The position numbers were made by a program, and so were the translations under genes. The notes under the pieces were generated by a model, which was not told the DNA's origin, searched no databases, and saw nothing but the letters and a program-made list of their open reading frames with translations. A stretch of DNA of 33,247 nucleotides from Bacteroidales bacterium. Lineage in GTDB: Bacteria; Bacteroidota; Bacteroidia; Bacteroidales; UBA12077. Location of the stretch: the NCBI GenBank assembly GCA_019038645.1, contig JAHOYT010000088.1, positions 1 through 33,247 of the forward strand, in the 5' to 3' direction. The number at the start of each line of letters is the position of its first letter. Within the stretch, counting starts at the first letter, position 1. This document shows, one piece after another, positions 1-33,247 of this stretch.

Positions 1-560
1 TTATAATAGTCTAAAATTAATTTATGTAACTTTTTTTTGCCACGATTAATTAATACTCCCACCTCAGAAACTGATATATTCATAATTTCAGATATTTCTT
101 TATAAGCAAGATCATCGAAACTGTTAAGCGAGATAGCTATATTTTGTTTTTCAGGTAATTTTCGCAAAGCGTAATAAAGTGCTTTTTTACTTTCTTCCTG
201 TTCAATACTTTCTCCGGGTTTTAGCTCGCTATCTTCAGGTTCAATGCTTTTAGTTTCGCTGCTAAACAGCAAATCAAGGCTGGTAAACCATTTCTCTTTC
301 TTTTTGGATCTTAAATAATTAAGTGATTTGTTAACCGAGATTCTGTACAGCCATGTTGTAATTTTGGACTCACCTCTGAATTGATCTGCTGAATCATATA
401 TTTTCATAAAAACCTCCTGTGAAACATCCATGGCATCGTCGTAATTGTTTAATATATTGTTACATACATTTAAAACAAGTTGATGGTACTTTTCAACAAA
501 AAACTGAAATGCTTTTTCGTCTTTCTGAGATATTTTATCAAGTAATATTTTCTCGTCCAT
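1..560 (-). CDS. ECF-type RNA polymerase sigma-70 factor, 3' end cut by window edge
   Basis: The reverse strand reads open from an ATG at 560 to base 3 without a stop, giving 186 residues and running off the window. Residues about 15-85 form a sigma region 2, including the acidic stretch NYDDAMDVSQEVFMKIY and the ITTWLYRISVNKSLNYLRSK segment that contacts the -10 element. A charged linker follows, then region 4 at about 128-180, with the helix-turn-helix around LAYKEISEIMNISVSEVGVL. Lacking regions 1.1 and 3, it belongs to the ECF group of small alternative sigma factors. In Bacteroidota such factors often pair with a FecR-like anti-sigma gene downstream, which would lie outside this window. 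It is transcribed divergently from the glycosyltransferase. The family assignment is secure; the signal and regulon are unknown. Confidence 0.93.
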   Translation of the reverse strand, partial: MDEKILLDKISQKDEKAFQFFVEKYHQLVLNVCNNILNNYDDAMDVSQEVFMKIYDSADQFRGESKITTWLYRISVNKSLNYLRSKKKEKWFTSLDLLFSSETKSIEPEDSELKPGESIEQEESKKALYYALRKLPEKQNIAISLNSFDDLAYKEISEIMNISVSEVGVLINRGKKKLHKLILDYY

Positions 561-576
561 TAAGAAAAATATGATT

Positions 577-609
577 CAAAATTATAAATATGACACAGTT
601 GATTTCAAA
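577..609 (-). promoter_or_regulatory. Bacteroidota-type promoter of the sigma-factor gene
   Basis: On the minus strand TTTG (609-606) and TAATTTTG (584-577) match the -33 TTTG and -7 TAnnTTTG elements with 21 bases between them. The -7 box lies 16 bases before the ATG at 560, so the leader would be very short. This is the best two-box match in the window. Confidence 0.6.
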
Positions 610-729
610 TTATTACATAATAAAGGTAAAATCTTTTTTAACACTCTATATTAATTTTGGAAAAATTATTTGTTAGGAATGGTTTTTGTTTTTAAACACA
701 TTCAGTTTTTATATATCAAATTGAAGTAA

Positions 730-737
730 TAGTTTTG
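730..737 (+). promoter_or_regulatory. candidate -7 element for the glycosyltransferase gene
   Basis: TAGTTTTG fits TAnnTTTG exactly and lies 25 bases before the ATG at 763. No clear -33 TTTG is present at the expected distance, so support rests on the -7 box and its position. Confidence 0.4.
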
Positions 738-762
738 CATATAATTTAATACTCCTGCAAAA

Positions 763-1710
763 ATGAAAATAAGTGGTTTCACTATGGGTAAGAACGTGGA
801 TAAATTATATTATCCTGTTAAACCTGCAATTATGTCTATACTTCCAATTGTTGATGAATTTGTTGTTGCACTTGGTAAAAGCGATGATGATGACAAAACA
901 AGAGAGGAAATTTTAAGTATTAATAGCAATAAAATAAAAATTATTGATACTGTTTGGGATCTTGAAAAATTTCCAAACGGTATGGAAAACGCTCACCAGA
1001 CAGATATTGCCAAAAGCCATTGTACCGGAGACTGGCTTTTCTATCTTCAGGCAGATGAAGTAATCCATGAGAAGTATCTTCCGGTAATAAAAGCTCGTTG
1101 TGAAGAATTAGCCGATGACAAAAACGTAGAGGGGCTGCTTTTCAGATATAAACATTTCTGGGGAGATTATGAACATTACCATTTTTCGCACAGATGGTAT
1201 AAACATGAAATTAGAATTGTACGTAATGATCCTGAAATACATTCATGGGAATCTGCACAGTCTTTTAGAAGAATTCCGGAATTCGAAGGGATTAATTATC
1301 GTCAGCAGGAAGGAACATTTAAATTAAAAGTAGCAAATGTAGATGCAGAAGTTTATCATTACGGATGGGTACGCCCGCCATCATTAATGAAGAAAAAAAT
1401 GAAAGCACTTGATACAATTCATAAGGGAGAGGAGGGTGTACAGAAAAAGGAAACCTTATATCGTAATTTTGATTATGGCGTCTTGAATAAATTGCAAAAA
1501 TTTACAGAATCACATCCTCAGGTAATGATAACATGGATTGAAAAATTTAACTGGAAAGATGAACTTCAGTATATTGGAAAAGCAAACAATAAGAGAAAAA
1601 AACATGCTCACGAAAAGATTAAATACCGATGCTTAACATGGATTGAAAATAATTTACGTGGAGGTGTTAGCTTGGGTGGATTTAAAAATTATATACTATT
1701 AAAGAAATAA
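763..1710 (+). CDS. glycosyltransferase family 2-like protein
   Basis: A 315-residue soluble protein with no signal peptide or membrane segment. The N-terminal part resembles a GT-A nucleotide-sugar-binding fold: a strand-rich start, an acidic SDDDDKT loop at 40-46, and WLFYLQADEVIHE at 91-103. In the last segment QADE (96-99) occupies the place of the metal-binding DxD motif of GT2 enzymes. The C-terminal half is rich in His, Tyr and Trp (for example HFWGDYEHYHFSHRWYKHE around 131-149), and its acceptor cannot be predicted. No other polysaccharide-synthesis genes are adjacent, so it appears to be a stand-alone transferase rather than part of a capsule or LPS cluster. No ribosome-binding site is evident. 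The ATG at 763 is the only start supported by the promoter position. The fold is fairly secure; substrate and product are unknown. Confidence 0.75.
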   Translation: MKISGFTMGKNVDKLYYPVKPAIMSILPIVDEFVVALGKSDDDDKTREEILSINSNKIKIIDTVWDLEKFPNGMENAHQTDIAKSHCTGDWLFYLQADEVIHEKYLPVIKARCEELADDKNVEGLLFRYKHFWGDYEHYHFSHRWYKHEIRIVRNDPEIHSWESAQSFRRIPEFEGINYRQQEGTFKLKVANVDAEVYHYGWVRPPSLMKKKMKALDTIHKGEEGVQKKETLYRNFDYGVLNKLQKFTESHPQVMITWIEKFNWKDELQYIGKANNKRKKHAHEKIKYRCLTWIENNLRGGVSLGGFKNYILLKK

Positions 1711-1838
1711 GTTCAAGGTTCAGAGTTTAAGGTTTTATTACTAAGCGACATTAGATTCGTAATTCGTAATTTTATGTACTGTTCATAAATTATGTAAACT
1801 TCTTTGGAATCAAGGTAGTGCTTGTATTTTCAAAATAT

Positions 1839-1846
1839 TATATTTG
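1839..1846 (+). promoter_or_regulatory. candidate -7 element for the GH3 fusion gene
   Basis: TATATTTG matches TAnnTTTG and would give a leader of about 50 bases before the ATG at 1905. The -33 region is poor. Confidence 0.35.
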
Positions 1847-1904
1847 TGCAATACCAAATAGTTTAAATAAAAAATTTTGGTAAATCAAAGAAAATCAACG
1901 TGCT

Positions 1905-4900
1905 ATGACAAGATATCGACTCCTTATATTTTTCATTACTATAAATTTGCTTTTTACTACGTTGAATTATGCTCAGAATTCCACCATGACTGTTGATAAA
2001 CAAATACAGTGGGTTGATTCTGTAATGAAAAAAATGTCTTTAGAGGATAAAATAGCTCAGCTTTTTATGGTTGCTGCATATTCAAACAAAGATCAAAAGC
2101 ATATTAATGAAATTACCTACCTGATTAATAAATATAAAATTGGTGGTCTGATTTTTTTTCAGGGAGGACCCGGGCGCCAGGCAAAACTGACTAATTATTA
2201 CCAGTCAAAGTCTAAAATACCTTTGCTAATTGCAATTGATGGCGAATGGGGTTTAGGTATGCGTCTCGATTCAACTATCAGTTATCCAAGGCAAATGATG
2301 TTAGGTGCAATTCAGAACGATTCTCTTATTTATCAGATGGGTTACGATATTGGTGAGCAAATGATTCGATTAGGAATACATATCAATTTTGCTCCGGTTG
2401 TTGATGTTAACAACAATTCTCAGAACCCCGTAATAAATGTACGTTCTTTTGGAGATAATCCTGAAAATGTTAGCAAAAAGAGCATAATGTACATGAAAGG
2501 AATGCAGGATGCAGGAATTATTGCAACTGCAAAACATTTTCCGGGCCATGGCGATACCAATACAGATTCTCACTATACACTGCCATCAGTTAATTATGAC
2601 AGGAACAGACTTGATTCCATTGAGTTATATCCCTTTAAAAGATTAATTGACTCAGGAGTTGAAGGCGTAATGGTTGCTCATTTAAATGTTCCGGCTCTGG
2701 GCACAAAACAAGATACACCAACAACTCTTACAAAGGCAGTTGTAACTAATTTACTTAAAGAGGAAATGGGTTTTAACGGACTAATTTTTACTGATGCCTT
2801 AAACATGAAAGGCGCTACAAAATATTATGATCCTGGCGAAATTGAAAGTTTAGCTCTGGAAGCTGGTAACGATGTGCTTTTATTTCCGGTAAGTGTTTCT
2901 AAAGGGATATCTAAAATAAAAAAACAAGTCAGAAAAGGAATTATCACAAAAACAAGAATAGAAGAAAGTTGTAGAAAAGTACTGGAAGCTAAATATAACG
3001 CAGGATTAAATAATTTTGATAAAAAGAATTTATATATCCAAACTAAAGATCTGAAGAAAGATTTAAACAAATTGGTGTATGAAGTAACCCGCAGAGATCT
3101 TATAGAGTCAGGAATAACAATGATAAGAAATGAAGAAGAAGTTGTGCCGATTATTAAACTGAGAAATAAAAAATTTGCATCTATAGCTTTTAACACTAAT
3201 GAAATAACTGAATTCCAGAATACGCTTTCTAAATATGCAGAAGTAGATCATTTCATATTTAATGAGGATAGTTCAGATTCTGTTTTCGAAATACTAAAAA
3301 AATATGATGTAGTATTTTCGAGTGTACATAATACTTCGTACTGGCCTTCAAATAACTACAAAGTAAATCTCGCAAATCTGGAAAAATTGACTGTGTTATC
3401 AAATGATACTAAAGTAGTATTAAGTCTGTTTGCGAATCCGTATAGCATAAAGCAGTTTCAAAAGCTGAGCAGTTTCGATGCAATATTAATTGGTTATTCT
3501 GATGATAGTGAGGTTCAAAGTGCTGTAGCGCAGGCTATTTTTGGAGGCATTAAGTTAACCGGAAAGTTGCCGGTGGAAATTAATAACAATTATCCTTCAG
3601 GAACCGGAATAGAAAGTAAAAAAAAAATCAGAATATCTTATGGTATCCCTGAACAGGAAGGCTTATCATCAGAAATATTAAAAAAAATTGATACAATTGC
3701 ATTAAGTGCAATAGAACAAAAAGCTACACCTGGTTCCAGAATCCTTGTTGCGAAAAACGGACGCGTTATTTTAGATAAAGCATTTGGTTATCACACATAT
3801 ATGAATCACAATCCTGTAAAGGAAAATGATATTTATGATATTGCTTCCATTACAAAAATAGCAGCTACAATTCCATCTTTAATGAAGTTGTATGAGGATA
3901 GCCTGTTTTTTATCGATAGTAAACTTTCAGATTATTTACCGAAATTAGATACAACCAATAAAGGCGATCTGAATATTAAAGATATATTAACTCACCAGGC
4001 CAGGTTAAACGGATGGATTCCCTTTTATTATTCTACTTTAGAAACATTGTTTCCCGATCAGGATTTGCTGAATAATAAATTTAATGAAGACTTTCCATAT
4101 AAACTCGGAAATCACGCTTATATGGCCAAGAATTTTAAGTTTAAAGATAATTACTATAGTTATGTGCCAATAGATGGATTTTCGACCAAAGTAGCAGCTG
4201 ATTTTTACATTTCTGACTCATATAAGGATACGATTTATAAAAAAATTCGTGAATCGAATTTATATGAAGAAAAAGTATATCGCTATAGTGATTTGGGCTA
4301 CTACTATTTTTATAAAATAATTGAAAATTACACAGGAGCTAAATTTCAGGATTACGTCGATTCAGTTTTTTTCGATAAGCTGGGAGCCTACAGAACAAGC
4401 TATTTGCCTGTAGAAAAGTTCAGTAAATTTGAGATTGTACCAACTGAAAACGATCAGATTTTTCGTAAGCAATTACTGCAAGGTTATGTTCACGATCCGG
4501 GAGCAGCTATGCTAGGTGGCGTTTGTGGCCATGCAGGTGTATTTTCTACTGCCGGCGATATGGCTAAATTAATGCAAATGTATTTGAACGGTGGAGATTA
4601 TGGTGGTATAAAATATTTTAAACCTGAAACGATTAAATTATTTACTACAAGTCCTTTTTTAGAATCTGATAACCGACGAGCGCTGGGTTTCGATAAACCA
4701 CAAATGGATTACACAAAATCAGGTCCTACATGCCAGTGTGTTTCGGGCACAAGTTTTGGACATTCAGGTTTTACAGGAACCATTGCATGGGCAGATCCTG
4801 AAGAACAAATCGTTTATATTTTTCTATCTAACAGAATTCATCCCGATCAGGATAATAATAAGTTACTACAAATGGATATTCGCACTGATATACAGCAAGT

Positions 4901-4925
4901 TATTTACGATGCGATAATTCCATAG
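1905..4925 (+). CDS. secreted GH3 (NagZ-like) glycosidase fused to a serine beta-lactamase-type domain
   Basis: This 1006-residue protein begins with a signal peptide (hydrophobic 5-20, then NYAQN). Residues about 35-365 are a GH3 catalytic domain of the beta-N-acetylhexosaminidase type. KHFPGHGDTNTDSH at 210-223 is the NagZ-type loop carrying the catalytic Asp-His pair, and D297 in FTDALNM is the expected nucleophile. Residues about 380-565 resemble the GH3 C-terminal alpha/beta domain. From about 585 to the end lies a class C beta-lactamase/penicillin-binding fold with S648-I-T-K651 (SxxK), Y794-S-D796 in the YxN position and H953-S-G955 in the third-motif position. Established: NagZ-type GH3 enzymes cleave GlcNAc linkages in peptidoglycan fragments, and SxxK domains are DD-peptidase, esterase or amidase relatives. 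Inferred: a periplasmic or outer-membrane cell-wall recycling enzyme acting on both sugar and peptide parts. This fusion is known in Bacteroidota. Confidence 0.9.
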   Translation: MTRYRLLIFFITINLLFTTLNYAQNSTMTVDKQIQWVDSVMKKMSLEDKIAQLFMVAAYSNKDQKHINEITYLINKYKIGGLIFFQGGPGRQAKLTNYYQSKSKIPLLIAIDGEWGLGMRLDSTISYPRQMMLGAIQNDSLIYQMGYDIGEQMIRLGIHINFAPVVDVNNNSQNPVINVRSFGDNPENVSKKSIMYMKGMQDAGIIATAKHFPGHGDTNTDSHYTLPSVNYDRNRLDSIELYPFKRLIDSGVEGVMVAHLNVPALGTKQDTPTTLTKAVVTNLLKEEMGFNGLIFTDALNMKGATKYYDPGEIESLALEAGNDVLLFPVSVSKGISKIKKQVRKGIITKTRIEESCRKVLEAKYNAGLNNFDKKNLYIQTKDLKKDLNKLVYEVTRRDLIESGITMIRNEEEVVPIIKLRNKKFASIAFNTNEITEFQNTLSKYAEVDHFIFNEDSSDSVFEILKKYDVVFSSVHNTSYWPSNNYKVNLANLEKLTVLSNDTKVVLSLFANPYSIKQFQKLSSFDAILIGYSDDSEVQSAVAQAIFGGIKLTGKLPVEINNNYPSGTGIESKKKIRISYGIPEQEGLSSEILKKIDTIALSAIEQKATPGSRILVAKNGRVILDKAFGYHTYMNHNPVKENDIYDIASITKIAATIPSLMKLYEDSLFFIDSKLSDYLPKLDTTNKGDLNIKDILTHQARLNGWIPFYYSTLETLFPDQDLLNNKFNEDFPYKLGNHAYMAKNFKFKDNYYSYVPIDGFSTKVAADFYISDSYKDTIYKKIRESNLYEEKVYRYSDLGYYYFYKIIENYTGAKFQDYVDSVFFDKLGAYRTSYLPVEKFSKFEIVPTENDQIFRKQLLQGYVHDPGAAMLGGVCGHAGVFSTAGDMAKLMQMYLNGGDYGGIKYFKPETIKLFTTSPFLESDNRRALGFDKPQMDYTKSGPTCQCVSGTSFGHSGFTGTIAWADPEEQIVYIFLSNRIHPDQDNNKLLQMDIRTDIQQVIYDAIIP

Positions 4926-5144
4926 TTTTGAGTTTATATTGTTAGTGTACAAATAAAAAATTTATTCGCTTTCTGGTTAAACTGATACTAATCGATACTT
5001 CCTGCTTCCTGTACCTGTAAATCTATTATTTCATGCCTGTATTCAATGCACGACAAATAAGAATTAATTTCTTTCATCTCACAGAGAAAAAATGAAGTAT
5101 CTTTTATAAAAGCTATTTTTTTTGTAAATTATAGAACTAAAATT

Positions 5145-5150
5145 GGAGGT
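5145..5150 (+). promoter_or_regulatory. Shine-Dalgarno deciding the start of the PhnD-like gene
   Basis: GGAGGT lies four bases before the ATG at 5155. A TTG at 5143 in the same frame would overlap this site and is a poorer start. An almost identical leader (AATTGGAGGTTAC) precedes the heme-copper subunit II gene at 16261, while most other genes here have no such site. Confidence 0.7.
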
Positions 5151-5154
5151 ACAT

Positions 5155-6027
5155 ATGATTGTTAGCTTTTTCAAATACTTCTCTTCACTGAGGTTATTAT
5201 TTGTATTTATTTTTGTATTTTCTTTTACAAATTCTAATAATGCACAGGAACCTTTAATATTAGGTATTCATCCATATTTGCCACATACAGAATTACAAAA
5301 ACGATTTACACCTTTGGTCGAATATCTTTCACGCGAAATAGGACAGAAAGTAATTGTACGGATAGGGATAAGTTATGAGGAGCATATAAATAGTATTGGT
5401 GTAGATAAGATTGATATAGCTTATATGGGACCGGCAAGTTATGTTAAGCTTGTTGAGGACTATGGTGAAAAATCACTTGTAGCAATTATTGAAACCAATG
5501 GTACACCATATTACCAGGGTAAAATATTTACAGGAATCAATAGTAGTATCGAAAGTATTTCTGAAATAGATATAGAGAAATGTGCCTTTGTTGACCCTAA
5601 TTCAACAGCGGGATATCTGATCCCGATGTATTTATTACTTTTAGAAAATAATAAAGATATAACGCCTGAAAGTATTAAGTTTCTTGGAAGCCATAATAAC
5701 GTGGCACTAGGCGTTTTAACAGGTGGTTTTGTTGCGGGTGCAATTAAAGAAGCCGTTTTTTATGATTTTCAAAAAAAAGGTTTGCGGAAATTAGCATCAA
5801 CACCTAAAATTCCTGAACACTCTTTTGTGGCTAGCTCAAAACTTCCTGAAGAAACTATTAATAAAATAAAGAAAGCCTTATTAAAGTTAAATGAAATCGA
5901 CGAAGGAAAACAAATTATGGCCAGTCTGCAAAAAAACATTACCGGCATGGCTACAGTTAACGACGTATATTTTAATGAACTTCGTGAGATAATTACTTAC
6001 TTGGAAAAAAGAGAAATAATAAGATGA
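5155..6027 (+). CDS. PhnD-like periplasmic substrate-binding protein (probable sensory partner of the next kinase)
   Basis: Starting at the ATG with GGAGGT ahead of it, the product has 290 residues: a signal peptide (hydrophobic 12-27, likely cleavage after NNA at 30) and a mature two-lobed binding protein. Family signatures are LGIHPYLPHTEL at 36-47, IDIAYMGPASYV at 87-98, FVDPNSTAGYLIP at 145-157 and GSHNNVALGVLTGGFVAGAIKE at 178-199. These match the PhnD/phosphite/phosphonate-type ABC binding family, which also includes sensory members such as the AioX arsenite-binding protein and the PhnD-like sensor part of TtrS. No ABC permease or ATPase is adjacent. The stop overlaps the start of the membrane hybrid kinase in ATGA, so the two are translationally coupled. 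I infer that it delivers a bound oxyanion or similar ligand signal to that kinase rather than feeding a transporter. The ligand cannot be read from sequence. Confidence 0.85.
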   Translation: MIVSFFKYFSSLRLLFVFIFVFSFTNSNNAQEPLILGIHPYLPHTELQKRFTPLVEYLSREIGQKVIVRIGISYEEHINSIGVDKIDIAYMGPASYVKLVEDYGEKSLVAIIETNGTPYYQGKIFTGINSSIESISEIDIEKCAFVDPNSTAGYLIPMYLLLLENNKDITPESIKFLGSHNNVALGVLTGGFVAGAIKEAVFYDFQKKGLRKLASTPKIPEHSFVASSKLPEETINKIKKALLKLNEIDEGKQIMASLQKNITGMATVNDVYFNELREIITYLEKREIIR

Positions 6028-9000
6028 AACAACTATTATTTGAAAAAGGCAATTATAAATACTGGCTGTTTTTCATGGCCTTTATTATTTCGCTGATAAT
6101 AATCTCTATTGCGGTTATAGAAAATATGCGAAAGAAACTAAAAGGAAACACACAGGAACATATGGCTGTGGATCTTAATTTTTTAAGTAATAACGTTAAG
6201 GATAGATTTCAGAAAGGTGATTATGAGAGCATAGATTCTTATGTATCTGGTTGGGCAGAACTTCATTCAAACAGAGTTGTTGAATTGAAACTTACCACAG
6301 CCAATGGTTATGTTTTAAGCCATTTTATAAGAGATAATAATTTAGTACCATGCTTTACTATAGAAGAGGAAATAGAATATTCGTATCATTCAAAAGCTAA
6401 TTTAAAATTAATTGGCGATTTTTCCGGTGTTAATAAAGAAATTAGTGATAATTACACCTACCTGAGTTTTGTTATTTTTATTGCATCTCTGGCATTGGGT
6501 TTTATTACCTGGTTAGCAATACGAAAAAATGTTCTGGCATCAGATTTGCAAAAACGAACAGTAAAATTAAAAGAAAGTGAAATAAAGTCCCGTGCATTGT
6601 CTGAGGCGGCTTTCGAAGCTGTGTTTATTTCTAAGAAAGGAATATGCTTGGAACAAAACCTGATGGCTGAGAAAATGTTTGGTTATAATTCTGAAGAGGC
6701 AATAGGAAACCCTGGTACAGATTGGATTATTCCGGAGCATAGAGAACTGGTAATGCAAAATATGTTTTCAGGATATGAGAAACCATACGAAGTTACAGCA
6801 TTACGAAAGGACCGAACAATATTTCCTGCTGAAATACATGCAAGTATGATGGTGTATAAAGGAGAAAATGTACGAATTACTTCTTTGCGCGATTTATCTG
6901 AACGTAAAAAATCCGAAAAACAAATCAAAAAACTTTCAACAGCAGTAGAGCAAAGTGCTAATACAATAGTTATTACTAATACCGAAGGTAATATTGAATA
7001 TACTAACCCTAAGTTTACTGAACTAACGGGTTATACAGCTGAGGAAGCTTTAGGACAAAACCCACGAATTTTAAATTCAGGTTCCCAGCCAAAAGAATAT
7101 TACATTGAATTATGGGAAACAATTAAAGCAGGGAAAACATGGAAAGGCGAATTTCATAACAAAACAAAAGATGGTAAATATTTTTGGGAGAATGTTACAA
7201 TTACGCCTATTAAAGATAGTACAGAGAAAATAGTAAATTACCTTGCTATAAAAGAAGATATTTCAGCAAGAAAAGAAGCTGAGCAAGCTTTGATAACAAC
7301 CGAAACAAAATTAAAATCTATTTTCGAAGCAGCAACTAATGTTTCATTTATAACAACAGATTTAGATGGAACCCAAGCAAAAATTTTAAGTTATAGCCCT
7401 GGATCTGAAAAAATATTTGGATATAAAGCAGAAGAAATTATTGGTAAGCCTGTTTCTATTCTTCGAAGAAGTGAAGATGTTGAGGCTTTTCCTGGAATAC
7501 AAGTAAGTTTAAAAAAAGGGAAAAAAGGAGTTACCAGTGAAGCTGTATTGGTTCGTAAATCAGGTGAACACTTTCCCGCCATATTAACAATTTATCCTTT
7601 AGCTGATGATAAAAATAATGTTTTTGGTGCATTAGGAGTAGCTTATGATATTACTGAGTTAAAACAAACGCAGTTAGAACTTATTACTGCCAAAGAAGAA
7701 GTAGAAGAAAGTGAAGACCTGTTAAACGATATCCAGCAATTGACCAAGGTTGGCGGATGGGAATATAATGTGGTAAATCAAAATATGTTCTGGACAAATG
7801 AAACCTATAGAATTCATGAAATGAAACCAGGTGAATTAGACCTGAGCTCCAAAGAACTTATTGAGAGAGGTGTGGAGTGTTACTACCCTGTTGACAGGCC
7901 AAAAATTTTAGAAGCATTTAATAATTGTGTTGATAACGGAAAACCTTACGACCTTGAATTTCCATTTACATCGGTAAAAGCGAAAAAAATATGGATTCGT
8001 ACCACCGCAAAAGCAGTAAAGGAAAAAGGCAAGGTAGTCCGTGTAATTGGAAATATTATAGACATAACTGATCGTAAGAAGTCCGATGAAGAAATCAGAG
8101 CTTATAATGAAGAACTTAAAACTACAACAGATGCGTTAAAAGATAATAATGAACAACTTCTTATGGCCAAAGAAAAAGCTGAAGAAAGCAATAAACTTAA
8201 AACTGAATTTCTTAATAATATGTCACATGAAATACGAACACCCATGAATGGAATAATGGGATTTTCGATCATGCTTAATAAGCCCGGACTGTCTGAAGAA
8301 AAAAGAAACCATTTTATAAATATTATTAACAACAGTAGTACACAACTATTACGAATTATTGATGATATATTGGAAATATCAAGGCTGGAAACCAGGCAAA
8401 TTGAAGCTATCGAAAATGAAATTTGCATTAATGATTTGCTTACTGAATTATTTTCTATTTTTAATGCTAAAGCTAAAGAAAATGAAATATCACTTCGTTT
8501 AAAAAAGGGACTTGCCGATATTGAAAGTAATGTATTTATTGATGATTCAAAATTATATAAGATTTTAAGTAATCTTATAGAAAACAGCCTGAAGTTTACA
8601 AATAAAGGTTTTATTGAATTTGGTTATCAACTTAAGAAAAATAAATTAGAATTTTACGTAAAAGATACAGGAATAGGTATAAAGCGTGAAAAACAGGAAG
8701 CTGTATTTGAGCGTTTTTCGCAGGAAGAAAAAGAATTATCCCGTACTTTTGGCGGACTGGGATTAGGTTTATCAATAGCAAAAGAAAATACAGAACTACT
8801 GGGCGGGGAAATTACAGTGAAATCAAAAAAAGGTGAAGGCTCAATTTTCTATGTTACAATTCCTTACAAGCCTGTTAATACAAAATTTAAAGAAAATAAA
8901 CCTTCAGTCAAAAAAAATAATTCAGCGTTAGAAGAATATTCAATACTAATAGCCGAAGATGATGAAGTAAACTTTTTGTATTTAGAGGAATTATTATCTG

Positions 9001-9302
9001 TACTGGATTTTAAATTTAAGATATATCATGCAAAAAACGGGAAAGAAGCTGTTGATATGTGTAAGTCCAATCCCGATATAAACCTTATTTTAATGGATAT
9101 TAAAATGCCGGTAATGGATGGACTTGAGGCTACTAAAAAGATTAAAAAACTACGACCGGAACTACATATTATTGCCCAAACTGCTTATAGTACGTCTGAA
9201 GATAAAAATAAAGCCATATCGGCAGGTTGCAATAACGTAATTACAAAGCCAATAAGCGAAAACGATTTAAATGTTTTAATAAAAGAATACTTTGCTGTAT
9301 AA
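6024..9302 (+). CDS. membrane hybrid sensor histidine kinase: periplasmic loop, four PAS domains, HisKA, HATPase, receiver
   Basis: 1092 residues. A first transmembrane helix at about 13-32, a periplasmic loop of about 110 residues and a second helix at about 147-166 place the sensor region outside the membrane, where the PhnD-like protein is found. Four cytoplasmic PAS domains follow (about 185-295, 300-420, 427-548, 565-685). The HisKA box has H735 in MSHEIRTP. The ATPase has N854 (N box), D881-TGIG (G1) and GLGLGL at 911-916 (G2). The C-terminal receiver has the acidic pair D979-D980, phospho-acceptor D1025 in LMDIKMP, T1053 and K1075. All key residues are present, so it should be active in kinase and phosphotransfer. 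There is no Hpt or output domain, so an unlinked phosphotransfer protein and regulator must complete the relay. It overlaps its upstream neighbour by 4 bases and its downstream neighbour by 1. Confidence 0.93.
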   Translation: MKQLLFEKGNYKYWLFFMAFIISLIIISIAVIENMRKKLKGNTQEHMAVDLNFLSNNVKDRFQKGDYESIDSYVSGWAELHSNRVVELKLTTANGYVLSHFIRDNNLVPCFTIEEEIEYSYHSKANLKLIGDFSGVNKEISDNYTYLSFVIFIASLALGFITWLAIRKNVLASDLQKRTVKLKESEIKSRALSEAAFEAVFISKKGICLEQNLMAEKMFGYNSEEAIGNPGTDWIIPEHRELVMQNMFSGYEKPYEVTALRKDRTIFPAEIHASMMVYKGENVRITSLRDLSERKKSEKQIKKLSTAVEQSANTIVITNTEGNIEYTNPKFTELTGYTAEEALGQNPRILNSGSQPKEYYIELWETIKAGKTWKGEFHNKTKDGKYFWENVTITPIKDSTEKIVNYLAIKEDISARKEAEQALITTETKLKSIFEAATNVSFITTDLDGTQAKILSYSPGSEKIFGYKAEEIIGKPVSILRRSEDVEAFPGIQVSLKKGKKGVTSEAVLVRKSGEHFPAILTIYPLADDKNNVFGALGVAYDITELKQTQLELITAKEEVEESEDLLNDIQQLTKVGGWEYNVVNQNMFWTNETYRIHEMKPGELDLSSKELIERGVECYYPVDRPKILEAFNNCVDNGKPYDLEFPFTSVKAKKIWIRTTAKAVKEKGKVVRVIGNIIDITDRKKSDEEIRAYNEELKTTTDALKDNNEQLLMAKEKAEESNKLKTEFLNNMSHEIRTPMNGIMGFSIMLNKPGLSEEKRNHFINIINNSSTQLLRIIDDILEISRLETRQIEAIENEICINDLLTELFSIFNAKAKENEISLRLKKGLADIESNVFIDDSKLYKILSNLIENSLKFTNKGFIEFGYQLKKNKLEFYVKDTGIGIKREKQEAVFERFSQEEKELSRTFGGLGLGLSIAKENTELLGGEITVKSKKGEGSIFYVTIPYKPVNTKFKENKPSVKKNNSALEEYSILIAEDDEVNFLYLEELLSVLDFKFKIYHAKNGKEAVDMCKSNPDINLILMDIKMPVMDGLEATKKIKKLRPELHIIAQTAYSTSEDKNKAISAGCNNVITKPISENDLNVLIKEYFAV

Positions 9303-12046
9303 TGAAAGAGGAACCAACATATCAGGAATTAGAAAAAGAAATTGAGGTGCTTCGAATAAAACTAAAAGAAAGCGAAGAAAAACACATAGAAATTCTGAAT
9401 ACTTTTAAATACGGAATTTATATAAAAACATCCGGGTATAAAATTGTTTATGCAAATTCTGCATTACAGGAAAAAGTAGGATACAATCCTGTTGGTGAAA
9501 CTTGTTACAAGGTATTATATAATAAAAATGAAGTATGTAGTTGGTGTGTTAATAAAAAATTCAGTGAAGAAAAAAGAAGTATTGATTATGAAATTAAAAA
9601 CGGGAATGAAAAATTTCTTAAGGTTAATAATGTTTTGCTCGAAAATAAAAATATTCTAACCGTTTTTAATGATATCACCGATATCAAGAATAATGAACAG
9701 GCATTGAAGGAAAGTGATCAACGATATAAGGATGCTGAAAAAATAGCTCAATTAGGACACTGGGTGTTAGATTTTAAGAATAATGAATTGTTTTGGTCTG
9801 ACCATATCTTTAGGATGTTTGGTTTAAAACCTAACGAGTTTACTCCAACATATGAATCATTTTTAGAAAATATCCATCCCGATGATCGGGATATGGTAAA
9901 CGAAGCTTACTCTAATTCATTAAAGAACAAATTACCTTATGAAATAGAGCTTAGAATTTTATTAAAAAACGGGGAATTAAAATACGTAAAAGAAATATGT
10001 AGAACAGAATATGATAAAGCAGGAAAACCAATTCGCTCATTTGGAATAGTTATAGATATTACCAGACAAAAGAAAATTGAACATGAAGCTATAATTGCAA
10101 AAGAAAGTGTTGAAGAGAGTGAATTGAAATTAAAAGAAAGAGTTAAAGAATTAAATGGGATATACGCTTTAGGGATATTATCGGAAAAATATGAAAATCT
10201 TGATGATATTTATACTGAATTGGTAAATAATATTATTCCTAAAAGTCTGCAATTCCCTGACAGAGTATTTGTATTGCTAAAAATTGATAAACAAACATTT
10301 TGTAATATTGAAAACTACAAATTATCAAAAAATAAACAAAATTTATCAGCTGGAGTAAATGTTTTTAAAAAACCAATTGGTAAATTAATTGTAGCATATA
10401 CAGAAAAAGTACCTTTTATAGACATATTTGAACAAAAACTTATTGATGCTTACGCCGAAAGAATATCAAAAATTATAGAACGTACCAGAACACAACAGGA
10501 ACTTAAAATTGCAGTTGATAAATTCAGAAAACTCAGCAGTATTACTTTTGAAGGTATTTTGATACACGAACAAGGTATAGTTATTGATGTAAACCATTCT
10601 TTGGCTACAATATTAGGTTATAAATACAATGAGCTTATTGGAAAAAACATTATAAAAATGGCTGTTCCTGAGAATTATATATCAATAGTTCAGAATAATG
10701 TAGCAGAGGCAAAAACAATACCATATGAAATTGAGGTGAGAAAAAAAGATGGATCTATAATTCCGGTTGAGATAGAATCAAAAAATTTCAATTATGAAAA
10801 TAAAAAAATAAGAGTAACTGCAGTAAGAGACATTACAGATCGTAAAAAAGCAGATCAGGCACTTAGAGAAAGTAAAGATCAATTGACCATTTCCAATAAA
10901 AATTTACTTGATGAAAGAAACATTTTTATGATAGGTAACGTGGTTGTTTTGAAATGGGAAAATAAAGAAGGATGGCCGGTAGAGTACGTATCGCAAAATG
11001 CAGCTAATGTGTTTGGTTACACAAATGAGGATTTTATTGATGGAAAAGTATGTTTTGCCGATTTAATTCATGAAGAAGATAAAGAAAGAGTTGGCAACGA
11101 AGTAAAAGATGCTATTGACAATAACTTAAATTATTTTAGTCACAAAGAATATAGAATTTTAAATAAATCGGGCGAAGAAGTTTGGCTTTATGATTTTACC
11201 ACAATTCTTAGAAACAATAAAAATGAAATAACTCATTTTTACGGGTATGTAATGGATGTTACGGAGCGTGTTAAAACAGAACATGAGATAATAAAAGCCA
11301 AAGAAAAAGCAGAAGAAACCGGGAAATTATTACAAGAACTTAATGCTACCAAGGATAAGTTTTTATCAATTATTGCACACGACCTAAAAAGTCCGTTTAC
11401 TTCAATGTTGGGTTTTTCCGATTTATTAATGAATAATTTTGATAAATATGATGTTCCAAAACAAAAGGACTTTGTTAATATTATACATAAGGGAGTAAAG
11501 AATACGCTTAAACTACTTGAAAATTTACTTCTATGGTCACGTACGCAAAGAGATAGTATTGAATTTAATCCGGAGAGTGAGAATCTATATTTATTATCCA
11601 ATGAATCTATTGATGTTTTAAGTCAACTGGCGGCAGAAAAATCAATAACCTTAATAAATGATGTACCGAAGGATATTTTTATAAATGCAGATAAAAATAT
11701 GCTGTCAACTATATTGCGCAATCTGATTTCAAATGCTATAAAATATACTCACAAAGGAGGCAGAGTTATAATTAAGACCTGTGCAAGTACATATAAAAAT
11801 AATCAAAAATATTGTGAGGTTTGTGTGAAAGACAATGGCGTTGGTATTGAACAAAAAAATCTATCCAAAATATTTAGTATTAGTGAAAATATTTCTACAA
11901 AAGGAACAGAAAATGAACATGGAACGGGTTTGGGATTAATTCTTTGTAAAGAGTTTGTTGAAAAACATGGTGGTGAAATTTGGGTGGAAAGTGAACATGG
12001 AAAGGCAGGAGGGAGTGAGTTTAAATTTACAATTCCATATGTTTAA
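9302..12046 (+). CDS. soluble PAS/GAF sensor histidine kinase
   Basis: 914 residues with no membrane segment; the start overlaps the previous stop (TAATG). It opens with the coiled-coil leader EEPTYQELEKEIEVLR, shared with the later eight-PAS kinase. Domains: PAS at about 30-130, with C68, C79 and C82 in a C-x10-C-x2-C pattern; PAS at 140-258; a GAF-like region at 283-395; PAS at 403-515; PAS at 537-658. The transmitter has H693 in AHDLKSP, N811 in SNAIKY, D844-NGVGI and GTGLGL at 874-879. The transmitter closely resembles that of the third kinase (both carry GLILCKEFVEKHGG), so the two are paralogues. It has no receiver domain. The signal is presumably cytoplasmic and could be redox or gas related given the cysteine cluster and GAF-like domain, but this is inference. 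Confidence 0.92.
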   Translation: MKEEPTYQELEKEIEVLRIKLKESEEKHIEILNTFKYGIYIKTSGYKIVYANSALQEKVGYNPVGETCYKVLYNKNEVCSWCVNKKFSEEKRSIDYEIKNGNEKFLKVNNVLLENKNILTVFNDITDIKNNEQALKESDQRYKDAEKIAQLGHWVLDFKNNELFWSDHIFRMFGLKPNEFTPTYESFLENIHPDDRDMVNEAYSNSLKNKLPYEIELRILLKNGELKYVKEICRTEYDKAGKPIRSFGIVIDITRQKKIEHEAIIAKESVEESELKLKERVKELNGIYALGILSEKYENLDDIYTELVNNIIPKSLQFPDRVFVLLKIDKQTFCNIENYKLSKNKQNLSAGVNVFKKPIGKLIVAYTEKVPFIDIFEQKLIDAYAERISKIIERTRTQQELKIAVDKFRKLSSITFEGILIHEQGIVIDVNHSLATILGYKYNELIGKNIIKMAVPENYISIVQNNVAEAKTIPYEIEVRKKDGSIIPVEIESKNFNYENKKIRVTAVRDITDRKKADQALRESKDQLTISNKNLLDERNIFMIGNVVVLKWENKEGWPVEYVSQNAANVFGYTNEDFIDGKVCFADLIHEEDKERVGNEVKDAIDNNLNYFSHKEYRILNKSGEEVWLYDFTTILRNNKNEITHFYGYVMDVTERVKTEHEIIKAKEKAEETGKLLQELNATKDKFLSIIAHDLKSPFTSMLGFSDLLMNNFDKYDVPKQKDFVNIIHKGVKNTLKLLENLLLWSRTQRDSIEFNPESENLYLLSNESIDVLSQLAAEKSITLINDVPKDIFINADKNMLSTILRNLISNAIKYTHKGGRVIIKTCASTYKNNQKYCEVCVKDNGVGIEQKNLSKIFSISENISTKGTENEHGTGLGLILCKEFVEKHGGEIWVESEHGKAGGSEFKFTIPYV

Positions 12047-12100
12047 AAAACGGAATTAGATGGTTATTATGATTTTATAATAAAACCAATAAGAGGTAAA

Positions 12101-12122
12101 TTGCGAATACTGAATTTCGCAA
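12101..12122 (+). promoter_or_regulatory. inverted repeat between the second and third kinase genes
   Basis: TTGCGAA and TTCGCAA are perfect 7-base arms separated by 8 bases, ending 19 bases before the ATG at 12142 within a 95-base gap. It could be an operator or an RNA hairpin limiting read-through or translation. No T-run follows, so it is not a standard terminator. Confidence 0.35.
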
Positions 12123-12141
12123 ATATTTAAAGATATTTAGA

Positions 12142-15100
12142 ATGAAGACAAAACCAACGTACGAGGAACTGGAAAAGGAATTAAGAATTTTAAAAGAAAA
12201 AGATAAATATCAAACTCTTTTAGATATAGCGGGAGTAATATTTGTTGCAATAGATACAAAAGGTATTGTAACTCTAGTTAATAAAAAAGCCTGTGAAATA
12301 TTCGGATATGAGGAAAATGAGATGCTCGACAAAAACTGGTTTGAAAACTTTGTTCCGGAACGTATAAAAAATGAAATTCTTCCTGTATCAAAAAAAATAC
12401 TTTCTGGAGAAATTGAAACAGCCGAATATTACGAGAACCCTATTTTAACTAAAAATGGTGAAGAAAGATTAATTTATTGGCACAACACGCATATAAAAGA
12501 TATAAACGGAAATATTACAGGGCATTTGAGTTCAGGCGAAGACATTACAGAACGTAAAAAAGCCTTACAAGCCCTTAAAGAAAGCGAAGAAAAATTTCGA
12601 ATGATTGCTGAAAATACAAGCGATATTATTTCTATCCATACCTTCGATTTGAAAATAAAATACCTCTACTTAAGTCCATCCAGCAAAATTGTAACTCGTT
12701 ACAAACCAGAAGAGTTGTTAGGGAAATCGGCTTTCGATTTTATGCATCCCGAAGATAAACGGGAGTTATTTCCTATACTTAAAGAGTATGTTAATTACAA
12801 ATTAAAAAATCTTCTTACTGCGGAAAAAAAGAAATTTAGTAAAACAATGGAAATACGCCTGAAAGCAAAATCCGGCGAATGGAGATATTTTAGCATTACA
12901 GCTGATATCGCTGGCAACCGACTTGTTTTTATATCGAGGGACATTACTGAAAAAAAATATACAGAAAAAGCTCTGAAAGTAAGTGAAGAAAAATACCGAA
13001 TAGTAGCAAACCACACAAATGACTGGGAATACTGGACAGATATTAACGGTAATTTTATTTATGTTTCACCGTCTTGCGAACGAATAACAGGCTATAAACC
13101 GAAGAAATTTTATGATGATAAAACATTAATGGAAAAAGTTATACATCCGGATGACAGAGAACGTTTTCATAATCACAAACATGAAATAAATGGATATGGT
13201 GATAGAAAATCGATAGAATTTAGAATTATTACGCAAAAAAAAGAAACACAATGGATTGGACATGTATGTGTAGAAGTTTTTGGGAAAGACGGCAAGCTAA
13301 TGGGGATAAGAGGAAGCAACAGGCTTATTACAAAGCAAAAAAATGCCGAAATAGCACTAAAAGAAAGTGAGTCGTATAATAAAGCTCTTTTTTACAGATC
13401 TAATACACCTTTGGTGGTTATGGATGTGAATACAAATGAGTTTATTGATTGCAACGTAGCAGCAATAAATATTTATGGATATAAAACCAAGGAAGAAGTA
13501 CTTGGCAAAACTCCACTTGATGTATCAACGGAAATACAGTACAATGGAGAGCTGTCATCAATAGCAGCAAAAAATAAAATTAATGAAGCAATAAAAAACG
13601 ATTTTGTTCTTTTTGAATGGCAACATCAAAGACCTAATGGTGATATTTGGGATGCTGAAGTTCACTTGATGAGTATAGAACACAACGGTAAAAATATATT
13701 ACAGTTTAGTTTGTTAGATATTACCGAACGCAAAAAAGCTGAAGAAGCGCTATGCGAGAGCGAGGTTAAGTATAGAACTATTTTTGAGAACACAGGATTA
13801 GCCTCTGTAATTGTGGAAGAAGACACCATCATTTCTTTGGCTAATACTAAATTTCAGGAATTATCGGGATACACTGCCAAACAAATCGAAGGACAAAAAA
13901 GCTGGACTGATTTTGTTGTTTCTGAAGATCTGGAGATGATGCAGAAACAGCACGAAATGAGAAGAAAAAATAGTGAAACGGCTTTAAGAAATTATGAATT
14001 TAGGTTCGTAAATAAAAAGAACGAGATAAAAGATATATTTCTGACAATAGGCCTGATTAAGGGAACTATGAAAAGTGTAGCATCATTACTTGATATTACC
14101 GAACGTAAAAAAGCTGAACAGATCTTAAAAGCAGAATATAATCGATTTAAAACAACTATGGATGCCATAGATGCGATAGTTTACGTTGCCGATATGCAAA
14201 CTTATGAGCTTTTATTTCTGAATAAACAAGCAAAAGATATTTTGGGAGATAAAATTGGAAAAAAATGCTTTTCTGTTTTGCAAAAAGGATTTACCGAACC
14301 CTGTAAGTTTTGTACAAACCACTTATTACTCAATAAAAAAGGAAAGCCAGAAGAACCTTACGTGTGGGAATTTCAAAATACAAAAACAAAACAATGGTAC
14401 CAATTACGGGATCAGGCTATACAATGGCCCGACGGAAGAATTGTAAGGCTGGAAATTGCAATTGATATTACTGATCGTAAAAAAGTGGAACAAGCCCTTA
14501 AAGAAAGCGAGGATCGTTTCAGAACAATATTTGAAGATGCTCCGGATGCAATCTTTTTAGCTGATCCAAAATCAGGAGTTATTCTTGATGCAAATACTGC
14601 TGCTTCACAATTACTACTAAAACCCCGTGAGGAAATTATTGGTATGAATCAGGCAGAACTCCATCCATCTCAAAAAGAAGAATATTCAAAAGGTATTTTC
14701 AAAAAGCATAAACAGGAATCCAAAAAAGGAATATCCACATATCCTGCTGAGATTAACGTTCTTCGATCTGATGGGAGTGAAGTAGTTGTTGAAATAATAG
14801 CTCAAATGATCCGAATTAATAATAAGGAGGTTCTTCAGGGCACATTTAGGGACATAACCGAACGAAAAAAAATGGAAGAAGAAATACAGCTTCAAAGCAA
14901 AATTGCAAAAAACATAGCAGAAGGTGTATTTTTAGTAAAAATAAGTGATGGCACAATTGTCTATACAAACTCTACATTTGAACAAATGTTTGGATATAAT
15001 TCAGATGAACTTATTGGTAGGCACGTTAGTGTTGTTAATGCACCGGTAGATAAAAGTTCTGAAGAAATTGCAAATGAAATTATACAGAGCCTTACTATAG

Positions 15101-15972
15101 AAGGAGTGTGGCATGGTGAAATTCAAAATATCAAAAAAGACGGAACTATATTCTGGTGCAGGGCAAGTGTTTCCACTTTTCAACATCCAAAATTTGGAGA
15201 AGTTTGGCTAGCTATACACGATGATATTACTAACCAAAAGAAAGCAGAACAAGCCTTAATAGAAAGTGAAAAACATTTGAGTGAATTAAACGCCACAAAA
15301 GATAAATTTTTCTCAATCATTGGGCACGATTTAAAAAACCCGATGGGAAATGTACTTGGATTTAGCTCCTTATTGCAGAAAAATTCAAAAAAATATAATG
15401 CGGAAAAGATTGCATCTTTTGCAAATATCATTAATAATTCTGCAGCCATATCATTAGAATTACTTGAAGCCCTGCTTGATTGGGCTAATATTCAAACAGG
15501 AAAAATTTTGGTGGTTAAAGAAAAACTTTGTTTATTAGAGTTGATTAATGATGTAATTTCCAAATTAGAAAAAACAGCGGCTCTTAAGAAAATAAAGATT
15601 GAACATAAGCTTTCAGGAAAAATAGAAATTTCCGCAGACCATAATATGTTTTCAACTATAATGAGAAATCTTTTAATAAATGCTATAAAATTTACTAAGC
15701 GAGGAGGAGAGGTATTTATAAAAGCCAAACAATACGCGAATTATACTGAAATACGTGTAAAAGATACAGGAATAGGAATTTCTGTTAATAAACAATCAAA
15801 ATTATTTCGAATTGAAGAAAATGTCTCAACAAGAGGAACTGAAGAAGAAGCCGGAACAGGCCTGGGTTTAATATTATGTAAAGAATTTGTTGAAAAGCAT
15901 GGTGGTAAAATTTGGGTCGAAAGTAAATTAGGAACAGGCAGTGAGTTTATATTTACAATTCCACTTGATTGA
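12142..15972 (+). CDS. eight-PAS soluble sensor histidine kinase
   Basis: 1276 residues, no signal peptide or membrane helix. After a KPTYEELEKELRILKEK coiled leader come eight PAS domains, about 22-145, 147-278, 280-406, 408-537, 539-662, 664-785, 787-912 and 916-1038. Most end in a DITERKKAEQAL-like linker. The sixth carries C709, C721 and C724 (C-x11-C-x2-C), echoing the first PAS of the preceding kinase. The transmitter has H1062 in GHDLKNP, N1180 in INAIKF, D1208-TGIGI and GTGLGL at 1238-1243, so it should be active. No receiver or output domain is attached. It is 95 bases downstream of the previous kinase on the same strand and 288 bases upstream of the heme-copper oxidoreductase pair. 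The repeated linker DNA makes internal recombination or domain-number change plausible. Confidence 0.92.
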   Translation: MKTKPTYEELEKELRILKEKDKYQTLLDIAGVIFVAIDTKGIVTLVNKKACEIFGYEENEMLDKNWFENFVPERIKNEILPVSKKILSGEIETAEYYENPILTKNGEERLIYWHNTHIKDINGNITGHLSSGEDITERKKALQALKESEEKFRMIAENTSDIISIHTFDLKIKYLYLSPSSKIVTRYKPEELLGKSAFDFMHPEDKRELFPILKEYVNYKLKNLLTAEKKKFSKTMEIRLKAKSGEWRYFSITADIAGNRLVFISRDITEKKYTEKALKVSEEKYRIVANHTNDWEYWTDINGNFIYVSPSCERITGYKPKKFYDDKTLMEKVIHPDDRERFHNHKHEINGYGDRKSIEFRIITQKKETQWIGHVCVEVFGKDGKLMGIRGSNRLITKQKNAEIALKESESYNKALFYRSNTPLVVMDVNTNEFIDCNVAAINIYGYKTKEEVLGKTPLDVSTEIQYNGELSSIAAKNKINEAIKNDFVLFEWQHQRPNGDIWDAEVHLMSIEHNGKNILQFSLLDITERKKAEEALCESEVKYRTIFENTGLASVIVEEDTIISLANTKFQELSGYTAKQIEGQKSWTDFVVSEDLEMMQKQHEMRRKNSETALRNYEFRFVNKKNEIKDIFLTIGLIKGTMKSVASLLDITERKKAEQILKAEYNRFKTTMDAIDAIVYVADMQTYELLFLNKQAKDILGDKIGKKCFSVLQKGFTEPCKFCTNHLLLNKKGKPEEPYVWEFQNTKTKQWYQLRDQAIQWPDGRIVRLEIAIDITDRKKVEQALKESEDRFRTIFEDAPDAIFLADPKSGVILDANTAASQLLLKPREEIIGMNQAELHPSQKEEYSKGIFKKHKQESKKGISTYPAEINVLRSDGSEVVVEIIAQMIRINNKEVLQGTFRDITERKKMEEEIQLQSKIAKNIAEGVFLVKISDGTIVYTNSTFEQMFGYNSDELIGRHVSVVNAPVDKSSEEIANEIIQSLTIEGVWHGEIQNIKKDGTIFWCRASVSTFQHPKFGEVWLAIHDDITNQKKAEQALIESEKHLSELNATKDKFFSIIGHDLKNPMGNVLGFSSLLQKNSKKYNAEKIASFANIINNSAAISLELLEALLDWANIQTGKILVVKEKLCLLELINDVISKLEKTAALKKIKIEHKLSGKIEISADHNMFSTIMRNLLINAIKFTKRGGEVFIKAKQYANYTEIRVKDTGIGISVNKQSKLFRIEENVSTRGTEEEAGTGLGLILCKEFVEKHGGKIWVESKLGTGSEFIFTIPLD

Positions 15973-16048
15973 GTACCTCTTTAAACAAGTTATTTATTAC
16001 GCAATAATAAAGTAATAAAGCATCCAAAAATATGTTAGCAGAATTTAA

Positions 16049-16063
16049 TTAGAAGAATTCTAA
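16049..16063 (+). promoter_or_regulatory. palindrome upstream of the heme-copper genes
   Basis: TTAGAAGAATTCTAA has perfect 6-base arms around GAA. It sits in the 288-base gap between the eight-PAS kinase and the heme-copper genes, about 200 bases before the start at 16261. The rest of the gap is very AT-rich, with no convincing terminator or TAnnTTTG promoter that I can see. It is a candidate operator only. Confidence 0.3.
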
Positions 16064-16251
16064 ATAAGAATTAAAGTAAATGAATACATAAATACCAAAA
16101 AGCCTTTATTAATAGTGTTTTGCATTAATATCTGAATTAAAATACTGATAATAAAATCGTTGTTTCTAAATTGAATGTTGTATTTTGTTGAACTTATTTT
16201 TAATTTTAGTCATCGAAAAATAAAATTATACTCAAATATTAACAAAAAATT

Positions 16252-16257
16252 GGAGGT
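16252..16257 (+). promoter_or_regulatory. Shine-Dalgarno of the heme-copper subunit II gene
   Basis: GGAGGT lies three bases before the ATG at 16261. It is a full consensus site, uncommon in this window, and fixes the start. Confidence 0.65.
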
Positions 16258-16260
16258 TAC

Positions 16261-16821
16261 ATGGTCGATTCAAGTATGGTCCTTTGGGGACAAACAATTG
16301 CTTACACAATGTATTGTCTGGTAATATTACTGGTAATGGGGTGGTTTGCTTATAAAATCACAAAAACAGGAAAAGACAATAGAGTTAAGCCGGCATTATT
16401 TTACACATTTGTAGGTTTTTTAACTGTGCTTGGGGTTTCTTTGCACATTATTACTTACAACACTATTCCCTGGACTCCTGTAGATTTAAACAGGAGCGAA
16501 TACGTACCGGATAAAACGTTTGATATTACGGTTGAAAACCACGAGTTTTTTCTGCCAGCAGAAAAACTGGTAATTGATTGTAATGATCTGGTTTTATTCG
16601 ATGTTACTTCAAAAGATTTAACCTACGGATTTGGTGTATTCAGGCAAGATAACAGTATGGTTTTCCAAATGCAGGTTGTTCCCGGACATCGAAATGATAT
16701 TTTATGGCAATTTGATAAACCAGGGATATACACTATTCGCTCTACCGAATATTCAGGACCACGGGGAATATTTATGATTTTGAAGGATGTTGTTGAAGTA
16801 TTACCCTGCGAGGGATCATAA
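16261..16821 (+). CDS. heme-copper oxidoreductase subunit II-like protein lacking CuA
   Basis: 186 residues with two N-terminal helices (about 7-32 and 44-66) and a periplasmic cupredoxin-like domain (about 85-182), the architecture of cytochrome oxidase subunit II. Aligned by eye with the CuA region, the first His is Y122 (in DLTYGFGVF). The two Cys of CSELCG are S161 and S165 (in STEYSG), the second His is G169, and only M172 remains. There is no CxxCH heme c motif. The domain therefore keeps the fold without copper or heme, as in quinol-oxidising relatives such as the bo3 subunit II. The catalytic subunit gene follows after 32 bases. I infer a structural or quinol-site role in a non-canonical NO reductase-like complex. 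A cytochrome c oxidase label would be misleading. Confidence 0.82.
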   Translation: MVDSSMVLWGQTIAYTMYCLVILLVMGWFAYKITKTGKDNRVKPALFYTFVGFLTVLGVSLHIITYNTIPWTPVDLNRSEYVPDKTFDITVENHEFFLPAEKLVIDCNDLVLFDVTSKDLTYGFGVFRQDNSMVFQMQVVPGHRNDILWQFDKPGIYTIRSTEYSGPRGIFMILKDVVEVLPCEGS

Positions 16822-16853
16822 TTAAATCTTTGTTAAACTTAAATTGAAAATAT

Positions 16854-18476
16854 ATGTCATTTAAAAATACATTTATGAACGGAGCCGAAAGCTTATTTAA
16901 GCCAGACTCCTTAACTCAAATTCAAAAAATTGTATTGCGCTTTGTTGTTGTAGGGCTTGTATTTTACGCCTTTGCAGTAATTGAGGGTATGATAATGCGA
17001 ATTTATGCCGTAGATCCTATATCATTTATTAGTACAGATCAATATTTTGCGATTCTTACGGCTCATCCTTTAGTAGGGATATTTGGTTCTACCTATGCTC
17101 TTGTGTTTGGTGCATTTCTTTTCCTTACACCATACTTAATGAAAAAACCATTATACAGTGTGAAACTGGCTAATTGGGCATTGATACTACTTACATCAGG
17201 AGTACTTCTTTTCTGGATAGCAGGATTTATTTCTCATTATGCACCATTATATACTTTATACTGGCCTTTACCAGCAGATTTTAGTCAGTTTAGTGTGTGG
17301 GGAGGTACATTTTTTATTTTAGGTATTGCTATCTTAATGGTGGGAACGTTGTTTTTCATTATTAATATTTTTAAAACCATTATATATACTCCTGAAGGTT
17401 GGGAAAAACAACCTGCAGCAGCGCTTTTGGGTTCTGCAATCGGTTATACTGGTTTAAGAAATATGTTACGTAAAAAAGAAAATAAAAAAGAACATCTCGT
17501 TCCTCTTCCTGTTGCTGCAATAGCACGAGGTACAGTTGATATGGTGTTAAATACAGGTATTATCTTATTTACCGGAGTGCTTATTCTGGTATTCATGTTA
17601 GGTAATATACTTGGTTTTGATTTAGAGGAAACAGCTGTTGATGCATTATTATATAAAAACTGGTTTTGGTGGGGTCTGGATTTAATAGCCGATGGTTTGG
17701 TACTTATATTTGTCGCCGGAACATGGTATTTGCTTGCAGTGATGATTACAGGCAAAAAATTATTTATGCAAAATATTGCAAGAGCAGCTTTGTTACTTGA
17801 ACTTGTTGTTTCATGGACAGTTTGGTCGCATCACTTATTATCAGATCAGGCACAACCTGCTGTATTAAAAGTTGTATCAGGAGAACTTGTTACAGCATTT
17901 GAGCTTATTACTCAAGGTTTAGCATTCTTTATTGTGCTAGCCACTTTATGGGCTGCCAGACCACTAAAAATGACAAACCCTTTAAAATTCTTATTGGGTG
18001 GCTTATTAGGATTTGCTTTAGCTGTACCGGCTGGTATTATGCAGGCAGATGTTGGTTTAAACCGAATCTTACATAATACCCAATGGATTATTGGTCCTCA
18101 TGTTCACGTAGCAATACTTGTTGGTTTAACCATGACATTGTACGCAGCAGTTTATATTTTATTCCCGATCGTTACTAACGGAGCAAAATTATATAGTCAA
18201 AAGCTGGCCAATATACATTTCTGGTTTCATCTATTTGGTGGAATTGGAATGGGTGCATTTATGGGTATGGCAGGACTAAATGGTATGTTACGAAGAACAC
18301 TTTATGTTGATGGTGAATTTAATACATATATGATATTAGCTGCATTATCAGGCTCTCTGCTTTTAATAGCATTTTTGGTTTTCTTTTACAATATAGTAAT
18401 GAGTCTTGGATTAAAAGGTGTAATTGGAATTTTTATGCCATCTAAACTAAAAACCAAAGAGTTACTACCAGAGTAA
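16854..18476 (+). CDS. non-canonical heme-copper oxidoreductase catalytic subunit (NO reductase-like, CuB His replaced by Asp)
   Basis: 540 residues, about 12-13 membrane helices. Heme ligands are present: H71 in LTAHPLVG, then H416 and H418 in GPHVHVAI, the last pair binding the high-spin and low-spin hemes. Two CuB histidines are H326 and H327 in WSHHLL. The first CuB ligand segment, normally WFFGHPEVY, reads WWGLDLIAD (272-280). By direct alignment D276 replaces the His and D280 replaces the cross-linked Tyr of A-type oxidases. E316 lies ten residues before the HH pair and could serve proton delivery. Established: heme-copper families with altered CuB ligands (eNOR, sNOR, gNOR, nNOR) have been proposed as NO reductases, and an eNOR was shown to reduce NO. 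I infer NO reduction fed by quinol. The exact subfamily needs a phylogeny. The gene is cotranscribed with subunit II and ends before a clear terminator. Confidence 0.82.
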   Translation: MSFKNTFMNGAESLFKPDSLTQIQKIVLRFVVVGLVFYAFAVIEGMIMRIYAVDPISFISTDQYFAILTAHPLVGIFGSTYALVFGAFLFLTPYLMKKPLYSVKLANWALILLTSGVLLFWIAGFISHYAPLYTLYWPLPADFSQFSVWGGTFFILGIAILMVGTLFFIINIFKTIIYTPEGWEKQPAAALLGSAIGYTGLRNMLRKKENKKEHLVPLPVAAIARGTVDMVLNTGIILFTGVLILVFMLGNILGFDLEETAVDALLYKNWFWWGLDLIADGLVLIFVAGTWYLLAVMITGKKLFMQNIARAALLLELVVSWTVWSHHLLSDQAQPAVLKVVSGELVTAFELITQGLAFFIVLATLWAARPLKMTNPLKFLLGGLLGFALAVPAGIMQADVGLNRILHNTQWIIGPHVHVAILVGLTMTLYAAVYILFPIVTNGAKLYSQKLANIHFWFHLFGGIGMGAFMGMAGLNGMLRRTLYVDGEFNTYMILAALSGSLLLIAFLVFFYNIVMSLGLKGVIGIFMPSKLKTKELLPE

Positions 18477-18505
18477 TTATAAATTATTATATATCAGGTT
18501 TGAAG

Positions 18506-18534
18506 GTCCGCTTAATTTAAAGCGGACTTTTTTT
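18506..18534 (+). terminator. intrinsic terminator of the heme-copper operon
   Basis: GTCCGCTT (18506-18513) pairs with AAGCGGAC (18520-18527) around a 6-base loop, followed by seven T. It lies 30 bases after the stop at 18476. Confidence 0.85.
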
Positions 18535-18569
18535 ATGTTATGATTTATTTTTTATCTCAACTAAATACT

Positions 18570-18577
18570 TATCTTTG
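18570..18577 (+). promoter_or_regulatory. -7 element of the ABC-F gene
   Basis: TATCTTTG matches TAnnTTTG and lies 37 bases before the ATG at 18615, just after the preceding terminator. The -33 box is weak. Confidence 0.5.
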
Positions 18578-18593
18578 CGGTCTTCAAAATTAA

Positions 18594-20228
<1,635 letters not shown>

Positions 20229-20247
20229 CCTAATAAAAAATGCATAT

Positions 20248-20280
20248 AAAAAACAGGAGTTTTATTATAATACAAAACTC
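20248..20280 (-). terminator. probable terminator of the CPBP gene
   Basis: GAGTTTT (20257-20263) pairs with AAAACTC (20274-20280) around a 10-base loop that includes the stop region of the minus-strand gene. On the minus strand a T-rich run follows (20254-20248). It lies between convergent genes and may serve both weakly. Confidence 0.45.
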
Positions 20281-20969
20281 ATAATCAGCCCTGGCAAATT
20301 CCCTGTCATATGGATTATTATTGCAGGTAAAATACTTTTATGTTTTTCCTGAAAATATCCGGCAACAAACCCCAATGTTGTTGCAAAAATAACTATTCTG
20401 AAAATAATTGGCCCGCTTGTATTACTGGTTAATAAAATTAAGTGTCCTAATCCGAAAAGTACGCCACTTAATAATACAGGCATACTAATAAAAAGATTTT
20501 TACTAATACGTATTCCTCTTAATTTTAAAGGCTCGAAGAAGTTCTGAGTAAAGCCCCTGAATAAAAATTCTTCGCAAATACTGGCATATAAAAATACAAA
20601 AAGAAAAAATTGTAATGGGTTAAAATCGGCAATTCCTGTATGGCCATTTCCTGATGGATCAATTTGTAATCCAAAAATTTTCAAAATTATTGTAACCAGA
20701 ATATGCGCAAATATGATTGCTGGTATTGCAATTAATATTCCGTAGATGTAATATTTGAACTTGACTTTTTGAAACGTAAATATTAAAATTCCTTTCTTAT
20801 GAAAAAGATAGATTGCAACTAATGATAGTAATAGCATTGTGGAGTGTGTAAGAAACGAGCCAGGTATGAATTCACTATCAATATGAAAAATACGGGGAGC
20901 AATAACGCCGGTTCCGAAAATAATTAGGCTTATTGCTATTCCAAAAATTAAATTTATAGATTTTTTCAT
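20265..20969 (-). CDS. CPBP family intramembrane protease-like protein
   Basis: 234 residues with about six to seven hydrophobic helices. The glutamate-protease signature of the CPBP/CAAX (Abi) family is complete: E133-E134-xxx-R138 in ICEEFLFRGF, H176 in FGLGHL and H220-xxx-N224 in IHMTGN. Established: the family includes eukaryotic Rce1 CAAX proteases and bacterial proteins with immunity or processing roles. Most bacterial members have no known substrate. It starts 8 bases after the stop of a 56-residue membrane protein on the same strand, so the two are probably cotranscribed, possibly with the TrmB-type regulator further upstream. No bacteriocin or quorum peptide gene is adjacent, so the substrate is unknown. 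Confidence 0.88.
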   Translation of the reverse strand: MKKSINLIFGIAISLIIFGTGVIAPRIFHIDSEFIPGSFLTHSTMLLLSLVAIYLFHKKGILIFTFQKVKFKYYIYGILIAIPAIIFAHILVTIILKIFGLQIDPSGNGHTGIADFNPLQFFLFVFLYASICEEFLFRGFTQNFFEPLKLRGIRISKNLFISMPVLLSGVLFGLGHLILLTSNTSGPIIFRIVIFATTLGFVAGYFQEKHKSILPAIIIHMTGNLPGLIMSFVL

Positions 20970-20977
20970 TTAAGTAT

Positions 20978-21148
20978 TTATTTTTTTAATAAACGTGTTA
21001 GTATAACTCCAATAGATATTCCCATTGCAAGAATAAACCAGAAACCTGCATCTGTTGGTTTAGAATCCGTTTCCGAATAAAAAACAAGGTATAAGCTAAA
21101 TGTGATAATAAAGGGTAAAATCACCCACATTTTTTTTCTATTTTTCAT
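20978..21148 (-). CDS. small two-helix membrane protein (56 residues)
   Basis: The minus strand reads from an ATG at 21148 to a TAA at 20978-20980. The product starts MKNRKKMWVILPF, has a hydrophobic helix at about 7-25, a short polar loop SETDSKPTDAG and a second helix at about 36-52, and ends in TRLLKK. Positive charges at both ends predict both termini in the cytoplasm. It stops 8 bases before the CPBP gene start and begins 53 bases after the TrmB-type regulator ends. I do not recognise it. Its position suggests a partner or substrate of the CPBP protein, but that is inference. There is no Shine-Dalgarno, as is usual in this window. Confidence 0.6.
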   Translation of the reverse strand: MKNRKKMWVILPFIITFSLYLVFYSETDSKPTDAGFWFILAMGISIGVILTRLLKK

Positions 21149-21201
21149 GATTGTTGTTCTTTTAGTTAGTAATAATTAAAAAATGGGTATATGATTAAAT
21201 A

Positions 21202-22035
21202 TCATTTGTAAAAAAGCTTTTCAAAACCTGGTATCGTGCTATTGAAAAAATACTTTTGTTTATCGAGTATTTTCTTTACTTCATTTTCAAATTCTGGTTT
21301 TTCTCTTGCTTGCAGAATTTTCATGATTGAAAATTCATGCATTCTGCCTGCATGTAATATACATGACATATAAGTGTTATTACTCCAGGTAGCCTGTATT
21401 ACCTTGTTTAAAGGATTGTCCATTAAAGCAATTAGATGTTCATTACCATCAATAACTAAATTTAATTGTTGGCTTTTCCAATATTCAAGGGCCTTTTTGC
21501 CTATTTCCGGTACAACAATATTTGCTCCTTTTATAGAGACCGGACTATAAGCTTCAATATATATATCCACTCCTCGATCAATCGCATTTTCAATTGAACC
21601 AATTACGTTTTCTAAAGCTTTAGGAAAAGCATCGATAACAGCAATTTTTGTACATTTATCCATCATTGTCCTGAATCGTTCAAAAACCAATAATACAGAG
21701 TCTATTGAATAGCTATTCTGATCTTCAGTATCAATACTTAGTTTTTTTAAAAGTTGCTTTGTGGATTTTGTTTTCTCAATAATGTTTCGTTCAAATAGAT
21801 TTAGAAATTCCTCTGCGTCAACAGCTTTGCAAATTTTATTTTTATTATCTTCAACAATAACTGCACCTTTAATTGACAATGCATCTATAGCTTTATAAAC
21901 ATTTGCTGTGGGTTTATTAATTTGTTTTCCAATTTTATATGCTGTAGCCGGGCGATTGGATAATAAATATAAATATACTTCAGCTTCAAGATTATTAAAT
22001 CCAATTTCGTTTAACTTGTTAATTAATTCATTCAT
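21202..22035 (-). CDS. TrmB-type transcriptional regulator
   Basis: 277 residues. Residues about 3-75 are a winged helix-turn-helix of the TrmB family: FNNLEAEVYLYLLSNRPATA followed by YKIGKQINKPTANVYKAIDAL, in which helix 3 is the recognition helix, then a wing ending IVEDNKNKICKAVD. A predicted coiled region (75-105) leads into a larger C-terminal effector domain containing KIAVIDAFPKALENVIGSI and RGVDIYIEAYSP, resembling the phospholipase-D-like region of TrmB-family proteins. Archaeal TrmB proteins sense sugars; bacterial relatives are poorly studied. It is divergent from the PerR-like gene with 151 bases between, and lies upstream of the small membrane protein and the CPBP gene on the same strand, which it may control. 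The effector is unknown. Confidence 0.8.
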   Translation of the reverse strand: MNELINKLNEIGFNNLEAEVYLYLLSNRPATAYKIGKQINKPTANVYKAIDALSIKGAVIVEDNKNKICKAVDAEEFLNLFERNIIEKTKSTKQLLKKLSIDTEDQNSYSIDSVLLVFERFRTMMDKCTKIAVIDAFPKALENVIGSIENAIDRGVDIYIEAYSPVSIKGANIVVPEIGKKALEYWKSQQLNLVIDGNEHLIALMDNPLNKVIQATWSNNTYMSCILHAGRMHEFSIMKILQAREKPEFENEVKKILDKQKYFFNSTIPGFEKLFYK

Positions 22036-22146
22036 AATTCATAAAAATAAAATATTACAAGTATAATATAAAACTACTACGAATACAAGCAATTTAATTG
22101 TTTAAATAAAATCAGACTTTCCATAAACAATTCTGAAACTTATCTG

Positions 22147-22177
22147 TTCTTAAGTAAGAATAGTTCTTAACTAAGAA
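22147..22177 (+). promoter_or_regulatory. tandem palindromic operator of the PerR-like gene
   Basis: Two 14-base near-palindromes, TTCTTAAGTAAGAA (22147-22160) and TTCTTAACTAAGAA (22164-22177), share TTCTTA/TAAGAA arms and start 17 bases apart. The second ends 9 bases before the ATG at 22187. Their place suggests autoregulation by the PerR-like protein and control of the peroxiredoxin downstream. The TrmB-type regulator is an alternative ligand. Confidence 0.6.
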
Positions 22178-22186
22178 GTTTTACTT

Positions 22187-22603
22187 ATGAATTTTAATGA
22201 AATAAGAGAAGTCTTAATGGAAAAAGGATTGAAAGTTACACCACAACGATTAGCTGTTTTAGGAGCGGTTATTGAATTAGGTAATCATCCTTCTGCCGAA
22301 AACGTGATAGAATTCATTAAAGTAAATCATCCGAATATAGCTGTTGGGACAGTATATAAAACTCTTGAAACTTATGTTGAACAAGGAATTATTAAGAAAG
22401 TAAAATCGGATAGAGACATTATGCGTTATGATGCTGTTTTAGATAAACACCATCATCTACATTGTATTGAATCCGACAGAATAGATGATTATTATGACGA
22501 TGACTTAAACAAAATGATAGAGGAGTATTTTAGAAAAAAAGAAATTAATAATTTCAAAATCAAGAATATCAAATTACAAATTGTAGGAAATTTTATAAAC
22601 TAA
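22187..22603 (+). CDS. Fur-family regulator, PerR-like, without structural zinc cysteines
   Basis: 138 residues. The N-terminal winged helix carries GLKVTPQRLAVLGAVIE and the recognition segment IAVGTVYKTLETYVEQG. Aligned with Bacillus PerR, the regulatory metal ligands are all present as H34, D82, H88, H90 and D101. Asp rather than Glu at the last position is the PerR-type choice linked to metal-catalysed peroxide sensing. The structural zinc site is missing: only C93 remains of the first CxxC (HLHCIESD), and the protein ends at GNFIN where the second CxxC would follow. Zinc-less PerR proteins are known, for example in Leptospira. The peroxiredoxin start is 24 bases downstream, forming a peroxide-response operon behind the tandem palindromes. 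Function is inferred from the ligands and neighbour. Confidence 0.87.
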   Translation: MNFNEIREVLMEKGLKVTPQRLAVLGAVIELGNHPSAENVIEFIKVNHPNIAVGTVYKTLETYVEQGIIKKVKSDRDIMRYDAVLDKHHHLHCIESDRIDDYYDDDLNKMIEEYFRKKEINNFKIKNIKLQIVGNFIN

Positions 22604-22627
22604 TATTAACACTAAATACAAATTAAA

Positions 22628-23356
22628 ATGGAAGAAAAACCAGAACAGCAAGAAGTAATTTCAATGCCACGTATTGGAGACCCTGCACCGCAATTTAAAG
22701 CAGTAACAACTCAGGGAGAAATTAATTTTCCGTCAGATTATAAAGGAAAATGGTCTATATTATTTAGTCACCCTGCAGATTTTACACCAGTTTGTACTTC
22801 AGAATTTATGACTTTTGCAAATATGGAAAAGCAATTTAATGAAGCAAATTGTGAGCTAATAGGTTTGTCAATTGATGGATTATATAGCCATATTGCTTGG
22901 TTGCGAACAATTAAGGAAAAAATAGAATATAAAGGAATGAAAGATATCGAAGTTAAGTTTCCTTTAATCGAAGATATCAAAATGGATGTTGCTAAGAAAT
23001 ATGGTATGATTCAACCTAACGAAGATAGCACCAAAGCAGTGAGAGCTGTATTTTTTGTTGATCCAAAAGGAATCATTCGTGCTATAATTTATTATCCATT
23101 AAGTTTGGGCCGTAATTTTGATGAGCTTTACAGAGCATTGATTGCTATGCAAACTTCAGATGAGTTTGGTGTTGCAACACCTGCAGACTGGCGTCCCGGC
23201 GATGATGTAATTGTTACTCCCGCAGGATCATGTGGAATGGCACAGGAACGTATGGAAAACGAAGATATCGATTGTAAAGACTGGTTCTTCTGTACAAAAA
23301 AGTTAGATAAAGACGAAGTCCTGAAAAAAGTCCTGAAAAAAGTCCTGAAAAAATAA
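22628..23356 (+). CDS. Prx6-type peroxiredoxin
   Basis: 242 residues, cytosolic. The peroxidatic cysteine is C56 in HPADFTPVCTSEF, with T53 and R139 (AVRAVFF) completing the active site. The C-terminal arm carries C216 and C222 in CKDWFFC, as in archaeal Prx6-like enzymes where this pair acts as resolving cysteines, plus C202. The enzyme reduces peroxides, probably using thioredoxin-like or glutaredoxin-like reductants. The PerR-like gene ends 24 bases upstream and a strong terminator lies 27 bases downstream, so the two form a compact operon. The first ATG is used here. A second in-frame ATG at 22664 (MPRIGDPAP) would remove an unusual 12-residue polar leader and is possible. The C-terminus ends in three VLKK units encoded by perfect 12-base repeats. 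Confidence 0.93.
   Translation: MEEKPEQQEVISMPRIGDPAPQFKAVTTQGEINFPSDYKGKWSILFSHPADFTPVCTSEFMTFANMEKQFNEANCELIGLSIDGLYSHIAWLRTIKEKIEYKGMKDIEVKFPLIEDIKMDVAKKYGMIQPNEDSTKAVRAVFFVDPKGIIRAIIYYPLSLGRNFDELYRALIAMQTSDEFGVATPADWRPGDDVIVTPAGSCGMAQERMENEDIDCKDWFFCTKKLDKDEVLKKVLKKVLKK
23318..23353 (+). repeat. three in-frame 12-base tandem repeats at the peroxiredoxin C-terminus
   Basis: GTCCTGAAAAAA occurs three times without a mismatch (23318-23329, 23330-23341, 23342-23353), encoding VLKK-VLKK-VLKK directly before the stop. The unit length keeps the frame, so copy-number changes would alter only tail length. The A6 tracts also make it slippage-prone. Confidence 0.9.
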
Positions 23357-23382
23357 TTTTTTAAAGAAAATTGTTCTAAAAG

Positions 23383-23413
23383 GAGAGTGTTTATTTTAAA
23401 CACTCTCTTTTTT
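23383..23413 (+). terminator. intrinsic terminator of the PerR-peroxiredoxin operon
   Basis: GAGAGTGTTTA pairs perfectly with TAAACACTCTC around a 3-base loop, then six T. The stem is 11 base pairs, the strongest terminator in the window. Confidence 0.92.
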
Positions 23414-23484
23414 ATTAAAAACCGATCAGAATTATAATAATTTTATATAAATTTACTATCCTTATTTTTAATACACAGCTTTAT

Positions 23485-24645
23485 ATGAAGAATATATCAC
23501 TCATAATTTCAACTATTACAATTGCAGCACTCATTTTGGTTTCATGTAATAACCAGCATAATAGCAGAAAAGAATCAATTGAAAAATACCATAAAACGCT
23601 GGATTCAAGCGGGTTTTCTGTTTATTTGGGTACTACTATATTGAAACAAAAGGTTTTTACAAATGTTATTACAGCCGATATTGAAACCGACGCAGTTACC
23701 AGCGAACCAGGAGTGGATGCTGCTGATGACCCGGCAATTTGGGTGAATATTGAGAATCCTGAAAAAAGCTTAATCCTTGGTACAAATAAAAAGGGTGGTG
23801 TTCATGTTTATGATTTGGATGGAAAAGAATTGCAATATGTTCGTGCCGGTTGTATTAATAATATCGACCTAAGAGATAATTTTATGTATGAAGATCAGGA
23901 TGTTGTGATAGTAGCCGGAAGTAACTGCAAATTAAATTCTATATCGCTTTTTTATATTGATAAATCAACTAATGAACTATCGGACACGATTTTGAATATA
24001 AAATCATCAGTTGATTTTGTATATGGTCTTTGCATGTACAAAAGTTCTGTAACAGACAAATATTACGTGTTTGTGAATGGAGAAGGAGGAGAGGTTGAGC
24101 AATGGGAATTGAACTCACAAGGCGGAGAATTAAACGCTGATCTTGTACGTAATTTTAAAGTTAGTAGTAAACCCGAAGGAATGGTCGCTAACGATGAAGA
24201 AGGTATTTTATACCTTGGAGTTGAAGAAGAAGGAATTTTAAAAATAAATGCAGAACCCGAATTTGAGTTTGAAACAATTTGGCTAGAAGGCAGTAACCCT
24301 ACTGATCGGTCACTTGTATCTTCCGATATTGAAGGATTGGGATTATACAAAACAAAAGAAAAAACTTATCTGATAGCTTCCAGCCAGGGAAATTTCTCTT
24401 TTGCAATTTTTGAAATTGGTGAAATAGATAATTACTTATTTAGTTTTGTTATTGACGATGGCGAAATTGACGGTGTTATTGAAACAGATGGTATTGAAGT
24501 TGTTAATTTCCCGTTTAATGAAAAGTTTCCGGAAGGTATGTTGGTAGTACAGGATGGCTATAATTTTAGTAACGATTCTTTAAGAAATCAGAATTTCAAA
24601 TATATTTCCTGGGAAAAAATTGAAGTATTACTAAACAATCAATAA
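23485..24645 (+). CDS. lipoprotein beta-propeller phytase
   Basis: 386 residues. The N-terminus is a lipoprotein signal with lipobox LVSC and C21 as the acylated residue, placing it in the outer membrane or periplasm. The body matches beta-propeller (BPP/3-phytase) enzymes: DDPAIWVN at 81-88, the NKKGGVHVYDLDGKELQYVRAG blade at 101-122, a SSDIEGLGLY stretch and NFPEGMLVVQDG-like strands near the end (PEGMLVVQDG). Acidic residues in these loops bind the calcium ions needed for hydrolysis of phytate to lower inositol phosphates. The role would be release of phosphate from organic phosphorus outside the cytoplasm. It stands alone between the peroxiredoxin terminator and the antiporter, with no visible Pho box. 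A TonB-dependent receptor, sometimes associated with phytases in this phylum, is not adjacent. Confidence 0.88.
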   Translation: MKNISLIISTITIAALILVSCNNQHNSRKESIEKYHKTLDSSGFSVYLGTTILKQKVFTNVITADIETDAVTSEPGVDAADDPAIWVNIENPEKSLILGTNKKGGVHVYDLDGKELQYVRAGCINNIDLRDNFMYEDQDVVIVAGSNCKLNSISLFYIDKSTNELSDTILNIKSSVDFVYGLCMYKSSVTDKYYVFVNGEGGEVEQWELNSQGGELNADLVRNFKVSSKPEGMVANDEEGILYLGVEEEGILKINAEPEFEFETIWLEGSNPTDRSLVSSDIEGLGLYKTKEKTYLIASSQGNFSFAIFEIGEIDNYLFSFVIDDGEIDGVIETDGIEVVNFPFNEKFPEGMLVVQDGYNFSNDSLRNQNFKYISWEKIEVLLNNQ

Positions 24646-24757
24646 TTCATACTTGTTTATTAAGTTGTAAATTAGAAAGATTTCTTAATTATTTTATTTA
24701 ATAATTTGATTTAGTTCTATTTTTAATCTATTTTGAGAATAATTAGCAGAAGTACTT

Positions 24758-26680
24758 ATGATAGAATTCAGTCAGGTATTAATAGTTCTTTTTGCATTTA
24801 TTTGGGTCGTAATTGGCAGCAATCAGGTAGCTAAATTCTTTCAAAAAATAAAACTCCCATTAATCACAGGTTTCCTTTTTTCTGGTTTAATTATTGGGCC
24901 GTATGGGTTAGAATTAATTCAATTTGATTCAATAAATAAATTATACTTCGTTAATAATACTTCTCTTGCTTTTATTGCTTTTGCAGCAGGATCTGAACTT
25001 TATCTTAAAGAAATCAGAAATAGTATTCGTAGTATAGTTTGGAATACTATGGGACAATTAGTGGTTACTTTTATTTTAGGATCATTCGCAATATATTTTT
25101 TAGCGGATATTATCCCATTTATGAAAGGAATGTCGCATGAGTCAAAAATTGCGGTAGCTATTTTAACAGGAACAATATTTGTTGCACGATCACCTTCTTC
25201 AGCAATTGCAGTTATTAGTGAAATGCGGGCAAAAGGACATTTCACAAAAATTGCAATAAGTGTAACAGTTATTAAAGATGTACTGGTTATTCTTTTATTT
25301 ACAATTTGTTTAACAATAGCAAGTACTTTGATTAATGAAGCTGATTTTGATTTAAACTTTATTGTTTACTTAAGCTTTGAGCTAATAATTACTTTCCTTC
25401 TTGGATTTCTTTTAGCAAAAATTATTGAAAGATTTCTTGCAGTCCCGATCTCAGCTTACGTAAAATCTATAATTATTTTATTGCTTGGATTTGGGATTTA
25501 TGAATTTTCGCACTTTTTAGGAGAATACAGTACAACTTTTCTCCCTTTTGAGTTATTAATTGAACCATTATTAGTTTGTATTATAGCTAGTTTTTGGATA
25601 ACTAATTATAGCAAATTCAGGCTTGACTTTCATAAGATTATTGAAGAAATTGGTCCTATGGTATATGCTGCTTTTTTTACACTCGCAGGAGCAACATTAT
25701 CTATCGATATTTTAATAAATACATGGTCAATTGCACTAATAATATTTTTTACCCGGTTAATAGCAATGATCATAGGAGCTTTGACTGGTAGTACCTTAGC
25801 CAGAGATCCGAAAATATACCGACGCATTGGATGGATGCCATACGTTACACAAGCAGGTGTTGGATTGGCACTGGCATTTGAAGTAGCCGGAAGTTTTCCT
25901 GAATGGGGTTATGAATTTGCCACTATAATAATTGCTGTAATTGTTCTTAATCAGATAATTGGTCCACCATTATTTAAGTGGGCTATTAAATTGGTAGGAG
26001 AAAGCCACCTGCCATCAAGTGGATCAAGCAGAACTAACAAAACAGCTTTAATTTTTGGATTGGAACACCAATCCTTGAGTTTAGCGCGGGAATTACAGAG
26101 TGAGAACTATGCTGTTGAAATTGCTTCTGTTGAACGAAGAAAAAACATTCAACATATAACAGACGTTAAGATTCATTTTTTGGAAGGTTTAGGTGTAAAA
26201 TGTCTTAATACAATAAATATTAAGAAATTTGAAACTATTATTCTAATGTTATCCGATGATGAAAATTATAGAGTCTGTAATTTATTATACGAAAATATTG
26301 GGACTAAATTGATTATTGTTCGGTTGTTTGATTCAATTTATGCAGACAAATTCCATGAATTAGGTGCTTTAGTTGTTGATCCGGCAACTGCTATAAGCAA
26401 ATTAATAGAACAATTTGTTCGTTCACCTATTTCTGCATCATTTATTCTTGGTGAGGATGATAACAAAACTATGGTTGACATTAAAGTTCAGGATCGAAAT
26501 CTACACGGAATTGCTTTACGTGATTTAAGATTACCTCCTGACGTGCTTATTTTATCTGTTAAAAGAAAAGGGCAAATGCTTATATCACATGGATATACAA
26601 GGCTTAGGAGGGGAGATATTGTAACAATTGTTGGATCTATGGAAAGTCTTGAGGATATAAGCCTGCAATTTGAAGAATAG
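24758..26680 (+). CDS. CPA2-type cation:proton antiporter with RCK (TrkA-N and TrkA-C) domains
   Basis: 640 residues. Residues 1-412 hold about 12 membrane helices of the Na/H exchanger fold, with ITGFLFSGLIIGPYGLEL at 36-53, GTIFVARSPSSAIAVISEM at 138-156 and the helix ISVTVIKDVLVILL at 167-180 carrying D174, the likely ion-binding acid. A cytoplasmic TrkA-N-like domain spans about 427-556 and a TrkA-C domain about 570-640 (ending RLRRGDIVTIVGSMESLEDI). KefB/KefC-type proteins share this arrangement and exchange K+ or Na+ for protons under nucleotide or glutathione control. Here the nucleotide-binding loop reads FGLEHQSLSLA instead of GxGxxG, so NAD(H) binding may be lost. Its stop abuts directly the stop of the convergent YdeI-like gene. 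Confidence 0.88.
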   Translation: MIEFSQVLIVLFAFIWVVIGSNQVAKFFQKIKLPLITGFLFSGLIIGPYGLELIQFDSINKLYFVNNTSLAFIAFAAGSELYLKEIRNSIRSIVWNTMGQLVVTFILGSFAIYFLADIIPFMKGMSHESKIAVAILTGTIFVARSPSSAIAVISEMRAKGHFTKIAISVTVIKDVLVILLFTICLTIASTLINEADFDLNFIVYLSFELIITFLLGFLLAKIIERFLAVPISAYVKSIIILLLGFGIYEFSHFLGEYSTTFLPFELLIEPLLVCIIASFWITNYSKFRLDFHKIIEEIGPMVYAAFFTLAGATLSIDILINTWSIALIIFFTRLIAMIIGALTGSTLARDPKIYRRIGWMPYVTQAGVGLALAFEVAGSFPEWGYEFATIIIAVIVLNQIIGPPLFKWAIKLVGESHLPSSGSSRTNKTALIFGLEHQSLSLARELQSENYAVEIASVERRKNIQHITDVKIHFLEGLGVKCLNTINIKKFETIILMLSDDENYRVCNLLYENIGTKLIIVRLFDSIYADKFHELGALVVDPATAISKLIEQFVRSPISASFILGEDDNKTMVDIKVQDRNLHGIALRDLRLPPDVLILSVKRKGQMLISHGYTRLRRGDIVTIVGSMESLEDISLQFEE

Positions 26681-27247
26681 TTACAGCATTTCAGGTTTTT
26701 TATTCTTTTCTGATCGAGCTACTACAACAGAAATTCTTTTTTCTTTGGTTTCCTGCCTTTTGGCCGACACAACCCACCCAACATAAATATTCTTGTAGGA
26801 TTTTGCAAAATTATTAAAGTTTTCCCAGGCTGTTTTATTTGCTTTTAATGCTTTTTCAAGATAATTGGGTATTTCAATATTCGTATTTGAAGAATAAGCT
26901 TTTTCCCAATGCCCGTTTTTCTTTGCTATGTCAACCTGATCTAATCCTATTTTCGTCATTTTGCCTTCAGAAATCATTTTTTCCACTCTTTTCTTGTTTA
27001 CAAGAGACCAAATACTGTTTCTCTTTCGTGGAGTGTACTTTTGCATGTAAGTTTCATCGTCGATTCGTTTTACAATACTATCAATCCACCCAAAACAAAG
27101 TGCTTCCTCAACGGCATCATTATACGCGACCGTAGGTTTTTTAGTGTGTTTTTTGTAATAGATAAGCCAAATTTCAGATGAAAAAGCATGGTTGTTTATT
27201 AACCATGCTCTCCATTCATCTCTATTTTTGCAAAAAATAGTTTCCAT
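26681..27247 (-). CDS. YdeI/OmpD-associated family protein
   Basis: 188 residues, soluble. The N-terminal part matches the YdeI family: RDEWRAWLINNH, SSEIWLIYYKKHTKKPTVAY, EEALCFGWIDSIVKRID and YTPRKRNSIWSLVNKKRVE. The C-terminal part has the companion domain PNYLEKALKANKTAWENF with GWVVSAKRQETKEKRI. Members are widespread and annotated as bacteriocin-protection or OmpD-associated, but no biochemical activity is established. Gene ends of this protein and the antiporter meet with no base between them. A dispersed palindromic repeat lies 34 bases upstream of its start, so the promoter must fit within that gap or inside the repeat. Confidence 0.88.
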   Translation of the reverse strand: METIFCKNRDEWRAWLINNHAFSSEIWLIYYKKHTKKPTVAYNDAVEEALCFGWIDSIVKRIDDETYMQKYTPRKRNSIWSLVNKKRVEKMISEGKMTKIGLDQVDIAKKNGHWEKAYSSNTNIEIPNYLEKALKANKTAWENFNNFAKSYKNIYVGWVVSAKRQETKEKRISVVVARSEKNKKPEML

Positions 27248-27281
27248 TGAAAATTGTTCGAATTTAACTAAGCCTTAAAGT

Positions 27282-27368
27282 TGTCATTCTGAACGCTTAC
27301 TTGCTGTATGCATGGAGTGAAGAATCTATATTGAAAATATTAGATATTTCGCTCCGCTCAATATGACA
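27282..27368. repeat. dispersed imperfect palindromic repeat, copy 1
   Basis: The ends are TGTCATTCTGA (27282-27292) and TCAATATGACA (27358-27368), with inner arms containing GTGAAGAATCTA and TAGATATTTCGC. The left arm has about 17 extra bases compared with the right. The same end sequences recur in copy 2 at 28568-28636. Fills the gap between the YdeI-like and acyl-CoA dehydrogenase genes. Confidence 0.75.
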
Positions 27369-27378
27369 TTTAGATTAT

Positions 27379-28521
27379 TTAATCTCTCGAGATTGCTCTT
27401 GATATTACCATTTTCTGTATCTCAGAAGTTCCTTCGTAAATCTGAGTTAGCTTTGCTTCCCGCATCAGTCTTTCAACGTGATATTCCTTAACATAACCAT
27501 AACCGCCTAAAATTTGTACAGCTTCTGTTGTAATTTTCATTGCAACATCGGTAGCAAAAAGTTTTGCCATTGCGCTTATTGTTCCGTAAGGTTGATTGTT
27601 GTCTTTAAGCCAGGCCGCTTTATGTACAAGCAATCTTGCTGTCTCAATTTCAGTTGCCATATCAGCAAGTTTAAAAGCGATGGCCTGATGGTTTATAATT
27701 TCAGTACCAAAAGCTTTTCTTTCTTTTGAATATTTTAGTGCTAAATCATATGCCCCGGTAGCAATTCCTAATGCCTGAGCTGCTATACCAATTCGTCCTC
27801 CTTCAAGTAATTTCATGGCAAATTTAAATCCAAAACCATCTTCACCAATACGGTTTTCCTTAGGTACTTTAACATCAGTAAACATAACGGAGTGTGTATC
27901 CGAACTACGCATTCCCATTTTATCTTCGTGTGGGCCCAATGATATTCCATCCGAATTACGATCAACTATGAATGCATTTATTCCTTTATGACCTAATTCC
28001 GGATTTGTTTGCGCCATTACCAGATATATTTCTGCTGTATTTGCACTTGTAATCCAGTTCTTTACACCATTTAGTAAATAATAATCTCCCTTGTCTTCAG
28101 CAGTGGTTTTCTGAAACGATGCATCCGAGCCTGCTTCCGGCTCGCTCAATAGAAAAGCTCCGATTTTTTCACCACTTACAAGATCAGGTAAATACTTTTC
28201 TTTCTGTGCATCATTACCATATTTTTCAATACCATAACAAGTAAGAGAATTATGAACAGCCATAATTACTGCAACTGAAGAATCAACTTTTGATATTTCT
28301 TCTAAAGCAATTGCATAAGAAATATTATCCATACCAACTCCACCATATTCCGGCGCAACTAATATTCCAAAAAATCCAAGTTCAGCAACATTTTTAACAT
28401 GCTGAGTAGGGTATTCTGCATTTGTATCACGTTCAATAACATCAGTTAAAAGTTCACGTTGAGCATAATCACGGGCAGTTTTTTTCACCATCAACTGCTC
28501 TTCAGTATAATTAAAATCCAT
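27379..28521 (-). CDS. acyl-CoA dehydrogenase, short-chain/butyryl type
   Basis: 380 residues, the usual length for the family. N-terminal helices (MDFNYTEEQLMVKKTARDYA), the FAD/substrate segment LLSEPEAGSDASF, NGVKNWITSA, MGMRSSDTHSVMF, the LLEGGRIGIAAQALG helix and the C-terminal QILGGYGYVKEYHVERLMR and E363 in IYEGTSEIQ, the catalytic base, are all present. It oxidises acyl-CoA to 2-enoyl-CoA, passing electrons to an electron-transfer flavoprotein that is not encoded here. It lies downstream of thiolase, 3-hydroxyacyl-CoA dehydrogenase and enoyl-CoA hydratase on the same strand, completing the four beta-oxidation steps. A 129-base palindromic repeat separates it from the thiolase, so it may have its own promoter or be reached by read-through. 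Confidence 0.95.
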   Translation of the reverse strand: MDFNYTEEQLMVKKTARDYAQRELLTDVIERDTNAEYPTQHVKNVAELGFFGILVAPEYGGVGMDNISYAIALEEISKVDSSVAVIMAVHNSLTCYGIEKYGNDAQKEKYLPDLVSGEKIGAFLLSEPEAGSDASFQKTTAEDKGDYYLLNGVKNWITSANTAEIYLVMAQTNPELGHKGINAFIVDRNSDGISLGPHEDKMGMRSSDTHSVMFTDVKVPKENRIGEDGFGFKFAMKLLEGGRIGIAAQALGIATGAYDLALKYSKERKAFGTEIINHQAIAFKLADMATEIETARLLVHKAAWLKDNNQPYGTISAMAKLFATDVAMKITTEAVQILGGYGYVKEYHVERLMREAKLTQIYEGTSEIQKMVISRAISRD

Positions 28522-28541
28522 TATTATAGTTTTTAGCTAAA

Positions 28542-28670
28542 GAGGTTGCCCAAAAAGACTAAATAGCTGTCATTCTGAGTTTATCGAAGAGTCTACTCGT
28601 CTGAAAAAGAGATATTTCGACTGGCTCAATATGACATTGCTTTTTGAAACATGACTTTTTGGACAACCTC
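28542..28670. repeat. dispersed nested-palindrome repeat, copy 2 (MITE-like)
   Basis: Outer arms GAGGTTGCCCAAAAAG (28542-28557) and CTTTTTGGACAACCTC (28655-28670) are inverted with one mismatch. Inner arms TGTCATTCTGA (28568-28578) and TCAATATGACA (28626-28636) match the ends of copy 1. No coding capacity. Size and symmetry suggest a small non-autonomous element or a REP-like hairpin. Confidence 0.8.
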
Positions 28671-28700
28671 AAAGGTTTGTAATTTATTTTATAGATGTTT

Positions 28701-29936
28701 TTAGTTTATTTTTTTATAAACAATTGCTACAACAGTTTTGTCATCGCCACCCATATTAATTGTCATTCCGTAAGGACGATCAGAAGGAATCTCAATTTGA
28801 GCATCACCAGCTTTACCAGTAAATTGTTCCCAAATTGTTACAGCCTGATGTACACCGGTTGCTCCTGTTGGATGTCCCCAACCAATTAAACCACCTGTTG
28901 TATTCATTGGGAATTTCCCTTGTCGTGATGTGTTACCATTTGAAACGTAGTCTGCACCTTCTCCGGGTTTAGCTAAACCTAATGCTTCAACTGTAAGTAT
29001 TCCTGCAATTGTAAAACAATCATGTACTTCAAGAGTTGCTACGTCATTTATTGTAATTCCTGCATTTTCTAATGCCTCTTTGGCAGCCTGTTGTATGGTT
29101 CCAAGCTTAGTAGGATCTTCGGGTTGTTCAGTAAGGTTATCTACTTTTAAAGAAAAACCAACAACTTCAACTGCATCTGACTTAGAAACACCAATTCTGT
29201 CAAGTCCTTCTTCAGAAACTATGGCTATTGCTGATGCCCCATCAGAAACTTTTGAACAATCGAATACATTCAAATGATCAGTAAATCCTTTTGGATTTGG
29301 TTCTGATAGCCCAACTTTTATAAGATCTGCTGTGTTATTTGTGTGTTCTTGTGCAGTAGGACATAAACGTGCATTTTCAATTGCATTTTTAAACCATGTT
29401 GCTAATCCTTTTCTGGCCTTATCACGTCCATATTTTTCAAAATAAGCACCGGCACGGTTACTAAACTGACCAGGGAAAAAATATGCATGTCCGTCTTTTC
29501 TTTCCTGATACCAACCAGCTCCGGCAAGAATATCGGCTCCGTAAATAGCTTTAACTGAATTCTGAACTTCAACTCCCATACTTAAAACAACGTCAGCTGA
29601 TTCTGATAATACAGATTTTATTCCTGAAATTAATGATAATCCACCTGATGCACATGCTCCTTCAACTCTTAATGATGGTTTATATCTTAGTCCTTCATCA
29701 ATCATTGGCAAGAAAGCACCAAGGTGAGCTTGTTTTACAAAACGACTTGCCATAAAATTTCCAACAACACTTTCATCAACATTTTTTGCCCCATTTATCA
29801 TCTTTAAGGTTGCTTCTCCGGCTTCTTTAATATAATGCTCAATTCCTGGTCTTGGCTTTTTAGGGTGAAACTCTTTTCTTCCTGTTCCTAATGAAACTGT
29901 ATTGTATCCTGCCGTCATATATATTTTTCTTTTCAT
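28701..29936 (-). CDS. SCP2-type thiolase (acetyl-CoA acyltransferase)
   Basis: 411 residues. The nucleophilic cysteine is C95 in VEGACASGG. H305-D-C307-F in VHDCFTIAG and H355 in GWGHPTGATG complete the active site. The CxG motif of biosynthetic and degradative thiolases near the C-terminus is replaced by NMGG (393-396). In SCP2-type thiolases the cysteine of the HDCF loop is known to take over the acid/base role, so the enzyme is expected to be active and belongs to that subgroup rather than the FadA/AtoB group. It cleaves 3-ketoacyl-CoA or condenses acyl-CoAs. It is 30 bases downstream of the 3-hydroxyacyl-CoA dehydrogenase on the minus strand and surely cotranscribed with it. The direction in vivo cannot be decided. 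Confidence 0.9.
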   Translation of the reverse strand: MKRKIYMTAGYNTVSLGTGRKEFHPKKPRPGIEHYIKEAGEATLKMINGAKNVDESVVGNFMASRFVKQAHLGAFLPMIDEGLRYKPSLRVEGACASGGLSLISGIKSVLSESADVVLSMGVEVQNSVKAIYGADILAGAGWYQERKDGHAYFFPGQFSNRAGAYFEKYGRDKARKGLATWFKNAIENARLCPTAQEHTNNTADLIKVGLSEPNPKGFTDHLNVFDCSKVSDGASAIAIVSEEGLDRIGVSKSDAVEVVGFSLKVDNLTEQPEDPTKLGTIQQAAKEALENAGITINDVATLEVHDCFTIAGILTVEALGLAKPGEGADYVSNGNTSRQGKFPMNTTGGLIGWGHPTGATGVHQAVTIWEQFTGKAGDAQIEIPSDRPYGMTINMGGDDKTVVAIVYKKIN

Positions 29937-29966
29937 CGTAGTAGTTTTTTGATTTTTATAAATATA

Positions 29967-31304
29967 TTAACTGAAATAATTATTGATCGGGCCATATGCG
30001 TGGAAAAAACCTGTTAGCATAACCGTGTTTACGTGATCTTCTTTATCAGTAACTTTATCAGATACTAATTTCAATCCAATATTTTTAGAGTTAATTACAT
30101 AGTCTCTGGTGAGTTTTGATCCCAAGGTATCCATGCCTTTTAACTCATTAAAATAATCAGCCAGAACTTTGTCTTTACCTCTATTCCCGATAACTGATTT
30201 CCATGGTTGATGCGAAGTTGGAAGTGAACCTAACATTTTATCTGCTTTATCTTTGAAACCATCTATTTTAACATAATTTTTCTTTTCAGGATCGTAAACA
30301 GCTACAACTCTTCCTTTCTCGTATAATAAAATTCCGGCTTTTTGTGATCCATCAGAATTCTGACCACCTTTAACATTCAGCGAGTTTAGTTTATCTATAA
30401 GGTCGCTTTGTAAATCATTTTCATTTAATCTTGGTTTCATCACAAACATAATTTTCTGACAAACATCAAGTCCGACATAATCCATAAGTTGGAAAATCCC
30501 CATTGGTCTTATCATAAAATCCTGACTTACAGTATTAACAGCATAAATAGCTTCGGCAAACGACATTTCTTTCATTAAACTTTCTGCTTGTTTAATACCA
30601 AATAAAATATCACGCATAAAATGGCCGTTACCTATAAAACCTGCTTTATCGTTTGAAGGAACAATTATTTTTCTTAATTTCTTTGCATACTCGCGTGCAA
30701 ATTCAATCACCTCTTTTTTTGTTTTTTCTGTTACAATTAACTCAACAAGTTTTTGTACAGCAGGAGGATTGTAAAAATGGAACCCTAATATCTTACCGTT
30801 TATTTCTGCGTCAGTATCCAGTTCATTAATCGGCACCGATGAAGTATTTGTGAAAAACCACGGATCGTTATTATTGTTTGCAAGAATTTGCTTAATCAGT
30901 TTAACTTTTAAATCAGAATTTTCGATTATGGCTTCAAAAATTAAACCTGAATCATAAGCAGATTCAACACTTGTACTTGTGTGTACAAGTTTTAATACAT
31001 CATCGATATACTGATCAATAATTTCACCGTTTTCGATAAGGTTTTTATTGTCTTTATACATTAATCGTAGCTGAACCATCTTTTTTTCAGCTAATTTTCT
31101 AACCTGTATTTTCAAATATCCATAAAGTCCTGTTAGGGCTGCCGGAGAAACATCAATTGCATTTAATGCAAAATTTTTTGACCGGTTTTCAGGCTTTAGC
31201 TGTAGATCGGCCATTTCGATTGCTGTAAGCAATAAAATACCTGATCCCATTTTACCTGCTGCACCAAGTACAGTTACATTTTGTAGTTTTGCTTCGTAAT
31301 TCAT
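29967..31304 (-). CDS. 3-hydroxyacyl-CoA dehydrogenase
   Basis: 445 residues, longer than the roughly 290-residue bacterial HBD enzymes. The NAD-binding loop is LGAAGKMGSG at 13-22. Catalytic residues are S155 in TNTSSVPI, H176 in GFHFYNPP and E188 in KLVELI. The C-terminal half holds a first helical domain (GFIGNGHFMRDILFG, IRPMGIFQLMDYVGLDV) and a further helical domain ending EDHVNTVMLTGFFHAYGP, as in the 3HCDH part of multifunctional FadB/FadJ proteins, but there is no N-terminal hydratase. That activity is supplied by the separate gene 21 bases upstream. It oxidises (S)-3-hydroxyacyl-CoA to 3-ketoacyl-CoA with NAD+. The spacing of 21 and 30 bases to its neighbours indicates a single transcript. 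Confidence 0.93.
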   Translation of the reverse strand: MNYEAKLQNVTVLGAAGKMGSGILLLTAIEMADLQLKPENRSKNFALNAIDVSPAALTGLYGYLKIQVRKLAEKKMVQLRLMYKDNKNLIENGEIIDQYIDDVLKLVHTSTSVESAYDSGLIFEAIIENSDLKVKLIKQILANNNNDPWFFTNTSSVPINELDTDAEINGKILGFHFYNPPAVQKLVELIVTEKTKKEVIEFAREYAKKLRKIIVPSNDKAGFIGNGHFMRDILFGIKQAESLMKEMSFAEAIYAVNTVSQDFMIRPMGIFQLMDYVGLDVCQKIMFVMKPRLNENDLQSDLIDKLNSLNVKGGQNSDGSQKAGILLYEKGRVVAVYDPEKKNYVKIDGFKDKADKMLGSLPTSHQPWKSVIGNRGKDKVLADYFNELKGMDTLGSKLTRDYVINSKNIGLKLVSDKVTDKEDHVNTVMLTGFFHAYGPINNYFS

Positions 31305-31325
31305 AAAAATTATTTTTTGAGATTA

Positions 31326-32096
31326 TTATTTCCAATTTGGTTTTCTTTTTTCAAGAAATGCTGTCATACCCTCAGGTCCATCACTTTCAAAAAGTTTAGA
31401 GAATTCATTACTTTCAAGATCAAATGCTTTGTTAAGATCAGTTTGATAACCATTTCGAACTACTCTTTTTAATGTTTTAATTGCATTTGGTCCGTGTTGC
31501 GTAATTTTTTTTGCAATCTTAAAAGTTTCATCCATTAGTTCATTTGCTTCAGTTACTTTTTGAACAATTCCCATTCTCAATGCTTCTGTGGCATCAATCA
31601 TTTGCCCTGTTAACTGAAGAAATAAAGTATTTCCTAATCCGGACAACCTTGATAACCTTTGTGTTCCGCCATAACCAGGAATTAATCCTAAGCTTACTTC
31701 CGGCAATCCAAATTTACCGTAATTGTTCGATATTCTAAAATCGCAGGCTAAAGCAAGCTCGCAACCTCCACCTAAGGCATAACCATTAACTGCGGCTATT
31801 ACGGGAATATCAAGATTTTCAAGCCGGGAAAAAGTGTCTTGCCCAATTTTTGAAAATTGAATAGCTTCTTCTTTAGTCATATTTTGCATTTCTGCTATAT
31901 CTGCGCCAGCAACAAATGCTTTTCCATCACCTGTAATTATGAGAACTTTTACTTCCGAATTTTTACTAACAGAATCCAGGTAATCATTTAATTCTTTAAA
32001 TAGAATACTATTTAATGCATTCAATGATTCAGGTCTTGAAATTGTAAGAATTGCAACTTCACCTTCTAATTTTGTGTTAATAGTTGAATAGCTCAT
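31326..32096 (-). CDS. enoyl-CoA hydratase (crotonase)
   Basis: 256 residues, the standard crotonase length. AFVAGADIAEM at 60-70 forms the CoA/oxyanion loop, and GYALGGGCELALACDFR at 105-121 carries G110 and catalytic E113. E133 in LPEVSLGLIPGYGGTQRL is the second catalytic glutamate. With both glutamates present it should hydrate trans-2-enoyl-CoA, not merely isomerise. It is first in the minus-strand operon with 3-hydroxyacyl-CoA dehydrogenase, thiolase and, beyond a repeat element, acyl-CoA dehydrogenase. Together these could degrade short- or medium-chain fatty acids, or run toward butanoyl-CoA. Etf genes, acyl-CoA ligase and butyrate-forming genes are not seen, so direction is open. No clear promoter box was found in the long region upstream. 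Confidence 0.95.
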   Translation of the reverse strand: MSYSTINTKLEGEVAILTISRPESLNALNSILFKELNDYLDSVSKNSEVKVLIITGDGKAFVAGADIAEMQNMTKEEAIQFSKIGQDTFSRLENLDIPVIAAVNGYALGGGCELALACDFRISNNYGKFGLPEVSLGLIPGYGGTQRLSRLSGLGNTLFLQLTGQMIDATEALRMGIVQKVTEANELMDETFKIAKKITQHGPNAIKTLKRVVRNGYQTDLNKAFDLESNEFSKLFESDGPEGMTAFLEKRKPNWK

Positions 32097-32621
32097 ATAT
32101 TATTTAATTTAATAAGTATTGTTTTGATTAACTGAAAGTTATAAGATGTACTAATTTTGTTTTATACTTTCATAATCAACATAAGTATAACGTGAATAAT
32201 AAAGCTTACAAGATAAAAAAATGTTTTTGATAATTTGGAAATTATAATGACAAATTCCATATTTCCCAATTGAAATTATTATTTGGAAAATTGTTTTTAT
32301 ACCAGAAATAAGAATTAGCATTTTGCTGATAATAACTATATCCACAATAAAACGACAAACTTTTTGGATTTGGTTTATAAAAATTTGAATATAAAAACGA
32401 TAACATGATGTTGAGTAACATGTTTTACAGAATTTAACAGAAAATATTTTAAGTAAGAGGTGTATTTTTCTTTAAACTATAAATCAGGATTAATAAGCCT
32501 TCAGGTAAAAGTAGTATTCCACTATAAAACTGATAATATACACTGCAAATCCATTTTTTTCAATGAGTAAACTTGAGTTCCGGAATAAAGTATCATGTAA
32601 AATTATTATAAAGCTTAAAAA

Positions 32622-32639
32622 TAATTGCCGGCGCAATTA
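32622..32639. promoter_or_regulatory. perfect inverted repeat, candidate operator
   Basis: TAATTGC and GCAATTA flank CGGC, giving an 18-base palindromic site with a GC-rich centre inside otherwise AT-rich DNA, 105 bases before the ATG at 32745. No T-run follows, so it is not a terminator. Confidence 0.35.
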
Positions 32640-32683
32640 ATTAGTAATAATCTTTAAATAATTATTATTTAAAATATGTAATA

Positions 32684-32697
32684 TTTGATTCATCAAA
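32684..32697. promoter_or_regulatory. palindrome resembling a CRP/FNR-type half-site pair
   Basis: TTTGATTCATCAAA has perfect TTTGAT/ATCAAA arms with a 2-base centre, 47 bases before the ATG at 32745. FNR sites are TTGAT-N4-ATCAA, so the arms fit but the spacing is shorter by two outer-arm bases counted this way. Assignment is tentative. Confidence 0.3.
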
Positions 32698-32744
32698 CTT
32701 TTTTCATAATTTGTCAAAACATTTAACATAAAACCTGAATAAAT

Positions 32745-33110
32745 ATGAAAAAAGGAAAACGTATAATTATTGCCACATTAGCTGGAATTTTATTTGGATT
32801 TGTTTGTTTAGCATTTGCAACCAGTAGTGGTGCTGAGGTTCCGTGTCCTGCAAAACTGCAAATTTTGTTTAGTCGTGCCTTAATAGGCTTTGCTATTGGA
32901 ATAAGTAGTCTAAAGTTTCACTGGACGTTGCATGGTTTATTTTTGGGAATACTTTTCTCTTTACCTTTAGCATTTAGTGGATTAATGGCTCCTGAATCGC
33001 CTGAGTTTAGTGCATCAATGATGTTTATTAGTACAGTTGTTATGGGAATGATTTATGGATTTCTTATTGATTTAATAACTTCGTTACTTTTTAAGGCCAA
33101 AGTTGAATAA
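32745..33110 (+). CDS. small four-helix membrane protein of unknown function
   Basis: 121 residues, with hydrophobic segments at about 7-27, 38-56, 60-80 and 91-116. Between the first two is a short loop SSGAEVPCPAK. Basic residues at the N-terminus (MKKGKR) and C-terminus (KAK) suggest both ends in the cytoplasm. G/A-rich helices such as TLAGILFGF and ALIGFAIGIS suggest tight helix packing. I do not recognise a family. It has no partner gene in the window and is preceded by a long region with two palindromes, so it may be individually regulated. A partial copy of a dispersed repeat begins 13 bases after its stop. Confidence 0.8.
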   Translation: MKKGKRIIIATLAGILFGFVCLAFATSSGAEVPCPAKLQILFSRALIGFAIGISSLKFHWTLHGLFLGILFSLPLAFSGLMAPESPEFSASMMFISTVVMGMIYGFLIDLITSLLFKAKVE

Positions 33111-33122
33111 ATCTAAACTAAA

Positions 33123-33136
33123 GCTGTCCAAAAAGT
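33123..33136. repeat. possible edge of a third dispersed repeat
   Basis: GCTGTCCAAAAAGT shares TGTCCAAAAAG with the outer arm of the element at 28542-28670. Its matching inverted arm, if any, would lie beyond the window edge. Confidence 0.4.
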
Positions 33137-33247
33137 ATCTCATAATTTTCAGAATGCAAATTAACCAAGAGATTTCCTTTCCTGCCTGCCGGCCAATGTC
33201 AATTAGATAAGCAGAAAATATTTCACAAATCGTTATTCGTTAATCGA

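Follow-up and report, generated by a model that had tools for sequence, protein, structure and literature searches.

The window, the whole stretch of 33,247 nucleotides analysed here, is an entire contig from a draft genome of 3.39 Mb that is 96.9% complete. Within it we observed a two-gene operon encoding a cupredoxin-type subunit II and a heme-copper catalytic subunit I (Table 1). The COX1 fold was present in subunit I together with the heme ligands of helices II and X, and its top NCBIfam match was CtaD/CoxA, which scored 110 bits where the cut-off is 671. No NOR model was among its four NCBIfam matches, which agrees with the suggestion of an earlier, sequence-only reading of this DNA that searches of the norB type can miss the enzyme. 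That reading had also given the reading frame, its length and the residues H71, D276, D280, H326/H327 and H416/H418, all of which were borne out. Subunit II showed weak matches to COX2 (Pfam, 0.0064) and CoxB (NCBIfam, 1.4e-9), both under the curated cut-offs, and in 79 of the 80 loci fetched the gene immediately 5' of subunit I encodes a relative of it.

Table 1. Features of the operon and of its two products, in order of position in the window
Feature	Position	Strand	Basis
Operon leader, A+T-rich, without Rrf2 gene	15973..16260	+	Nearest loci (L033, L034, L036-L041) likewise without Rrf2
Subunit II, cupredoxin-type, without CuA ligands	16261..16821	+	186 aa; directly 5' of subunit I reading frame
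CuA-loop remnant, S161-T-E-Y-S165-G-P-R-G169-I-F-M172	16741..16776	+	Aligned with the Cys-Glu-Cys-His-Met loop of six B-type and three eNOR-motif subunits II
Subunit I, heme-copper catalytic, gNOR-like	16854..18476	+	Reading frame of 540 aa; Pfam COX1 4e-58, residues 25-500
H71, low-spin heme ligand, helix II	17064..17066	+	His in all 37 rows, five MAFFT modes; 91/91 in family
D276, place of helix VI CuB/FeB His	17679..17681	+	91/91 in family; His in B-type and c/qNOR (hhalign); register uncertain by about one residue
D280, place of oxidase Tyr or c/qNOR FeB Glu	17691..17693	+	91/91 in family; hhalign; register uncertain by about one residue
H326 and H327, two helix VII metal ligands	17829..17834	+	91/91 in family; aligned with HH
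E350, aligned with second conserved c/qNOR Glu	17901..17903	+	MAFFT, 5/5 modes; 91/91 in family
A357, K-channel Lys position	17922..17924	+	K in 7/8 A-type, T in 9/9 B-type rows
H416 (high-spin heme ligand) and H418 (low-spin heme ligand)	18099..18107	+	91/91 in family; aligned with helix X HxH

The family of subunit I was assembled from 111 phmmer matches. Three were left out, two of them (L031 and L032) being pieces on two contigs of one genome and the third (L115) an A-type protein, and the remaining 108, which included duplicate fetches, gave 91 distinct full-length rows, the window included. The loci had been fetched with two peptide patterns (about residues 266-272 and 466-472), neither of which covers D276 or D280. 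Seven residues (H71, D276, D280, H326, H327, H416 and H418) were invariant across the 91 rows, so the pattern is not a product of chance; E350, H407 and N408 were also identical in every member.

The histidine sextet of subunit I is incomplete, with five of six kept and D276 in the place of the helix VI histidine. No histidine was found in residues 215-325, which leaves helix VI without one. Characterised members draw their CuB/FeB ligands from helices VI and VII, which rules out a normal three-His site here. The sequence-only reading had named another histidine completing such a site as counting against its proposal, and none was available. Tyrosine is similarly sparse, with a single one (Y292, 16 residues past D276) in predicted helix VI (270-299) and none in predicted helix VII (306-329); O2 reductases carry their cross-linked Tyr in helix VI (A, B) or VII (C). 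The loss of the Tyr and of one CuB ligand, which the same reading had raised as an argument against O2 reduction, thus held in all 91 members. A published heme-copper data set discarded sequences without six histidines (PMC3084760, in the sections consulted), so such proteins drop out of it; with gNOR-type exceptions on record, we did not take the missing sixth histidine as exclusion from the superfamily.

The sequence-only reading had placed D276 at the histidine and D280 at the tyrosine of the oxidases, and the alignments supported this register against some groups and not others. By offset scores against 30 references, D276 on the histidine was the best fit of residues 260-275 in 17 of 17 A/B, 3 of 3 eNOR and 3 of 3 qNOR rows, while a fit one residue later was found in 3 of 3 cNOR rows. 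For residues 278-298 the fit was one residue later in 12 of 17 A/B and 3 of 3 eNOR rows, and at D276 in 3 of 3 qNOR rows. The simplest reading of these split scores is a probable one-residue insertion on the C-terminal side of D276. Of five MAFFT modes, three placed D276 on the histidine and two on the next residue. With hhalign, D276 and D280 met His and Tyr of the B-type proteins in 4 of 4 modes, and, in 3 of 4 modes, His and Glu of c/qNOR, where the overall probability was no more than 17-67%. The register did not carry over to the A-type profile, where D280 fell on the histidine and D276 in a gap, to eNOR, where D276 fell one residue before the histidine, or to the C-type, where it fell one after in 2 of 4 modes and the other two did not reach the site. 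A phmmer alignment to PDB 4g7r, which we take to be Thermus ba3, set D276 on His and D280 on Tyr free of gaps, and that to 8ucj opened a gap just after D276. Overall, these alignments suggest that D276 and D280 likely, if not provably, occupy the His and Tyr positions.

An AlphaFold model showed the superfamily fold, but its pLDDT was 60-63 at residues 261-290, making it weak at the site. The structure alignment held 61 rows. All Foldseek and VIA matches among the 50 rows listed were oxidases, and the absence of NOR chains from these is uninformative. This whole-fold match, together with the retention of all heme ligands, could speak for an O2 reductase with D276 as an unusual CuB ligand and a different residue standing in for the tyrosine. 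We judge this very improbable, given that a cross-linked Tyr is regarded as a hallmark of O2 reductases (PMC3084760) and that neither helix VI nor helix VII offers a Tyr at the site. The K-channel Lys is also absent, I278 stands where HPEVY has Glu on the gap-free reading, and the genome carries a separate bd oxidase.

The acidic residues of the site resemble those of the NO reductases. In the 2.2 Å structure of the qNOR AxqNOR, the FeB ligands are His486, His537 and His538, and Glu490 lies next to the metal; the equivalent Glu is a ligand in PacNOR and NmqNOR (PMC10256718). Glu490, Glu494 and Glu559 have been placed near FeB (PMC13087809). D280 lies four residues past D276, the same spacing as Glu490 after His486. 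In the alignment column of E350, Glu was observed in 6 of 6 c/qNOR rows and in none of the 24 A, B, C, eNOR and Azospirillum rows, consistently over five of five MAFFT modes, and hhalign agreed on the c/qNOR match in 3 of 4 modes. Against eNOR, one of four hhalign modes matched E350 with E322 of the Thermus eNOR-like protein, with a helix VIII register that differs from that of MAFFT. We infer that the c/qNOR glutamate matched by E350 is Glu559. No mention of this match was found in the parts of the literature searched.

In subunit II, the CuA ligands Cys, Cys and His are replaced by Ser, Ser and Gly in 80 of 80 rows, while CuA was kept in the six B-type and three eNOR-motif subunits II compared; among the two A-type subunits II compared, the Nostoc one also lacks CuA. 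Because the ligands are lost throughout, quinol is the likely electron donor. The K-channel Lys of subunit I is replaced by Ala (A357), and both losses would fit a quinol-dependent enzyme that does not pump protons. Loss of CuA and of one canonical metal ligand could also mark a catalytically dead or sensory homologue. This appears extremely improbable to us, as all 91 members share the remaining ligands and the new acids without exception and subunit II is kept upstream in 79 of 80 loci, which speaks for catalysis.

We built a tree from 37 rows, including 7 of the 91 family rows, on the MAFFT auto alignment, in which the helix VI register is one residue off the other reading. The family formed one clade (100/100) with a stem of 1.49, and the A-type rows (100/100) and the B-type rows with eNOR (100/99) formed others. 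The sequence-only reading had named placement inside a clade of proven O2 reductases as evidence against it; in the tree, none of the sampled A-, B- or C-type clades included the family. By the AU test, grouping of the family with B (0.53), A (0.54), c/qNOR (0.17) or C (0.07) was not rejected; joining with the whole A or B clade would suit an O2 reductase. A common clade of the family and the three eNOR-motif rows was rejected (p-AU 0.004). These eNOR rows, from Thermomicrobium, Thermus and Defluviimonas plasmid loci, were named by their Gln motif only.

A tblastn search of plasmids gave 44 records, with 22-33% identity at the best places. The Azospirillum brasilense plasmid locus (L147:981-2978) encodes a COX1-family protein (4.1e-30) on a very long branch (2.3), in which Tyr replaces the first of the two helix VII histidines and YFH replaces the HFH of helix X; copies with 94-98% identity were observed on two more Azospirillum plasmids. 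Plasmid 4 of Thermus thermophilus isolate TTHNAR1 (L146:1983-3668) encodes an eNOR-like subunit I (GHGAQQ) with Lys in place of the second helix X His (HFK), followed by an Rrf2 gene and a DUF542 gene.

The gene was observed full-length in 9 of 20 genomes of the genus, the window's own included, and in 13 of the 59 genomes searched overall, the full-length members being at least 69% identical. Among 395 genomes sampled across the phylum, 11 were carriers (own genome included), as were 4 of 347 genomes from the phylum of an Acidobacteriota-titled MAG (this centre genome included). Weaker family members were found in neither the 395 genomes (E 1e-60) nor the 347 (E 1e-25). One genome collection contained at least 317 relatives (tblastn, E 1e-3), the best 80 of the 317 all being at least 74% identical, and the close relatives are titled Bacteroidales or Bacteroidetes. 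This patchy distribution suggests loss or transfer.

Several known systems share features with the window pair. The ba3-type (B) proteins had the highest identity of the sampled rows outside the family (22.7-27.9%) and align in helix VI with D276 at His and D280 at Tyr, but they have the Tyr and a third CuB His, and CuA in the six subunits II compared. The eNOR proteins are likewise heme-copper proteins with a cupredoxin subunit and a replaced Tyr (Gln in eNOR, Asp here); unlike the window pair, they keep the CuB His and the CuA ligands. In c/qNOR, the FeB Glu aligns with D280 and the second conserved Glu with E350, and qNOR uses quinol, as the window enzyme may. The differences are an FeB His where the window protein has Asp, an identity of only 13-19% over 419-456 aligned positions, and a partner that is a cytochrome c or a fused domain rather than a cupredoxin.

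The closest description is that of gNOR, with D as active-site residue, no proton channel and a cupredoxin second subunit (PMC8756737, including its table A4). In the sections of the literature consulted, gNOR (norGH) is described as quinone-oxidising and non-electrogenic (PMC8906906), and in 2024 it was listed as proposed, not characterised, and related to the B-family (PMC11388526). In NORs the place of the Tyr is taken by E, Q, D or N, and certain NOR types have Asp for one CuB/FeB His (PMC3475470, citing Hemp and Gennis 2008 and Sievert 2008); these types are presumably gNOR. Compared by published description only, the window pair shares with gNOR a cupredoxin-type partner and an Asp at the active site, D280 taking the Tyr position in the register against B-type proteins, and its subunit I shares the Asp for one CuB/FeB His (D276, subject to its register). 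The hosts named for gNOR differ from the Bacteroidota host of the window pair: Sulfurimonas, Sulfurovum and Persephonella (PMC8756737), with Methylomirabilis also among them (PMC8906906). No description of gNOR in Bacteroidota was found in the parts of the literature searched.

The missing Tyr/His pair, a NOR-like glutamate at E350 and the lack of CuA together point to a quinol-dependent NO reductase, and we consider it quite likely that the pair is such an enzyme of the gNOR type, the fit to gNOR being one of description. As the published gNOR features fit as far as they were compared, we file the pair as a probable new member of this already proposed family. The sequence-only reading had suggested one of the NOR families with altered CuB ligands (eNOR, sNOR, gNOR, nNOR) or an unnamed branch, and its proposal is supported for gNOR by these descriptions, the eNOR grouping having been rejected. 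The idea of the family is itself not new; what we add is the E350 match, the absence of CuA ligands in all 80 rows, the linkage to Rrf2-type genes and the distribution in Bacteroidota.

We regard it as unlikely that the family is an NO reductase lineage of its own, apart from the named gNOR. Such a lineage would unite a non-heme site of two His and two Asp (possibly binding iron) and E350 with a quinol-oxidising, cupredoxin-partnered scaffold; NO reduction would then have arisen independently here, and many Bacteroidota would have an Rrf2-type gene next to it. An unnamed heme-copper branch with its own chemistry, either another small substrate or NO handling that does not lead to N2O, would resemble gNOR superficially. 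The tightness of the set by identity, the lack of weaker members in the genomes searched and the long stem are in keeping with such a branch, as are an AU test that leaves its place beside A, B or c/qNOR unsettled and a comparison with gNOR made by description. The fit of the published gNOR features and the match of E350 and D280 to NOR residues weigh against it, and we find it decidedly unlikely.

In the preferred reading, a gNOR-type NO reductase that depends on quinol, the low-spin heme (H71, H418) would receive electrons from (mena)quinol without CuA and pass them to the high-spin heme (H416). D276, H326 and H327 would coordinate a non-heme metal, D280 serving either as its fourth ligand or as a proton donor, and two NO would be coupled to N2O at this metal. 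E350 may act as a proton relay, as is thought for the second glutamate of c/qNOR, and the enzyme would probably operate without proton pumping. Its most likely role would be to remove NO arising around nitrite reduction, with release of N2O. We propose this role for a genome that carries a bd oxidase and an ammonifying nitrite reductase and in which no second COX1-type enzyme was found; one match each was observed to COX1, bd oxidase and NrfA. None was observed to Hcp, Sec-type NosZ or NirK, which counts against the NO-reductase reading. If NO is indeed reduced, many Bacteroidota hold an N2O-forming step that goes unnamed by the curated models tried. NO is toxic and N2O is a greenhouse gas, and the enzyme most likely converts the one into the other; the family also offers clear residues for testing the proposed gNOR activity.

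Across 43 hand-picked genomes, neither NrfA nor NosZ was clearly linked to the operon, which likewise counts against that reading. NrfA was observed in 13 of 21 carriers versus 10 of 22 non-carriers plus one fragment (Fisher p 0.36), and NosZ in 4 of 21 versus 1 of 22 (Fisher p 0.19); one of the NrfA genes counted, that of G230, has an internal stop. Two carriers less than 90% complete (G002 and G008) were left out of this comparison, and the non-carriers all came from the window's own order while ten of the carriers are more distant.

In favour of the NO-reductase reading, an Rrf2-type gene was observed 5' of the operon in 48 of the 73 loci with at least 1200 bases upstream; for all 80 loci the count was 49 by one clustering and 50 by phmmer with one Rrf2 protein. 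Across the 80 loci, all 51 Rrf2-type proteins showed a three-cysteine pattern. Pfam was run on two of them, both passing the Rrf2 cut-off; NCBIfam was run on four, all of which passed only the cut-off of the Rrf2 superfamily and failed those for NsrR and the other specific regulators. The Rrf2 gene is absent from the window's own clade, which counts against the NO-reductase reading, and no clear shared operator motif was found upstream in that clade. At one locus (L106), a two-piece Crp-type regulator and DUF1858/DUF2249, FeS_assembly_P and hemerythrin genes lie downstream of the operon, a set that looks like one for NO stress and speaks for the reading. Its occurrence in full at only 1 of 80 loci counts against it; the neighbour search used single queries and 6 kb flanks, many of them truncated where a contig ended.

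Two short COX1-like membrane proteins, of 356 and 126 aa, are encoded downstream of the gNOR-like operon of L106, beside the NO-stress-like genes (L106:9826-10893 and L106:11285-11662), and a further one of 163 aa was observed in L130. Upstream of the operon in the window (5143-15972), a gene for a phosphonate-type periplasmic binding protein is followed by three very large reading frames, the first two of which are PAS histidine kinases by Pfam. Downstream, a Fur-family regulator adjoins a peroxiredoxin (22187-23356), apparently a peroxide-response pair, and positions 23485-24645 encode a Phytase-family protein (PF02333, 1.9e-85).
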